Of a DNA stretch of 64,000 bases, positions 1-64,000 are shown piece after piece. The notes under the pieces are model-generated. The model saw only the letters and a list, made by a program, of their open reading frames with translations, did no database searches and was not told the origin of the DNA. How positions within the stretch are numbered: the first letter of the stretch is position 1; each line of letters opens with the position of its first letter. The DNA is from Actinomycetaceae bacterium zg-1166. GTDB lineage: Bacteria > Actinomycetota > Actinomycetes > Actinomycetales > Actinomycetaceae. The stretch spans positions 186,001-250,000 of the forward strand of contig CP064953.1 in NCBI GenBank assembly GCA_015679245.1, given 5' to 3'. Made by a program: the position numbers and the translations under genes.

Positions 1-606
1 AAGGAAGCCGGTGTGCTCCCCGAAAAGCTCTACACGTCGATGCTTCGTCGTGCCATCATGACGGCGAACCTCGCCCTCGATTCGGCTGACCGCCACTGGA
101 TCCCTGTCGAGCGTAACTGGCGCCTCAATGAGCGCCATTACGGTGCTCTCCAAGGCAAGAACAAGAAAGAGATCCGCGACGAATACGGCGAGGATCAGTT
201 CATGCAGTGGCGCCGTTCCTATGATGTGCCACCGCCCGCTATCGAAGCTGGTTCCGAGTTCTCTCAGGATTCCGACCCGCGCTACGCTGGTGAACCGATC
301 CCTGCAACCGAGTGCCTTAAGGACGTTCTTGAGCGCCTTCTGCCTTATTGGAACGAGGTTATCGTCCCGGATATTAAGACCGGAAAGACGATCATGATTG
401 CCGCCCACGGCAACTCGCTGCGCGCCATCGTCAAGCACCTTGACGAGATTTCTGACGACGACATTGCAGGAGTGAATATTCCTACGGGTATTCCACTTGT
501 CTACGAACTTGACGAGGAAACTCTCAAACCTGTGAAGAAAGGCGGAACCTATCTGGATCCCGAAGCTGAGGCCAAGATTGCCGCAGTAGCCAACCAGGGT
601 AAGTGA
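1..606 (+). CDS. gpmA: 2,3-bisphosphoglycerate-dependent phosphoglycerate mutase (3' part)
   Basis: This glycolytic and gluconeogenic enzyme interconverts 3- and 2-phosphoglycerate through a phosphohistidine in the cytoplasm. The reading frame is open at the left edge, so about 40-50 N-terminal residues, including the RHG phosphohistidine motif, lie outside the window; 201 residues are visible. The hallmark [12 protein letters not shown] and the second catalytic histidine in [14 protein letters not shown] are clear, followed by [11 protein letters not shown], which is typical of the dPGM (GpmA) type rather than the cofactor-independent enzyme. The GTG at position 13 is internal and is not the start. 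A strong hairpin follows the stop. Confidence 0.95.
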
Positions 607-653
607 TTTCAGAACTGCCGGTCTGTTGCCTTTGCTAGGTGTTGAGGTAGACG

Positions 654-691
654 AGACGAGGTGAGATAGGTGAGTCTATCCCACCTCGTCT
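654..691 (+). terminator. Hairpin terminator after gpmA
   Basis: A 16-bp stem with one mismatch (arms 654-669 and 676-691) and a 6-nt loop starts 48 nt after the gpmA stop. It is followed by a T/G-rich stretch rather than a pure T run. No other gene ends here, so it most likely terminates gpmA. Confidence 0.75.
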
Positions 692-850
692 GTGTTTCTG
701 TGGTCACTCGCGGGTGGGGTTTGCGCCACCTGGAGTCTCACGGTGGGGAGCTTTCTGAGAAGGGATAGTGCAAGGGAAAGTTTTCTTTTGTCCCTTAACC
801 CTTTCTTTTCCGCCAGAAGAATCCGCGAGAATCGGCCTCTTATGGGGCCG

Positions 851-859
851 TGGTAGAAT
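851..859 (+). promoter_or_regulatory. Candidate extended -10 promoter of carD
   Basis: TGGTAGAAT is an extended -10 element (TGN followed by TAGAAT) about 39 nt upstream of the carD start. No good -35 hexamer is visible at the right distance. That fits an extended -10 promoter, but the call rests on a single short motif. Confidence 0.4.
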
Positions 860-897
860 AGGTGAGCCGAAAAGGACTTCACGGAGGGTATAAAGGT

Positions 898-1446
898 ATG
901 GGTTTCACAGTCGGTGAGACAGTCGTCTATCCTCACCACGGCGCCGCTTACATTGAGGATGTTTCCACGAAGAAGATTCGCGGCGAAGAGAAGCTCTACC
1001 TCACACTTCGCGTGATGCAGGGGGATCTCGTCATCCAAGTTCCCGCCGATAAGGTAGAGGAAGTGGGTGTGCGTGATGTCTCCAATGATTCCCAGCTCGA
1101 ACATGTCTTTAGTGTTCTTCGTGCCGAGGATGTGGAAGAGCCGTCTAACTGGTCGCGCCGCTACAAAGCTAACTCCGAAAAACTCACTTCTGGCGATGTT
1201 GTCAAGGTAGCTGAGGTAGTGCGTGATCTCACCCGTCGTGATAACGGTCGAGGCCTTTCTGCTGGTGAAAAGCGTATGCTCTCCCAGGCGCGTCAAATCC
1301 TTGGATCCGAAGTGGCACTCGCACGCAACGTGAGCGACGAGGAAGCCATGGGGATTCTTGACGAGATTCTTGTCGAATCTGTGGCGATTGCTAAGGCAGC
1401 AGAAGCTGCTGCTGAAGTAGAAGTATCGGCCTCAAGCACTGAATAA
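898..1446 (+). CDS. carD: CarD-family RNA polymerase-binding transcription regulator
   Basis: CarD binds the RNA polymerase beta subunit and stabilises open complexes, notably at rRNA promoters; it is essential in mycobacteria. The 182-aa protein begins [17 protein letters not shown], the classic RNAP-interaction (Tudor-like) domain start. It continues through [14 protein letters not shown] and [13 protein letters not shown] into the helical DNA-binding domain with [18 protein letters not shown] chose the ATG at 898 because GGAGGG lies just upstream and the protein then begins like known CarDs; an in-frame GTG at 862 would add an unconserved tail. An Ala/Glu-rich C-terminus extends about 20 residues past the mycobacterial protein. 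Confidence 0.95.
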
Positions 1447-1517
1447 TCTGGAGACATTCCACCTGCCACACCTCTTACCGCGTGATCGCATCAATCGCGA
1501 GGAAGCGAGCTGAGTTC

Positions 1518-2327
1518 ATGAGCGTTGTCGCCGTTATTGCTGCCGCAGGGCTCGGAACACGCCTGGGTTCACGTGATCCGAAAGCTCTTGTCACTCTTGC
1601 TGGACAGCCGCTCGTTGTTCACGCTGTGCGTTCCATGTACGCCTCCGCTGTGGTTGATCGAGTGGTCGTTATTGCTCCAGAAGACGCATGCTCCCAATTT
1701 GCCCGCATCATCAGTGAAGCAGGATTCGAGGCAAGGGTGGTTCCCGGAGGTATCACTCGTCAGGCCTCTGTTGCTTCGGGGCTTGCTGCAGTTGGTCAAG
1801 CTGATTTTGTGCTCATTCATGATGCCGCACGTGCTCTCACGCCCCCTTCCCAGATTCGGCGTGTTGTGGCAGCACTCAAAGCTGGACATGTGGCGGTGGT
1901 GCCAGCTCTGCGCGTGGTCGATACCGTGAAGGAAGTAGGTTCGGCTCTGCCAGATGGCACCGAACCTGTGTGTGCCACACTTAATCGTGGACGTCTGCGC
2001 GCCATGCAGACCCCGCAAGGTTTCACTCTCGACGTCATTCGTGCTGCTCACAAAGCAGATGCTGCCCTCGCTACTTCTGAAACCACTGCCGCCCCTGACG
2101 ATGCTTTCCTTGCCGAACGTGCTGGTTACGAGGTCGTACTCGTGGAGGGGAGTGAGCGTGCGCTCAAGATCACGCGTCCTCTCGACTTACGCATTGCTGA
2201 ACTTTTTGCCGCTATGCCTGCCGACGAAGCTCACGATATTTGTGAACCGCGCGAGAATGTTTGTGAACCGCGCGAGAATGTTTGTGAACCGCGCGAGGAG
2301 TACGAGGCCTACAAAGGGGGTGGGTAA
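1518..2327 (+). CDS. ispD: 2-C-methyl-D-erythritol 4-phosphate cytidylyltransferase
   Basis: IspD transfers CMP from CTP to methylerythritol phosphate, step three of the MEP isoprenoid pathway. The 269-aa protein shows the nucleotide-binding start [28 protein letters not shown], the AMQTPQGF stretch, APDDAFLAE and the C-terminal [14 protein letters not shown]. The ATG at 1518 has AGGAAG upstream; a GTG at 1482 would add 12 unconserved residues. After the catalytic domain the C-terminus carries three copies of a CEPREN(V) heptapeptide, encoded by a 21-bp tandem repeat. The stop overlaps the ispF start by one base, so the two are translationally coupled. Confidence 0.95.
2239..2298 (+). repeat. 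21-bp tandem repeat, three copies, at the ispD 3' end
   Basis: Copies at 2239-2259, 2260-2280 and a partial one at 2281-2298 are identical over their shared length and add a repeated seven-residue unit (CEPREN-V) to the IspD C-terminus. Because 21 is a multiple of three, the frame and the overlap with ispF are kept whatever the copy number. Confidence 0.9.
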
Positions 2328-2812
2328 TGACAAAAATTCGCGTCGGCACAGGTGTGGATATCCATGCCTACAGTGAGGACTCGGAACGACTACTCTACCT
2401 TGCCTGCTTGCCCTGGCCGGGTGAGCGTGCCCTAGAGGGTCACTCGGATGCGGACGTCGCTGCACATGCTGCTTGTGATGCCCTGCTTATTGCCGCTGGA
2501 GTGGGCGATCTCGGCACCACATTCGGCACAGATCGCCCCGAATGGGCTGGAGCGAGCGGTTCCACACTACTGAGCGAGGCTTGCCGTCAGGTGCGTGAAG
2601 CTGGGTGGGAAATTTCGAATATCTCCGTGCAGATTGTGGCTCAGCGTCCGCGCTTTCTTCCCCGAAAAAGCGAGGCCGAAGCTGTAATGAGCGAGATTGT
2701 TGGTGCTCCGGTGAGTGTGAGTGCGACGACGAGCGATCACTTAGGCTTCACTGGTCGGCACGAGGGCGTGGCTGCGATAGCAACGGCTCTCGTCCTTGCG
2801 CAGGAGCAATAG
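2327..2812 (+). CDS. ispF: 2-C-methyl-D-erythritol 2,4-cyclodiphosphate synthase
   Basis: IspF cyclises CDP-methylerythritol 2-phosphate, releasing CMP, in the MEP pathway. At 161 aa it has normal family length. The metal-binding GTGVDIHAY (Asp and His) opens the protein. [16 protein letters not shown], the GDLGTTFG loop and [19 protein letters not shown] follow in family order. The ATG overlaps the last base of the ispD stop, a strong sign of one operon with ispD. The next gene, cysS, begins 148 nt downstream and may have its own promoter. Confidence 0.95.
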
Positions 2813-2960
2813 TGACAATCCTGTCTTCCTCTATAACGAGGCTCCAGGGAATACTCTGTGGGTAAGAGAGACGGTGCCCAAAGCCCTCGTCGCCCTGTGT
2901 GCTGAATCGCGTCAAGGTAGCTGCCGTGCCAGCAGCGGTACGATCAACTACTCTTGAAGG

Positions 2961-4388
2961 GTGAGCCTTAAAATTTACGATTCAGCAAGCCACTCGCTGC
3001 GCGAGTTTCAGCCTCTCCATCCAGGAAAGGTTGGAATCTATCTGTGCGGGGCAACTGTGCAAGGCTCTCCACATATCGGGCATATCCGCTCAGCGCTCGC
3101 TTTTGATGTGCTTGTTCGCTGGCTTAAGCGCTCAGGCTACGAGGTAACGATGGTGCGCAACGTCACCGATATCGACGATAAAATCCTCGCGAAATCTCGT
3201 GAAGCAGACGCACCGTGGTGGGCGTGGGCCTACCGTTTTGAGAATGAATTTGCCTCTGCTTACCGCACACTTGGTATCCTTCCTCCCACCTACGAACCTC
3301 GTGCTACTGGCCATATTCCTCAGATGGTCGAACTCATTTCACAGATCGTTAAAGCAGGCCACGCCTATGTGGGCAACCCGGGAAATGTCTACTTCGATGT
3401 CACATCGCTACCAGACTACGGTTCGCTTACCCATCAGGCGCTTGAGAACATGAGTGTTGAAGAAACTGGTGGCGAACCCGATAAGCGTAACCCTCACGAT
3501 TTTGCCCTCTGGAAGGCGCCGAAAGCAGGTGAGCCGGCAGATTCGTCGTGGGAAACTCCGTGGGGACGCGGCCGCCCAGGCTGGCACCTCGAATGCTCGG
3601 CAATGTCTGGGCGTTACCTCGGTGATACCTTCGATATTCATGGCGGTGGGATCGATCTTCGCTTCCCTCATCACGAAAATGAACTTGCCCAGTCACGAGC
3701 AGCCGGGAGAGGCTTCGCGCGCTACTGGATGCACAATGCGTGGGTGACGATCGAAGGGGAGAAGATGAGCAAGTCGCTTGGCAACTCCCTCACGGTGGAG
3801 AACATCGTCAAAGACGTGGATCCTGTTGTACTGCGCTTCGCTTTGGGTACTGTCCACTACCGCTCCACAGTGGCGTACTCTCCTGCTACTCTTGCTGAGG
3901 CAGGCGCTGTGTGGGAGCGTCTCTCCGGTTTCCTTGTGCGTGCAGCCAGTGCTGTTGGTGAAGTATCTCTTGACGAGATTGCTTCGCTCACCCCTGCCGA
4001 ACTCCCGGCTGCTTTTACTGCTGCTATGGACGACGATCTGGGCGTTTCTGCAGCTCTAGCTGCTATTCATGAAGCGGTAACTGAAGGTAATAACGCCCTG
4101 GCAGCCTCAGATAACGAGGCCGTATACCGCCTTCAGCGCGATGTGCGCACCATGCTTGACGTGCTTGGCCTCGACCCTCTCTCCCCGCAGTGGAAGCGTG
4201 GTGCCTCTTCCACAGGAGAACGTGCAGCCCTCGAAACTCTCGTTGAAGCCACGCTCGCTTTGCGCGCACAGGCACGAGCTGAGAAAGACTGGGCGCGTGC
4301 CGACGCGCTCCGCGACACCCTCACCGGTGCTGGAATCGCCGTCGAAGATTCTCCAACCGGTGCAACCTGGCACGTGGAAGGACGATAG
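2961..4388 (+). CDS. cysS: Cysteinyl-tRNA synthetase
   Basis: This class I aminoacyl-tRNA synthetase charges tRNA-Cys. Its 475 aa match the usual length. The first zinc-ligand cysteine is in YLCGATVQG, directly followed by the HIGH signature in [21 protein letters not shown] and [16 protein letters not shown] carry the other zinc ligands, and KMSKS appears as [10 protein letters not shown]. It starts at a GTG with AAGG close upstream, an unusually short spacing, so the start is slightly uncertain. rlmB begins at the very next base after the stop, the common actinobacterial order cysS-rlmB. Confidence 0.96.
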
Positions 4389-5363
4389 ATGCCCGGAAAT
4401 CAGCGCTCCGCGCGCCCCAAACACAAGAAGCGCCCCGCAGTTGGATCAGGTGGGCAGAATCGTCGGCGCCTTGAAGGGAAAGGCCCTACTCCCAAGGCGG
4501 AAGATCGCACATACCATCCGGCCTACAAGCGTAAGAAGGCTGTCGAAGCTGCTGTAGCTGCCCAGGCTGCCCGCGAGAGTGCGCGTTCGAAATTGCGCGC
4601 TTCACTTCACTTAGAAGAAGGCTACGAACTTATCGCTGGACGCAACCCTGTGGTGGAGGCTGTGCGTGCAGGCGTTCCGCTTACGAGAGTGTTTATGGCG
4701 GGTGCAGCGATCTCCGACGAACGCGTTGGAGAAGTGGTTCGCACTGCCACCGCTCTGGGTGCTCCACTCATCGAAGTTTCGCGCACTGAGCTGGACAAAA
4801 TGACTCACGAAGCAGTGCATCAAGGTGTGGCAATTGAGGTGCCCCCCTTCCACTATGCCGACGTGGAAGATCTCATCGCGCGCACTGAGACTACTTCGCG
4901 CCCTGGCCTCATTGTCGCTCTGGATTCGGTCACCGATCCGCATAACTTAGGTGCGGCGATCCGATCAGCTTCAGCTTTCGGCGTGGATGGTGTGGTGATT
5001 CCTGAACGCCGCTCTGCTTCAGTGAATGTGACGGTGTGGAAGGTTTCGGCTGGGGCTGCGGCTCGTGTACCCGTGGCCAAAGTGACAAACCTTGTACGCA
5101 CACTGGAAAAACTCAAAACATTGGGCTACTTCGTTGTGGGGCTCGATGGAGGCGGCTCGGTGAGCGTGGATACTCTTACTTTGGCTGATGTACCACTCGT
5201 GGTGGTCACAGGAGCTGAGGGAAGTGGACTCTCTCGCCTCACACGTGAGACCTGCGATGTTATTGCCTCGATTCCTATTGCCGCTGAACTCGAATCTCTC
5301 AACGCCTCGGTAGCCACGGGAATCGCTCTCTACCAGATTGATCGCCTACGCGTTCACGCGTAA
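4389..5363 (+). CDS. rlmB: 23S rRNA (guanosine-2'-O-)-methyltransferase, TrmH/RlmB family
   Basis: This SpoU/TrmH (SPOUT) enzyme probably methylates the 2'-O of a 23S rRNA guanosine (G2251 in E. coli). A basic N-terminal tail of about 75 residues is typical of actinobacterial homologues. The substrate-binding domain begins at YELIAGRNPVVEAVRAGVPL. The SPOUT knot motifs are visible in order: IVALDSVTDPHNLGAAIRSA (motif 1), VVVTGAEGSGLSRL (motif 2) and IPIAAELESLNASVATGIAL (motif 3). It abuts cysS with no gap and is surely co-transcribed. The exact rRNA target is inferred from the family. Confidence 0.92.
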   Translation: MPGNQRSARPKHKKRPAVGSGGQNRRRLEGKGPTPKAEDRTYHPAYKRKKAVEAAVAAQAARESARSKLRASLHLEEGYELIAGRNPVVEAVRAGVPLTRVFMAGAAISDERVGEVVRTATALGAPLIEVSRTELDKMTHEAVHQGVAIEVPPFHYADVEDLIARTETTSRPGLIVALDSVTDPHNLGAAIRSASAFGVDGVVIPERRSASVNVTVWKVSAGAAARVPVAKVTNLVRTLEKLKTLGYFVVGLDGGGSVSVDTLTLADVPLVVVTGAEGSGLSRLTRETCDVIASIPIAAELESLNASVATGIALYQIDRLRVHA

Positions 5364-5459
5364 GACTAGGCATAAGAGAAATGTCGAGGAGAGATGTAGG
5401 CTGCCACTGTTGCCTCGTTTTCCCACCTTCCGCCGCCCGTACAGTACAAGGAGGCCACC

Positions 5460-6776
5460 ATGGTCGCATGGCGTCCCATCTCAGGTGAGATTGTCCGCTT
5501 TGATCCCGCGCTTGCCACGATCGAGTCCATTGAGGCAAGCCTTGAACGGCACAGTGTCATCGCTCGTGGAGCCGACGATGAAGGAACCTTCCGTATTGAG
5601 CTTGCGGTAACGGGGCGACGTCGGCGCGTTGCTGTGCTCTCCGAGAGTGGCGAGGTGGTGCCCGGTCCAAGCCTCGGCGATCTCGTCGAGATGATGGATA
5701 AGGAACTCCGTAAAGTTCAGATCGACATTGCCGGGCAGATGGCTTGGGGAAATATCGATCTTGGCGAAGTCGATGTGACTGTTGAACAAGCTCTAGGAGG
5801 TGAGGAGCAGTACGTTCGCGACGAATTCGGTGAATTCGTTGAAGGTGAGTTGCCGGAGTTTACTTCCGGGCCTATGCTCACGATTTCTGATGTCTCCTAT
5901 GCGGAACTTCCTGATGTAGCGAAAACGATTGAGCAGCCGGTGGCGGCGCTCTCCCTTGGGAGTGCGAATGCAGTGATCTGTGACTGCGAGATTCCTGAGC
6001 GTAAGTTCGGTAAAAGCCCGAATTTCGTACTTATCCTCTCCACTGATCCCTCAGGGGTGGATTCACCTGTGCTCTCTGTGCATCACCATCATGTACGGCG
6101 TACGTGGGCATGGGAGGGAGAACTCCCTGTGGTTACCTGGGTGCGCGAGAACGAAGTTGCCACTGATTTTGCCGGACGTGAACTTGGAGCAGGTGCTTTT
6201 GTTTCTCGGATTTGCGAATCGCTTGCACAGGTGAGCGAAGTTGGCGTGCGCGAAGCCTTGCTGGGGCGCGCAGAGGAGGCTCCACGCCTGCTTACAGCGG
6301 CCTTGGGGCTGGCTCCCGAAGTTGCTGACTGCTTGGAGGGTTTGCTTGAGGCGCGCCTTATTCCGGGAGCAACAGTATTTGAGCCTAAGCCCTTCAGCGA
6401 GCGTATTCAGACGGCAGTTGCTTACGAAGTTGCAGGCCAGGGGCTCACTACACCGAGTTTCTGGCGGCTATATCGAAAACTCTACCTCGAACGCCCGTGC
6501 CTCATGGAGGCCGTGGCTACGGCACAGGCAGGAATTGGCGGTCTGGTGATGGTAGCGGGATTGCGCCGCTGGAGCCGCACCGGCGGAAAGGTGCTTACGA
6601 TTCTTGGAGCAGGCCTCGCGGTGAACGCTGGCATGAGAATCCTCGTCACACAGTGGGTACAAGCAGCTCTTGAGGCAGAAGGACTTGCCGGAGAACACAG
6701 CAGTACTTTCAGGGAGCATGAGGATCTGCCTACGACCCGCTCTAACGAGTCCACCTCGGTTTCCGATCGGCTCTAG
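5460..6776 (+). CDS. Conserved-looking hypothetical protein with C-terminal hydrophobic segment
   Basis: I do not recognise this 438-aa protein. AAGGAGG eight bases before the ATG makes the start firm and suggests good expression. The first 100 residues look like a small beta-rich domain (WRPISGEIVRFDPAL, then GTFRIELAVTGRRRRVAVL). The middle is acidic. A short run of histidines (VHHHHVRRTWAW) sits near residue 205, inside a segment reading NFVLILSTDPSGVDSPVLS. The last quarter is largely helical with a weakly hydrophobic stretch (GGLVMVAGL, then GKVLTILGAGLAVNAGM) that could associate with a membrane. No signal peptide, known catalytic motif or cysteine pattern is evident. It lies 96 nt after rlmB and may be a separate unit. 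Confidence 0.8.
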   Translation: MVAWRPISGEIVRFDPALATIESIEASLERHSVIARGADDEGTFRIELAVTGRRRRVAVLSESGEVVPGPSLGDLVEMMDKELRKVQIDIAGQMAWGNIDLGEVDVTVEQALGGEEQYVRDEFGEFVEGELPEFTSGPMLTISDVSYAELPDVAKTIEQPVAALSLGSANAVICDCEIPERKFGKSPNFVLILSTDPSGVDSPVLSVHHHHVRRTWAWEGELPVVTWVRENEVATDFAGRELGAGAFVSRICESLAQVSEVGVREALLGRAEEAPRLLTAALGLAPEVADCLEGLLEARLIPGATVFEPKPFSERIQTAVAYEVAGQGLTTPSFWRLYRKLYLERPCLMEAVATAQAGIGGLVMVAGLRRWSRTGGKVLTILGAGLAVNAGMRILVTQWVQAALEAEGLAGEHSSTFREHEDLPTTRSNESTSVSDRL

Positions 6777-7055
6777 CAGACAAAAGTAGAGAGCGGTACG
6801 GGGAGTGTTCATCAGAGAGTAGACGTGGGTTTTGTGTATGCACGTGACGAGCGTGTAGAAGGAACGCATTGGCATATGCCATATGCCGTGCTGCGCAGAG
6901 CCGAGCCTGTGCGGAGCGATACGTGAGGCTCACATGGAGGCTCATATGCAAGGTTTCAGTTTTGGGGGAAGCTCGTCATATTCATACATATGATCGATAG
7001 GGCGAGCAGGAGAACCAGTTCGTCGTGAAAAGCGGTGAGAAGAAAGAAGATCACT

Positions 7056-7580
7056 ATGAGTGACAACAGTATTCTTGGGCAGATGCCTGAGTTACACGAG
7101 GCAGATATAGAGGCTTTTTGGCAGCGTGCTCGCACTGTGGCCAAACTTAACCCACTTGAGATCATCGTGGGTCAGGATACTACCGCCTCACTGCGTCCGG
7201 CAGCGTGGTGCTGTGGGTTCGATAAGGCAAGCGCACAATCCCTGTGCGCACTGATCCTTGAAGGAAAGAAAAAGGCAACCTCGTCGTGGAAACCACTGTA
7301 TGCTCTTGAAGAAGAGGAACTGCCGAGTGTAGGTGAGCTTTCGATTCTGTGCGATGGGCAGGGAAATCCGCGTGCTTTGCTGCGTAATACAGAGGTTCGC
7401 CTCACACCTTTTTCCCGTGTGGGTGAGGATATTGCGCTAGCTGAAGGGGAAGGTCCGCTCAGCCAGTGGGTGCGTGAGCATGAGGAAGTTTTCCGGGCTG
7501 AATGCAGTGAGATAGGGATTGAGTTTGACCCGCAGGAAGACGTAGTCACAGAATTCTTTGAGGTGCTCTACAAGCACTGA
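7056..7580 (+). CDS. ASCH domain-containing protein
   Basis: ASCH domains are small beta-barrel, PUA-related folds thought to bind RNA or nucleosides; some members are nucleoside amidohydrolases. The 174-aa protein has the signature at residues 65-85, LCALILEGKKKATSSWKPLY, followed by the expected EEEELPSVGELSILCDGQGNPRALLRNTEVRLTPFSRV. The C-terminal helix EFDPQEDVVTEFFEVLYKH matches the long (DUF984/YhfF-like) branch. I chose the ATG at 7056 because a GA-rich RBS precedes it and the family begins near here; an upstream ATG at 7035 adds seven basic residues. The target is unknown. Confidence 0.8.
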   Translation: MSDNSILGQMPELHEADIEAFWQRARTVAKLNPLEIIVGQDTTASLRPAAWCCGFDKASAQSLCALILEGKKKATSSWKPLYALEEEELPSVGELSILCDGQGNPRALLRNTEVRLTPFSRVGEDIALAEGEGPLSQWVREHEEVFRAECSEIGIEFDPQEDVVTEFFEVLYKH

Positions 7581-7632
7581 CGACGCTCTCCGGGAGGCCG
7601 GAAAGCTGGGTGTGGGAGATCTGAGCCTCGAC

Positions 7633-8262
7633 TTACTGCCCAGCACTGTCGTCGAGGGTTGTGCACTGCGCAGCCGAGGTGAGTGTTCCTTGAGGGTTTG
7701 CAGCGGACACCGATTCTGCCGTGGCGAAGTCGTTCCATTCCGAACCAAGAATGACATTGAGAGTTTCACCGTTGAGTTCAGGGTTGTACTGAATCACCGC
7801 GCCAGGGATGTACTGAGCCAGAGTGTAGGCCGCAGTCACACCCTGAGTTCCGGTCTGGATCCTCGCTGATTCAGCGAGCGACTGCCCACTCCAGTTGCCG
7901 GTAGAGGCCACTGCCACTCCGAGGCTCTGAAGTTTCCCTGCCGCTTCACCAGCAATGCCGGTACGCGAGGTGGAGTTGTAGACATTGGCGGAGATTGCCG
8001 AGAGATCCAAGGCTGCGGCACCTGCGGGAAGGCAAGGTGTGACCACTGTGTTTGGGTCAGGTTTCGCGGAGAATTCCCGATTGAAAGGGAAAGGGAGAAC
8101 GCCAGTCCACGTGAGCATTGCAAGCACAAGGAGGAAAGACATGACGGCTGCGATCGATCCGAAGATAACTGTTTGGCGCTGCTGAATTCTCCGCTTATAC
8201 TCGGCGCGGGCAGAAAGATTACTCACGTATCCAACGGTAGCTGAGGAAGTCCATGCGCGCAT
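7633..8262 (-). CDS. Membrane-anchored LytR_C domain protein
   Basis: The 209-aa protein has a short cytoplasmic N-terminus, one transmembrane helix at about residues 32-53 (VIFGSIAAVMSFLLVLAMLT) and an extracellular C-terminal domain. That domain fits the LytR_C (LytR/CpsA C-terminal) fold: VYNSTSRTGIAGEAAGKLQSLGVAVASTGNW, a tyrosine-rich middle and a terminal ILGSEWNDF. Such domains often occur alone in actinobacteria and are presumed to act at the cell wall; the exact role is unknown. A GTG at 8226 is an alternative start. The gene converges with the ASCH gene and may use a promoter of its own. Confidence 0.75.
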   Translation of the reverse strand: MRAWTSSATVGYVSNLSARAEYKRRIQQRQTVIFGSIAAVMSFLLVLAMLTWTGVLPFPFNREFSAKPDPNTVVTPCLPAGAAALDLSAISANVYNSTSRTGIAGEAAGKLQSLGVAVASTGNWSGQSLAESARIQTGTQGVTAAYTLAQYIPGAVIQYNPELNGETLNVILGSEWNDFATAESVSAANPQGTLTSAAQCTTLDDSAGQ

Positions 8263-8356
8263 AACTCTGTACTATGCGGCTCGCGCATGGACTCTTTCAA
8301 CTTCACCACTGAGGAAAAGAAATACTCAGAACTGTGACGGCGTGTGTATGGATTCC

Positions 8357-9598
8357 TTACCAATCGTGGACGGTGCCATCCTCAAGGCGGTTAGTCGGAA
8401 GATAAGCCGGCGTGTAGGGAGAGGCTGCTGCGAGTTCCTCATCAAGATCCACACCCAAACCTGGAGTATCACCTGGATGGAGATATCCATCGGCAACGGT
8501 ATAAGACGTGCGGAAAACTGAGAGTGTTTCCTCGCTATGTGGCATGAACTCCTGGATGCCGAAGTTGTGGATTGTCATATCGAGGTGCAGGGCTGCTGCC
8601 ATCCCTACAGGAGAGACATCAGTGGGGCCGTGGATGCCCGATTTGACACCATAGATCTCGGCAAAGGAAAGAATCTTCTTTATTCCTGTGATACCACCAG
8701 CGTGAGTTACCGACGAACGCACGTAATCAATAAGCCGTTCGCTGATGAGGGTCCGATAATCGAAAACCGTGTTGAACACTTCACCTGTGGCTAGGGGTGT
8801 TGTTGTGTGCGAGCGAATTAGGCGGAATGCCTCCTGATCTTCACCGGGTGTCGCGTCCTCAAGCCAGAAAAGATCGTAGGGTTCAAGCTCTTTGCCCAAG
8901 CGCGCGGCTTCGATCGGGGTGAGGCGGTGGTGGGCATCGTGCAAGAGGGCGAGACTAGATCCGAAATCGCGCCGCAGGTTATCGAAAATTTCTGGGACAA
9001 AATTAAGATACGCGCGCGAATCCCACTCTTCTTCTACCGGACAAGGCTCACCGAGTGAATTGACAGCAGGTTTGGCGGGTTCGTAGTTGTATTTTTCTCC
9101 TGCCTTCGCCGGAGCGATACCGTAGATCTGTCCAAGGCCAGGAACACCTGTCTGCACGCGCACTGCTGTAAAACCTTGGGTGCGATATCCTTCTACAGCC
9201 ACCTTGAGAGCCTCGTAATCCCACCCGGAAGCGTGCACATAGGCTCGTACACCTTTACGTGAGGCACCCCCAAGGAGTTCGTAGAGCGGCATCTGGGCGC
9301 GTTTGGCTTTGATATCCCACAATGCCATGTCTACCGCTGCAATAGCTGCCATTGTTACCGGCCCTCGCCGCCAATACGAACCGCGATAGAGGTATTGCCA
9401 GATGTCTTCAATGCGTGACTCGTCGCGCTCGCGAAGGAGTGGAGCAAGGTGGTCTCGCAGGTAGGAGGCGACGGCAAGCTCGCGACCGTTGAGAGTAGCG
9501 TCGCCGTAGCCAACAAGCCCGTCCTTCGTCGTGATTTTTACGGTGACGAAGTTACGACCGGGGCAGGTGATAATGACATCAACGCGAGTGATAGTCAT
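8357..9598 (-). CDS. manD: D-mannonate dehydratase (ManD, enolase superfamily)
   Basis: This enzyme dehydrates D-mannonate to 2-keto-3-deoxy-D-gluconate. The 413-aa protein matches true ManD closely: [20 protein letters not shown], the metal and base residues Asp and His in [11 protein letters not shown], Glu in [10 protein letters not shown] and Glu in [20 protein letters not shown] and [17 protein letters not shown] also fit. ManD-like RspA/gluconate dehydratases share much of this, but the full active-site set together with the neighbouring fructuronate reductase supports mannonate as substrate. It is the third gene of a minus-strand set (reductase, transporter, dehydratase). Confidence 0.88.
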
Positions 9599-9642
9599 AG
9601 AGCATTCCTTTGAGGATTAGTGGGAGTGAAGATGAGTAAGGA

Positions 9643-11016
9643 TTAGAGGGCTGCACGTGGATCGGTGAGGTCGCGCCCAGCAACTTCGGGCATATATGTT
9701 GCTGCGATAAGGACGACGATACCGTCAACGAGGATCATGGCGGCGATCGGAATCCATGAGCCTGTGGCTGCGGCGACGAGCGCGCCGGCAATAACAGGTA
9801 GAGCACCTGTGGCGACCATGGCGGCAATTTCGCGAGTGACCGCAGTGAAGGAGTAGCGATTGCGCGCGCCGAAGATCTCGGGAAGCGTGAGGTTTTCCAG
9901 CGACGCCATGCTCATCACGCAAACGTTGTGGATGAGTACGTAGGCGAGAAGAGTTGTCGCCACGGTTTTGTGGTTCAGGAGAATGAGGGCAGGAATAGCG
10001 ACGATCAACGAGGCGACAGCGAAGATCTGATACATGCGCTTTCGCCCGAATGTATCTCCAAGCCACCCGCATAGTGGCACCGTGGCGAAGGCGACGATCG
10101 AGGAAATCGTGACAGCGTTGGTTGCGACAACTTTCTCCATGAGCAGATACTGCGCAATGTAGGAGATGAGGAAAGTCTGAATAAGGCCAGAGTTTCCTGC
10201 CTGTCCGAAACGCAAGGCGAAGGCAACGGCCACAGCTTTGACTGGGTTTTGCGCAAGAGCTTCGAGCATACGGGTGTCGTTTGTGGCTTCGGCCTGAGCG
10301 CGCACATCCTCGGTACTTAGAGCCTTACCGTCAACGACATCGCCACGCTCTTCAAATACGGGAGTTTCCTTGAGGTGGATACGGATCCATACGGCGAAGG
10401 CCATGATGAGTGCTGAAGCGAGGAAGGGAATTCGCCAGCCCCAGCTCAGGAGCTGTTCTTCGGTGAGGAGGGCGACGAGGACACCCCAGATCACCGATGC
10501 TCCAAGAGTTCCACAGTTGGTGCCCAGTGCAACGAGCGAAGCGACGAGGCCGCGTTTTTTCGTTGGAGCGTATTCGGCGAGCATGACGCCTGCTCCAGAA
10601 ATCTCTGCTCCAGCACCAAAGCCTTGGAGGAGGCGCAGAAGTACGAGCAATGCAGGGGCGCCGAGTCCGATCGTGTGGTAAGTGGGAAGTGCTCCGATGA
10701 GTGTGGTGGACAAACCCATAATGATGATCGTGTAGTAGAGCACTTTTGTGCGTCCAATTTTGTCTCCCAGACGCCCGAAGTACCAAGCGCCGATGGGGCG
10801 AGCAATGTAGCCGACTCCGTAGGTTGCCATCGCGGAGATCACGGCGAGTTGTGGCGATTCTCCGGCAAAGAAGAGTTGTCCGAAAACAAGTGCTGCAGCG
10901 AGGGAGTAGAGCTGGAAATCCATGAATTCTAGTGCGGTTCCGAGCCACCCGGAAACGGCTGCTTTGACGAGGTCACCCATTGTTCGTTCGACGAGTGGTG
11001 TTGTGTGAGATGGCAT
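9643..11016 (-). CDS. MFS (metabolite:H+ symporter type) transporter, probable hexuronate or aldonate importer
   Basis: A 457-aa protein with about 12 predicted membrane helices. The N-terminal SGWLGTALEFMDFQLYSLAA and the loop GRLGDKIGRTKVLYYT are hallmarks of the MHS family of the major facilitator superfamily. A second copy of the loop motif, GWLGDTFGRKRMYQ, lies near residue 300. There is a long central loop around residue 220. Placed between fructuronate reductase and mannonate dehydratase, it probably imports a hexuronate or mannonate with protons; the substrate is inferred from context only. A 44-nt gap to manD suggests co-transcription. Confidence 0.85.
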   Translation of the reverse strand: MPSHTTPLVERTMGDLVKAAVSGWLGTALEFMDFQLYSLAAALVFGQLFFAGESPQLAVISAMATYGVGYIARPIGAWYFGRLGDKIGRTKVLYYTIIIMGLSTTLIGALPTYHTIGLGAPALLVLLRLLQGFGAGAEISGAGVMLAEYAPTKKRGLVASLVALGTNCGTLGASVIWGVLVALLTEEQLLSWGWRIPFLASALIMAFAVWIRIHLKETPVFEERGDVVDGKALSTEDVRAQAEATNDTRMLEALAQNPVKAVAVAFALRFGQAGNSGLIQTFLISYIAQYLLMEKVVATNAVTISSIVAFATVPLCGWLGDTFGRKRMYQIFAVASLIVAIPALILLNHKTVATTLLAYVLIHNVCVMSMASLENLTLPEIFGARNRYSFTAVTREIAAMVATGALPVIAGALVAAATGSWIPIAAMILVDGIVVLIAATYMPEVAGRDLTDPRAAL

Positions 11017-11100
11017 GGGTTTTTCCTATGAGTCATGGTTGCAGTTGAGCAACACGTGAGCGGGGTATCTGGTAAGTGAGGTGACGTGTGGTGAAAGGCT

Positions 11101-11114
11101 GTTTCACGGGAAAC
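11101..11114. promoter_or_regulatory. Candidate operator, GTTTC-N4-GAAAC
   Basis: A perfect 5-bp inverted repeat with a 4-bp spacer lies in the 231-bp gap between fructuronate reductase and the MFS gene. It uses the same half-sites (GTTTC and GAAAC) as the palindrome in front of the reductase. Matching half-sites in both gaps of one catabolic cluster suggest a common regulator, but the spacers differ (4 versus 7 bp). I did not find the regulator gene in this window. Confidence 0.35.
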
Positions 11115-11247
11115 GGTGTGTGTCTGTGTGCAGTAAGGGGGATAGAGAACTGTGCGATGGACGCACCATCCCGCACGGAGCATAGGGTTGTGAAACACTG
11201 AATCCCATGCTTCTCCAGAGGTATGGACAAATGGTGGGCGAGGTGTG

Positions 11248-12741
11248 CTATGCCGAGCGCGTAGCTCCTTCCTGTGCGGTAGCCTCGCGCACGTTTGCCA
11301 CCGCAGCTTCGACGCCACGGATGACGAGAAGGGTGAGCAGTTCGCCAACTCGTGCGATGAATGCCTCATCTTTAGCGATTGATTCGGAGAGGATGCCGGA
11401 GGCGAGGATAATCTTCGCGTAGTCGTGCATATTTGTCACTCCTCCAAGGGAGCGACAAAGTTTGGGTGCAGCGGGATCGTCCATGAGTGCGCATACTGAG
11501 CCGGGGTCGAATCCTTCGGGTGGAAGGATTGCGGCAATCCATGCGGCTGCTGTGAGGGCAAGAGCATGTGGCATACGTCCATGAGCCTTATGGAAGGCGA
11601 CTGGTACGGGGATGCGCTGGCGAAGTCGAGCCGCACCGAGGCAACCGATCCGGCTCGTGAGATCCGCTAGCTCGAAGTTGCGCCAACGAAGGTCGAGGTC
11701 ACGCACGTACAGTTCGGGTGTCCACCCCTGTGGCGAGGTGATCGATGGGATGTAATCGTTGTCAATCGCGCAACGGACGGCTTCCTGGATATAGGGAGTT
11801 GCCCACGAATCGGGGATTGTGGCTTTGCCGTCGAGGCCACCGAGGTAGGCCATGAGGGAGTGTGTGCCATTGACGAGACGGAGTTTGATGTCCTCGTAAA
11901 GCTGAACCTCGTCAGTGAAAATGGCACCGACTTTCTCCCAGGCGGGACGTCCGCCAGGGAACTTATCCTCAAGCACCCACATGGTGAACTTTTCTGCACG
12001 TACGGGTGCTCCATCGTCGAAACCAATAAGTTCCTTGATAGCTGGTGCGGTTTCAGGTGTGGTGGAGGGGACAATACGATCCACCATTGCGTTGGGAAAT
12101 CCGACGCGTTCATTAATGTAGGTGAGGACGGATTCCTCCACACCGAGTTCGGTGAGATATTCGACAACGACGCGGTGCGTCATATCGCCGCAGGCGTGGA
12201 CGTTATCGCACGAGAGGACGGTGAATGGTTCCCCTTTGTCGGCACGGGCGCGCAGGGCGGCAGCGATGAGGCCTACCGGGGTGGCGGGGTGATCTGGAGA
12301 GGCGAGGTCAGCTTGGATCTTCGGATCGGTGAGGTCGAGGTGCCCCGTGGTGGGGGAGTAGTGGTAGCCGAGCTCGGAGACTGTGATGGAGAGAATTTTG
12401 CAAGCGGAGTCTGCCACGGCTGCGATGAAAGCCTGGGGGTTCTCCACGGCAACGTCGAACTTGCGGTGAACGTCGATCGTATCGGCGCGTGTGCCTTCAC
12501 TGGAGAGTTCGAGGATGGAGTAGCGCCCGTTCTGGGCGCGCAGAGGGTCAACGATATCGTGGCGGCGCATGGAGAATGCGTGGATTCCCCAGGATGTATC
12601 GCCTGTGGCTTGCATGGCCAATGCTGTGTAGACGGCAAAATGGGCACGATGAAAATTTCCGATACCCAAGTGGACGATACCGATATTATCCTCGGCGGAG
12701 GCGCCAATCTGTGGGTAGTTCTTCGCGGTAGGAGATGCCAT
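11248..12741 (-). CDS. uxuB: Mannitol dehydrogenase-family oxidoreductase, probable D-fructuronate reductase
   Basis: This 497-aa long-chain polyol dehydrogenase probably reduces D-fructuronate to D-mannonate with NADH. The Rossmann region reads IGIVHLGIGNFHRAHFAVYT. The family catalytic segment includes the Lys/Asn/His group in RLVNGTHSLMAYLGGL. VTNMHDYAKIILASG near the C-terminus also fits the family. Mannitol 2-dehydrogenase is the main alternative. The adjoining mannonate dehydratase makes fructuronate reductase the better call, because its product is that enzyme's substrate. Uronate isomerase and KDG kinase/aldolase are not in the window. Confidence 0.82.
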   Translation of the reverse strand: MASPTAKNYPQIGASAEDNIGIVHLGIGNFHRAHFAVYTALAMQATGDTSWGIHAFSMRRHDIVDPLRAQNGRYSILELSSEGTRADTIDVHRKFDVAVENPQAFIAAVADSACKILSITVSELGYHYSPTTGHLDLTDPKIQADLASPDHPATPVGLIAAALRARADKGEPFTVLSCDNVHACGDMTHRVVVEYLTELGVEESVLTYINERVGFPNAMVDRIVPSTTPETAPAIKELIGFDDGAPVRAEKFTMWVLEDKFPGGRPAWEKVGAIFTDEVQLYEDIKLRLVNGTHSLMAYLGGLDGKATIPDSWATPYIQEAVRCAIDNDYIPSITSPQGWTPELYVRDLDLRWRNFELADLTSRIGCLGAARLRQRIPVPVAFHKAHGRMPHALALTAAAWIAAILPPEGFDPGSVCALMDDPAAPKLCRSLGGVTNMHDYAKIILASGILSESIAKDEAFIARVGELLTLLVIRGVEAAVANVREATAQEGATRSA

Positions 12742-12777
12742 GATGAGAACCTCGTGTGTGGAACGACATTGTTCAGT

Positions 12778-12804
12778 GTTTCGCTATATGAAACTCAAAT
12801 TTTA
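12778..12804 (-). promoter_or_regulatory. Candidate promoter and operator of the hexuronate genes
   Basis: On the minus strand TAAAAT (12804-12799) is a plausible -10 in a very AT-rich stretch. Directly downstream, around the expected transcription start, lies the 17-bp imperfect palindrome GTTTCGCTATATGAAAC (12778-12794). Its shape resembles IclR-family operators. A repressor bound here would cover the start site. This is inference from position and symmetry. Confidence 0.4.
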
Positions 12805-12984
12805 CATAAATAAATTTAATGTGTGATGTACGCACAGTCAACCCCATGGGCTGAGATCTTATACAGCAAAGCTCTTCGCAGGAGAAGTAGTAAAGCTCTC
12901 GATCAGGCACATATCTGTCGTGTCGTATCTGTCTCACATGTACCTGTGCGCCAGGGTGTGCACGTCGTGTTCGCCTATACTGGA

Positions 12985-13008
12985 GATCCGGCAGGATTCT
13001 GCCGGATC
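12985..13008 (+). promoter_or_regulatory. Perfect hairpin in the permease leader
   Basis: Arms GATCCGGCAG (12985-12994) and its exact complement (12999-13008) around a 4-nt loop lie 73 nt before the permease start. A further GGATCC about 20 nt downstream could pair with the first arm's complement instead, giving an alternative fold. No T run follows, so simple termination is doubtful. PyrR-type or translational control of a uracil permease is possible but unproven. Confidence 0.4.
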
Positions 13009-13080
13009 CTGTTGCGCCGGTGCAGCGGATCCTATTCCGTTTCTCGCCCGGCTCCCTCCCTTCCAGCGACAGGAGAAACT

Positions 13081-14475
13081 GTGCCCACTTCCGCTACTTC
13101 ACAAACCTCGTGCGGATGGCGTCTGCACGGCAACGGTCGTTCTATTGCTCCAGGTGAAGTTGTCGCCCCAGGAGAGCGCCTCACCTGGCCGCGCACCATT
13201 GGTATTGGTGTACAGCATGTGGTGGCGATGTTTGGAGCCACCTTCCTCGTACCTCTTCTCACAGGGTTCGATCCCTCCACCACTCTCTTTTTCACCGGTG
13301 TGGGAACCCTTCTCTTCCTCGCCATCACCGCTGGGCGTCTGCCGAGTTATCTCGGTTCATCCTTCGCACTCATTGCTCCTATCGGTGCTGTGACAGGCTA
13401 CATGTCTGGTGGAGGTGAAGCGATCGACGCACATAAGGCTGCTCTCGCTCAAGGAGGAGTTATCAGCGCCGGTGCCGCCTTAGTAATTGTTGGCCTCATC
13501 GTGCATGTGGCAGGAGCCGGGTGGATTGACCGCCTCATGCCTCCCATCGTCACCGGTGCGATTGTTTCCCTTATCGGTTTCAACCTTGCCCCTTCGGCGT
13601 GGAACAATGTGAAATCGGCACCAGTGACAGCCGTCGTGACGATCGTTTCCATCCTCATTATCACAGTGCTTTTCAAAGGGATCATCGGTCGCCTTGCTAT
13701 CCTCATTGGTGTTCTCATCGGCTATGCCACTGCCTGTCTGCGTGGCGAAGTAGATTTTTCCGCAATTGCCACAGCCAGCTGGGTGGGAACACCGCACTTA
13801 CGAGCCCCTGCTTTTGAACTCTCACTTCTAGGCTTGTTCGTACCGGTGGTGCTCGTGCTCGTCGCTGAAAACATCGGGCACGTGAAGTCTGTAGCTGCGA
13901 TGACGGGAGACAACCTCGATTCTGTGACAGGGCGCGCACTCATGGCTGACGGTCTCTCTACGATGCTCGCCGGAAGCGGCGGTGGTTCAGGCACCACCAC
14001 ATACGCAGAGAACATTGGTGTCATGGCGGCTACTCGTGTGTACTCCACTGCCGCTTACGTAGTGGCAGCTCTGACTTCTTTAGGCCTTGCCATGCTTCCG
14101 AAGTTCGGTGTTATTATCGCGACCATTCCTGCAGGTGTTCTCGGTGGAGCTGCCACGATTCTCTACGGCATGATCGGTATGCTAGGCGTGCGCATTTGGG
14201 TACAAAACCGGGTAGATTTCTCTGACCCGGTGAACCTCAATACCGCTGCTGTAGCCATGGTGGTGGCGATTGCGGATTACACCCTTGTGGCTGGAGAGAT
14301 GACATTCAGTGGAATTGCACTGGGGTCTGTGGCTGCAATCCTCATCTATCACCTCATGCGCTGGATCTCGAAAGTGCGCGGAACCAATCTTGAGCAGGTT
14401 TCCCCTGCCTCGGCACCTGCGGGCACCGAACTTGAAGGTGTGGCCTACGGGCAGCGTGCAAAGAAGCGAAGCTGA
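13081..14475 (+). CDS. Uracil/xanthine permease (NCS2 family)
   Basis: A 464-aa nucleobase:cation symporter of the UraA/PbuX family with about 12-14 membrane segments. The family entry motif is GVQHVVAMFGATFLVPLLTG, followed by FALIAPIGAVTGYM and the glutamate-bearing signature VLVLVAENIGHVKSVAAMTG. DGLSTMLAGSGGGSGTTTYAENIGVMAATRVYS is the second conserved half-helix region. Uracil is the best guess from the AENIGH motif, xanthine the alternative. The GTG at 13081 has AGGAGA seven bases upstream and begins the protein as in relatives; the frame is open back to 12823, but that part codes nothing familiar. Confidence 0.88.
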   Translation: MPTSATSQTSCGWRLHGNGRSIAPGEVVAPGERLTWPRTIGIGVQHVVAMFGATFLVPLLTGFDPSTTLFFTGVGTLLFLAITAGRLPSYLGSSFALIAPIGAVTGYMSGGGEAIDAHKAALAQGGVISAGAALVIVGLIVHVAGAGWIDRLMPPIVTGAIVSLIGFNLAPSAWNNVKSAPVTAVVTIVSILIITVLFKGIIGRLAILIGVLIGYATACLRGEVDFSAIATASWVGTPHLRAPAFELSLLGLFVPVVLVLVAENIGHVKSVAAMTGDNLDSVTGRALMADGLSTMLAGSGGGSGTTTYAENIGVMAATRVYSTAAYVVAALTSLGLAMLPKFGVIIATIPAGVLGGAATILYGMIGMLGVRIWVQNRVDFSDPVNLNTAAVAMVVAIADYTLVAGEMTFSGIALGSVAAILIYHLMRWISKVRGTNLEQVSPASAPAGTELEGVAYGQRAKKRS

Positions 14476-14537
14476 GCAACGTCGTTGCCAAGAGGGCACG
14501 CTCGATTCCTCAGATGAGTTGAGGGGAGAAATGCGGT

Positions 14538-14577
14538 GTGGCTTTATGTGCATGGTGGCTTTATGTGCACGCCACCA
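14538..14577. terminator. Hairpin and tandem duplication between convergent genes
   Basis: A 15-bp unit occurs twice with a 17-bp period (14538-14552 and 14555-14569). The second copy's GGTGGC pairs with GCCACC at 14571-14576 to form a 7-bp stem. It lies between the convergent permease and U32 genes and probably acts as a weak terminator for one or both. The 17-bp spacing suggests it arose by slippage. Confidence 0.45.
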
Positions 14578-14588
14578 GAGCCTGCGCT

Positions 14589-15983
14589 CTAGTTCTTACC
14601 AGCCTTCGCGCGAATCATCGCACCCTTCGGAATCCTCTGCGCGCACGGAATCCCAAAATGGTGTGCGGGATTGTTAATCTCAGCAACGGCACGGCCTTCC
14701 TCGTCAACAAGCCCAGATTCGGGCACAACCATCGACGTCGGTTCGGCAAATGGTGCGAGGAATTCAATTTCCATACCGGGCGTGATCTTGTTCTTAGCCA
14801 GAAGTTCAACGCATCCACGCTCGTCGTCGTAGCCGCTTACGGTTCCAAGCCAACGCCAATCGTTGATGTAGCCGCCGCGCTGAATCTCCTGCGTTGCCTT
14901 TGTCTCTGGGAAATAGAAGCCGGTGCAGTATTCGCGGTGTGTGACTTTATAGGGTTCGTCGATGAGCCACTGTGGTAGCTCTACACGAGGACGTACAGTT
15001 TCGTCGCTGTCTGTTTGCTCTCCCAGTGCATACGAATACGGTTTGAGCGGGTGGCCTTCGTCGTCCTCAAAGCCACGTTGACGCATGTATTCGGTTGTGG
15101 CGCTCTTGTAGGCGTTTGCCATTGCCGCCACATAGTAGGAACTCTTCGCACGGCCTTCAATCTTGAGGCTTGTGACGCCGGCATCGAGAATGTCGTCAAC
15201 ATGCTCGATGAGATTCATGTCCTGTGAATTAAAGAGGAAGGTTCCCCCATCCCTCACCTCAACAGGGAAGAATTCACCGGGTCGTTTTTCTTCGACAACG
15301 TGGTACTTCCAGCGGCAGGATTGCGCACAGTCTCCGTGGTTCGCATCGCGGCCTGTTGTATGTTGTGAAATTAGGCAGCGCCCCGAAAAGGCCATGCACA
15401 TGGAGCCGTGCACGAAAGCCTCAATCTCAAGCTCGGATGGAATATGGGCGCGGATATGGCGGATTGATTCAAGATCTACTTCACGGGCAAGTACCACGCG
15501 GGATGCTCCGAGCTGAGCGAGGGCGTTTGCGGCTTGATAGTTCGTCACTCCTGCTTGTGTGGATACGTGAATTTCGCAGTTTGGCGCGATCTTCCGTGCC
15601 GACATGAGCACGCCGATATCTGACACGATAAGGGCATCCACACCAATCTCACCCAGCTGCGCCATGTAGCGGTTCATCTCGTCAACCTCGTCGGAGTTGG
15701 GCAAGATATTGCACGTCACAAAGAGCTTTGCGCCTCGTGCGTGGGCGTACTCCAGCCCTTGAGCGAACTCCTCAAGAGTGAAATTCTTCGGAGCGGTGCG
15801 CATCCCAAATTCTTTGCCGCCAGCGTAGACGGCATCTGCACCAAAATCTACAGCGGTTTTAAGAGTGTGGAGATTTCCTGCGGGGGCAAGTACTTCAGGC
15901 TTATGACGACGAATGTGTGGGTAGGACGAAGTCTGCGTCTGCGTTAGCTCTGGAGAACTGACATTACGGGATGCGCTAGTCAC
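14589..15983 (-). CDS. Peptidase U32 family protein, probable tRNA 5-hydroxyuridine synthase (TrhP-like)
   Basis: The 464-aa protein begins its core with KPEVLAPAGNLHTLKTAVDFGADAVYAGG, the U32 signature. EIHVSTQAGVTNYQAA and LEIEAFVHGSMCMAFSGRCLISQHTTGRDANHGDCAQSCRW follow; these hold the conserved cysteine cluster thought to bind an iron-sulfur cluster. The length and the domain after residue 350 match YegQ/TrhP, which with prephenate hydroxylates U34 of some tRNAs. Older annotation calls these collagenase-like proteases, for which nothing here is specific. It starts at a GTG with TTGGAGA upstream. Confidence 0.82.
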   Translation of the reverse strand: MTSASRNVSSPELTQTQTSSYPHIRRHKPEVLAPAGNLHTLKTAVDFGADAVYAGGKEFGMRTAPKNFTLEEFAQGLEYAHARGAKLFVTCNILPNSDEVDEMNRYMAQLGEIGVDALIVSDIGVLMSARKIAPNCEIHVSTQAGVTNYQAANALAQLGASRVVLAREVDLESIRHIRAHIPSELEIEAFVHGSMCMAFSGRCLISQHTTGRDANHGDCAQSCRWKYHVVEEKRPGEFFPVEVRDGGTFLFNSQDMNLIEHVDDILDAGVTSLKIEGRAKSSYYVAAMANAYKSATTEYMRQRGFEDDEGHPLKPYSYALGEQTDSDETVRPRVELPQWLIDEPYKVTHREYCTGFYFPETKATQEIQRGGYINDWRWLGTVSGYDDERGCVELLAKNKITPGMEIEFLAPFAEPTSMVVPESGLVDEEGRAVAEINNPAHHFGIPCAQRIPKGAMIRAKAGKN

Positions 15984-16022
15984 TCTCCAATTTTACGGGA
16001 GCGTGCTCCCGGATACACACAG

Positions 16023-16062
16023 GCGGTGTAGGTGTTCGAGATGACACGAACACCTACACCGC
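16023..16062 (-). terminator. Perfect 16-bp hairpin downstream of the dicarboxylate transporter
   Basis: Arms 16023-16038 and 16047-16062 are exact complements around an 8-nt loop, 71 nt past the transporter stop and just upstream of the U32 gene. No T tract is present on either side. A second, shorter hairpin (7-bp arms, 15996-16011) follows. Best read as terminators of the transporter message. Confidence 0.7.
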
Positions 16063-16109
16063 TACTCACACAACTTGATATCCGATTTATTTATATCCGA
16101 TTTTCTTCA

Positions 16110-16142
16110 CTGCCCTACGCGGGGGAACTGCCCTACGCGGGG
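16110..16142. repeat. Two-copy 15-bp duplication spanning the transporter stop
   Basis: CTGCCCTACGCGGGG occurs at 16110-16124 and 16128-16142, an 18-bp period. The second copy encodes the last residues and the TAG stop of the SLC13 gene; the first lies just downstream. A shorter pair (ATATCCGATTT at 16078-16088 and 16093-16103) lies next to it. Confidence 0.8.
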
Positions 16143-17857
16143 AATAAGGACAAACCAAACACGGGGATCGCGAGCGCCACTACTGTGAGTACTACGAGAA
16201 TGAGGCCAGCGACGTTAAACCAGAATCCGGCTTTTATCATGTCGATGATTCGCACGTATCCAGAGCCGTAGGCGATAGCGTTTGGTGGTGTCGCTACGGG
16301 GAGCATGAAGGCGCAGGTTGCTGCCAATGCTGTAGGGATGATGAAGAGGAGAACATTGTTGCCCTCATAACCTAGACCAAGCGCTACACCGCCGATGATA
16401 GGGAGGAATGCTGCTGCTGTGGCGGTGTTGGATGTAAGCTCCGTGAGGCCGAGGACGAGTGCCGCAATCACTATGATGATGAGGATAGCTGGCAAGGAGC
16501 GTAGGCCTTCCACTGAGTGTCCAACCCAGTTTGAGAGGCCAGTGTGGGAGAACTGCCCGGATAGGGCGAGGCCGCCACCGAAGAGAAGAAGAATGTCCCA
16601 CGGCAAATCTTTCATTGTTTCCCAGTTGATGAGGCGCACACCATTCTTTGCGTCGGCTGGGATGATGAAGAGGAGGAGGGCAATTCCCATTCCGACGATT
16701 GTGTCGATTCCCTTGATAGTGATTCCTTGGCTTTGGAGGACGAACGGGAGGAATATCCAGAGCACCGCAGCCGTGGCAAAGAGAATCGCAACAAGGAGTT
16801 CGCCTGTGCTCATTTTCCCCAGCTTGTGGAGTTCGTTGCGAATAAGTGCGCGCCCTCCGGGAATTTCGTCGATCTCTGGTTTGAAAAGCACAAAGGTGAG
16901 GAGGAACCAGCCGAGGAGCAGAAAGACGACAGCAAGTGGTACACCTACCAGCATCCATTGCCCGAAGCCGATTGTGATGTCGTGGTTTTCTTTCAGGTAG
17001 GCAACCATGAGCGTGTTGGGCGGGGTGCCGATGATCGTTCCGAGCGAACCGATTGAAGCCGAGTAGGCGATCCCAAGCATGAGGGAGATACCGAACTTTG
17101 ATTGGCCAAGGTGGGTGCGCTCTTCTTTAGGGATGGCTGTGTCGCGACCTCTCTGGACGACTGCCGCAACGACGCCACCTTTCATAGCGTCGCGAGCAAC
17201 GTCGTCAATCTCAGCAACTTCCTCAGCCCAGTCTTCTTCGGATTCGTTCGATGTTCCTTGAAGTTGGGAAACTAGTTGTAGCACCGACATGCCGATTGGC
17301 AGCATCATGACTGCCGTCGCGGTGTTTGATACCCACATGGAAATGAAGCCTGTTGCGATCATGAAGCCGAGCACTAATTGCCGAGGCTTGGTACCCACAA
17401 GCATGACGACGCTCAGTGCGATTCGTCGGTGAAGATTCCAGCGTTGCATAGCGAGCGCCAGTACGAATCCGCCCATGAAGAGATAGATCGTGTCGGAGGC
17501 GTAGGAGCCTGCGGCGCCCTTGAAGGTATCGACTTGAAGGAGTGGGAAGATCACCATGGGGATGAGAGCCGTGGCGGCGAGCGGGATGGCTTCGGTCATC
17601 CACCATACACCCATGAGGACGGCCACAGCGGCGACGATCGGCAAGCCGTCGAGGTTCATCGTGGCGAGGGTTTTGGGGGCGATCCCTTGGGAGGCAACGT
17701 CGCTCGCATTGTCGGGGATGAGGAAGTAGACGAGGAGAGCGAGGAGTATCCCTCCGAAGAGACCCGCAACGCGCACGTGCCAGACGGTGCGTGAGGGCGG
17801 GACGTAGTTGTTGACTTCTGGTTCGGCGGTGGACTGGTGGATTGCGGGGATGCTCAT
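16133..17857 (-). CDS. SLC13/DASS-family dicarboxylate transporter
   Basis: A 574-aa divalent-anion:sodium symporter with about 11-13 membrane segments. The two family SNT signatures are present: WVSNTATAVMMLPIGMSVL and LTSNTATAAAFLPIIGGVA, each followed by an amphipathic re-entrant region. IGTPPNTLMVAYL and PVATPPNAIAYGSGYVRIIDMIKAGF also fit. The likely substrates are succinate, fumarate or malate. The ATG at 17857 has GAAAGAGG upstream; the frame stays open to 17968 but adds nothing family-like. An acidic insert of about 60 residues near residue 210 separates two helices. A promoter with an overlapping palindrome lies about 160 nt upstream. Confidence 0.9.
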   Translation of the reverse strand: MSIPAIHQSTAEPEVNNYVPPSRTVWHVRVAGLFGGILLALLVYFLIPDNASDVASQGIAPKTLATMNLDGLPIVAAVAVLMGVWWMTEAIPLAATALIPMVIFPLLQVDTFKGAAGSYASDTIYLFMGGFVLALAMQRWNLHRRIALSVVMLVGTKPRQLVLGFMIATGFISMWVSNTATAVMMLPIGMSVLQLVSQLQGTSNESEEDWAEEVAEIDDVARDAMKGGVVAAVVQRGRDTAIPKEERTHLGQSKFGISLMLGIAYSASIGSLGTIIGTPPNTLMVAYLKENHDITIGFGQWMLVGVPLAVVFLLLGWFLLTFVLFKPEIDEIPGGRALIRNELHKLGKMSTGELLVAILFATAAVLWIFLPFVLQSQGITIKGIDTIVGMGIALLLFIIPADAKNGVRLINWETMKDLPWDILLLFGGGLALSGQFSHTGLSNWVGHSVEGLRSLPAILIIIVIAALVLGLTELTSNTATAAAFLPIIGGVALGLGYEGNNVLLFIIPTALAATCAFMLPVATPPNAIAYGSGYVRIIDMIKAGFWFNVAGLILVVLTVVALAIPVFGLSLFPA

Positions 17858-18018
17858 TGGCTGACCTCTTTCACGTGGGTGTGTGATGCGACGGCACATC
17901 ACAGAGTGGAGGTTGTACGGGTTGGTTCCGCAGCTATCTGTCTTTCCGGTTCGTTCAGCTCGGATCACCGCGATGTGTCGGGGCGATCAGTACGCTTAGG
18001 GCTTTTGGCCTTAAGCTG

Positions 18019-18047
18019 ATTCTAGAACTAAATATCTTGACGTCAAG
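18019..18047 (-). promoter_or_regulatory. Promoter of the dicarboxylate transporter with overlapping palindrome
   Basis: On the minus strand TTGACG (18046-18041) and TAGAAT (18024-18019) are separated by 16 bp. The -35 lies inside the perfect 12-bp palindrome CTTGACGTCAAG (18036-18047). This kind of symmetric site is common for MarR- or GntR-type repressors. The leader to the start codon would be about 155 nt. Confidence 0.55.
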
Positions 18048-18450
18048 GTTTTTGGAGAAATAGTTGCGTTACAGAATTTCTCCATGGAGACGACGAGCGT
18101 AAATACGCAGGTTATCCTATTTAAGGACGACAATGCCGAGCTTGAGATCGCTAAATCCTACCCAGTGTTCGCACTGCGGTAATTCATACATTCCCGCTAA
18201 GTCAGCACTCCCGCTATGCGGTAGGCGAACCATGATCGCATAAATGACAACAGCCCCAAGGGAGCCACGAGTCTAATCGCATCCTCATGAGAGAGCGTGC
18301 GAACCGAGGTTCCGACACGACGAGAAACCCGCCTGGCGGTCAATTCGCCCTGATGTTCTTAGTTCCCTCTTCTCGTTGCAAAACGTCCACGGCCTTAACT
18401 TTGAGCTACGACATAACGTGAGGGTCGCACCCGGCGATTTCATACTGGCA
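18048..18450. other. Gap with no recognisable gene
   Basis: About 400 bases between the transporter promoter and the 3' end of the LysR gene. A 32-codon frame starts at 18084 on the plus strand but has no convincing RBS or recognisable product. I see no RNA gene or clear terminator here. Confidence 0.5.
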
Positions 18451-19317
18451 TCAGTTACTCCGCCCGGACTCATCCATCGGTATTGAGCTGGCTACCTCGA
18501 TAAAGGTATTCACTAAACTCGATTTTTCTCCTCTACGAATAGCTAGGAAAAGCTGTGCTAATGGCCCATTTTCCAGAGGAAGAAAAGTTATTCCTGGAAA
18601 TTGAGCTATGTCAGCGGCTGATTTAGCAAGCGTACCGATTCCTTTACCTGTTGCAACGAGAGCTGCCCACTCGTCGTAATTCTCGCAGGTCAGAACCACT
18701 TGCGGTCGTGAGTTCGTGTCCCACTGGTCAAGATTTGTGCTCCCATTTGTAGTGTTAATAACGACTGGATAATTACTCAGTTCGTTCCATTCCATACTCG
18801 TGCGTTGAGAAAGTTCCAGGCGTTTACCTACCGCCACAACCCGAGGTTCGCTGTGTAGGCAAATAGAGATTATTTCTCCACTGCACAATTCATGACGTGC
18901 GATCGCTACATCAATATCCCGATGAATGAGAGCACTCGCGAGATCGTCGTAGCGCTTAAGATGGATTCCCACCCCTGACTTCTTTTCATATGTATCCGTC
19001 ACTGACAGTATCCAGGGGTGTGGGAGAATCCATGAAAACCCAATCGTCAGCTTCCGGTATCCACGCGCCTCAGTAATGCTGGCATCCACCTCAGCTAGAA
19101 CACGTTGAGAGCGCTCATAAAATCGTACCCCGGCTTCTGTAAGCTCAAATCGAGTAGAGGAGCGGATAACTAATGGAACTCCCAATGCTCGTTCAAGTTG
19201 TTGAATTGTTCGGGTAAGAGCTGGCTGGGTGAGATGCATCTGGACACTTGCTGCCGTGAAAGACTCTGCCTGTACAAGAGCAGTAAATGCGCGCATATGC
19301 CTGAGTTCTAGCTCCAT
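18451..19317 (-). CDS. LysR-family transcriptional regulator
   Basis: The 288-aa protein has an N-terminal winged helix-turn-helix (MELELRHMRAFTALVQAESF, AASVQMHLTQPALTRTIQQLERALGVPLV, TELTEAG-like wing). A LysR_substrate effector domain follows from about residue 88 (KLTIGFSWILPHP). It is divergent from the nitronate monooxygenase gene with 127 bp between the starts. That is the standard layout for a LysR regulator controlling its neighbour; I infer this relation. The effector is unknown. Confidence 0.9.
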   Translation of the reverse strand: MELELRHMRAFTALVQAESFTAASVQMHLTQPALTRTIQQLERALGVPLVIRSSTRFELTEAGVRFYERSQRVLAEVDASITEARGYRKLTIGFSWILPHPWILSVTDTYEKKSGVGIHLKRYDDLASALIHRDIDVAIARHELCSGEIISICLHSEPRVVAVGKRLELSQRTSMEWNELSNYPVVINTTNGSTNLDQWDTNSRPQVVLTCENYDEWAALVATGKGIGTLAKSAADIAQFPGITFLPLENGPLAQLFLAIRRGEKSSLVNTFIEVASSIPMDESGRSN

Positions 19318-19444
19318 ACCTGGAAATCATAGGCCATACTCATTCGGCATTTCTGTGCTGATCGACGCCCATCTATTCTTGAAGAAAAGACCTTATATGT
19401 ACGTACCGCACTCTTTTCCGTGTCAACATAAGGGAGACATATCG

Positions 19445-20467
19445 GTGGCATCACGGCAACTTCTCAACTCGCGCTTACCTCTCGTCGCAGCACCTATGGC
19501 GGGTGGACTCTCAAGCATCGAACTCGTACGCGCAGTATCCAATGCTGGAGCTTTCCCTTTTCTTGCTGCCGGTTACCAAAAACCAGACGCGTTAGACGAA
19601 CAGATCACTCGTGTTCGCTCGTTCGCAGAAAACTTTGGAGTTAATGTTTTCGTGCCGGCAACAACCACTATCAGAAACGACGAGCTCGCCGATTATGCGC
19701 GCGAGCTGCAACCTGATCTTGACGAGTACGGTCTCCAAGCCGATCTCAGTGCCGGATCGGATGAGGATTATTGGCACGAGAAGATTGAACTCTTGCTCGC
19801 TAATCCGGTTCCAGTTGTCTCCTTCACCTTCGGACTCCCAGATAGCAGCATCATTCACGCCCTCCATAACGTCGGAAGCACAACACTCGCCACCGTAACA
19901 ACCGCCGAAGAAGCTAAGCAAGCAGAAACACGTGGAGTAGATGGCCTTGTCGTCCAAGGGCCGCGAGCAGGAGGCCATAGCGCCACATTCACTCCCGAAC
20001 GAGAGATCTATGAGTGCAGCACGGTTGAGGTTGTACGCTCAATCCTTCCCGTCACAGCGCTCCCGGTCATTGCCGCAGGAGGTGTTGACGGGCCACATGC
20101 GGTTCGTACCCTCCTCGATGCTGGAGCTCACGCCGTGGCGGTGGGAACGCTGCTACTACGCACCACTGAAGCGGGAACATCATCCACATATCGCCGCGCA
20201 CTCGCTGACCCGGCTTTCACCGAAACCCTGATAACGAGAGCTTTCAGTGGTCGCCCTGCACGCTCACTGCGCAATGGATTTATTGATCGCCACCCACAAG
20301 CTCCGTGTGCGTATCCAGCGATTAATCATCTGACTCTCAGCATGAGAAAGGCTGCGGCTAAGGCAGGTGACGCCCACCGAATCGCGCTGTGGGCTGGAAC
20401 AGGATGGAGACAGGCCCGCTCGGAACCCGCAGCGCAGACCATTACTCGACTAGCAACGCTAATCTAA
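19445..20467 (+). CDS. Nitronate monooxygenase (2-nitropropane dioxygenase family)
   Basis: This FMN-dependent TIM-barrel enzyme oxidises alkyl nitronates and detoxifies propionate-3-nitronate in characterised relatives. The 340-aa protein starts with PLVAAPMAGGLSSIELVRAVSNAG. It carries GVNVFVPATT and GVDGLVVQGPRAGGHSATF, with the catalytic His region. LPVIAAGGVDGPHAVRTLLDAGAHAVAVGTLLL is the FMN phosphate-binding part. I chose the GTG at 19445 because AAGGGAGA precedes it and homology begins right there. The divergent LysR gene is the likely regulator. Confidence 0.88.
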   Translation: MASRQLLNSRLPLVAAPMAGGLSSIELVRAVSNAGAFPFLAAGYQKPDALDEQITRVRSFAENFGVNVFVPATTTIRNDELADYARELQPDLDEYGLQADLSAGSDEDYWHEKIELLLANPVPVVSFTFGLPDSSIIHALHNVGSTTLATVTTAEEAKQAETRGVDGLVVQGPRAGGHSATFTPEREIYECSTVEVVRSILPVTALPVIAAGGVDGPHAVRTLLDAGAHAVAVGTLLLRTTEAGTSSTYRRALADPAFTETLITRAFSGRPARSLRNGFIDRHPQAPCAYPAINHLTLSMRKAAAKAGDAHRIALWAGTGWRQARSEPAAQTITRLATLI

Positions 20468-20519
20468 CAATATCCACCTCTATGGGAGGATACCGCGATG
20501 ACTGCCGAGGATTTTCTCG

Positions 20520-20714
20520 TTGTTGGCGGTCAAACTACTGGGCATGTGTCAGGCGCTTGTCGTCAACGATGGGGCTCTGCCCAAGTACTGGGTGGAGGGA
20601 GCAAACCCACCCATCATCGACCCGCACACCTGGCAGCAGATCCAAGAAGACACAGCTCGGGCATGTGCCGCTGCCGGTCTTGACGATATCCTCGATCACG
20701 CACCGCTCGGGTAG
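20520..20714 (+). pseudogene. Fragment of a large serine recombinase
   Basis: A short open stretch encodes VVNDGALPKYWVEG followed by NPPIIDPHTWQQIQED. This matches the conserved part of the Recombinase domain in large serine integrases (pattern VNxGxxPxYYVExxHPAIIDxxxF), which sits just before the zinc ribbon. The catalytic resolvase domain and the rest are missing, and a stop follows within 20 residues. The last part (CAAAGLDDILDHAPLG) is not typical. It is evidence of a lost integrated element, not a working gene. Confidence 0.5.
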
Positions 20715-21353
20715 TGGGGACGCTGGAGATAATGCGTGAACGCGGTAACTACCGCAACGCGCTAGCTGGATCAGTGCGCTTAGTCTTTGACCCACGTAAG
20801 CTACTTCCTGCTATAAGCTATCTAAAGCTCAGATCACCTTAGCAGCACGTTATTTTATCTTCGACGGTATCGTGCCGTTGCCCAACCTTGTTGACGTGAG
20901 CCGAGGGAGGCCATTGTCGTTTCTCTGGCGTAGGGCGCACCATGAGTGTAAGGCCGTCAAAGTCTCGATAATAGTTACTTTGCCAGCTAGGCCTAAATGT
21001 CGAAGTATCACGTGGTCGATCTGTGGGGATATGGGGTGCAGATCGTAGAAATTGGCGTTTGGAGCAATCTAATCTGCCATGATGACGAGTCCTGTGAGCA
21101 GCATTGTGGCATTGGCGTTGAGCCTGGTAGAGGTAACTTTGTTGAAAATCTGAGGAGAGTTATCTGGGTTTGCACGAGAGGGTTGATCTAAGCCAGCAAT
21201 GTGCGCGCAAAAATCAAGAGTTCTTTCTGTAGGCATTTCCACTGCGTGGGGTGAGCCTCAAGGCGTGATCGTGCAGGTGCGAAAGGGGCAGGATTGCAGG
21301 GAAAACCGTGGTGGGCACCGACAACCTCGCATAAGGGTAGAGACGTGACTTCT
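20715..21353. other. Debris region without an intact gene
   Basis: Only short random frames are present. A piece at about 21233-21258 ends in GGGGTGAGCC and loosely resembles half of a type I-E CRISPR repeat, but it is isolated. The region is bounded by the recombinase scrap and the cas3 relic and reads as decayed mobile or defence DNA. Confidence 0.4.
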
Positions 21354-21816
21354 TCATTCCACGGTCACTGAGCTACCTATCGAGGATCGCGCGAGACATC
21401 TCGCTGTGGTAAAAGTGCTGTTTTTGACGGCGGGTATGAGTGAATCGATATCAATTCCCGCTTCGTGGAGGTGATCGACGAGATGAGCATAGTCGAGGCG
21501 ATCGGATATGAGAGTTTGAAAATCAACACTGCCTTTGCCGGCGTCGTGTGCAGCGGTGAGGAATACAAAGAGGCGTCCAATCTCCTCTTCGGTGAGTTGT
21601 GTGAGTGTGGCTAACTGCGCTCTGTGTGAGGAGCTGAGCCAAAAGCACCGTAACCATCCTGCGACACATGCTGAATCGGCGCAGTGTTGTGGGAGTGAAA
21701 GAAACCAGTTTCATCGCCTGATTTAGTCCACACTGAACGAAGAGCGTTCGAGAGATAGGGGCGAGGTCTACCTGGGTGGAAACACTCTCAAGTAGGGAAG
21801 GCCGGGGCTTATCCAT
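21354..21816 (-). pseudogene. cas3: Relic of type I-E cas3 (N-terminal HD nuclease part), frameshifted
   Basis: Read on the minus strand through three frames, the fragment gives a continuous Cas3-like N-terminus. MDKPRPSLLESVSTQVDLAP leads into WTKSGDETG in a second frame and then NWFLSLPQHCADSACVAGWL. The same third frame continues to GRLFVFLTAAHDAGKGSVDF and LVDHLHEAG in the order expected of Cas3 (LWAKS, first HD-motif His, HD-x-GK, xFQ). The metal-ligand His and HD residues are still readable, yet two frameshifts and an early stop at 21354 remove everything after the first half of the HD domain. The helicase part and the cascade genes are absent. Identification is from motif order only. 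Confidence 0.68.
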
Positions 21817-22022
21817 GACTTGAGTGTAATGTGCTTCAAGGATGTACAACCCCTTAAAGACCCCAAGATCCCAGTCGATAACTACGTGTAAATTTACTGC
21901 TAGACCTCTTAGATCTCCAGAAGAGATGCTGTGGGCGGTGTGCTCTGGTAAGCGATGGTGGAATCTCGTAGAGGCTGAAGTTCTCATTCTGCAAAGCTGA
22001 CACGTTGATCTAGTGAAATCTC
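21817..22022. other. Gap upstream of the cas3 relic
   Basis: About 200 bases with no gene. It holds the 5' flank of the cas3 relic and ends at the promoter of the sugar operon. Confidence 0.4.
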
Positions 22023-22053
22023 TTGACATGTGTGACGTGCCTTCCTCTATACT
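22023..22053 (+). promoter_or_regulatory. Promoter of the ribose/deoxyribose-type operon
   Basis: TTGACA (22023-22028) and TATACT (22048-22053) match the vegetative consensus well, although the 19-bp spacer is longer than ideal. The expected start site falls at about 22060, right at a palindromic operator and about 75 nt before the kinase start. Confidence 0.65.
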
Positions 22054-22060
22054 TTCTAGT

Positions 22061-22082
22061 TGTACGTAGATGTACACATACA
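22061..22082. promoter_or_regulatory. Candidate GntR operator
   Basis: TGTAC and GTACA half-sites form an inverted repeat (22061-22076) and a wider TTGTA/TACAA pair surrounds it. The site lies at the predicted transcription start of the sugar operon. A GntR/HutC regulator is encoded at the end of the same cluster, so repression released by a sugar or sugar phosphate is likely. The link is inferred. Confidence 0.5.
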
Positions 22083-22135
22083 AGTGCTATTGACGACGAC
22101 GTAGATAGCAAGACTGCACAAACAAGGGGGTAGTT

Positions 22136-23035
22136 GTGATTCTTGTAGTTGGCAGCTATGGAACCGGCATCACACTGCAGGTCCCACGAGTTCCTGAACG
22201 CGGTGAAACACTTGCCGGAGCAACTCTTTCGATTGGCTATGGAGGAAAATCCTCGAATCAAGCCGTTGCTGCTCGTCGGCAAGGCGTAGAAGTCGAACTC
22301 ATCACCACTGTTGGTGATGATTCCTTTGGTCATGACGCTTTCGAACTGTGGAAGCGCGAAGGAATCGGATCATCCAACGTCGCGATCTCGAAAGAACGAG
22401 CAACGATGGCAGGTGCGATTTTGGTTGAGCCTTCAGGTGATAATCGCATCGCAATCGCTTCGGGAGCATTGGACGAGATGACACCCGTGTGGATAGAGGA
22501 AAAAGCAGACATTTTCGATCAAGCATCGCTCGTAGTACTCTGCCTCGAATGTCCCGATGATGTCGTAACTCAAACAGTCCAGATGGCTGCAGAAAGAAAA
22601 ATTCCGGTGATCTTAAATCCGGCACCAGCCAAAAAATTAACCAAGGAGACCATCGCACTCGCAACCTACTTCATTCCGAACGAGACAGAGTACGAATTCT
22701 ACAAACGCGAAGGGTACTCACGCACCACCGGGCAAACACTAATTGTCACTCGTGGTGAAGAAGGAGTATTGGTCGCCGACGAAACAGGAGAGCGTGAATA
22801 TCGTCCATACGTACAGGAGAAGGTGGTAGATACAACGGGCGCAGGTGACACCTTTGTTGGCACATTTGCGGCAGGTATCGCTCGTGGACTTGATCTTGAT
22901 GAAGCAGTGAAGAGAGCAATCGTCTCTTCCGCAATTTCCGTTACGAGGAATGAGGTTATTCCCGCAATTCCACGACTTGCGGAAGTCGATGAGGCTTTGA
23001 GGATCTACGAAAGCAGCGAAGGAGGAATGGGCTGA
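22136..23035 (+). CDS. PfkB-family sugar kinase (ribokinase-like)
   Basis: The 299-aa kinase has the PfkB family pattern. The N-terminal VVGSYGTGITLQVPRVPERGE is followed by the substrate loop GGKSSNQAVAARRQG, mid-protein PVILNPAPAK and FIPNETEYE, and the anion-hole signature VVDTTGAGDTFVGTFAAGIA with the catalytic Asp. It most likely phosphorylates ribose or 2-deoxyribose at O5, given RbsD and DeoC in the same operon. GTG start with a GGGGG-type RBS. It is the first gene and overlaps the permease start by one base. Confidence 0.85.
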   Translation: MILVVGSYGTGITLQVPRVPERGETLAGATLSIGYGGKSSNQAVAARRQGVEVELITTVGDDSFGHDAFELWKREGIGSSNVAISKERATMAGAILVEPSGDNRIAIASGALDEMTPVWIEEKADIFDQASLVVLCLECPDDVVTQTVQMAAERKIPVILNPAPAKKLTKETIALATYFIPNETEYEFYKREGYSRTTGQTLIVTRGEEGVLVADETGEREYRPYVQEKVVDTTGAGDTFVGTFAAGIARGLDLDEAVKRAIVSSAISVTRNEVIPAIPRLAEVDEALRIYESSEGGMG

Positions 23036-24090
23036 TGAGTGAGATTGAAACTGCTTCTCCAGTTGGTGGGTTACATCAGAAACTTCGAGAGAAACCTGGC
23101 GTAGATACACACGGTGTACGTCCAAGCCACACATCAGATTGGAATGACAGGATACGCAAGTTCTCGACGCTTGCAGGATTGATGGCTCTCGTTATATACG
23201 GATTCGCATTTGTCGATGGCTACGGATCGGGCGCAAACATCTTTGGTGTAAGCCAGCAGGTCGCTCAAATCGGAATCATGTCGATTGGAATGACGTTTGT
23301 GCTCATCAATGGAGAGATCGATCTATCAGTGGGATCGATCTATGGGTTATCGGCAGTATGCTGCGGACTTCTTATTGCGAATAATAATGTCCCATGGCCT
23401 GTAGCGGTTCTCATGGCGATCTGCGTCGGAGGAGCGTGTGGAATTCTCAACGGAATAATGACCGTTGGTTTGAGAATTCCCTCCTTTATCGTCACACTGG
23501 GGACTCTTTCGATCTTCAGAGGAGCGGCTCTAATTATCTCTGGTGGAACACCTATCTCGTTGAACTCCAGTGATGCGAATGTGCGCTCCTTCAACTTTTT
23601 AGGACAAGGGAAAATTGCAGGAATTATTCCGATGCAATTCGTTGTTTTTGTTGTCATTGCACTGTTGGGATGGCTTCTACTACACCGTGCACGTTTAGGG
23701 TATGAAACTTATGCGGTTGGTGGTTCTGTCAATGCGGCCAAGCTCTCTGGAATCAATACGAATCGAATTAAAATTACCGCATTTGTTATTACAGGAGCAA
23801 CGGCTGGGCTTGCAGGTGCACTTGGAATTGCATTTCTCTCGTATGTTCAAGGTGTCACGGGTACAGGAATGGAACTCACGGTCATCTCTGCCGTTATTAT
23901 CGGCGGTGCAGCTCTCACTGGAGGATCAGGAACGATATGGGGAACTGTTGTTGGAGTATTTTTCATTGGTGTTCTCCAAAATATTCTCAACCTTCAGGGA
24001 ATCTCATCATTTTGGCAGACAGTGGCTACAGGCGCAGTCATCATCATTGCTGTCGCCGCCGATGCCGCTCTGTCAAAAGGTAAGAAATAG
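23035..24090 (+). CDS. Sugar ABC transporter permease (RbsC-like)
   Basis: A 351-aa inner-membrane permease of the BPD_transp_2 family. A hydrophilic N-terminal tail of about 45 residues precedes eight or more membrane segments. The conserved NGEIDLSVGSIYGLSAV, the FIVTLGTLSIFRGAAL stretch and VISAVIIGGAALTGGSGTIWGTVVG near the C-terminus are typical of RbsC/XylH. It is translationally coupled to the kinase. It would work with the binding protein and the ATPase downstream to import a pentose. Confidence 0.88.
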   Translation: MSEIETASPVGGLHQKLREKPGVDTHGVRPSHTSDWNDRIRKFSTLAGLMALVIYGFAFVDGYGSGANIFGVSQQVAQIGIMSIGMTFVLINGEIDLSVGSIYGLSAVCCGLLIANNNVPWPVAVLMAICVGGACGILNGIMTVGLRIPSFIVTLGTLSIFRGAALIISGGTPISLNSSDANVRSFNFLGQGKIAGIIPMQFVVFVVIALLGWLLLHRARLGYETYAVGGSVNAAKLSGINTNRIKITAFVITGATAGLAGALGIAFLSYVQGVTGTGMELTVISAVIIGGAALTGGSGTIWGTVVGVFFIGVLQNILNLQGISSFWQTVATGAVIIIAVAADAALSKGKK

Positions 24091-24120
24091 AAATTTATTA
24101 CTCTCATATAAGGAAGTATG

Positions 24121-25158
24121 ATGAAGAAAATAAAGTCTAAAAAACGAGTAAGTATTGTTGCTGCGATCGCAGCTTGTGCTTTAACACTTGCTGGTTGCGG
24201 TGCTAGTAACACAAATGGAAGCAGCGAAAATAGCGCAGCCAACAACGATAGTTCGGAATTTAAGTTAGCTGACCGTATCGCCAAGAAAGCTAAAAACGGC
24301 GAAAAGCTCGTCATTAAGCTATCCTACCACGATCCTTCGTTGGCATTCGCTGCACCAATCGAAAAAGGCATGAAGCGAGCAGGAGACGAACTCGGTGTTG
24401 ACGTTCAACTCATCGGTCCTGCCGGAGGCGATCCTGCCGCGCAAGTCTCGGAAATTCAGACGTTGATTACACAGGGAAAAATTGATGGTCTTGCGGTTTC
24501 CTCGGCCTCGAACGACGCGCTTAAGCCAGTGATCCAGCAGGCTTTCGATGCAGGCATTCCTGTGATCTCATTCAATACAAACAATCCTGATTCTCGGCAG
24601 CTGGGATTTGTTGGGCAGGATCTCAGAGCTTCTGGAAAGACCGAAGGCGAAAAGCTCCTAGAAGTGCTCGGTGATAAAAAGGGCGAGATCGTCGTTGTCT
24701 CGGTCGACACTGGTGCAGGTTGGTCAAATGACCGTTTCTCTGGTTTTGAAGAGGCTCTGAAAGGGTCTGGTAACACGATTTTTGGACCAGTCAATACTGG
24801 AAATGAACCAACTGGTGCTTATAACACGATTGAATCGACAATGGCAGGAAAGAAGGATGCAGTTGCATTGGTTTCGATGGACTGTTGCTCATTTACTGCT
24901 GGTGGCACATGGGTGAAGCAACATGACATGGTTGGAAAGATCGCGCTGGTGGGGTTCGATCTTCAAGCCCAAACCATCGACAACGTGAAGAATGACGTTG
25001 CGGCGTTCACTATCGGACAAGCCCCCGAAGCTCAGGGCTACCAGGCAGTGAAACTACTTTTCGATTTTGTTGTTCACGGAAAGACGATTTCAGACGTCGA
25101 TACAGGTGCAGAGATCTTCACAAAGGCCAACATCAATGATGCACCCGCTGAAGGGTGA
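24121..25158 (+). CDS. Sugar ABC transporter substrate-binding lipoprotein (RbsB-like)
   Basis: The protein begins with a basic n-region, a hydrophobic core (VSIVAAIAACALTL) and the lipobox LAGC, so it is a membrane-anchored lipoprotein of 345 aa. A Ser/Asn-rich linker precedes a Peripla_BP_4 domain with GKIDGLAVSSASNDALKPV, IPVISFNTNNPDSRQLGFVGQD and ALVGFDLQAQTIDNVKN. Two ATGs lie in tandem (24118 and 24121); the second has the better distance from AGGAAG. It probably binds a pentose or a related sugar. Confidence 0.88.
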   Translation: MKKIKSKKRVSIVAAIAACALTLAGCGASNTNGSSENSAANNDSSEFKLADRIAKKAKNGEKLVIKLSYHDPSLAFAAPIEKGMKRAGDELGVDVQLIGPAGGDPAAQVSEIQTLITQGKIDGLAVSSASNDALKPVIQQAFDAGIPVISFNTNNPDSRQLGFVGQDLRASGKTEGEKLLEVLGDKKGEIVVVSVDTGAGWSNDRFSGFEEALKGSGNTIFGPVNTGNEPTGAYNTIESTMAGKKDAVALVSMDCCSFTAGGTWVKQHDMVGKIALVGFDLQAQTIDNVKNDVAAFTIGQAPEAQGYQAVKLLFDFVVHGKTISDVDTGAEIFTKANINDAPAEG

Positions 25159-25164
25159 GAGCCG

Positions 25165-26709
25165 ATGAGTGGATCACAAGAATCACCTCCCACTCCAGTC
25201 GAGTCTTCCGCGCTACTTTCAGCTGAGTCAATCTCGAAACACTATGGTGCCTTCTATGCCCTCCGCGATGTATCGCTTTCGCTTCATGCTGGCGAATTGG
25301 TTGCGGTGATGGGAGAGAACGGTGCAGGTAAATCGACTCTTATGAAGATTCTGGCTGGAATAGAAGCCCCGTCGAGTGGAACTATCCACGGGTCTCTTCG
25401 CTCAGACTCGATGGAACCTCTCAGCCAGCGTCAATTGGAGCATTACGTTGCGATAGTGCCACAAGAAATTGATCTTGCCGACGATCGTAGCGTTGCACAG
25501 AACATCTTCATGGGGATTGAACCGGGAAATAGATTCTTTCCCGCACCACGAAAGATCATTGAAGCTGCGCAAGAAATTCTGACAAAGATCGGATCGACGA
25601 TTAATCCTCGGTGGCGTGCCGGAGATATGGACTCGGCTTCACAGCAGATGGTGCTGATCGCACGTGCTCTCGCGCGGAAAGCGAAGGTAGTTATCTTCGA
25701 CGAACCGACGGCAAACCTCTCACCTAGGGAATCAGAATCACTCTTTGCCGTGATTTCGAGTCTCAAGGCCAAGGGAGTGGGAATCCTTTATGTCTCGCAC
25801 AGGATCCCAGAAGTTATGGAACTCTCGGATAGGATCGAGGTTCTTCGTGATGGTGTTCGCACAGGGAGTTGGCACACTTCTTCCACAACAGCTGAACAAG
25901 TCATAAATTCGATGGTTGGCAGAGATTTGGATCTATCAGCTCGTCTGCAACCACGAGAAGCCGCAACAGCTCCACAACTGGTCGTCGAGGGGTTAAAAGG
26001 TAGCAGATTTGGTCCGGTGAGTCTTACCGTACAACCTGGCCAAGTCCTCGGAGTGGCTGGCTTACCTGATTCGGGTCGTGAGGAGTTGTTAAAGACGATT
26101 TATGGCGCTGCTTCGAAACAGGATGGCTCTGTCACGGTAGATGGAAAACGGATTGATGGACGATCTGTTGATTACTCTGTCAGGAACGGTGTTGCCTATC
26201 TTCCGGGTGAGCGTCGAACTGCGGGAATCTTTCCTGCCATGTCGGTCAAAGATAACATCTCGGTTCTTGTTACAAAGCAACATACGCGCTTCGGTCTCAT
26301 CACGAGGAAGCGTATGTCCGATAGTGCACAGACATACGCAGATGTTGTGAATGTCAGAGCTCCTTCATTGGATTTGCCGATCACAAGTTTATCGGGAGGT
26401 AATCAACAGAAGGCACTTCTCGCACGCTTACTCGCAACTAAGCCGAAGATCATGCTCCTGGATGAGCCCACACGCGGGGTGGATGTGGGAGCGAAGGCAG
26501 AGGTCTACTCAGTCATAAATGCTCTCACTGATACGGGAATGGCAGTTCTGCTCTCCTCGTCAGATTTACCAGAACTACTGAGCCAGTGTCATCAAATTTT
26601 AGTGATGTTCAGAGGCCAAATTGTTGCACAGTTAAACGCCAACGAAACGTCAGAAGAAGAAATCATGGCCTACGCAACGTTGGGTCAAAAAATCGAGGAG
26701 GAACAATGA
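25165..26709 (+). CDS. Sugar ABC transporter ATP-binding protein (RbsA-like, duplicated ATPase)
   Basis: The 514-aa protein has two ABC domains as in RbsA/XylG. The first has Walker A GENGAGKST, a degenerate signature (DSASQQMVLIARAL) and Walker B VVIFDEPTANLS. The second has a variant Walker A region (GLPDSGREELL), an intact signature LSGGNQQKALLARLLA and Walker B IMLLDEPTRGVDVGA. Such asymmetry is normal for this family. It sits six bases after the binding-protein gene, and its stop overlaps the rbsD start. Confidence 0.9.
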   Translation: MSGSQESPPTPVESSALLSAESISKHYGAFYALRDVSLSLHAGELVAVMGENGAGKSTLMKILAGIEAPSSGTIHGSLRSDSMEPLSQRQLEHYVAIVPQEIDLADDRSVAQNIFMGIEPGNRFFPAPRKIIEAAQEILTKIGSTINPRWRAGDMDSASQQMVLIARALARKAKVVIFDEPTANLSPRESESLFAVISSLKAKGVGILYVSHRIPEVMELSDRIEVLRDGVRTGSWHTSSTTAEQVINSMVGRDLDLSARLQPREAATAPQLVVEGLKGSRFGPVSLTVQPGQVLGVAGLPDSGREELLKTIYGAASKQDGSVTVDGKRIDGRSVDYSVRNGVAYLPGERRTAGIFPAMSVKDNISVLVTKQHTRFGLITRKRMSDSAQTYADVVNVRAPSLDLPITSLSGGNQQKALLARLLATKPKIMLLDEPTRGVDVGAKAEVYSVINALTDTGMAVLLSSSDLPELLSQCHQILVMFRGQIVAQLNANETSEEEIMAYATLGQKIEEEQ

Positions 26710-27185
26710 AGAAGCGCGGAATACTCAATGCTGAGCTTTCCAAGGCAGTTGCGTCGATGGGGCACACTGACATCATGATGGTGGTCGATGCGGGATATCC
26801 TATTCCACGAAATGCGTGGAGAGTGGATCTAGCCATCTCGGAAGACCTTCCCACAACAGCGCAAGTTCTCAAGCTCATCAGTGAAGAAATGTTTGTTGAG
26901 GAAACGTATCTTGCTGAAGATGTCCCAGAATACAACGCACCTCTCAATAATCTCGTCAATGAGATCTTCACTGAAGCCGAACATAAGTTTGCGACTCATG
27001 AAGAGCTACTTGTAGATTTTGGACACCGTGCCAAAGTAATTGTGAGGACAGGGGCATTTAATCCATGGGGAAATATTGCTCTTGTGAGTGGTGTTGATGC
27101 ACCGAAGTTTTTCAATAAGCCTGGAGTGGTAGTTCCTGAAAACTATCAAGCTCGTGTTGCGCTCATGTCAGAGAATGGAAAGTAA
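26706..27185 (+). CDS. rbsD: D-ribose pyranase / FucU-RbsD mutarotase family protein
   Basis: RbsD converts beta-ribopyranose to the furanose form that ribokinase needs. The 159-aa protein starts MKKRGILNAELSKAVASMGH, giving the catalytic His20, and Asp28 lies in VVDAGYPIP. The C-terminal VRTGAFNPWGNIALVSGV fills the active-site tail. It is about 20 residues longer than E. coli RbsD. The ATG at 26706 overlaps the ATPase stop (ATGA); longer forms run into the ATPase gene. Fucose mutarotase is the related alternative. Confidence 0.85.
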   Translation: MKKRGILNAELSKAVASMGHTDIMMVVDAGYPIPRNAWRVDLAISEDLPTTAQVLKLISEEMFVEETYLAEDVPEYNAPLNNLVNEIFTEAEHKFATHEELLVDFGHRAKVIVRTGAFNPWGNIALVSGVDAPKFFNKPGVVVPENYQARVALMSENGK

Positions 27186-27865
27186 TGATGATTTCTAACG
27201 CAAAAGATCTAGCTCCTTATATTCAGCACACTTTGATTAAAGTGGGAATCACAAGAAATCAGATTGTGACTCACGCGGAAGAAGCTGTTCGATACGGTTT
27301 TGCAGCAGCAATGGTTCCTGGCTCCTGGGTGGCGGAAGTTGCCGAGGTGCTGAAGGGAACGGATGTCGCGGTCGCATCGGCTCTCGACTTCCCCACAGTC
27401 GGCGTGACAACGTCATTAGGTAAGGCGCGGGAAGCAGAGTCACTTGTGAAGCTCGGTGCTCAACAGATCGATATTGGTGTTCAAATCGGCTGGTTGAAGT
27501 CAGGACTCTTCGATCGTTTCCGTGATGATATTCGTGGCGTGGTTGATGCCGCAGGCGTACCGATCAAAGTCATGCTTGAACTTCCGCTATTGACGGATGA
27601 AGAAAAGGAGATCGCAGTCGAACTCTCGATGGAAGCCGGCGCAAAGTGGCTCAAGAATGCCTCCTCAGGTCAGATTGAGACCGCGCATCCGGCGTCGATC
27701 CGGTTCTTGGCAGATCGTGTACGCGAGGGCGTAAAAGTCAAGGCTTCCGGCGCGATCACCGACTTTGAGCAGGCTGTGGCACTAGTTGAAGCAGGTGCTC
27801 AGGCACTTGGGACGAGTGCTGGAATCAAACTTGTTTCTGGCGAAAACGCAACTAGCTCGTACTAA
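27185..27865 (+). CDS. deoC: Deoxyribose-phosphate aldolase (DeoC family)
   Basis: This class I aldolase splits 2-deoxyribose 5-phosphate to acetaldehyde and glyceraldehyde 3-phosphate. The 226-aa TIM barrel has QHTLIKVGITRNQI at the start and QIDIGVQIGWLKSG with the catalytic Asp. KWLKNASSG carries one Lys, and VKVKASGAITDF carries the Schiff-base Lys. The active-site surroundings differ a little from textbook DeoC (KNASSG rather than KTSTG), so a relative acting on another deoxysugar phosphate is possible. It is the last gene of the operon and overlaps the rbsD stop by one base. Confidence 0.82.
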   Translation: MMISNAKDLAPYIQHTLIKVGITRNQIVTHAEEAVRYGFAAAMVPGSWVAEVAEVLKGTDVAVASALDFPTVGVTTSLGKAREAESLVKLGAQQIDIGVQIGWLKSGLFDRFRDDIRGVVDAAGVPIKVMLELPLLTDEEKEIAVELSMEAGAKWLKNASSGQIETAHPASIRFLADRVREGVKVKASGAITDFEQAVALVEAGAQALGTSAGIKLVSGENATSSY

Positions 27866-27869
27866 AATC

Positions 27870-27901
27870 AAGGAGGTGCGGGGAGAGTCCCGCACCTCCT
27901 T
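27870..27901 (+). terminator. Terminator of the sugar operon
   Basis: A perfect 13-bp stem (27870-27882 with 27889-27901) and 6-nt loop begin four bases after the deoC stop and are followed by CTTGTCTT. The GntR gene starts 22 nt further on, so it is either read through or has its own promoter within or beyond the hairpin. Confidence 0.85.
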
Positions 27902-27922
27902 CTTGTCTTATAAAGAGAACAT

Positions 27923-28645
27923 ATGCTCAGTGAATCAAGCCCCCTACACGAACAAGTCTCGAACGCGATCTCGGACAAGATCCGCTCAGGTGAGTTCCCC
28001 GTCGGAAGCAGACTTCCAGGGGAAGCTGAGCTCATGCGGATCTTCGGTGTGTCACGAGGTACGGTACGTAGATCTCTCAGGACATTGAATGAGGCAGGAT
28101 ATGCTCAGACATTCCACGGTAAGGGGACTTTTGTTCGCGCTGGGCGCTCGATTCCTTCCATCGGACAAGCACTTGTTGGTTTGGGTGAAGCTCTTTCGTA
28201 TTCAGAAAAGAATATGAAGACCCATGTTATAAGCAAGTCGAAGGTCATAGCTACACAAGTAAACAACGCGCCCTGTGAACTGGAAGCTGATGAGGAGGTG
28301 TTGCTGCTTGACCGTGTCCGCTATCTTGATGAAATTCCAGTTGCACGATTGCGGAATTGGGTGCGCACAAAGCTCACGCCGGGGATCTGCAATATCGACT
28401 TTGAGAGTACGTCGCTGTTCAATGCTCTTGACGTATGTTCGATTCGTCCTGTTGCGTCAGGTCAGCGGAGTTTCGAGGCCGTCACCGCGCCAGAGGATGT
28501 GGCGGAATCCCTTTCACTATCATCTTTGGCTCCTCTTTTATTTATTCGTCAAGTGACGTTCTTCGATGATGGAACTCCTGTGGAGTGGTCTGACGTGTGG
28601 ATGGATTCAAGTCAGATTGCTGTGATGACAATCCTTTCAAGGTAA
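27923..28645 (+). CDS. GntR-family (HutC/UTRA) transcriptional regulator
   Basis: A 240-aa regulator. The N-terminal winged helix reads HEQVSNAISDKIRSGEFPVG, LPGEAELMRIFGVSRGTVRRSL and FHGKGTFV. The C-terminal half is a UTRA effector domain (VLLLDRVRYLDEIPVARLRNWV, then PLLFIRQVTFFDDGTPVEWSDVW). UTRA domains bind sugars, amino sugars or related small molecules. Its place right after the ribose-type operon and the palindrome at that operon's promoter make it the probable local repressor. Confidence 0.88.
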   Translation: MLSESSPLHEQVSNAISDKIRSGEFPVGSRLPGEAELMRIFGVSRGTVRRSLRTLNEAGYAQTFHGKGTFVRAGRSIPSIGQALVGLGEALSYSEKNMKTHVISKSKVIATQVNNAPCELEADEEVLLLDRVRYLDEIPVARLRNWVRTKLTPGICNIDFESTSLFNALDVCSIRPVASGQRSFEAVTAPEDVAESLSLSSLAPLLFIRQVTFFDDGTPVEWSDVWMDSSQIAVMTILSR

Positions 28646-28989
28646 CTGAACAAGACAGATGAGGGAGAAATCCCCGTATCTTTCTGGTATTGAGCAAGAC
28701 GGGAGTTGAGCTTGCCTCCTGTTGAGGAAGTAGCGCTCCAAGAATTGAAGGTAGTTTTTTTGGTGGAGAACAAGGAATTATGAGTGCAATGTGGCAGAGT
28801 ATCTACGCACTGTACAGGCTCTAAGGTGAGAGAAAATGCTCCGCGTGAATATGGGCTTCGTCGATAGAAAAATATGTCCACGAGGAGTTTGTCCGGCTAG
28901 AACATGAAGGTGCACACTCATGTGAAAAGCCAGGTTAGGTAAGTATTACGGTTCTATACGGCGTGCAAATACCACCTTAGGCTTGGGGC
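28646..28989. other. Gap with no recognisable gene
   Basis: About 340 bases between the GntR regulator and the VIT1-type gene. Only short, unconvincing frames are present on either strand, and I see no clear terminator or RNA. The promoter of the VIT gene presumably lies at its right end. Confidence 0.4.
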
Positions 28990-30003
28990 ATGACAAGGCT
29001 TCAAACCACCCCGAACACTGACTCTAACAATGCGGCGACGAACCCTCTTCCACGCTTGGATGCGCGTATTCCGTTGCCTGCACACATTGACCCGGCTGAA
29101 CTATGTGGTGAACTCTGCCAGGGATTTGTTGAAAACTCTGACATCTCTTACGGAGACTGCGGAGTGAGTGAAGAATTCGGAGAGCTTTCCGAGGATCTGG
29201 AGGAAACTTCTGCCGCGTGCTGTGCCCCTTTGCATGTGCTGCACGAATCCTTTGCCAGTTCTGGATATTCCTCCCACCTCGTCAAAGATTCAGAACGTGC
29301 CAACGCTACTTCTCTCGCCTCACGCCTGAACTGGCTACGTGCTGGCGTACTAGGTGCAAACGACGGAATTGTCTCGGTCGCTGGCCTCGTCATCGGCGTT
29401 GCCGCAGCAACTCCCACGAATACTGCAGCCATACTCACTGCGGGTGTCGCAGGTGTCGTCGCCGGAGCTGTCTCGATGGCAGCTGGCGAATACGTTTCCG
29501 TTTCCACCCAGTCCGACACCGAGCGCGCGATGGTTGAACGTGTGCGCGATCAGCTTACTCGTGACCCCGAGGCCGGTATCGACAAACTTACCGAACACTA
29601 TCGTGCCAAGGGACTCACCCGCGACACTGCACTCCTTGTCGCCCGAGAACTCACCGTGGGCGATGCCGTGGGCGCACACGTGGAAGCGGAGTTCGGCCTC
29701 CATGAAGATGAATACACGAACGCCTGGCATGCTGCCTTTTCGAGTGCAGTCTCCTTTGTCCTTGGGTCACTTCTTCCGATATTTGCGATCGTCTTGCTGC
29801 CCGTTTCGGTGAAGATACCCCTCACCTTCGGTGCGGTGCTTCTTGGTTTGGCGCTTACAGGCGGGATTGCAGCTCGTCTAGGAGAAGCCCCCATTATTCC
29901 TGCGATCGTGCGCAATATAGCTGGTGGTGCTTTGGCAATGGCTGTGACGTGGGGAATCGGGCATCTTATCGGTGTGAGTGTAGAGGGTGAGTACGTAGGA
30001 TGA
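28990..30003 (+). CDS. VIT1/CCC1-family iron/manganese transporter with Cys-rich N-terminal extension
   Basis: The C-terminal 235 residues form a VIT1/CCC1 protein of about five membrane segments: LNWLRAGVLGANDGIVSVAGLVIGVAAA, AGAVSMAAGEYVSVSTQSDTERA, a cytosolic metal-binding helical loop and AFSSAVSFVLGSLLPIF, followed by GGALAMAVTWGIGHLIGV. Relatives move Fe2+ or Mn2+ out of the cytosol. The first 100 residues are acidic and contain seven or so cysteines (ELCGEL, YGDCGV, AACCAP), unlike the usual short N-terminus; this could bind metal. It stands alone, flanked by low-coding regions. Confidence 0.85.
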   Translation: MTRLQTTPNTDSNNAATNPLPRLDARIPLPAHIDPAELCGELCQGFVENSDISYGDCGVSEEFGELSEDLEETSAACCAPLHVLHESFASSGYSSHLVKDSERANATSLASRLNWLRAGVLGANDGIVSVAGLVIGVAAATPTNTAAILTAGVAGVVAGAVSMAAGEYVSVSTQSDTERAMVERVRDQLTRDPEAGIDKLTEHYRAKGLTRDTALLVARELTVGDAVGAHVEAEFGLHEDEYTNAWHAAFSSAVSFVLGSLLPIFAIVLLPVSVKIPLTFGAVLLGLALTGGIAARLGEAPIIPAIVRNIAGGALAMAVTWGIGHLIGVSVEGEYVG

Positions 30004-30191
30004 ATGTGTAGGGCAGGTGCGTCGGATAGTGTGTAGGGCAGGTGCGAACCTTTACGGCGTGTATATGAGTGTGGGCAAGCAGTGAGTAGTTCTGTCAGGT
30101 AGTTTGCTTAGCCTTGTACGGGGTAGCATTTTGGCTGCAGCTGCCATAATGCTCTGCCTGTCAGGGGTAAACCTTTGTTCTTAATCGGGGC
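30004..30191. other. Non-coding stretch with a two-copy direct repeat
   Basis: A 17-bp unit (TGTGTAGGGCAGGTGCG) occurs at 30005-30021, across the VIT stop region, and at 30030-30046. The rest shows no gene. It could include the old leader side of the CRISPR relic that follows, but no leader motif can be named. Confidence 0.45.
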
Positions 30192-30282
30192 ATGTTCCCT
30201 GCGTCAGCGGGGTTGAGCCGTTGTTAGAGGCGTGAGGGTGTGATGGTGAGGTATGTCCGCCCACGTCAGCGGGAATAAGCTC
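30192..30282 (+). CRISPR. Decayed type I-E CRISPR-like array, two repeats
   Basis: A 29-nt unit at 30192-30220 has the type I-E layout: TTCCCTGC-GTCA-GCGGGG, a 6-bp stem with a GTCA loop, then TTGAGCCG. A second, more decayed unit (30253-30282) keeps GTCAGCGGG and AAGC and matches the first at about 20 of 29 positions. The start-to-start distance is 61 bases, exactly the 29 + 32 period of type I-E arrays. A third unit is doubtful. No cas genes adjoin it, but a cas3 relic of the same type lies 8.4 kb to the left. It is surely non-functional if real. Confidence 0.48.
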
Positions 30283-30710
30283 ACTATATGACTCCGGCTG
30301 TTGATGTCACGAGAATCCGTCCGTGTTGAGGGAGAGCCATTAGCGAACTTCTCGCCCGAAAAATCATTAAGTGCGTCAAGCGCATATAGAGGGAAAGATC
30401 AGGATTGTAGGAAAATGGGTAAAGGCCAAAGATCATGGGGCTTCAGAACAAATATGTAGTTTTCGTTGGAATTTCGGCATTTATTGGGTATAGAAACGTT
30501 TATTAGTAACCATTTTATTAGCCATGTTCAAGGATTAATAATCCCTATGGTTTTCGCTGGTTTACTAACAAAAAGTGAGGTTTATGGTAACGATTTTGAC
30601 CATTAACCCACGATTTTCGATTATTAACCCTTAAGCTCCATATTCAGCGTTTCGGGCACGAAAAAGCCCGGTTAAAGGACAAAGATCCGTCTTCGCTGGG
30701 AAAACGGGCG
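30283..30710. other. AT-rich gap and possible displaced tRNA-Ser terminator
   Basis: No gene is visible. The stretch 30460-30620 is markedly AT-rich. On the minus strand at about 30710-30655, GCCCG and CGGGC arms enclose a long loop and are followed by TTTTT. This looks like the terminator that originally stood just after tRNA-Ser before the IS481 insertion. Confidence 0.45.
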
Positions 30711-30725
30711 TGGCGGAGGATGGGG
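30711..30725. repeat. 15-bp target-site duplication, left copy
   Basis: TGGCGGAGGATGGGG is identical to 32094-32108, the 3' end of tRNA-Ser including CCA (read on the minus strand). Each copy abuts one end of the IS element exactly. IS481-family elements make duplications of about 4-15 bp. Confidence 0.85.
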
Positions 30726-32093
30726 TGTCTGGTTTCAGGACATCGTTCCGTCTTGACTGATCACTCTGACAGCATTGTTGTCTCACGTGATCGTTCCGGG
30801 GTGTCTCACGTGATCGTTCCGCTTTAGTCGGCATCGTGCGATCATGAACAACACACAAAAGAACCGGGTCATCGTCATGGCCATTATCGAAGGAAACATG
30901 AGCACCACTGAAGCTGCTCACCGTTTCAAAGTCTCAACCAGATGGGTACGAAAACTTCTCCAGCGCTACCACGAAGGAGGCTTAGCAGCCGTTGATCCAC
31001 AATCAAAGGCACCCCGATCAAACCCGCATCAATACACCGATACAACCATCACCCAGATACTGAGCATCCGAGACCAACTCACCAATCAAGGACTAGACAA
31101 CGGACCACATTCCATCTGGCTTCAATTACCCCAAGCCAACCGCCCATCAGTAACAACAATCTGGCGCATCCTCAAACGCCACAACCTGATCACACCCCAA
31201 CCCCAAAAACGACCACGCTCATCATGGATCCGATTCCAAGCCGACCTCCCCAACGAATGCTGGCAATCAGACTTCACCCACTGGCCACTAGCAGACGGAA
31301 CCGACACCGAAATCATCACCTGGCTCGACGACCACTCCCGCTACCTCCTGCATGTCTCAGCCCACCCACGCATCACCACACCCATCGTCATCGAAACCTT
31401 CACTCATACCAGCGATATCCACGCACTACCAGCATCAACACTGACCGACAATGGCATGGTCTACACCACCAAACTCGCCCGCGGAAACCGCACTAACACC
31501 CAACCCAACGGCTTCGAACAACTCCTCTGCGACCTATGCATTACACAAAAGAACGGCCGACCAAACCACCCCACCACACAAGGCAAAATCGAGCGATACC
31601 ACCAAACCCTCAAAAAATGGCTACGCGCCCAACCACCAGCTGCCACCATAAACGAACTCAACACACAACTAAGCCACTTCCAAAACCTCTACAACACCCA
31701 ACGCCCCCCACCGAGCCCTCGCAAACACAACCCCCCACGAGGCCTACAACGCACTACCCAAAGCGCAACCCACCCTAGAAAAAGAACCACACACCTTCTG
31801 GCGAATCCGCTACGACAAAGTCGATAAAGGAGGAAAAATAACCATCAGATACGCCGGAGAACTACGCAAACTCCACATCGGATACAACTACCGAGAACAA
31901 CGAGTCATCACGCTCATCCACGCCAATAACACCATCACCATCGAACGCGAAACAGGCACCATCATTGCCGAACACACCATCGACAAAACCCGAACACACC
32001 AACCCAAAAAACGGAACGATGACGCGAGACATACCAACACAAAATAAAAAAACATCTCGCGACACAGCCGGAACTATGTCGCGAGACATCACA
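30726..32093 (+). mobile_element. IS481-family insertion sequence, 1368 bp
   Basis: The outer ends start TGT on both sides and match at about 18 of 25 positions (30726-30750 against the complement of 32069-32093). Extra end-like copies lie inside: TGTCTCACGTGATCGTTCCG at 30779-30798 and 30802-30821, with complementary versions at 32012-32031 and 32069-32088. The left end thus carries three and the right end two related units, perhaps multiple transposase-binding sites. It is flanked by a perfect 15-bp direct repeat, so it arrived by transposition as a unit. Confidence 0.85.
30844..32047 (+). pseudogene. IS481-family DDE transposase, frameshifted near the 3' end
   Basis: The N-terminal helix-turn-helix (STTEAAHRFKVSTRWVRKLL) and the rve integrase core are intact. 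The first Asp is in CWQSDFTHWPL, the second in STLTDNGMVYT and the Glu in QGKIERYHQTL. Near the end the reading frame changes at a run of six Cs (31704-31709). In frame the protein ends at 31827, whereas the other frame gives the expected HRALANTTPHEAYNALPKA and a basic tail ending at 32047. One extra C explains this. Programmed frameshifting is less likely. All catalytic residues precede the shift, so partial activity cannot be excluded. Confidence 0.8.
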
Positions 32094-32181
32094 TGGCGGA
32101 GGATGGGGGATTCGAACCCCCGAGGGCTTGCACCCAACACGCTTTCCAAGCGTGCGCCATAGGCCACTAGGCGAATCCTCC
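32094..32181 (-). tRNA. tRNA-Ser (anticodon GGA)
   Basis: Minus-strand cloverleaf of 88 nt with encoded CCA. The acceptor is GGAGGAT pairing with ATCCTCC. The anticodon arm is CACGC-TTGGAAA-GCGTG with GGA at the centre, followed by a long variable arm typical of tRNA-Ser and a T arm with GGTTCGAATCC. The last 15 bases are also the IS481 target duplication. Confidence 0.95.
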
Positions 32182-32370
32182 TGGTGCGCGAACGCGCCCG
32201 TCTAGCATAGCTGAAAGGTGAGGCTAGGGCGAAATAGATTGCTCTATTACCTCGGCCACATCGGAACCTTAGCCTCGCTGGTATGTCGCCTTGGGGCACC
32301 GATCCTCAAGTGGCACGAGGTGGTTAAGTCGAATGATCCTCTAGGGATATCTCCAGCCTCGTCTCTAAAA

Positions 32371-32955
32371 CTACTCGAAAGCAAGTCCGTGAATAACCTC
32401 GGCGCCAGGTAGGCGAGTGAGGAGAGCGCCAGGTACAGCGAGTTTTGAGGCGCGCACGCCTGAGCCGATGATGCACCATCCTTCGCTTACGCGTTCGTCG
32501 AGTAGCAAGCGCCAGCTGTGTGGCAGACCTATCGGAGTTATACCGCCGTATTCCATTCCTGACTCTTCCACAGCTCGTGACTGTGGCCAGAAGGAACATT
32601 TGCGCACGTCGAGGAGTTGTCGAATGGAATGGTTGATATCAGCACGTGTTGTGGCGCGAATCACTACTGCTGCTGAGCGTTCGTTACCTTCACGTTTGCC
32701 GGCTACAAGTACGCAGTTGCACGACAGTGCAAGATCCAGTCCGTAATACTCAGTAAGAATTTCGGTATCAGAAAGTTCTGGATCAATCGGAGCGACGAGA
32801 GCCTCATGCGCAAGAGTGCTTAACTCTGTGTCGTCACTTGCGGCGAGGTCTGCGAGAGCCTTGGCCGTGCCAGTGCCGAGGAGATTGAGGTTGTCGAAGG
32901 CATTGACCCAGTTTAGGTTGCCCATCTGCGGAATCTTGCTACGTGTCGTTTTCAC
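32371..32955 (-). CDS. YbaK/EbsC-family aminoacyl-tRNA deacylase domain protein
   Basis: Proteins of this family hydrolyse mischarged tRNAs such as Cys-tRNA-Pro or Ala-tRNA-Pro. The 194-aa protein has a helical N-terminus, then the YbaK fold: NCVLVAGKREGNERSAAVVI, a helix with DVRKCSFWPQSRAVEESGMEYGGITPIGLP, and VSEGWCIIGSGVRASKLAVPG. The YGGITPIGLP loop is diagnostic. It begins at a GTG; an ATG at 32925 (MGNLNW) is the alternative. Specificity cannot be told from the sequence. Confidence 0.8.
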   Translation of the reverse strand: MKTTRSKIPQMGNLNWVNAFDNLNLLGTGTAKALADLAASDDTELSTLAHEALVAPIDPELSDTEILTEYYGLDLALSCNCVLVAGKREGNERSAAVVIRATTRADINHSIRQLLDVRKCSFWPQSRAVEESGMEYGGITPIGLPHSWRLLLDERVSEGWCIIGSGVRASKLAVPGALLTRLPGAEVIHGLAFE

Positions 32956-33110
32956 GCTGACATCTTAGGGTGGGAATCTCGGAAACTGCTGGCGGTATCA
33001 CCGTGTGAGCTTTCCGTGCTCTCACATCGAGAACAGATTCTTCTCGTGTCGATTCGGCCTGCCAGCCCTCGCGTTGCTCCCGTTGATTGCCCTGGCGTAT
33101 GCTGGATGCC

Positions 33111-33198
33111 GACTCCTCACGCGGCATCATCGCGCAAAACTCCCCCAGGGCTGGAAGGCAGCAAGGGTATGCGGGCTCTGATGGGTGCGTGGGGAGTC
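33111..33198 (+). ncRNA. ffs: Signal recognition particle RNA, small bacterial type
   Basis: The conserved SRP RNA tip is readable as CAGGGCTGGAAGGCAGCAAG, the Ffh-binding tetraloop and symmetric loop. The flanks pair end to end: GACTCCTCACGC at 33111 with GCGTGGGGAGTC ending at 33198, forming one long hairpin of 88 nt. TCTTTTCTT follows as a terminator tail. Location just upstream of dnaX is usual in Gram-positive bacteria. With Ffh it delivers nascent membrane proteins to SecYEG. Confidence 0.88.
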
Positions 33199-33316
33199 TT
33201 TTCTTACCTGAGCTTCGATGCTTATGCTCTGTGCCTTAGCTTGCGTCAGGTTTATGTGGCGGCCTTCTGCACGTGCCAATTTTGTCCAGATCCCCCCGTA
33301 TGCTTAAGGGGTGAGT

Positions 33317-36037
33317 ATGGCACTATACCGGCGTTATCGTCCGCAGAAGTTTCAAGAGGTCATCGGCCAGGATCATGCGGTCAAGCCGCTGATGGCGGCG
33401 TTGAGAGCGGGCAAGTCTGCCCATGCCTACCTCTTTTCTGGGCCGCGTGGTTGTGGGAAAACCACATCAGCTCGAATTTTTGCTCGTTGCCTCAACTGTG
33501 CTCAAGCTCCCACTGACACGCCATGTGGCGAGTGTGAATCCTGCCGTGAACTCGCTCTCGATGGCTCAGGCTCCCTCGATGTGATTGAGTTGGATGCAGC
33601 GAGCCACGGTGGTGTCGATGATGCCCGTGATCTTGTGGAGCGTGCAGCGATTGCGCCAGCTCGTGATCGCTACAAAATTTTCATTATTGACGAGGCTCAT
33701 ATGGTCTCTATTCACGGCTTCAATGCGCTTCTCAAACTCGTGGAGGAACCACCGGCACATATCAAATTCATCTTTGCTACCACCGAACCGGAAAAGGTTA
33801 TTGGTACGATTCGTTCGCGCACGCACCACTACCCTTTCCGTCTTGTTCCCCCGGAAATCCTCGAATCGTACCTGGCTGGAGTGGCTCGTGAAGAATCTGT
33901 GGAGGTAGGAGAGGGAGTGCTCTCTCTTGTTGTGCGAGCCGGCGGGGGATCGGTGCGTGATTCTCTCTCTGTCCTGGATCAGCTCATTGGCTGCTCTAGT
34001 GATAATTACCTGGAATACGATACGGCTGCTGGCCTCTTGGGCTACACCGATGGTTCCTTGCTCGACGAAGCGGTAGTAGCTATCGCAGCCAGTGAGGGTG
34101 CCGCGCTCTTCTCGGTGGTCGATAGGGTTATCAATGCGGGGCAGGAACCTCGACGTTTTGTAGAAGATCTTCTCCAACGACTTCGTGATATCGTCCTTCT
34201 TTCACTTATGGGTGAAGGTGGCAACGATGCTTTTATCTCCGTGCCGCGTGATCGTTTTGAGCAGATTTGCGCCCAGGCAGAACGTCTTGGCGCCCGGCGA
34301 GCTTCGCGCAGCGCAGATATCGTCAATGAAGCTCTCTCACAGATGATGGGAGCTACGTCTCCACGCCTTCAACTTGAACTCTTGTGTGCGCGTCTGCTTG
34401 TCCATGCTTCTGGCGACGATGCAACTTCGTCGAAGGAAACTGTAGTTAAACCCTTGGAAGGAGCAAGCGCGGGAGAAGGGCGGCGACTTGCTCGTCCGCG
34501 TCCGAGTGTCGCGATACCCAAGCCAGAGGGAGCGACAGGAGATTCTCAGATAAACGGGGATGGGCGGGGTGCTGTTCCAGTTCAGCGGTCGGTGTCGGCT
34601 CGGCGGGTAGTCTCACCACAGTGGGCTGCTGCCGCAGCTCCTGCTGAAGCTCAACGAATGGCTCCACCCGAAGCTCAATTTCAGTTGCCTACAGTTTCTT
34701 CAGCCGAAACTTCTTCAAATGAAGCCTCTTCAGCCGAGCAGCGTTCTGAGGTAGAACCTTCGACTCAATCCACACGTGAATCACAGGATCAGGCGTGGCA
34801 TCCTTCCTCAGCTGAGGCACATGTTCAACCGGAGTCTTCAGCTCACGCGGCGGTTAATCCCGGAGTCCAACCTCAGCCTCAAGATGAAGGTGGATCTCGG
34901 TCTCAAGTTCAGCCTCAGCCCACATCGGAGCAAGCACATGGCTCACCTCTCCCGCTCAAGGAACTCCAAGAGCGGTGGGAAGAAATACTTGAGTCGAAGA
35001 AGCGTCTCGTACTCTCAGTTTCTACATGTACCCAGGCACAGATGGCACGTCCTGTCGCCTTCGCTGATTCCCGCCTTACCCTTGCCTTTGGGCAAGACCG
35101 TCGGAATATCGCAGAGAATTTCCAAGGTAAACGAAGCCAGGAGCTTGCCGTAGCCCTCGTCGAATTCCTCGGTGAAGGTATCTCGGTGGATGTTGTGGTG
35201 GTCGATCAGCTCCCACAAGTCGATCAGCTCCCACAAGCTGAGGCTGCCTCTACAGCGGCTTCCACGGAGTTCACAGTTGCCCCCTCTATCGCAGAGGTAG
35301 CTCCTGAGCCACACACGAGAGATTCTGTTTCATCCTCAACTTTTGTGCCTGATGGCTCGGCGCCAGAACGTGGAATACCTTCGCAGATTCACACTCCGCC
35401 TGAGGTGGAATCTGAGTCCAACCCAACGTCGAGGCTCATGGCAGAGCCCGTACGTGAAACAGAGCTGCGTCCCCGCTCTGAATTCGAGTCTGGGGAACCT
35501 CTTTCGCACACAGAATCTGCGCCAGAACTAGAACCAGAACCAGAGGTAGAGCCAGATTTAGGAACGCCCACTTCGGCTGCCTCCGAACCCTTCTATAAGC
35601 AGAACATGCCGACACTTCCGAGCCTGGCGAGCATTGCTCAAGGCGCTGCCAACTATGCTTCACAGTCACTCACTCGTGAATCCACTACTACCTCTTCGCT
35701 TGTTGAGCGTATTCGCGCTCACCATGGCAAGGGTGCAATCCATCCGGGTTCCTCACCCGCGGCCTCTTCTGCAGCTAGAGCCGCCGAGTCTGCACCTATT
35801 GCGGGTATGTATATGCCACGCCGATCGGGAGCAGGTGAACTTGCGAGAGAACGCATGGGAGCAGCACATCCCTTGCCAGGTAACTCGACCTCGATTCAGC
35901 CTTACACAGAGGAAGATGAGGTGAGCGCGGACGATCCCACCATCGAGCAGTCGAACGTGGTGGGTCTCGAAGTTGTCCTTGACACCTTCGATGCCACGGT
36001 TCTTGAAGAAATTCCAGTCAAGAGGGAGGAGATATAA
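33317..36037 (+). CDS. dnaX: DNA polymerase III subunits gamma and tau
   Basis: The clamp-loader ATPase core spans residues 1-370: MALYRRYRPQKFQEVIGQDH, Walker A GPRGCGKTTSARI, the zinc-binding cysteines (CLNCAQA, CGECESCRELA), Walker B IFIIDEAHM and the sensor-1 region FIFATTEPEKV. A long low-complexity part follows, rich in Glu, Ser and Pro, with a small conserved domain around residues 540-620 (LKELQERWEEILESKKRLVL) typical of actinobacterial tau. The ATG at 33317 has AAGGGG at good spacing; a GTG six bases upstream is possible. An 18-bp duplication gives VDQLPQ twice near residue 630. It abuts recR. Confidence 0.95.
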   Translation: MALYRRYRPQKFQEVIGQDHAVKPLMAALRAGKSAHAYLFSGPRGCGKTTSARIFARCLNCAQAPTDTPCGECESCRELALDGSGSLDVIELDAASHGGVDDARDLVERAAIAPARDRYKIFIIDEAHMVSIHGFNALLKLVEEPPAHIKFIFATTEPEKVIGTIRSRTHHYPFRLVPPEILESYLAGVAREESVEVGEGVLSLVVRAGGGSVRDSLSVLDQLIGCSSDNYLEYDTAAGLLGYTDGSLLDEAVVAIAASEGAALFSVVDRVINAGQEPRRFVEDLLQRLRDIVLLSLMGEGGNDAFISVPRDRFEQICAQAERLGARRASRSADIVNEALSQMMGATSPRLQLELLCARLLVHASGDDATSSKETVVKPLEGASAGEGRRLARPRPSVAIPKPEGATGDSQINGDGRGAVPVQRSVSARRVVSPQWAAAAAPAEAQRMAPPEAQFQLPTVSSAETSSNEASSAEQRSEVEPSTQSTRESQDQAWHPSSAEAHVQPESSAHAAVNPGVQPQPQDEGGSRSQVQPQPTSEQAHGSPLPLKELQERWEEILESKKRLVLSVSTCTQAQMARPVAFADSRLTLAFGQDRRNIAENFQGKRSQELAVALVEFLGEGISVDVVVVDQLPQVDQLPQAEAASTAASTEFTVAPSIAEVAPEPHTRDSVSSSTFVPDGSAPERGIPSQIHTPPEVESESNPTSRLMAEPVRETELRPRSEFESGEPLSHTESAPELEPEPEVEPDLGTPTSAASEPFYKQNMPTLPSLASIAQGAANYASQSLTRESTTTSSLVERIRAHHGKGAIHPGSSPAASSAARAAESAPIAGMYMPRRSGAGELARERMGAAHPLPGNSTSIQPYTEEDEVSADDPTIEQSNVVGLEVVLDTFDATVLEEIPVKREEI
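35201..35236 (+). repeat. 18-bp two-copy tandem repeat inside dnaX
   Basis: GTCGATCAGCTCCCACAA occurs twice in a row (35201-35218 and 35219-35236), adding VDQLPQ twice to the variable tail of tau. The frame is kept. Confidence 0.9.
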
Positions 36038-36760
36038 ATGGCGGGAGTCTACGACGGTGCCGTCCAAGAGCTCATCGACGAATTCAACCGTCTCCCAGGG
36101 ATCGGGCCGAAAAGTGCCCAGCGTATCGCCTTCCATATCCTTGAAGCCGATCCCAGTGATATCACAGCCCTGATCGAGGCAATTACCCGAGTGAAGGAAC
36201 GTGTTCACTTCTGTGAGACCTGCGGAAATGTCACCGAATCCGCGCTCTGTATTATCTGCGCTGATCCACGCCGTCTCGACTCGGTGATCTGTGTGGTGGA
36301 AGAAGCGAAAGATATCGTGGCCATCGAACGCACACGCGAATACCATGGCCGCTACCACGTACTCGGTGGAGCAATTAACCCTATTCGGGGTATCGGGCCG
36401 GATGACCTGCACATCCGTGAGCTTTTGGCACGTCTTTCAGATGGCACTGTTAGTGAAGTCATTCTCGCCACAGACCCGAATATTGAAGGTGAAGCTACAG
36501 CCACCTATCTCATTCGCCTCCTTTCCACGCTCGGTATCACCGTCTCCCGTTTGGCTTCCGGCTTGCCTGTGGGTGGAGATCTTGAGTACGCCGACGAAAT
36601 CACTCTCTCGCGTGCTTTTGAGGGGCGTCAGCAAATCCAGGTAGCTCAGCCCACACCTGTAGCCCCACGAGAAGTACCTACGCCTTCGTCTGTTCTTGAT
36701 ACGCCACCAGTACCCACTGTTGACGCATCACCACTACCACTCCCTCCTCGTGCACACTAG
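36038..36760 (+). CDS. recR: Recombination mediator protein RecR
   Basis: RecR acts with RecF and RecO to load RecA on gapped DNA. The 240-aa protein has the helix-hairpin-helix [20 protein letters not shown], the zinc finger [18 protein letters not shown] and a Toprim domain with [14 protein letters not shown]. The Walker-like C-terminal [20 protein letters not shown] completes the family fold at about residue 203. An extra Pro-rich tail of about 35 residues follows and is unusual for RecR. ATG directly follows the dnaX stop, the classic dnaX-recR operon. Confidence 0.95.
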
Positions 36761-37077
36761 CTTCCGATGCACCTGATGCCTCACCAAGGTCAACCGTATC
36801 TTTCTGGAGAAGAGGAAGCGGGGATAGGAAGATTCTGGAGAAACACGTGAGGCATGAGGGGTGAGCAGGAGAGACGAGGGCAGGGGCTGAGCGAGAGAAG
36901 CGAGAGGAAGAGGCGAAGAGAGGAACGGTAAGTGAGCGCCGTCGGTGGAATGCACGAGTATCCTGCAGGATCTGCCTTTACTTTCTCTTGACTGAACCAT
37001 GTCCACCTTTTGAGATCTAGAAGTTCATCTATCGGGCGCCGCCTACTATGAAGGCGTAGATCTAAAGGAGTGAATAC
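36761..37077. other. Intergenic region with a long purine-rich tract
   Basis: From about 36806 to 36935 the plus strand is made almost only of G and A (GGAGAAGAGGAAGCGGGG and similar). It codes for nothing recognisable. TTGACT at 36988-36993 with a weak -10 (TGAGAT, 37011-37016) could be the ask promoter. Confidence 0.5.
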
Positions 37078-39421
<2,344 letters not shown>

Positions 39422-39568
39422 ACTAAAGCCCAGCTGTCAAGCACACACGCCTTGCCTTGCAGTGGGCGCTGGGATCGGGAGCTTGTATTTTCCGGTTTTT
39501 CTCACCGAATTAGACCCACTAGTTCTCTGGGATCGTCCTTACTCGCCCCCTTCAAGGAAGGCGTATCC

Positions 39569-40795
39569 TCAACTTCCGAGGAAGGAACGTTCATCGCGCT
39601 TGAGACGAAGGACATTCTCGATAAAGGAATTGAGAGCTTCCTTGAAGGGGATGTCGTGGCCAGCCTGCTCAGAGATGTACCACCTGTGCTCAAGGAACTG
39701 GTGAAAGATCTCAGCAGGCTGGAGCTTGCCGCGAAGCTCCAACGGCACCCCGCTTACAGTGGGTTCAAAAACGTTCGCCATCCAGGCGCGGGCAACGAGC
39801 GTCAGACTCTCGTCGATCATTCCCCGAGTGGCACGGTACTGCTCAAGATCGTTCATCATGCGACGAGCCTGGTTCTCTTCGACATCCATACCCGTCAGGC
39901 GCATGATGAGACGTGAATAGTGCCCGGCATCTACTACCTTGGGTGTAATGAGAAGATGGGTACCGTCCTCAGTTGTGCTCATGGAAAGCTCGCCCACATC
40001 GAAGCCGAGTTCATTTAGGCGCTCGATACGTTCGGCCACCTTCCATCGCTCATTCGTTCCAACCAAGCTCTGGCGCGTGAGTTCAACCCAGAGTTCCTCG
40101 TAGCGTTTGGCGAAAGAATCTCCAATCGACACCGCATCGTAGGTAGGAGGAAGAATTCCACCAGCCTGTAAATCCATAAGTTCACCAATGATATTTGTCC
40201 GCGCCACGTCGATATCGTATTCGCGCCGCCCGCGCGTGAGACTCTCATAGATCTCACCTGTCTCCGCATCAACGAGATAAGCAGCAAAGGCTCCAGCATC
40301 ACGGCGGAACAAAGTGTTGGAGAGGGAGACATCTCCCCAAAAGAAGCCGATAAGGTGCAAGCGAACCATGAGCACGGAGAGAGCATCAATAAGACGGCGT
40401 ACCGTTTCGGGGCGTTGATGATTTCCGAATACGGCGCGGTAAGGCAGAGAGTAGGGAAGATGCGCAGTGATGAGAGCCGCACCCATGGGTTCTCCGTCCT
40501 CACCCATGCGGCCACTGACCACTGCAATAGGTTCTACCGCAGGAGCTTCAAGGCGGGCAAGCCCGCGAAGTGCCTGGTATTCGCGGTGAGCAAAGCGTTC
40601 GTCGATTTCTTTGACAGCGATAATGCGCTCGTCGTCCAAAGAGATGAAACGTACGATATGGCGAGAGATTCCACGGGGAAGTGCAGCTACCAATTCCTCG
40701 GGCCAATTTTCGAGTGGAAGATGCCAAGGAAGAGAATCAATTGCGCTGTCGTGGCGAGTGGTAGTGATGGAAAGACTCTGGTTTATTGATCTCAC
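39569..40795 (-). CDS. DUF4032 protein with lipopolysaccharide-kinase-like N-terminal domain
   Basis: The 408-aa protein has a protein-kinase-like fold in the first 230 residues. RIIAVKEIDERFAHREYQAL gives a VAIK-type lysine, LSVLMVRLHLIGFFWGDVSLSNTLF is the catalytic-loop analogue (GDxxxxN) and AYLVDAETGEIYESL is the DFG-like segment. The C-terminal part is the DUF4032 domain. Related proteins are common in actinobacteria, and the substrate is unknown. I place the start at the GTG at 40795, which overlaps the ABC ATPase stop as GTGA; a GTG at 40807 is the alternative. Co-transcribed with the ATPase. Confidence 0.75.
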   Translation of the reverse strand: MRSINQSLSITTTRHDSAIDSLPWHLPLENWPEELVAALPRGISRHIVRFISLDDERIIAVKEIDERFAHREYQALRGLARLEAPAVEPIAVVSGRMGEDGEPMGAALITAHLPYSLPYRAVFGNHQRPETVRRLIDALSVLMVRLHLIGFFWGDVSLSNTLFRRDAGAFAAYLVDAETGEIYESLTRGRREYDIDVARTNIIGELMDLQAGGILPPTYDAVSIGDSFAKRYEELWVELTRQSLVGTNERWKVAERIERLNELGFDVGELSMSTTEDGTHLLITPKVVDAGHYSRLIMRLTGMDVEENQARRMMNDLEQYRATRGMIDESLTLVARAWMANVFEPTVSGVPLELRGKLQPAEIFHQFLEHRWYISEQAGHDIPFKEALNSFIENVLRLKRDERSFLGS

Positions 40796-41910
40796 GATCC
40801 CAGGCACTCCCCGGTGGTCGCAGAGAAGAAATGGAAGGCCTCCATGGGTACATGAACCCTCACCACGGTACCTCCGACTGGAATTGAGCGAGGCTCTACA
40901 CGCAAGGTTATCTGGCGTGAGTCTTCCCCGGAACCGAAGGGCGCCTTTTCACATTCTGCCCCCATGAGGCGTCCGTGGATATAAGCGTCTGATCCTATTG
41001 ATTCAGTGAGGTCAACCTGTATCTCAAAGGTGGCATCCTCGCCTTCGCCCACAATCCTCGCTCCTTCGGGACGAAAACCAAGAATTATCTCACTCCCGTT
41101 GAGGACGGAGCTTACCTCACGAGGAAGGCGAAGATGAGCTGAGGCATACCTTGCTTCTTCTCCCTCCACACGCCACCTGCCGAGATTCATGGCAGGTGAG
41201 CCAACGAATCCAGCCACGAAGGCATTTGCTGGCTTCTCGTACATCTGCCTGGGGGTGGCTACCTGCTGAAGTACGCCGTTATTGAGCACAGCGATACGGT
41301 CGCCCATCGATAGGGCTTCAGTTTGGTCGTGAGTGACGTAGATCGTGGTGATTCCCAGACGCTTCTGTAATGAGGAGATTTGTGTGCGCGTCTGGGTACG
41401 CAGCTTTGCGTCAAGGTTGGAGAGAGGCTCATCCATGAGGAAAACGTGCGGTTCACGCACGATAGCACGCCCCATTGCCACACGCTGGCGTTGCCCGCCA
41501 GAGAGAGCCTTCGGCTCGCGATCAAGATAAGGCTCAAGATCGAGGATTCGTGCTGCCTCTTCTACACGTGTGCGAATCACTTCGGGGCGTTCTCCGGCGA
41601 TTTTGAGGGCGAATCCCATATTGTCTGCCACTGTCATATGAGGGTAGAGCGCGTAGTTCTGGAACACCATCGCGATGTCGCGATCCTTGGGGGAGACATC
41701 GGTGACATCGTGCTCTCCGATGAAAATTCGCCCGGAGGTAAGTTCTTCCAGGCCAGCTACCATACGCAAGGAGGTAGATTTCCCGCATCCTGAGGGGCCG
41801 ACGAGGACGAGGAACTCTCCGTCTGCGATATCGAGAGAGAGACGATTGACTGCCGGCTCGTCGCTTCCGGGATAGATGCGTGTTGCCTTATCGAAGGTTA
41901 CGGATGCCAT
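40792..41910 (-). CDS. Sugar ABC transporter ATP-binding protein (UgpC/MsmK/MalK type)
   Basis: The 372-aa ATPase has Walker A GPSGCGKST, the Q loop FQNYALYPHM, signature LSGGQRQRVAMGRAI, Walker B VFLMDEPLSNLDAKLR and the switch histidine YVTHDQTEA. The C-terminal 120 residues form the TOBE/OB regulatory domain of the CUT1 class (ILGFRPEGARIV, GSDAYIHGRLMG). Such MsmK-type ATPases often serve several sugar transporters encoded elsewhere, which fits the lack of permease genes here. It is translationally coupled to the DUF4032 gene. Confidence 0.9.
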   Translation of the reverse strand: MASVTFDKATRIYPGSDEPAVNRLSLDIADGEFLVLVGPSGCGKSTSLRMVAGLEELTSGRIFIGEHDVTDVSPKDRDIAMVFQNYALYPHMTVADNMGFALKIAGERPEVIRTRVEEAARILDLEPYLDREPKALSGGQRQRVAMGRAIVREPHVFLMDEPLSNLDAKLRTQTRTQISSLQKRLGITTIYVTHDQTEALSMGDRIAVLNNGVLQQVATPRQMYEKPANAFVAGFVGSPAMNLGRWRVEGEEARYASAHLRLPREVSSVLNGSEIILGFRPEGARIVGEGEDATFEIQVDLTESIGSDAYIHGRLMGAECEKAPFGSGEDSRQITLRVEPRSIPVGGTVVRVHVPMEAFHFFSATTGECLGS

Positions 41911-42210
41911 ATTGTATTGGTTCCTTCACCGACAGGTACGTGCCGGACGATCCGAGTGAAAGGTGCCCGAGTTCGTGTCAACTCTGACACAGCTCGCCGG
42001 AGAGCGAACCTCGTCTATTGTGGCACGCTATCTTGCTCAAGAGGAAACGAACTCAGGGTATTCCTCGTGTATATCTGCCCACTTTTCCTCTAAAGATCTA
42101 TCTATTTTCCTTGTAAACCTCAATTCGGATTCCTGCGTATGTGGCCTCATTTCCTGCCTACTCGCCATATCAACCTGCATCTCTCACTCTACCTCGGGTA
42201 GCGTAGAGAC
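41911..42210. other. Divergent intergenic region
   Basis: 300 bases between the minus-strand ABC ATPase and the plus-strand kinase. TAGCGT (42199-42204) fits the TAnnnT -10 consensus and is six bases before the kinase GTG, so that message may be leaderless. Nothing else is recognisable. Confidence 0.45.
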
Positions 42211-43854
42211 GTGCAGGAGAGAATCGTTGGTGGGTACCGGCTGGTCGCTCAGATCGGCTATGGAGGCATGTCCACTGTCTTTGCTGCCGAAGATGAAGCG
42301 GGCAACCGTGTAGCTCTTAAGCTCCTCAATCCCGCCATGGTATCTACCGAACGTGGTCGCGAGCGCCTTCAGCGGGAAGTTCACATGCTCCAGAAGGTCA
42401 GGGGGCCCTTCGTCGCTGAGGTTCTCGATGCCGAAACAGAAGAGAACGAGGCTTTCATTGTCACTGAACTCATCGAGGGTCCTACCCTTGAAGAGGATGT
42501 GCGCCGGGGAGGGATCTTCACAGAGGAAGATCTCGCAGAGCTAGGTGAGCAACTTGCCGAGGCTGTGAGGCAGATCCACGCGGCTGGTGTGCTTCACCGT
42601 GACCTTAAACCCTCAAACGTCATGATGAGTGAGCGTGGTCCTGTACTCATCGATTTTGGGATCGCTCAGCTCGACGAAGATTCCCGCCTTACACAGACGG
42701 GTTTCCTCTCTCATACTCCCGGTTACTGTGACCCACGCATTATCAACGGAGCCAGCCCCGACGAAGACGCGGATTGGTGGGCGCTTGCAGCTATTCTCGC
42801 TTTCGCGGCAACGGGTGAGCATCCTTTCGGTACGGGTTCTTCACCTGCGGTGATGAATCGCGTTCTCACAGGCAAGCCAACTTTGCCGGATCTTCCCCCA
42901 GCGCTCGCGATGGCTTTTTCGCAAGCTCTAGCCCCACGACCTGTCGACCGGCTCAGTTTCTTCGCTCTTCTGCGCATCCTTCGCGATCCAGATTCCCTTC
43001 CACATGAATGGCAGACTCGCACTCTCCGTACCTGTGATGGTACGTTCGTCGATTCTCCACTGACGATTCAGCATACCTACCTTAACGGGGAGGCCCGCGT
43101 TGAGAGTACTGAGCATGTGCAGACCTCCGAGGATTCTGTGCCGACGAGAGTGGGGGTTACCTCTCTGGGAGAATCTTCGCGAGTGTGGAGTGAGGAGAGT
43201 GGTGGGGATACTGACTTTGATGAGCCTGGTCAGGTAACGCCATATGAGGAGTGGATGCGCCCCCTGCCACGTTCACGTTTCCTTATTGTCAGTGTGGGTG
43301 CGCTCCTTGTGAGTCTTGCACTCGTGCGCCCCACTTGGGCGAGTTTCATCTATATTCTTCTTTCTTTTCTTGCCGCAAATGTGGGGGCAGGGTATTCCTC
43401 ACTTATGAGAAAGAGGAGAGAACACGGTCGGCGCCTCCGTGCCGAGGGAGTGTATATGACTCTACGTGCACCTTGGTTGGTGCTTGTCGCCCTCATAAGC
43501 TGCGCCGTGAGTTGCGCTTTGGGAGGTAGCTTGGCTGCGACTCTCCTCTGGATGGTCACTCGCCTGGGTGGGGCGCTCTCAGTAGGCCACGTACAGAGTA
43601 TTTTTGCCCTCGTTGTGGCTGTCTTTTTCTTTATTTCGTGGGTATGTCCCACGAATTCCCCAGCGCGGATAGGAGCACGAGTGATCGCGCGTTCTCTCGC
43701 TCCTAGTGTGCCCTATCGTGCCTTCTGGTGCCTTGTACTCCTCGTAGCTGCGCTTGGATGTGCGCTTTATGCGGTGGGTGGAGGGATTTCCCCCCAATGG
43801 TCACCTTTGAGTGAACCAGGATTCCTAGGGGAGATATTTTTCGTGTTGAGGTGA
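42211..43854 (+). CDS. Serine/threonine protein kinase with C-terminal membrane segments
   Basis: A Hanks-type kinase of 547 aa. The domain covers residues 5-260: glycine loop IGYGGMSTVFAA, VALKLL lysine, catalytic HRDLKPSNVM, DFGIAQL and the APE-like region TPGYCDPRIINGASPDEDADWWALA. An acidic Ser/Thr-rich linker follows. The last 200 residues hold about four to six hydrophobic helices (FLIVSVGALLVSLALV, YILLSFLAANVG, LVLVALISCAVSCALGG, SIFALVVAVFFFISWV). There are no PASTA repeats, so it is not PknB-like. Substrates are unknown. GTG start without an SD sequence. Confidence 0.9.
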   Translation: MQERIVGGYRLVAQIGYGGMSTVFAAEDEAGNRVALKLLNPAMVSTERGRERLQREVHMLQKVRGPFVAEVLDAETEENEAFIVTELIEGPTLEEDVRRGGIFTEEDLAELGEQLAEAVRQIHAAGVLHRDLKPSNVMMSERGPVLIDFGIAQLDEDSRLTQTGFLSHTPGYCDPRIINGASPDEDADWWALAAILAFAATGEHPFGTGSSPAVMNRVLTGKPTLPDLPPALAMAFSQALAPRPVDRLSFFALLRILRDPDSLPHEWQTRTLRTCDGTFVDSPLTIQHTYLNGEARVESTEHVQTSEDSVPTRVGVTSLGESSRVWSEESGGDTDFDEPGQVTPYEEWMRPLPRSRFLIVSVGALLVSLALVRPTWASFIYILLSFLAANVGAGYSSLMRKRREHGRRLRAEGVYMTLRAPWLVLVALISCAVSCALGGSLAATLLWMVTRLGGALSVGHVQSIFALVVAVFFFISWVCPTNSPARIGARVIARSLAPSVPYRAFWCLVLLVAALGCALYAVGGGISPQWSPLSEPGFLGEIFFVLR

Positions 43855-43872
43855 GTTTTTCAATGTGTTGGG

Positions 43873-43906
43873 GTGAGGTTGAGTATGGAAAGAATCTCAA
43901 CCTCAC
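43873..43906 (+). terminator. Terminator after the Ser/Thr kinase
   Basis: Perfect 11-bp arms (GTGAGGTTGAG at 43873-43883 and its complement at 43896-43906) around a 12-nt loop, with TTTTT at 43913-43917. It begins 19 nt after the kinase stop. Confidence 0.7.
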
Positions 43907-43930
43907 AGCAAACTTTTTGGAAGTGCAAGT

Positions 43931-43936
43931 TATTAT
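43931..43936 (+). promoter_or_regulatory. Probable leaderless promoter of the DsbA-like gene
   Basis: TATTAT ends six bases before the ATG at 43943, so transcription should begin at or next to the start codon. No Shine-Dalgarno sequence lies between. Leaderless messages are common in actinobacteria. Confidence 0.5.
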
Positions 43937-43942
43937 TCTCCT

Positions 43943-44806
43943 ATGGCATCACGGAATACTCCTGGAACCTCCAGTTCCTCATTGACGAAAGATGAGCGTC
44001 GCGAAGCTGCGCGTGAGGCAGCTCGCAAGCTCCGGATTGAGGAGGCTAAGCGCGCCAAGCGCAATCGAATCCTCGCTATTATCGCCTCGCTTGTGGTGGT
44101 AGCACTTGTGGCGACGGCAGTGTTTGTTATTGTGAACTCGAAGTCAAAGCAAAGTGCGATTCTCAAAGGGGCGGACGGAACTCCCCAGTACGCGAAATTC
44201 ACAGCCGGTGAGAGCGCATTCACAGGTTCACTTCCGGCGAATGTGGAAAAAAATGGTGGAATTTCGGTTGGGGCATCTCTCACCGCTGGTTCGAAGAATG
44301 AGGGTAAGCCAACTGTCGATATCTATTTTGATTACCTCTGTGTGCATTGCAACGATCTCGAAGCACAGTTCGGTGAAGCTCTCACCGAGATGGCGAAGGA
44401 GGGTGAGATCACCCTTGTATATCATCCTGTAGAAATTATGCACCAGGCATTTTCCACTCACAGTGCGGCAGCTGATTTCTTTGTTGCCCAAAATGCGCCT
44501 GATAAGTACATCGAATTCCATAACAAGGTGTTTTCCGACCTCTCGAATCCTGTCTTTAAGGAGCAAGCATCTCTGCCTACCACTGAGGATCTCATCAAGG
44601 TTGCCAAGGATGTGGGAGTCAATGATGACGTTGCCTCTCGCTTGGAGAAAGCACTGAATTCGGAGAGTCTCACCTCCCTTGTGGAACAAGCCTCCAAGCA
44701 ATTCGCGAACGATGGCCTTACAGGTACGCCTGCGGTGATTGTCAATGGCCGCCAGCTCCTGAACTGGAATACGGCACTCGCTGCGGCGATTAAAGAAGCA
44801 GCCTAA
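43943..44806 (+). CDS. Membrane-anchored DsbA-like thiol-disulfide oxidoreductase
   Basis: The 287-aa protein has a basic, helical cytoplasmic tail (about 50 residues), one membrane helix (ILAIIASLVVVALVATAVFVI) and an extracellular thioredoxin_4/DsbA domain. The active site is CVHC in DIYFDYLCVHCNDLEAQFGE, and the cis-proline loop is GLTGTPAVIVNG. Such proteins (MdbA in Actinomyces and Corynebacterium) form disulfides in exported proteins. The helical insertion with two HxxAADFFVAQ-like segments fits. It stands alone between two terminators. Confidence 0.85.
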   Translation: MASRNTPGTSSSSLTKDERREAAREAARKLRIEEAKRAKRNRILAIIASLVVVALVATAVFVIVNSKSKQSAILKGADGTPQYAKFTAGESAFTGSLPANVEKNGGISVGASLTAGSKNEGKPTVDIYFDYLCVHCNDLEAQFGEALTEMAKEGEITLVYHPVEIMHQAFSTHSAAADFFVAQNAPDKYIEFHNKVFSDLSNPVFKEQASLPTTEDLIKVAKDVGVNDDVASRLEKALNSESLTSLVEQASKQFANDGLTGTPAVIVNGRQLLNWNTALAAAIKEAA

Positions 44807-44841
44807 CTCCACGTATAAAAGGGTTAGACCAAAAAGTGTGT

Positions 44842-44886
44842 CTGGGTTGGATGTGTCGGGGTTATTCTCGATACTGTCCGACCCAG
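44842..44886 (+). terminator. Terminator after the DsbA-like gene
   Basis: CTGGGTTGG (44842-44850) pairs with CCGACCCAG (44878-44886) through one G-T wobble, with further pairing inside, and is followed by CCTTTTCTTT. It begins 35 nt after the stop codon. Confidence 0.65.
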
Positions 44887-45423
44887 CCTTTTCTTTGGGG
44901 TTAGAGGCGGAGAAGAAAGGAGCCTATAAGCCCCTATAAGTCTTATAAGAACCGATTGGGGCGTGGAGGAAAACTTCGTTCAGATTCTCACACTTTAGTG
45001 GCATCCGTGGCGTCCGCCGAGGAGTTCATGTGAGATCACCTTATCCGTCAAAGTGTTATCAGCATTCTTTCCGACGAGGGTGAAAGTCCCCTGTTCTGTC
45101 TTTACTAAGGTGGGGAGTGCCTGAGGAAGAATCGCACGAAAGTGGTATAGATGACGCTTTCCCAGGCACATCACGGATTCGTAGATGTGAAAATCGCCCC
45201 GGAGAGGAAAGTTTTAGGGCTTGAGTCCTAAGTTGTGAAAGTAAACCTCTGCACTTCGCTACATGAAGAAAATGGGATAAAGGCCATGTCCAGGAATCAC
45301 CGTTGCTAGAAGGCATTCATAACCACCTAGCGGGTGCTTGCAAGTACTAAAGAAAATCATCTTGCGCATGAGAATGGAGGTCACTTGTTATCGATGACCT
45401 TGCCACCCCAGAATTGGTATCCC
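44887..45423. other. Gap with TATAAG triplet and a possible gene fragment
   Basis: TATAAG occurs three times at 44925, 44935 and 44944. On the minus strand an open frame of 72 codons without a good start runs from 45213 to a TAA at 44995 (LYHFRAILPQALPTLVKTEQ, then GTFTLVGKNADNTLTDKVIS). It looks like the C-terminal end of a real protein, but I cannot name the family. The rest, up to the hrpA stop, shows no gene. Confidence 0.4.
44995..45213 (-). pseudogene. Possible C-terminal gene fragment, unidentified
   Basis: The translation has protein-like composition and ends VISHELLGGRHGCH. It has no upstream coding partner in frame; a stop precedes it. I do not recognise it and rate it as possible debris. 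A search of the translation would decide. Confidence 0.3.
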
Positions 45424-48400
45424 CTAGATGTGGCTGATGAGTTTCTCGATTCGTTTCGCACTCACCTTCCCATTCGTACCCAACTGCTGCGCAAAGAGAG
45501 AGACCCGGAACTCTTCGAGAGCCCATCGTGCCTCCTCTAAAGCGCTCGCGGTGGCGGGATCCCACGGAAGTTCACGAGCACGTTCCCGTGCAGCTTCCAC
45601 CTTCTCGCTCACGCTCTGAATTTGCCACGCAAGAGAATCGTCGGCTGTGGGATTAACACGTGCTTTTTCTAGGCGAATCAACCCGGCGCGCAGGTAACGC
45701 ACAAGATGACCCAAACGTTTAGGAGGAGTCTGGGCAAGGAATCCTGGATAGACGAGTTCGCCAATTTGTGTGCGCACATCTGCACACGTGGCCAGTAATG
45801 TCACAGACGATGCGTGAGTAATTGCGCGGCTGAGTTCAGACCACACTGAAACAACCTTGGCTATACGCCCAGCGAGTGTATATACCTCGTCCTCATAAGA
45901 ATTGCGTGACCATGCAGCAAGAGCTTCCCATTGGCTCTCCTCGCGCAACTCACCCAGATGCGCGAGTTGTGGCGAACTTCCTGGACATCCGGCCTCCTCC
46001 CACGCTTGGACTACGGAGGCGGCACTTGCTAGTTGAAGATCAGCCGTAAGAGCTTCTGTATTCGGGTACGGGCTTGCCGCCAGCGCGAGGGACATATCGC
46101 CATTCCAGCGTGAGGTGATACGCGCTTCAGGTAAGGCTAGGCGCTGGGCGAGCAGATGAACGAGACCTTGAATATGTTCACGGGACTGTATAGCTGGCTC
46201 GGTGAGTAGCTCAAGGTGTACCGGCCTTGACCCGAACCTACTTCCAGCCTCGGCGACGAGTGCCGGATAACCACGAACAATCATCCCGTGCGGTCCAGTA
46301 GTTTCCACCGAAGCAGGGATTCGCCCCTCAGGCAGACTCGGCCAAGAGATAAGGGGATCCTCGGCTTGCGTGTCTTTAACTTGAGTGAAAGCGCGAGCGA
46401 GCATTGCGCGGGGTGGTGTTGGTTTTTCGGTGGTGGTTCCGCTGGCTTTGGCCGCCTCAGTATTCGCTCCGCTCTGAGCTGCAATACCTGGACTGCGGGA
46501 GTCCTCGCCGGTGTGCATGTTGGCAAGAAGGCCACGACGAGCTTCGTCGAGTGCCAACGCAACCGCACCCTTGACCACTGCCTCAACGGCCTTCTTTGCA
46601 CGCGGGGCAAGCTGAGCCTGGAGATATTCAAGGCTCTCTCCTTCGTCGAGCACAGCCCCACGCTCACTACGCACGCGGTACCACACCCGAAGATGAGGGG
46701 GAATCTCAGTCTCCTTCCAATCCTCGTCAGTGATCTCCACGCTGCGCAATTGGTGTACAGCCTGTGCAAACGCCTCGCGGAAGGAAGGTGAATCTTCATT
46801 CGGCTCGGCAGGAAGGAGAGGAAGAATCTCACGTGCTACATCGGGGGCGGGTACAAGCTGGCGCCGCACACGTTTAGGTAGGGCACGGATTGTTCCCTGC
46901 ACCAGTTCTTGCCGCATTCCAGGAACGAGCCAATCGAAGCCCACCGGTTCCACTTGGGGAAGGAGAGTGACGGGGATTGTGATGGTCATGCCGTCTCTAT
47001 AGGAGCCAGGAGTGAAAGCGTAGGAAATGGGGAGTGTGAGATCACCCTGCACCCATTCGTCGGGAAAATCACCGACACTGGCACCCTCATCCCCCAGCAA
47101 GAACTCCTGTGAAAAGTCCAGGAGATGCGGAGTGCGGTGTTTTTCCTTTTTCCACCAGGAATCAAAGTGCCGCCCCGAGGTAATCTGAATAGGGAGGCGT
47201 TCATCGTAGAAGGCGAAGATCGCATCGTCGTCGGCAAGAATTCCATGCCGACGAAGTTTATTCTCGGTTTCGCGAGCTTCCTCAAGAGCAGCGGCGTTGG
47301 CGCGAAGGAATTCGTGGTGCGTGCGCCATTTGCCTTCTACGAGGGCGTGGCGAATAAACATCTCGCGAGCTAGTTCGCGAGAACTCTCTGTGCCGATGGA
47401 AGAGAGAAGGATCTGGCGGTCAGCCACCAGCGTGAGGCCGTAGAGTGTGACTCGTTCGGTACACATCGCCGCACCATTTCGCGAGCTCCATATAGGCTCA
47501 GAATAAGAGTGTGTGACGAGGTGGCGGGCGAGAGGTTCAATCCACGAAGGCTCGATTGCCGCCACAGTGCGAGCAAAGAGGCGTGACGTTTCTACCAACT
47601 CTGCCGCCATCACCCATCCGGGGGTGCGGCGGTGGAGTCCTGAGCCAGGCCAGATAACAAAGTGGGAATTGCGGGCACCCTCGTAATCGTGGGTCTTTTC
47701 TGAATACGATCCAAGGTTGGATAGAAGCCCGACGAGCATCGAACGGTGGATTGCTCCCGCCTCAGGGGTATCAGCCGAGCGTCCGAAATCGCGGCACGCC
47801 ACAGCCACAGCACTAGAAATTTCTGACCCTCCCAGAACTGGCACACTATCCGTGTTGGCGTGGAAGATTTGCTCGCGTGAGGGCATCGAGAGAGGATGAA
47901 CGTTCAGACCGATGGCCTTGGCCATCTGCGAGAGCTGAAGCACCACATCCACCCATTCGCGGTAACGCAAGTAGTTGAGGAATTCAGTGCGGCATGTACG
48001 GCGGAAGGCTGAACTGGAGAGTTCACGCTGAAGCGTATGGAGGTAGCGCCACAAGGTGAGATAGGCGAGGAAATCTGAGGAGCGTGCGATGAAGCGCGCG
48101 TGGAGTTGATCGGCCTGGGGACGCTTCTCAACTGGGCGTTCACGCACATCTTGCACGGAGAGTGCGGCCACAAGAACCAACACCTCACTCGCACAACCGT
48201 TACGGTCGGCTTCGATGAGCATACGCCCTAAGCGCGGATCGATAGGCAGATGTGCCAATTGGGTACCGATTCGTGTGAGACGTGGACCAGTGGAGCGGCC
48301 ACGCACTGTTCGGGTGTCGATCGCCCCGATTTCCTCAAGAAGCTGAGTACCCGAGCGCACGGCACGCTCATCTGGTGGGTCAATGAAGGGAAAATCTGCC

Positions 48401-49851
48401 ACATCTCCCAAACCCAGTGAAATCATCTGAAGGATCACCGAGGCCAGAGAAGTGCGCTGAATTTCGGGCTGTGTGAATTCTTCGCGCGCGAGGAAATCTT
48501 CCTCGGAATAGAGGCGAATACAAATACCTTCGGCCACACGGCCACAGCGTCCAGCGCGTTGGTTTGCACTCGCCTGTGAGATAGTTTCGATAGGTAGACG
48601 TTGCACTTTTGTCTTATTGGAATAGCGCGAAATTCGTGCTGTACCTGGGTCAACGACGAAACGAATTCCCGGCACAGTGAGTGAAGTTTCAGCAATATTT
48701 GTGGCCAGAATGATACGGCGATGCTGATGTGCTTCGAAAATACGGTGCTGTTCGGTAGCTGAGAGGCGTGCGAAAAGAGGGAGAACCTCTACTGCACGTG
48801 GAACTGAGGAACGCCCACCAGGAGCAATATAGCGCGCCCCAAGTTCTTCTTGGAAAGCCTGCTGAGTGTCGCGGATCTCCCCTTCTCCGGAGAGAAAGAC
48901 GAGGATATCGCCAGGGCCTTCACTCATAAGTTCTTCACAGGCCTGGATAATGCCACTAACTTGGTCGATAGCCTCGGGGCGAGGGATTCGATTCGCTTCC
49001 TCGGTGTCAGTATGAGAATCGAGATCCTTGTGAGGGCGGGAGTCGGATGTGCCAGCCTCACTCACCACATTTTCTACGAGAGGACGGTAGCGAATCTCCA
49101 CCGGATATGTGCGCCCGGAAACCTCGATAATTGGGGCTGGTGTGCGTGTGGAGACAGGCGTGGCCATATCTGTGGCGAAATGGGACGCAAAGCGTTCGGT
49201 GTCGATTGTCGCTGAGGTGATGATGATCTTGAGATCGGGGCGATGGGGCAGCAGGCGCGCGAGGTAGCCAAGGATAAAATCGATGTTGAGAGAACGCTCA
49301 TGTGCCTCGTCAATGATAAGAGTGTCGTACCTCAACAGGTTCGGGTCAGACTGAATTTCCGCCAAGAGGATTCCGTCGGTCATGAGCTTGACGAGAGTGG
49401 TAGGACCTACTTCTTCAGTGAATCGCACCTGGTAGCCCACCGCTCCACCAAGTGTGATGCCAAGTTCAGTGCAGATACGTTCGGCCACTGAGCGCGCCGC
49501 GATTCGTCGAGGCTGAGTGTGGCCGATAAGACCCGTTATGCCGCGTCCTAATTCCATACAGATCTTGGGAAGTTGGGTAGTTTTTCCTGAACCAGTTTCT
49601 CCTGCAATGATGACCACTTGATTTTCCGAGATCGCACGTGCGATCTCGTCACGCCGTGCGCTCACAGGTAGGTGTTCGGGATACGTGATCGTCGGGTATG
49701 CGGCGCGTCTGGCCGCGAGCTGATCTTCGGTAAAGGGACGAGGAGCACGACGAAGCTCCCCGCTGCGTCTGTGCTGTTGGCCGCGATTGCTGCGACGACC
49801 ACGCGAAGGGGAGTGAGAGCGCTGATTCGAATGCGAATATGACGTGGACAT
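45424..49851 (-). CDS. hrpA: ATP-dependent RNA helicase HrpA
   Basis: A 1475-aa DEAH-box helicase. After a basic N-terminal tail come AGETGSGKTTQLPKI (motif I), HTQPRRIAARSVAER (Ia), TLIIDEAHERSLNIDF (II), IITSATIDTERF (III), LATNIAETSLTVPGIRFVVD (V) and SQASANQRAGRCGRV (VI). HA2, OB_NTP_bind and the long C-terminal DUF3418 domain follow, as in E. coli HrpA (about 1300 aa). HrpA helps rescue stalled ribosomes and process mRNA. The ATG at 49851 (MSTSYSHSN) has GGGAGAAGAG upstream; the frame is open to 49923. Confidence 0.93.
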   Translation of the reverse strand: MSTSYSHSNQRSHSPSRGRRSNRGQQHRRSGELRRAPRPFTEDQLAARRAAYPTITYPEHLPVSARRDEIARAISENQVVIIAGETGSGKTTQLPKICMELGRGITGLIGHTQPRRIAARSVAERICTELGITLGGAVGYQVRFTEEVGPTTLVKLMTDGILLAEIQSDPNLLRYDTLIIDEAHERSLNIDFILGYLARLLPHRPDLKIIITSATIDTERFASHFATDMATPVSTRTPAPIIEVSGRTYPVEIRYRPLVENVVSEAGTSDSRPHKDLDSHTDTEEANRIPRPEAIDQVSGIIQACEELMSEGPGDILVFLSGEGEIRDTQQAFQEELGARYIAPGGRSSVPRAVEVLPLFARLSATEQHRIFEAHQHRRIILATNIAETSLTVPGIRFVVDPGTARISRYSNKTKVQRLPIETISQASANQRAGRCGRVAEGICIRLYSEEDFLAREEFTQPEIQRTSLASVILQMISLGLGDVADFPFIDPPDERAVRSGTQLLEEIGAIDTRTVRGRSTGPRLTRIGTQLAHLPIDPRLGRMLIEADRNGCASEVLVLVAALSVQDVRERPVEKRPQADQLHARFIARSSDFLAYLTLWRYLHTLQRELSSSAFRRTCRTEFLNYLRYREWVDVVLQLSQMAKAIGLNVHPLSMPSREQIFHANTDSVPVLGGSEISSAVAVACRDFGRSADTPEAGAIHRSMLVGLLSNLGSYSEKTHDYEGARNSHFVIWPGSGLHRRTPGWVMAAELVETSRLFARTVAAIEPSWIEPLARHLVTHSYSEPIWSSRNGAAMCTERVTLYGLTLVADRQILLSSIGTESSRELAREMFIRHALVEGKWRTHHEFLRANAAALEEARETENKLRRHGILADDDAIFAFYDERLPIQITSGRHFDSWWKKEKHRTPHLLDFSQEFLLGDEGASVGDFPDEWVQGDLTLPISYAFTPGSYRDGMTITIPVTLLPQVEPVGFDWLVPGMRQELVQGTIRALPKRVRRQLVPAPDVAREILPLLPAEPNEDSPSFREAFAQAVHQLRSVEITDEDWKETEIPPHLRVWYRVRSERGAVLDEGESLEYLQAQLAPRAKKAVEAVVKGAVALALDEARRGLLANMHTGEDSRSPGIAAQSGANTEAAKASGTTTEKPTPPRAMLARAFTQVKDTQAEDPLISWPSLPEGRIPASVETTGPHGMIVRGYPALVAEAGSRFGSRPVHLELLTEPAIQSREHIQGLVHLLAQRLALPEARITSRWNGDMSLALAASPYPNTEALTADLQLASAASVVQAWEEAGCPGSSPQLAHLGELREESQWEALAAWSRNSYEDEVYTLAGRIAKVVSVWSELSRAITHASSVTLLATCADVRTQIGELVYPGFLAQTPPKRLGHLVRYLRAGLIRLEKARVNPTADDSLAWQIQSVSEKVEAARERARELPWDPATASALEEARWALEEFRVSLFAQQLGTNGKVSAKRIEKLISHI

Positions 49852-50479
49852 GTACTTCTCTTCTCCCAACTGTGCCCAATCATGAGGTGAGGGTGAACCA
49901 ACGGCAAGCATGAATTCACTCAAAGCCGTGCGTGCGAATCGTCAAAATAATACATGCACCGAGGACAAAACTACCTCGCATAGGGGGATACGACCAACGT
50001 GAGAATTCCCCACGCGATACGTGGCTTTATAGACCAGCCATGTTCACTGGTATGGATGCGCCGCACAAAGTGGAGCACGTATCCCACAACGACGAAATTC
50101 CTCTCCTGCCTCGGTACCCTCGAAGTCAGGCTATCCCACAACGACGAAACTTGTAGCTGCAAACCTTTCTTCCAAGCGGGCACGGCCAGCCATGCCCGCA
50201 CACACAAAGCGATACCACTAACCACAGTGTGCCTCTGTCTGCCACTATGCCTAAACACACAGGTGTGGGGTGGTTGCAGAACAACCACCCCACACCTTTT
50301 TTCAAGTGAATGGCGCATCATGGTGACGCTTCGTTGAGGAGCGCTGCCGTGCGCCGGAAGCATTCGCATCGTAGCGGCAGAGTGTCATGCTATGTCTCAC
50401 TGCCACCGCTCTAGATATTCAACGTCGGGAGCATCTTCCCTACGCGAGGCGGTACTTCACTCAATAGCACTCTCTTGCG
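49852..50479. other. Gap with direct repeats and a lone terminator
   Basis: About 630 bases without a recognisable gene. An 18-bp unit (TATCCCACAACGACGAAA) occurs at 50080-50097 and 50132-50149. The strong hairpin at 50261-50297 points in the plus direction, although no plus-strand gene ends nearby. A small transcript from about 49.95-50.26 kb is possible but not shown. Confidence 0.5.
50261..50297 (+). terminator. Perfect 16-bp hairpin with T run
   Basis: Arms 50261-50276 and 50282-50297 are exact complements with a 5-nt loop, followed by five Ts. For plus-strand transcription it is a textbook terminator. The nucleotidase message, coming from the right, would also meet it 180 nt past its stop but without a T run. 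Confidence 0.85.
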
Positions 50480-52735
50480 TCAGCACGTCTTTCTCGCCTC
50501 GTGGCGGCGAACTACGAGCGCTCCTGCCCCAACTGCGGCAAAGAGACCTGCGGCGAGCAAGAGGACGGACGCATCCGCACCCGTGTGAGCGAGCATCTTC
50601 TTACCAGACTTCGTCACGCGATGGGAGGCGGCTGCGCCTGTCGTCTGAGTCATCTCATCCGAATGCGGCATGGTCGCTGTTGTGCCCTCGGAAGGACTCG
50701 GAGCAAGCATCGGGCAGGAGAGCTTCACGCTTAGGCCTTGGCTGGCTGTCACTACCTCTGCAAAGTCAGTTGAGACGCTGACGGGAAGGATGATCTCCTT
50801 ACCTGCATCTGCGTTCGTGCACTGATTCCCTAGCGGTACAGTCACTTCCGCCTGGCCAGCCCCATCGGTAGTAATGATGGCCTTTTCGTTGTTCGCATTC
50901 ATATCTGTGAGGTCGTTATTCACGGCGGCACTCGCGACGGCACTGCCAACCTTCACGCGCACTTTCGACGTGATAGCGGAACCCTCAGAGAACGAAAGGC
51001 CACGCAGCTTCACGGTCGCTGAATCTCCCGGAGCAAACACGTTTTTCGGCACGCTTATGCCGATCGACGACTTTGCCATACGCGGCTTCACTCCCGGATT
51101 CTTCTTGAGATAAGTGTTGAAACCATCACGGTCGAGTCCGCCGAGGTTTGTGTAGGGGCCGCCCGAGGTGAGAGCGTCAAAGCTATCGCCTCCGGCCAGA
51201 AGGAAGGTCACCGAGCCGACGGTATACATGCGCTGAGGATCAAGAGGTTTGTCATTAATCATGACGGACGTGATACGTTCACCATACGGGAGCGAAGGAT
51301 CATAGGTGTAGCGCACATTCTTTGACAATCCGAGCTTGAGCATTGGTCGGGAATTCTGCGAATTGAGATCCGTCTTCCACTGCTGTTCAAGAGCTTCCTT
51401 CACCTTGGCACCTGTGATCGTGACGTAGCCAAGCTCGTTAGAAAATGGTGCAACATCGTAGGTTTGCTTATAGGTGATCGTCCCATCAGCATTCGGGGTG
51501 AGGTCGGCGCGCAGTCCGCCAGCATTAATCATTCCGATATCGACGGGTGTGCCGTTTGTCGTGGTGATAGTTTCACGTAGAGAATCGGCAACGAGATCGC
51601 CCAGCGAGGATTCGATACCGCGATTTGAACCAGGTGTGGTTGCCTCGCCGTCGGTATTCGGATCGGTGAAGACGCCACGGCCAAACGAATCGAAAATTCC
51701 GCTTGCGACGACGCTCTTTCCAGCTTCTTCAGCCTTGGCCTTCGCATCGGTGATGATCGAGGTGATCTCCGTCTTTTCACCGCACTTCGCGATTTCATCG
51801 GCAGGAATAAGAATCGCCTCGGAGGAGACAACTTTGCCTGTCTTTGTATTGTAGCTGAAACGGAGGTTTGCGAGATTGTCTGTGTAGGAACCGGAGGCGA
51901 TCCCCGAAAGGGTGGTGCCTTCGGCTCCCTTGACCATCGAGAAACTGTAAGGCACATGGGTATCGCCGCCCATAATGCCATCAACGTAGGCACCCATCTT
52001 GGGGTAGTTGTTCTTGACATCGTCGTCAAGCATGGCAATGACGATGTTCGCTTCTTTCGCTTCCTTCAACTGTTTTGCCAGGGTGTTGATCTTGGAGATC
52101 GGGTCGTTGAAAGTGAGGCCAGCAGTGGCACCAGGATGAAGTTTGTAGGGCACATCCTGGGCGATTGCTCCGATGAAGGCCACCTTCACTCCTGAAGGAG
52201 ACGTCCAGATCTTGTGGGAGCCAAGGTAGTTTCCCATGCCGTCGATATTTGCACCTAGGTAGGGGAATCCAACCTTTGTCATGCCACCCACACCGTCGAT
52301 GCGATCTTTGAATTTCTGGACACCGAGGTCGAGTTCGTGGTTGCCAATCGTAGAGGCAAGAGGGGAAAGTTCGTTGAGAGCTGCGATTGTTGGGTTGTCC
52401 TCAAGCGAACCAGAGAGGTAAGGGGAAGCGCCAATGTTATCGCCAAGCAGGGTAAACGAGGCTTCTTCACCTGATGCGCGAGCCTTATCGAGGTAGCATC
52501 CCACAGCCGCGAGACCTGCTTCCTTGACCTTCCCCTTTTTCTTGTCGATGACCTTTTCAATGTGCCCATGCACGTCGGTGAGGTTGTAGAGGTTGAGTGT
52601 GACGATCTCGCTCGCAGTGGGTGCGGGTGCGGGCGGGTCAGTTGCTTCGTCATCGGCCCAGGATAATGGGCCGGCGAGCGCACAGCTAAGAGAAAGCACG
52701 CTCGCGAGAGCGATACTTCGGGTGCGTATCTTCAT
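50480..52735 (-). CDS. Wall-anchored bifunctional metallophosphoesterase/5'-nucleotidase
   Basis: A secreted 751-aa enzyme that hydrolyses nucleotides outside the cell. Signal peptide MKIRTRSIALASVLSLSCALAGPLSWA; metallophosphatase domain with NLTDVHGHIE, TLLGDNIGASPYLSG and STIGNHELDLG; then the 5_nucleotid_C domain (GSNRGIESSLGDLVADSLRE, INAGGLRADL, YDVAPFSNELG). The C-terminus is a sorting signal: LAHTG, a hydrophobic helix (ASVLLLAAGLFAAVGAGALV) and a basic tail RRHEARK. LAxTG is the motif of class E sortases of actinobacteria. The ATG at 52735 has GAAGGAG upstream. It likely provides phosphate and nucleosides. Confidence 0.9.
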   Translation of the reverse strand: MKIRTRSIALASVLSLSCALAGPLSWADDEATDPPAPAPTASEIVTLNLYNLTDVHGHIEKVIDKKKGKVKEAGLAAVGCYLDKARASGEEASFTLLGDNIGASPYLSGSLEDNPTIAALNELSPLASTIGNHELDLGVQKFKDRIDGVGGMTKVGFPYLGANIDGMGNYLGSHKIWTSPSGVKVAFIGAIAQDVPYKLHPGATAGLTFNDPISKINTLAKQLKEAKEANIVIAMLDDDVKNNYPKMGAYVDGIMGGDTHVPYSFSMVKGAEGTTLSGIASGSYTDNLANLRFSYNTKTGKVVSSEAILIPADEIAKCGEKTEITSIITDAKAKAEEAGKSVVASGIFDSFGRGVFTDPNTDGEATTPGSNRGIESSLGDLVADSLRETITTTNGTPVDIGMINAGGLRADLTPNADGTITYKQTYDVAPFSNELGYVTITGAKVKEALEQQWKTDLNSQNSRPMLKLGLSKNVRYTYDPSLPYGERITSVMINDKPLDPQRMYTVGSVTFLLAGGDSFDALTSGGPYTNLGGLDRDGFNTYLKKNPGVKPRMAKSSIGISVPKNVFAPGDSATVKLRGLSFSEGSAITSKVRVKVGSAVASAAVNNDLTDMNANNEKAIITTDGAGQAEVTVPLGNQCTNADAGKEIILPVSVSTDFAEVVTASQGLSVKLSCPMLAPSPSEGTTATMPHSDEMTQTTGAAASHRVTKSGKKMLAHTGADASVLLLAAGLFAAVGAGALVVRRHEARKTC

Positions 52736-53134
52736 CCTTGAAGACTCCTTCATGTGTGTAGAGAACTCGCCTCTTACGAGTGCTCTGAGATGAGCGTGAC
52801 GGGTGCTGGCATTCACGATCATAGCCCATGGAAGCATGGTATGACATCCATATATATGCGAAGAAAAAGTAAAGAAAGACTGCGATGTTTAGGATAGACG
52901 AAACAAATTGATACTGATATGAAGAAATGTGTAATAAGGCGAGTGAATGCAGAGGATATAGTGCCATGTAGGTGAGGCAATCATGAGCAGGATCCTGCGC
53001 AATGATGGGGAGTGAGGTGGCAGTGAGTCCACTTCTTTCCTTCTTCCTCCCCACTGCTGCCACGTGATTCTAGGGAAGACCCCGCCCTGCCGCGTCCTCG
53101 CCCACCAGGCTTGTCCACGTGCCACAATGGAAGC
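52736..53134. other. Divergent intergenic region upstream of mtrA
   Basis: About 400 bases between the 5'-nucleotidase and mtrA starts. It is AT-rich around 52840-52930, where promoters for either gene may lie, but I see no clear consensus pair. No RNA or small gene is evident. Confidence 0.4.
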
Positions 53135-53818
53135 ATGAGCCTGCGAATCCTTGTTGTCGACGACGATCCCGGTATCTCCGAGATGGTTGCCATTCTCTTG
53201 GAATCTGAAGGGTATGACGTCACTGTGTGTGCGAATGGCCTTCACGTTCTGCCGCTTTTCCGCGCCGAACGACCTGATCTTGTGCTCCTTGATGTCATGC
53301 TTCCTGGACTCGATGGTGTTCAGGTGTGTGCACAGTTACGTGAAGAGAGCGATGTTCCCATCGTCATGATGAGTGCGCGCACTGATTCAGTGGATGTGAT
53401 CGCAGGCTTGGAGGCAGGAGCCGACGATTACGTTACTAAGCCCTTTGAGAATTCGGTGCTCTTGGCTCGTGTCAAGGCTCGCTTGCGCCGACAAGATCAA
53501 GGAACTGAGACGCTTCGCATTGCCGATCTCAGTGTGGATCTCAAAGGTCACCAGGTTCTCCGTGGAGGCCACGATCTCCACGTTACCCCGCTGGAGTTCG
53601 ATCTTATTTCTGTGCTTGCCCGCAAACCCTGGCAAGTGTTCTCTCGCGAGGAGCTCCTCGATCTTGTGTGGGGATACCGCCATACTTCTGCTGATACGCG
53701 CCTCGTCAATGTTCATATCCAGCGGCTTCGCGCGAAAGTAGAGAAGGATCCTGACCACCCCGAAGTCATCGTCACCGTGCGTGGCGTGGGCTATCGTGCG
53801 GGAGCTGTGCAGGAGTGA
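53135..53818 (+). CDS. mtrA: Response regulator MtrA
   Basis: An OmpR-family regulator of 227 aa. The receiver domain starts LRILVVDDDPGISEMVAILL with the phosphoacceptor Asp in DLVLLDVMLPGLDGV and the conserved Lys in ADDYVTKPFENSVLLARV. The winged-helix DNA-binding domain contains HDLHVTPLEFDLISVLARKP, FSREELLDLVWGYRHTSADTRLVNVHIQRLRAKVE and VRGVGYRAG. With MtrB it controls cell-wall and division genes. The start at 53135 matches MtrA exactly; the in-frame GTG at 53111 lacks support. It overlaps mtrB by four bases. Confidence 0.95.
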   Translation: MSLRILVVDDDPGISEMVAILLESEGYDVTVCANGLHVLPLFRAERPDLVLLDVMLPGLDGVQVCAQLREESDVPIVMMSARTDSVDVIAGLEAGADDYVTKPFENSVLLARVKARLRRQDQGTETLRIADLSVDLKGHQVLRGGHDLHVTPLEFDLISVLARKPWQVFSREELLDLVWGYRHTSADTRLVNVHIQRLRAKVEKDPDHPEVIVTVRGVGYRAGAVQE

Positions 53819-55671
53819 GTCCAAAGCACCCTCGTTCGCGTTCACGCCGCAATTTTTCTCAACTTCTCGCCACTCGAATCGCCTCACTTACTCATTGGTG
53901 GCGGTCATCCCTCACTGTGCGCGTGGTGAGCCTCATTATGGTAACTGGAATCGCCTCGATGCTTATTGCTGGCGGTGTCATTGTCTCTCAGATTCGTTCC
54001 CAACTCTTTGATCGCGCCGTCACCCAGGCGATTGACCAGTTCGAATCCGCGCGCGAAAGTGCACAGTCTCAATTCAATTCCGCACACTCTCCCACTGCTG
54101 GCTATATGCAGCAGATCGCGGCCTCAGTGATTGTCTCTCTCAACGATCCGGTGCGCTCAATTATCGGTGCCGCACTCTTACGTACTCCTGGTCAAGAGAA
54201 CACAGCTTTTCAGATTGTTGAACCTTTTACACGCTCAGCTACTCAAATCCGCGAACTCATTTCTCCGCAACTGCGCGAATCTACCGCAGGAGCTGAAGCG
54301 CTGCATTGGCAATCTGTGGAGCTTCCCAACGAAACTCAAGGAAGCAAACCTGGCATTATCGTCGGCGCTCCACTCACTATCCCAGGAGCCGGCTCCTACG
54401 AACTCTACGTGGCATTCTCCCTGTCCAACCAGGAATCTGTGATTCGCCTCATTGGAGCTACTCTCACGGTGGGCGCAGTCATCTTGGTAGGACTTCTAGC
54501 GATCATCACGTGGATCGTCGTTGGGCTTGTTTTACGTCCGATCAAGGAGGCTTCCCGCAATGCCGGACAGCTTGCCGAAGGCAGTTTCAAAGCTCGGATG
54601 AAGGTCCGTGGGGAGGACGAACTTGCCCAGCTTGCCGCTTCCTTCAACCAGATGGCTTCCTCTCTTGAAGATCAATTCACTCGCCTCGAACGCATGTCGA
54701 AGGTGCAGCAGGAGTTTGTCTCGGCTGTCTCCCACGAACTTCGCACTCCTGTGACAACGATTCGTATGGCTGGGCAGCTTATCTACGACAAGCGTGAAGA
54801 ACTCCCGTCCCTCATCCGTCGCAGTGCCGAACTCCAGCACGACCAGCTCATTAACCTCGACACTACGCTTTCTGACCTTCTGGAAATTTCGCGCTTTGAT
54901 GCTGGAGCGATGAGCTTGGCTACTGAAAACGTCGAAGTGGAGGGGGTCGTTACCCGCGCTATCGAAGCACAGGAGCTGCTTGCTCAGGCTAATGGTGTGA
55001 GCGTGCATATGCGCGTTGAAGGAGGAACGAAAGCGCAAGTTGAGCCGCGACGTATTGAGAGGATCGTACGCAATCTTGTGGTCAATGCTCTTGAACATGC
55101 TGAAGGACATGATGTGTTGGTGCGTGTCGTGGGCGGAGAGAATGCGGTGGCCGTAGAGGTGTCCGATCACGGAATGGGGCTTAGCCCTGAGCAGGCGAGC
55201 CACGTTTTTGATCGATTCTGGCGTGCCGATAGTGCCCGCGTACGCAAATCTGGTGGCACGGGTCTAGGCCTTACAATCGCCCGTGAAGATGCCCTACTCC
55301 ACGGTGGCAAACTCCAGTGCGCTGGCGAACTCGCAGTGGGATCTACTTTCCTGCTCACGCTGCCGCGTGAACCAGGGCGTGTGCCCACTCCACCTTTGCC
55401 TCTGCGAGTAGTGGCAGCCGAGGAGGAGTGGGTTTTCGATTCCGAAGATGAGGGCGATTCTCTCCAGGGTGAAAACGAAGCCGGCTCTGATATGAATTGT
55501 GGCGAGGTAGAGCGTGAATCAAGTTCCACGGCACAGACTGACCTCGATAAACAAGTCAATACAGGGACGATTATGAGGGTGAGTGCAGATCACCAGGTAG
55601 TTTCGGTGAGCCAGAACCCCTCGGAGATTCGAGATCCTCGTGGCAGCTCGATCGGTGAGGAGAAGTCATGA
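53815..55671 (+). CDS. mtrB: Sensor histidine kinase MtrB
   Basis: The 618-aa kinase has two membrane helices (VVSLIMVTGIASMLIAGGVI and LIGATLTVGAVILVGLLAII) bracketing an extracellular sensor domain of about 170 residues. HAMP (LRPIKEASRNAGQLAEGSF), HisKA with phospho-His in SAVSHELRTPVTTIRMAGQL and HATPase (NLVVNALEHAEGH, EVSDHGMGLSPEQASHVF, SGGTGLGLTIARED) follow. A long acidic C-terminal tail is typical. GTG start overlapping mtrA, and an ATGA overlap with lpqB, give one tightly coupled operon. Confidence 0.94.
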   Translation: MSPKHPRSRSRRNFSQLLATRIASLTHWWRSSLTVRVVSLIMVTGIASMLIAGGVIVSQIRSQLFDRAVTQAIDQFESARESAQSQFNSAHSPTAGYMQQIAASVIVSLNDPVRSIIGAALLRTPGQENTAFQIVEPFTRSATQIRELISPQLRESTAGAEALHWQSVELPNETQGSKPGIIVGAPLTIPGAGSYELYVAFSLSNQESVIRLIGATLTVGAVILVGLLAIITWIVVGLVLRPIKEASRNAGQLAEGSFKARMKVRGEDELAQLAASFNQMASSLEDQFTRLERMSKVQQEFVSAVSHELRTPVTTIRMAGQLIYDKREELPSLIRRSAELQHDQLINLDTTLSDLLEISRFDAGAMSLATENVEVEGVVTRAIEAQELLAQANGVSVHMRVEGGTKAQVEPRRIERIVRNLVVNALEHAEGHDVLVRVVGGENAVAVEVSDHGMGLSPEQASHVFDRFWRADSARVRKSGGTGLGLTIAREDALLHGGKLQCAGELAVGSTFLLTLPREPGRVPTPPLPLRVVAAEEEWVFDSEDEGDSLQGENEAGSDMNCGEVERESSSTAQTDLDKQVNTGTIMRVSADHQVVSVSQNPSEIRDPRGSSIGEEKS

Positions 55672-57428
55672 GGAATATCTCTTCAGTTGAGCATCTCCCA
55701 ATGGGAGCAGAGTTTCCCGAAGGCACCTCCCTACGTCTACGTTGGCACCGCCTTGCCGCATTTGCGTGTGCTGGTCTGCTTGCCCTGAGTGCCTGTGCAG
55801 GATTGCCACGTGAGGGTGAAGTTCACGTTGTCAAACCCTCACCGGTGGCAGAAGGCGAGATCGGGTTCGTCGCCCGTCCTCCTGCCAGAGGCGCAACTCC
55901 CGAACAGGTTGTAGCTGGGTTCCTCGACGCAACCGCTGCGGGGTTTGACGACGATTTCGTCGTCGCCCGCCAATACCTCCAAGGAAGTGTGGCTTCCTCC
56001 TGGGATCCTCTGGCGCAGGTGCGTGTGTATTCGGATACGCAAAACGTGCAGGCTTCAACTACGTCAAGCGGAGCAATTCGCGTATCGGTGGGATCCCTCG
56101 GCACTGTTTCACACGAAGGCGTGTATTCCGAATCCTCAAATGAGGCGACGATTACCACGGATTTTTCGCTTGCCCGCAACGCTGAGGGGGAGTGGCGTAT
56201 CGCCAGTCTTGAGGACGGTATCTTCCTCTCTGAGCATCTTTTCAGTCAGCTCTATGTGAAGGCTCCGGTCTACTATCTGGCTTCGAGTGCCGATTTCCTT
56301 GTAGCGGATCTGCACTGGTATCCACGCAAAACATTTCCCACTCAGGCAGTGCGCGCCCTCCTCAGCGGTCCGACGGATCCCCTCGCCTCAGCTGTCACTA
56401 CCGCTTTTCCTGCTAATACCGCTCTTGTGGGATCAGTGGATGTAAAAGATGGCGTGGCTTTGGTCAATCTTTCCAAAGAAGTGCTGGGAGCCAGCTCCAA
56501 CGGGCAGGCGCATCTCATGGCGCAACTTAGACGCACCCTCACCTCCTTAGTGACAATCCAAGATGTGCATGTGAGCGTGGAAGGTGTGGCGCTTGAGGAA
56601 GATTCGGTAGATAATCTTACCCCTTACCCTTTCGGTTCTTACCCTCTCGCGGTGATATCCCAGGGGGTGCCAGCTGTAGTTTCGGCAAGTGATGGTTCTA
56701 CAACACCTGTGACGGAGAATCACTCCGTGGTGAGCCTCGGGCTTCGGGATTTAGCAGTGACGTATTCAGATACGTCACCTATCTATGCTGCTCTCTCAGG
56801 TGATCGCAACAAGCTCTACACGCTCAACGCAACGAGTGATCCTGCACAGGTAGTTTCTGGTACCACGCTTCTTGCACCTTCCTTTGATACAGCTGGATGG
56901 GTGTGGACAGGAGAAACCCTGGCGCAAGGCAAGCTCCTCGTAGCTGAACCTCGAACAGGTGCCAGTGGTGAGGTGACGGCGCCGTGGCTCACCGGGATGT
57001 CAATTCGTTCTCTCGCAGTGAGCCGCGACGGGGCAAGGATTGCGGTTGTGGGGGAGACGGGCGGCGCTGTGGCTGTCTATCTTGCCGGTGTAGGGCGCGA
57101 TAGTGCAGGAAAACCTGTGACTTTGAGTGATCCTGTACAGATCGCCCAGCGTTTGAACGATGTGAGTGATATCGCCTGGATATCTGCCACTGATCTTGTA
57201 GTTTCTGGCTCCACAGGGGCTGGTGGAGATTACAGTTTGTACAACATTCAAACTGGTGGGCCGATGACGAAGATCTCTCCTCCTTCAGGCGGAATCGTCT
57301 CTGTCACAGCTGGGCGCAACGAACAGTCGATCGCGGTACTTACAGGTAACGGCACTGTTATGGGGCGTTCAGGTGGAGCTTGGCGTTCGATAGCTACCGG
57401 GGTGAGCTCTGCGGCCTATCCAGGGTGA
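55668..57428 (+). CDS. lpqB: Lipoprotein LpqB
   Basis: LpqB interacts with MtrB at the outer membrane face and affects MtrA activity. The 586-aa protein has a lipoprotein signal peptide (LAAFACAGLLALSACAG, lipobox LSAC), a GerMN domain around residues 190-300 (PTQAVRALLSGPTDPLASAV, GVALVNLSKEVLG) and a C-terminal beta-propeller (SLAVSRDGARIAVVGETGG, LVVSGSTGAGGDYSLYNI). The start at 55668 gives an N-terminal extension of about 25 residues before the signal peptide. Third gene of mtrA-mtrB-lpqB. Confidence 0.93.
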   Translation: MRNISSVEHLPMGAEFPEGTSLRLRWHRLAAFACAGLLALSACAGLPREGEVHVVKPSPVAEGEIGFVARPPARGATPEQVVAGFLDATAAGFDDDFVVARQYLQGSVASSWDPLAQVRVYSDTQNVQASTTSSGAIRVSVGSLGTVSHEGVYSESSNEATITTDFSLARNAEGEWRIASLEDGIFLSEHLFSQLYVKAPVYYLASSADFLVADLHWYPRKTFPTQAVRALLSGPTDPLASAVTTAFPANTALVGSVDVKDGVALVNLSKEVLGASSNGQAHLMAQLRRTLTSLVTIQDVHVSVEGVALEEDSVDNLTPYPFGSYPLAVISQGVPAVVSASDGSTTPVTENHSVVSLGLRDLAVTYSDTSPIYAALSGDRNKLYTLNATSDPAQVVSGTTLLAPSFDTAGWVWTGETLAQGKLLVAEPRTGASGEVTAPWLTGMSIRSLAVSRDGARIAVVGETGGAVAVYLAGVGRDSAGKPVTLSDPVQIAQRLNDVSDIAWISATDLVVSGSTGAGGDYSLYNIQTGGPMTKISPPSGGIVSVTAGRNEQSIAVLTGNGTVMGRSGGAWRSIATGVSSAAYPG

Positions 57429-57590
57429 GGCGGGGGTGGTCTTGTGGCAGGTTGAGTGACCTGTCATTTCTTTCCGCCGTTGTTCCCTTATTTTGTTCTC
57501 TTATTCGAAAAGTTCCCCACAGTTGGGATACGCGGGTATTTATCCACACGATAGGCTCGGCGTGAGCCTCATGTGCGGTTGGGAGACACG

Positions 57591-58424
57591 ATGAGGAGTA
57601 TGAATCCTACACGTCCTTCTATGCCTGGTAGTTCGAGGGAGAGAGTGCCCGTGAGAAACGCTGGGGGGATTTTCTCTGCAGTCGAATCTGCCCTTGACCT
57701 CATATTTCCTCGCACATGTGCTGGCTGTGGCACCTGGGATGTCTCACTTTGCCCGAACTGCGCCGCAGCGTTTGGCCCGTGGAGTGAGATCTCCATGCGT
57801 CTGCCCTACCTTTGTCATGTGCGAGGAAAAAGCCGCAGGGGTCTTGCGTTTCCTGGCGACGAATTTTCTCGTTTCCCTGTCTATACCCTTGGTGAATATA
57901 AAGGGGAGAGGCGCCGAGCGGTTGTGCATTGGAAAAACACTGTAGATGTGTCCCTCACCCATGCCATGAGCAACCTTATGTACAGATGGATGCGCGAGTT
58001 CGAGCTTCTAGATTCTCTTGTATACAACAGGGAAGGAGAGCTTACCTCTCTCCATGTCGTTCCGGCTCCTTCGCGATGGTGGCGCAGCCATGATGGAAGA
58101 TTTGTCACCGGGCATCTCGCCGGCGCGGTTGCCGCTGCCCTTTCTGAATCGCAGGGGCTGGAGCAGGTCAGCGTAGAAAACGCCCTTGTGCTTCCCTCAC
58201 GATTTTCCTCAAGCAATCTCAACGGGCGGCGTACAAAGACGAGGCGGATACGCCTACGTTCGCGTTTTCATCTTGAGAGGCCCGTAATTCTCGTCGACGA
58301 TGTTGTTACCACGGGTGCCACTCTCGCAGGTGCAGCGGATGCCCTCTCTAGTGTGGGTGTGCCTGTTGTGGCAGCAGTTGCTCTCCTCGCTGCTCCCGAT
58401 CCTCGCAAAGGAAGAGAGGGATAG
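57591..58424 (+). CDS. ComF-family phosphoribosyltransferase-like protein
   Basis: A 277-aa protein with a zinc ribbon near residue 35 (CAGCGTWDVSLCPNC) and a PRTase fold. VVPAPSRWWRSHDGRFVTGHLA and the PRPP-binding loop PVILVDDVVTTGATLAGAA are as in ComF. ComF takes part in DNA uptake in competent bacteria and is also linked to replication-fork repair; its reaction is unknown. The ATG at 57591 has GGGAGA five bases upstream; a GTG at 57573 has no RBS. It often follows lpqB in actinobacteria. The PRTase part has KTRRIRLRSRF, a basic stretch. Confidence 0.85.
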   Translation: MRSMNPTRPSMPGSSRERVPVRNAGGIFSAVESALDLIFPRTCAGCGTWDVSLCPNCAAAFGPWSEISMRLPYLCHVRGKSRRGLAFPGDEFSRFPVYTLGEYKGERRRAVVHWKNTVDVSLTHAMSNLMYRWMREFELLDSLVYNREGELTSLHVVPAPSRWWRSHDGRFVTGHLAGAVAAALSESQGLEQVSVENALVLPSRFSSSNLNGRRTKTRRIRLRSRFHLERPVILVDDVVTTGATLAGAADALSSVGVPVVAAVALLAAPDPRKGREG

Positions 58425-58753
58425 GTGCGGATAGGCAATGCACGCGTATACCGATGCTGCACTTATGGCATATTTTCTTTGCCCTACTGTGAACAAGAAC
58501 GTGGCTACGTCGGCAACGTGGCTACGTCGGCAACGTGAAAGTGAGGAAGATGTGTTGTGGGAAGAAAAATAGAAGAAAAGCTGGGTGTTCGCTGAATGTG
58601 AAGACGCAAGTGGTCTCTAGTGTCCTGTGATTGGGCTAACATGGAAATAGACAACTCCAATCGGCAATCATTGCCGGAGCCTAAGGGGGTGATCCTCTCT
58701 CAGATGCGTGAGAAGCACCGTGTTGTGAATTCTTAGATCCCAAGGAGGGCATC
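58425..58753. other. Intergenic region upstream of hpf
   Basis: A 17-bp unit (GTGGCTACGTCGGCAAC) is duplicated in tandem at 58501-58517 and 58518-58534. A perfect 7-1-7 palindrome lies at 58662-58676. No gene is visible in either strand. Confidence 0.55.
58662..58676. promoter_or_regulatory. Palindrome in the hpf leader or promoter
   Basis: CGGCAATCATTGCCG is perfectly symmetric around one base and lies 77 nt before the hpf start. It could be an operator or a short RNA hairpin; the regulator is unknown. Confidence 0.4.
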
Positions 58754-59383
58754 GTGGAGATTATTGTTAAAGGTCGTAACGCTGAGGTTTCTGATCGTTT
58801 CCGCGAGCACGTTGAAGATAAGCTACAAAAAATCGAGCAGTTTGCTCCTCGCGCTCAGCGCGTTGACGTTGAAGTGACGCATGAGCCTAACCCAGCCCAA
58901 GCTGAAACATCAGAACGTATTGAGATCACGGTTATCGACAAAGGCCCCGTGATCCGTGCTGAAGCCGCGGCCTCTGATCGTTATGGAGCACTCGATGTAG
59001 CGATGGGTAAGCTGATTGAGCGCCTGCGCCGGGCACGTGATCGGCGTAAGGGGCACCCGCGCCGTGAGAATGTAGCTGAGCCGCTTCGTCTCACACCTGA
59101 GGATGTCAATCTCCCCAAGGCAAAAGAAGAACGCCTCGCACCTAAGGTGCCTACTGAGCCTGGCGAAGCGTTGGAGACGCAGCTCGGTGATTCGCCGGTG
59201 ATTGTGCGCCAAAAGCTCTACGAAGCCAAACCGATGTCTGTGGATCAGGCACTCTACGAGATGGAACTCGTGGGTCATCCCTTCTATCTCTTCATTGACG
59301 AGGAGACGAAGCAACCCTGCGCGGTGTATCACCGTCATGGCTGGACGTATGGCGTAATCCGGTTGGATGCGCAGACGCTCTAA
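58754..59383 (+). CDS. hpf: Ribosome hibernation promoting factor, long form
   Basis: The 209-aa protein dimerises ribosomes to inactive 100S particles in stationary phase or stress. The N-terminal RaiA/HPF domain reads MEIIVKGRNAEVSDRFREHV, ending at about residue 100. After a basic linker, the C-terminal dimerisation domain (KPMSVDQALYEMELVGHPFYLFIDEETKQ, YHRHGWTYGVIRL) marks the long HPF type. GTG start with AAGGAGG, strong. A very stable terminator follows. Confidence 0.94.
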   Translation: MEIIVKGRNAEVSDRFREHVEDKLQKIEQFAPRAQRVDVEVTHEPNPAQAETSERIEITVIDKGPVIRAEAAASDRYGALDVAMGKLIERLRRARDRRKGHPRRENVAEPLRLTPEDVNLPKAKEERLAPKVPTEPGEALETQLGDSPVIVRQKLYEAKPMSVDQALYEMELVGHPFYLFIDEETKQPCAVYHRHGWTYGVIRLDAQTL

Positions 59384-59395
59384 AATTCACACAAC

Positions 59396-59432
59396 ATGGG
59401 GGAGGGCACGCCAGAGGCGTGCCCTCCCCCAT
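59396..59432 (+). terminator. Very stable terminator after hpf
   Basis: Perfect 17-bp arms (59396-59412 and 59416-59432) with a 3-nt loop, 12 nt after the hpf stop. The flanking sequence GTTCGCTCGTTCC has only a weak T content. It argues that any fprA start upstream of 59433 is false. Confidence 0.85.
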
Positions 59433-59461
59433 GTTCGCTCGTTCCTTCCCCTGAGCCAGTT

Positions 59462-60880
59462 ATGATTGTTCCCGCTTACGCCTATGAAGGGAAGAATGTG
59501 GCAGATCGTCATTACAATGTCGCCGTAGTCGGCGCCGGCCCCGCAGGAATTTACGCCTCGGATATCCTCTCAAAGTCCAGCCTCGATGTCTCAATCGACT
59601 TATTTGAGCGCCTTCCTGCACCCTATGGCCTTGTGCGCTACGGTGTGGCTCCCGACCACCCACGCATCAAGGCGATTATCGATGCCCTCTATAACATCCT
59701 TCAGAAGGGTGAAATTCAGCTCCATGGCAACGTGAATATCGGCACGGATGTCACGTTGGCTGAGCTTCACGAGTACTACGATGCTGTGATTCTCGCTACG
59801 GGTGCTGATCGAGACGCTGATCTCGACATCCCCGGTATCGACCTTCCTGGATCTTACGGGGCTGCCGATTTTGTTTCCTGGTATGACGGTCACCCGGATT
59901 ATCCGCGCACATGGCCACTGCAAGCCCAGGAGGTGGCTGTGATCGGCATGGGGAATGTGGCTCTCGATGTGTCACGCATCCTCGCCAAACATGTTGATGA
60001 CCTCATGGTTACGGAGATTCCACCGAATGTGGAAGCCGGTTTACGCGAATCTAAGGTTACCGACGTTCACGTTTTTGGCCGCCGTGGCCCTGCACAAGTG
60101 AAGTTCACTCCGATGGAGTTGCGCGAACTTGGCCATGTTCGAGACGTGGATATCATCGTCGATCCGGAAGATTTCCAGTACGACGAAGGCTCTGAGGCTG
60201 CTATCGCCTCGTCCAAGATGACGAAGCAAGTGGTTGAGCAACTGACCAACTGGGTGTTCCAAGAACCTGAAGATCTTACGGCTTCCCACCGTATTCACAT
60301 TCATATGCTCCAGCGCCCTGTGGAAATCCTTGGTACTGACCGTGTGGAGGGGATCCGCATGGAGCGCACTGAACTGACTGGGGAGGGTAACGTGCGAGGA
60401 ACGGGAGAGTTTATCGACTATCCCGTACAAGCCGTCTATCGCGCTGTAGGTTACGCATCCTCACCACTTCCCGGTGCTCCCTTCGACAAAGAGCGTCACA
60501 TCATCCCGAACCAGGGCGGGCGTGTGGAATCCAACGGTAAGACTGTAGATGGACTCTACGCAACAGGTTGGATCAAGCGTGGCCCAATCGGTCTTATCGG
60601 CTCAACGAAGTCTGATGCCCAGGAGACGATTTCGCACCTGGTTGAGGATGCCAAAGCAGGAATCTTGCACCCCACGGGAGCGGGCACGGGAGCTGACGGC
60701 TTGTTCCATCTCCTCGACCAGCGCGGAGTACGCTACACGACCTGGAAAGGGTGGGAATTGCTTGAGGCCTACGAAAAGGCGCTAGGAGATAAAGAAGGTC
60801 GTATCCGTATTAAGGTTGTGGAGCGTGCGACGATGACGGCGATCTCGCGCGGTGAAGAACACGATGGCAGGATCTTCTAA
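59462..60880 (+). CDS. fprA: Ferredoxin/flavodoxin-NADP+ reductase (FprA-like)
   Basis: An adrenodoxin-reductase-type flavoprotein of 472 aa. The FAD-binding GAGPAGIYASDIL and the NADP-binding VIGMGNVALDVSRIL are separated by LVRYGVAPDHPRIK. VFGRRGPAQVKFTPMELREL and GLYATGWIKRGPIGLIGSTKSDA complete the family. It exchanges electrons between NADPH and a ferredoxin. The ATG at 59462 (MIVPAYAY) comes after the hpf terminator and leads straight to the FAD domain; the frame is open to 59396 but this part is the hairpin. No clear SD. Confidence 0.92.
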   Translation: MIVPAYAYEGKNVADRHYNVAVVGAGPAGIYASDILSKSSLDVSIDLFERLPAPYGLVRYGVAPDHPRIKAIIDALYNILQKGEIQLHGNVNIGTDVTLAELHEYYDAVILATGADRDADLDIPGIDLPGSYGAADFVSWYDGHPDYPRTWPLQAQEVAVIGMGNVALDVSRILAKHVDDLMVTEIPPNVEAGLRESKVTDVHVFGRRGPAQVKFTPMELRELGHVRDVDIIVDPEDFQYDEGSEAAIASSKMTKQVVEQLTNWVFQEPEDLTASHRIHIHMLQRPVEILGTDRVEGIRMERTELTGEGNVRGTGEFIDYPVQAVYRAVGYASSPLPGAPFDKERHIIPNQGGRVESNGKTVDGLYATGWIKRGPIGLIGSTKSDAQETISHLVEDAKAGILHPTGAGTGADGLFHLLDQRGVRYTTWKGWELLEAYEKALGDKEGRIRIKVVERATMTAISRGEEHDGRIF

Positions 60881-60929
60881 TCCCAGTTCCTCTGCGTGTG
60901 GATAAAGGCAATCTCTTCGCGCAAGAACG

Positions 60930-60966
60930 ATGTGGGGTGGAGAGCGTCGTGCTCTCCACCCCACAT
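60930..60966. terminator. Bidirectional hairpin between fprA and yajQ
   Basis: Perfect 16-bp arms (60930-60945 and 60951-60966) with a 5-nt loop between two convergent genes. No pronounced T run on either side. It probably ends fprA and stops the yajQ message as well. Confidence 0.8.
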
Positions 60967-61087
60967 TCATCTCAGAGTCTGCTTTTCTAAGTCGCCGTGA
61001 TCCTCGATGATCCCCATGTTTATCCAGGGTTTCTGGCCTGGAACACGAACACTTAAAAAGTTTCCTGTCCAGAACGCCTAGAAAGTG

Positions 61088-61582
61088 TTAGCGGTAGTTC
61101 TGGAATTGGAGAGCGCAATCGACATCGGCTTCTTTGAGCAGAGCGATCGTGGCCTGCAAATCGTCACGTGACTTTGAGGAGACACGCAGCTCATCACCCT
61201 GGATCTGCACTTTGACTCCCTTGGGGCCTTCCTCGCGCACGAGTTTCGAGAGCTTTTTTGCGTTCTCCTGAGAGAGTCCCTTCTTCAAGGTTCCTACGAG
61301 GCGGAATTCTTTGCCGGAGGCTTTGGGCTCACCATCTCCCACATCGAGGGACTTGAGGGAGACTCCTCGTCGTACGAGCTTGGACTGGAGGACGTCGTAC
61401 ACGGCAAGGCACCGCTCTGGGGAGTTAGCCACCATCGTGATCGTCTCTCCGGCCAGCTCAACGGAGGCACCGACGTTTTTGAAATCGTAGCGCTGAGCGA
61501 TTTCCTTGGCGCACTGATTGACGGCGTTATCGACTTCTTGACGGTCGTATTCAGAAACGACGTCGAATGAAGAATCTGCCAT
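61088..61582 (-). CDS. yajQ: YajQ-family nucleotide-binding protein
   Basis: A 164-aa protein with two duplicated ferredoxin-like domains. [40 protein letters not shown] and the C-terminal [28 protein letters not shown] match YajQ/DUF520 fully. Some homologues bind cyclic di-GMP; others bind GTP and tRNA. AAAGGAC precedes the ATG. It is the last minus-strand gene before the tRNA cluster. Confidence 0.92.
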
Positions 61583-61760
61583 GAGTGTCCTTTCATTGAC
61601 GATGTGGGCGGCGTAATCACGTGTGTATGGTGGCCTGAGGCCACGGCGGTGTGTGCCGGAAAAGCCATGTACGTCACACGTGTGCCGGACAGTTTGACAT
61701 TCTACGGGTGTTAGCTGCTAATCTCATCTGGCAGCGATGCGCAATGCGTCTCGTAGCAAC

Positions 61761-61842
61761 GGCGGGTTTCCCGAGCGGCCAAAGGGAACTGACTGTAAAT
61801 CAGTCGCTTCGTGCTTCGCAGGTTCGAATCCTGCACCCGCCA
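61761..61842 (+). tRNA. tRNA-Tyr (anticodon GTA)
   Basis: 82-nt cloverleaf with acceptor GGCGGGT / ACCCGCC, anticodon arm GACTGTAAATCAGTC, a long variable arm and T loop GGTTCGAATCC. CCA is not encoded. Confidence 0.95.
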
Positions 61843-61953
61843 CTGGCTCGGCTTAGCCGCGTCTCCGCCTCATGGCGGGCGTGATTAGCTTCACGAAAAA
61901 GTTGCTACTGCCACTTGGCGGTAGTAGCTCATTTTGTTAGGCTTGTCCGCGTT

Positions 61954-62029
61954 GCCCCGATAGCTCAGTCGGCAGAGCGTCTCCATGGTAAGGAGAAGGT
62001 CAAGGGTTCGATTCCCTTTCGGGGCTCCA
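61954..62029 (+). tRNA. tRNA-Thr (anticodon GGT)
   Basis: 76 nt including encoded CCA. Acceptor GCCCCGA / TCGGGGC; anticodon arm TCTCC-ATGGTAA-GGAGA with GGT in the middle; T loop GGTTCGATTCC. Confidence 0.95.
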
Positions 62030-62060
62030 TCGCTGCTTAAGATAGAGGGCGGCGAGATGA

Positions 62061-62134
62061 GGCGGGGTAGCTCAGTTGGTCAGAGCGCACGACTCATAAT
62101 CGTGAGGTCGCGGGTTCAAACCCCGCCCCCGCTA
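62061..62134 (+). tRNA. tRNA-Met (anticodon CAT, elongator)
   Basis: 74 nt with acceptor GGCGGGG / CCCCGCT (a G-U pair at position 1-72). Anticodon arm CACGA-CTCATAA-TCGTG; T loop GGTTCAAACCC. No CCA is encoded. It lacks the three G-C pairs in the anticodon stem of initiator tRNA. Confidence 0.93.
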
Positions 62135-62179
62135 CGTTGAAGCGTTTCGCGCTTCCATAAACGACCAGAGGAGCAAGAA

Positions 62180-62350
62180 GTGGCAAGCAAGTCTCAGGAT
62201 GTACGCCCCAAGATCACTCTCGCTTGTGAAGCGTGCAAGGAGCGCAACTACATCACGAAGAAGAACCGTCGTAACACGCCGGATCGTCTCGAATTGGCAA
62301 AGTTCTGCCCGCGCTGCAATAAGTCCACCACGCATCGCGAGACCCGCTGA
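62180..62350 (+). CDS. rpmG: 50S ribosomal protein L33 (zinc-binding form)
   Basis: A 56-aa protein of the large ribosomal subunit, too short to be found by length alone. It starts at a GTG with AGAGGAG upstream: [19 protein letters not shown], then CxxC pairs CEAC and CPRC, and ends KSTTHRETR. Both CxxC pairs are kept (the C+ zinc form). It follows tRNA-Met directly, as often seen for rpmG in actinobacteria (tRNA-Thr/Met-rpmG). Confidence 0.93.
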
Positions 62351-62366
62351 TCTTCCAGCGCTAGTC

Positions 62367-62392
62367 CAGGGTCTACCGTAAGGTAGACCCTG
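62367..62392 (+). terminator. Terminator after rpmG
   Basis: An 11-bp stem (CAGGGTCTACC at 62367-62377 with its complement at 62382-62392) and GTAA loop, followed by TTTTTATT. A textbook intrinsic terminator 16 nt after the stop. Confidence 0.9.
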
Positions 62393-62691
62393 TTTTTATT
62401 TCCTGGTGAGGGACTTAGAGCAAAGGGAGGGGATTAGGCTTATAAGCCCAAAAGTAGGTCTGGGGGCGTGTGTTCTGGAGTTAAGGGTTAATGCTCAAAA
62501 TTAGTTGCTAATGCGGGCGTGTTTTCTTCCTGTGTAGTTTTGCGTTCTCACTCGCTTAGTGGGTGCGTTAGGGCAACTCCACACGCAACACTGGGAATAA
62601 CTCGCATCAGACTCAGGTCGCGAGCCGTGAGTACGTGTTATCCACTTCTCAAGGAGTCCTCACCAGTGCCAGGCCTGTTACTCTACGAAGA

Positions 62692-63861
62692 GTGAGTTGC
62701 ACGATCCCAGACCACAATGGTTCACAGGTGGATGTCCTTCCACCTCTGCCGTCTTCGCGCCAGCACACCGGAGCTACCACCCTCGCGGAACTGACAACAA
62801 TCGGTGTAGGTGGCTCTGTTGCTACCTACGTTGAGGCCAGCACAGAAGCTGAATTTGTGGACGCAATCCGCGAAGCGGATGACACTGGTGTTCCACTCCT
62901 CATCCTTGGGGGTGGTTCCAATATTCTTCCCTCTGATGATTCTTTCCCCGGCATTGTTGTGCGAGACACTCGTTCGGGCATAGAACTCCTCCAGGAAGGT
63001 GGCTGCGAGGGAGCACATATTCGTGTGCTTGCTGGAACTGCCTGGGATGAACTCGTTGTCCATGCGATTGAACACGAGTGGATGGGACTCGAATTTCTCT
63101 CTGGCATCCCAGGCTCAGTAGGCGCAGCACCCGTGCAGAATATCGGTGCCTACGGTCAAGAAGTGGCTGCTGTGATTGCACGTGTGCGAACTTGGGATCG
63201 CCTCAGAGGCGAATTCCATACCTTTACCCTTTCTGAGCTGGATTTCGGTTACCGTCACTCGCTTCTCAAAACGACGATGAGTGAGGGTTCCCCCTCTCCG
63301 CGCTACGCCGTTGTTTCCGTGGATTTTCAGCTTCGCCATGCCTCTCTCTCTGCCCCCGTGCGATACAGTCAGCTTGCCGCCCTTCTCGATGTAGAGGCAG
63401 GGGAGCGTGTGCCGATGTCTCAAGTGCGCGCAGCTGTCGTGGAACTGCGTCGCTCTAAAGGTATGGTGCTTGACGATACAAACCGTGACACTTTCTCCTG
63501 TGGTTCTTTCTTCACAAACCCTGTGCTTTCACAAGAAGAAGCTGAGGGGCTTCCTGAGAGCGCACCCCGCTTTGGTGTGTCCGACGAATCGCGTGCCGTC
63601 TTGGGAGCAGCGGCTCCAAGTAAAGAAGGACGAATCAAGACATCAGCGGCCTGGCTTATCGACCATGCGGGATTCCCCGCAGGTTTTGCCCTCAAGGGCT
63701 CGCGGGCGGCACTTTCATCGGCACACTGTTTAGCTCTCACCAACCGTGGGGGAGCTAGTGGTAGAGAGCTGCGTGAACTTGCGCGCCATATCCAAACTGG
63801 GGTGGAGGAACGTTATGGGGTTCATCTTGAACCTGAACCCGTTATCCTCGACGGGCTGTAG
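62692..63861 (+). CDS. murB: UDP-N-acetylenolpyruvoylglucosamine reductase
   Basis: MurB reduces the enolpyruvyl group with NADPH and FAD to give UDP-MurNAc, early in peptidoglycan synthesis. FAD-binding: LTTIGVGGSVATYVEAST, ILGGGSNILPSDD and LSGIPGSVGAAPVQNIGAYGQEV. The catalytic serine lies in FSCGSFFTNP, and the Tyr-containing YRHSLLK loop marks type I MurB. KTSAAWLIDHAGF is near the C-terminus. The start is uncertain: GTG at 62692 (389 aa), GTG at 62635 (408 aa) or GTG at 62728. Confidence 0.93.
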   Translation: MSCTIPDHNGSQVDVLPPLPSSRQHTGATTLAELTTIGVGGSVATYVEASTEAEFVDAIREADDTGVPLLILGGGSNILPSDDSFPGIVVRDTRSGIELLQEGGCEGAHIRVLAGTAWDELVVHAIEHEWMGLEFLSGIPGSVGAAPVQNIGAYGQEVAAVIARVRTWDRLRGEFHTFTLSELDFGYRHSLLKTTMSEGSPSPRYAVVSVDFQLRHASLSAPVRYSQLAALLDVEAGERVPMSQVRAAVVELRRSKGMVLDDTNRDTFSCGSFFTNPVLSQEEAEGLPESAPRFGVSDESRAVLGAAAPSKEGRIKTSAAWLIDHAGFPAGFALKGSRAALSSAHCLALTNRGGASGRELRELARHIQTGVEERYGVHLEPEPVILDGL

Positions 63862-64000
63862 AAAATCGCTCGAAAAGCAGGTGAACTCACTGCGAGATCG
63901 CGCAGTATCACGCTTGAGCTTCTCCATCCAACCAATTCTTAATATGTCCTAGCCATGTGCGCTTTGAGCTCTCACTAGCGAAGGAGGCACGCACTGAATC
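63862..64000. other. Right edge, nothing recognised
   Basis: No gene, tRNA or clear terminator is visible in the last 139 bases. Confidence 0.4.

What the first reader, a model, noticed from the sequence alone, without database searches (positions are those of the whole stretch)
21354..21816. A frameshifted cas3 relic
The minus-strand pieces WTKSGDETG, NWFLSLPQHCADSACVAGWL, FLTAAHDAGKGSVDFQ and LVDHLHEAG fall in Cas3 (type I-E) order but in shifting frames, and the piece ends early. This is direct evidence of a lost CRISPR-Cas system.
Basis: partly seen in the sequence, partly recalled or inferred. Interest (0 to 1): 0.62.

Follow-up and report, generated by a model that had tools for sequence, protein, structure and literature searches.

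The report
Collapsed remnant of a CRISPR-Cas operon
A short stretch of dead DNA holds the broken start of cas3 and the end of cas2, the two ends of a type I-E CRISPR defence operon whose middle is gone, so this bacterium most likely once had this defence and has lost it; it is a clear but ordinary case of gene decay.

Summary
The minus strand carries a Cas3 HD domain in changing frames; it is the only place in the genome with a Cas3_HD match (E 9.2e-20). A frameshift-tolerant alignment scores 293, against at most 52 in 300 shuffles and 53 in 72 other window tiles.

The relic is larger than reported: about 21754-20855, three colinear pieces of a type I-E operon. They are the cas3 HD domain (21754-~21015), a 16-residue piece of cas3 from just before its DEVH box (21014-20967), and the last third of cas2 with a stop (20964-20855). 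A Cas2 profile from seven relatives hits the genome only here (E 0.0097). Six measured relatives need 8.0-9.4 kb from cas3 to cas2; about 0.9 kb is left.

No match to Cas1, Cse1, Cas7 or Cas6 models and no I-E array was found in the genome. In the same genus, G001 keeps an I-E operon with a frame-shifted cas3, G002 keeps orphan arrays without the cas genes searched, and G003 shows neither.

Verdict: a genuine, ordinary relic of a lost type I-E system, not expected to function.

The parts
21015..21754 (-). cas3 relic, HD nuclease domain (residues about 14-250 of a 951-aa Cas3), several frame shifts and in-frame stops
   Evidence: PF18019 E 9.2e-20; frameshift-aware score 293 vs shuffle max 52
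20967..21014 (-). cas3 relic, residues about 447-462, just upstream of the DEVH (Walker B) box; the box itself is gone
   Evidence: 6 of 6 Cas3s given score 43-59 vs 100 shuffles each, max 28-33, 6 of 7 beat all 30 shuffles (one by a point) and one did not. The weakest of the three pieces
20855..20964 (-). cas2 (Cas2e) relic, residues about 79-112 plus TAA stop, one frame shift inside
   Evidence: 7 of 7 clade Cas2s score 73-94 vs shuffle max 35-43; sole hit of Cas2 profile A1 in the genome, E 0.0097, at 20914-21000
20498..20729 (+). Decayed neighbour, not part of the cas operon: metallo-beta-lactamase-fold hydrolase, residues 1-13 and 201-253 of a 253-aa G001 protein, middle lost
   Evidence: Score 101 vs 200 shuffles max 52, and N-terminal piece 45 vs 500 shuffles max 32; fold from Pfam on the G001 protein
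19406..20467 (+). Intact left flank, nitronate monooxygenase (74% identical in G001)
22136..23035 (+). Intact right flank, pfkB-family carbohydrate kinase followed by a transport permease

Best explanation
This is the collapsed remnant of a type I-E cas operon that once lay on the minus strand between a beta-lactamase-fold gene and a sugar-kinase operon. Shown: a cas3 HD domain, a second short cas3 piece and the cas2 end lie in operon order on one strand with the middle missing. Inferred: at least two deletions (about 0.6 kb inside cas3; about 7.9 kb from mid-cas3 to cas2) removed the helicase, Cascade genes and cas1; the array that relatives carry beyond cas2 was lost too; indels and nonsense mutations then broke what was left. 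It makes no working Cas3: the process here is decay, not activity.
For: Cas3_HD hit with stops; frameshift-aware score far above the nulls. The seven best intact matches are 33-36% identical and lie in I-E operons. The tree pairs the relic with G004's I-E Cas3 at 100/99 (the read-through had been fitted to that protein, so this leans towards it). Cas2 remnant. No Cas1, Cas7, Cse1 or Cas6 match at E 0.001 in the genome and no I-E repeat array. No convincing piece of the six genes between.
Against: The cas2 evidence rests on about 34 residues and a genome-wide E of only 0.0097. That hit starts at 21000, so it runs 36 bases into the stretch I assign to cas3. Cas2s outside the clade mostly fail: G001 46 (8 of 200 shuffles reach it), G006 45 (19 of 200), G004's second operon 42 (4 of 200); only G018 (61, 0 of 200) holds. 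PF09707 finds nothing here, though a Cas2e model covers only residues 1-85 of these proteins. The middle cas3 piece scores lower with two clade members (43, 46) than with the other four Cas3s given (55-59).
Confidence: 0.91

Rival explanations
1. Only a 5' fragment of a cas3 gene arrived or remained; the cas2 piece is a chance likeness, so a whole system at this place is unproven.
For: Cas2 piece is short; PF09707 misses it; part of the same DNA can be aligned to cas3 in another frame (11 of 11 Cas3s beat 100 shuffles on 21014-20850, scores 52-73).
Against: 7 of 7 clade Cas2s beat every shuffle on 20964-20850; 462 other window tiles reach at most 58 against 98; the single genome-wide profile hit falls exactly here; clade Cas2s score higher than clade Cas3s on 21014-20850, 77-98 against 52-73.
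Confidence: 0.07
2. Sequencing or assembly errors break an intact gene.
For: Frame shifts can be assembly errors.
Against: Single-contig, 99.5% complete genome; several shifts, in-frame stops and some 7-8 kb missing against relatives; flanking genes are open.
Confidence: 0.01
3. The leftover HD segment is kept as a small nuclease or as a regulatory RNA.
For: HD-type motifs AHDAGK and GAHHG survive.
Against: They lie in different frames with stops between; no Rfam family reaches its gathering score in this region.
Confidence: 0.01

Closest known systems
Type I-E cas operons of the same bacterial family (G004 C31, G127, G222, G165, G221, G220, G114)
   Same: Cas3 HD and Cas2 sequence, gene order and strand
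   Different: Six measured ones span 8.0-9.4 kb, their Cas3 frames are open and all seven lie by a repeat array; here about 0.9 kb of broken ends is left
I-E operon of same-genus G001
   Same: Same subtype (Cse1, Cas7, Cas6, Cas2 models); its cas3 also has one frame shift
   Different: On another contig; Cas3 on another branch and Cas2 hardly matching the relic; Cascade, cas1 and array present
Orphan I-E arrays of same-genus G002
   Same: Leftovers of a lost I-E system; repeat one base from G004's, six from G001's
   Different: Array without cas genes, the reverse of this genome

Membership tests
Cas3 (type I) | HD nuclease domain | tested here: met
   PF18019 E 9.2e-20 unguided; TIGR01596 65.4 bits over cut-off 43.45 with the read-through
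Cas3 (type I) | SF2 helicase with Walker A, DEVH box and C-terminal domain | tested here: not met
   In this region only residues about 447-462 show; helicase models were not run genome-wide. A relic, not a working Cas3
Type I-E locus | Cas3, Cse1, Cse2, Cas7, Cas5, Cas6e, Cas1, Cas2 together | tested here: not met
   Only cas3 and cas2 pieces here; Cas1, Cas7, Cse1, Cas6 without match in the genome; Cse2 and Cas5 not searched genome-wide
Type I-E locus (ancestry) | Nearest relatives are I-E | tested here: met
   G004 C31: Cas1e, Cas7/Cse4, Cse1, Cse2, Cas5e, Cas6/Cse3 and Cas2e models over cut-off; six further operons homologous to it
Type I-E locus | CRISPR array with an I-E repeat | tested here: not met
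   Four scattered 3-mismatch hits in the genome, none spaced as an array; none in the window; other repeat kinds not searched genome-wide

The most novel reading that the evidence does not exclude
The four held species of this genus show separate stages of I-E loss: operon plus array with a shifted cas3 (G001), IS21-split orphan array (G002), fused cas3 and cas2 ends only (this genome), nothing found (G003). Denser sampling of the genus could show whether cas3 damage precedes the loss of Cascade genes and arrays.
Probability: 0.3. Interest if true: 0.35.

Novelty: new member of a known kind. Interest (0 to 1): 0.22.

Why it matters
It speaks for loss, rather than never-acquisition, of adaptive immunity in a small-genome actinobacterial lineage, and it leaves a scar whose junctions could be compared between strains. 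The genus offers a small natural series for the order in which I-E parts are lost.

Tried and rejected
Parsing of 21014-20855: I read it first as cas3 alone, then as cas2 alone from 21011. Splitting the stretch shows no cas2 signal above shuffles at 21014-20965 taken alone, while cas3 explains 21014-20967; hence three pieces. The genome-wide Cas2 hit that begins at 21000 does not fit this split perfectly.

I first thought the ORF at 20520-20714 looked like a serine recombinase. It has no Pfam hit and aligns to G001's beta-lactamase-fold gene.

A first tree lost minus-strand loci through my orientation slip and was redone with 18 of the 21 Cas3_HD loci that one search found outside this genome; the three weak partial matches (L020-L022) were left out. 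Weak tblastn rows (low-complexity filter off, many opposite-strand ORFs) were treated as noise. A weak cse1 row elsewhere in the window (12483-12307, E 0.014) was not followed. In one search cas1 beat its 8 shuffles by little on both strands (42 vs 39; 40 vs 37) and was not taken as real. A genome-contig scan with the left-flank protein gave 18 loci, 45-63% identical, in other actinobacteria; it did not name the organism.

Paper searches were seen as listings with starts of abstracts. Of PMC6306256 I saw passages: I-E systems listed in 19 of 21 Corynebacterium bovis isolates and none in two. That cas operon decay and orphan arrays are widespread is recalled. I made no thorough search for earlier reports of this locus.

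Full report
Observation. The minus-strand frames contain all four quoted peptides in Cas3 order. An unguided Pfam search of the whole genome (one contig, 1.92 Mb, 99.5% complete) gives a Cas3_HD match, E 9.2e-20, at window 21048-21704 with three stops inside, and a weaker overlapping one at 21164-21349; there is no match elsewhere in the genome. My frameshift-aware alignment to G004's I-E Cas3 covers residues 14-251 at 21754-21009 (85 of 238 identical, five shifts, two stops, score 293); seven other Cas3s scored 80-176 over much the same stretch. Controls: 300 dinucleotide shuffles, maximum 52; 72 other window tiles, maximum 53. The motifs AHDAGK, GAHHG and MAD before a stop survive in two frames; that these belong to the HD active site is recalled.

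What it belongs to. A read-through of the relic, fitted to G004's protein and so biased towards it, matches TIGR01596 cas3_HD over cut-off and PF18019. Its best solved relatives are TTHB187 (3sk9, E 8.5e-9; a Cas3 HD domain, recalled) and Cas3 4q2c (E 2.7e-5); two further Cas3 records (6c66, 4qqw) came only at E 1.5-1.6. Among 213 genomes of the family 79 have a match, the own one counted; the seven intact Cas3s with the best E-values (G114, G165, G127, G004, G222, G221, G220) are 33-36% identical. In G004 all eight operon genes match I-E or Cas3 models. In five of the six others all eight genes are recognised as homologues of G004's, in operon order; in G114 cse1 was not. In a tree of 19 rows, relic included, the relic pairs with G004 (100/99), apart from G001's Cas3.

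The missing half. tblastn of G004's operon proteins against the window gave a cas2 hit in two pieces within 20964-20858, E 0.002. Frameshift-aware scores for the seven clade Cas2s are 77-98, none reached in 200 shuffles each; of four Cas2s outside the clade G018 scores 61 (0 of 200 reach it), and G001, G006 and G004's second operon score 46, 45 and 42, reached by 8, 19 and 4 of 200. For the two clade Cas2s tested, 462 other window tiles reach at most 58 and 56, against 98 here. A profile of the seven, run over the whole own genome at E up to 10, has one hit: window 20914-21000, E 0.0097. Splitting the stretch shows that 20964-20850 carries the cas2 signal (73-94 against shuffle maxima of 35-43; seven clade Cas2s), while 21014-20965 alone carries none (20-22, reached by 18-37 of 100 shuffles). 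That part matches Cas3 residues about 447-462 instead (43-59 against maxima of 28-33; 6 of 6 Cas3s given). This middle piece is the weakest: 6 of 7 Cas3s beat all 30 shuffles, one of them by a point, and one did not; other window tiles reach 42 and 48 against 48 and 60 here. For cse1, cse2, cas7, cas5 and cas6 no score exceeds its 8 shuffles; cas1 does by 3 points on each strand, on the minus strand over the cas2 piece, and I do not take this as real.

Model. Operon ends in order on one strand: 912 bases from 21766 (the furthest start, G056 alignment) to 20855, against 8000-9366 bases in six measured relatives, with 6912-8461 bases missing if read as one junction. The sizes of about 0.6 and 7.9 kb for two deletions are my arithmetic from residue positions in G004. 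The order and number of deletions are inferred.

Genome and genus. At E 0.001, Cas1, Cas7, Cse1 and Cas6 have no match in the own genome, G002 or G003, and at E 10 neither has Cas2 PF09707; G001 has all of them. G002 and G003 also have no Cas3_HD. The I-E repeat pattern forms an array beside G001's operon; in G002 it forms 7 plus 4 repeats split by an IS21-type pair of genes (Mu-type transposase and IstB domains). In the own genome it gives four scattered 3-mismatch hits, in G003 two. G002's repeat differs by one base from G004's and by six from G001's (my count on the repeats), which hints that a system of the relic's kind once existed in G002 too; this is weak, as I-E repeats resemble each other widely. 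G001's cas3 has one shift in an otherwise full-length gene (534 of 971 identical to G006), which may be a draft error.

Neighbourhood. The left flank is shared with G001. The next gene there, a beta-lactamase-fold hydrolase, is also decayed here, with its two ends kept and its middle lost. So the 20468-22135 gap holds two dead genes or operons.

Verdict. The finding is an ordinary relic, made more telling by the cas2 end.

Noticed in passing
window 20498-20729 (+): Remnant of a metallo-beta-lactamase-fold hydrolase gene that is intact in G001; first 13 and last 53 residues matched.
   Followed up: yes
L039:10549-13463 (G001 C9): cas3 of the same-genus I-E operon is split into two ORFs by a single frame shift; real or a draft error.
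   Followed up: partly
L080:8874-11628 (G002 C8): Orphan I-E array (7 plus 4 repeats) split by an IS21-type pair of genes, with further transposases beside it, in a genome without Cas3, Cas1, Cas7, Cse1, Cas6 or Cas2 matches.
   Followed up: partly
L094:9934-17934 (G114): I-E operon in which cse1 was not recognised; the gap between cas3 and cse2 is under 0.5 kb.
   Followed up: no
L044 and L045 (G004): One genome carries two I-E-like operons (the second by eye) of different layout and different repeats.
   Followed up: no
window 41915-41971 (-): msiK RNA motif just upstream of a MalK-type ABC-transporter ATPase gene (40792-41910, -).
   Followed up: partly
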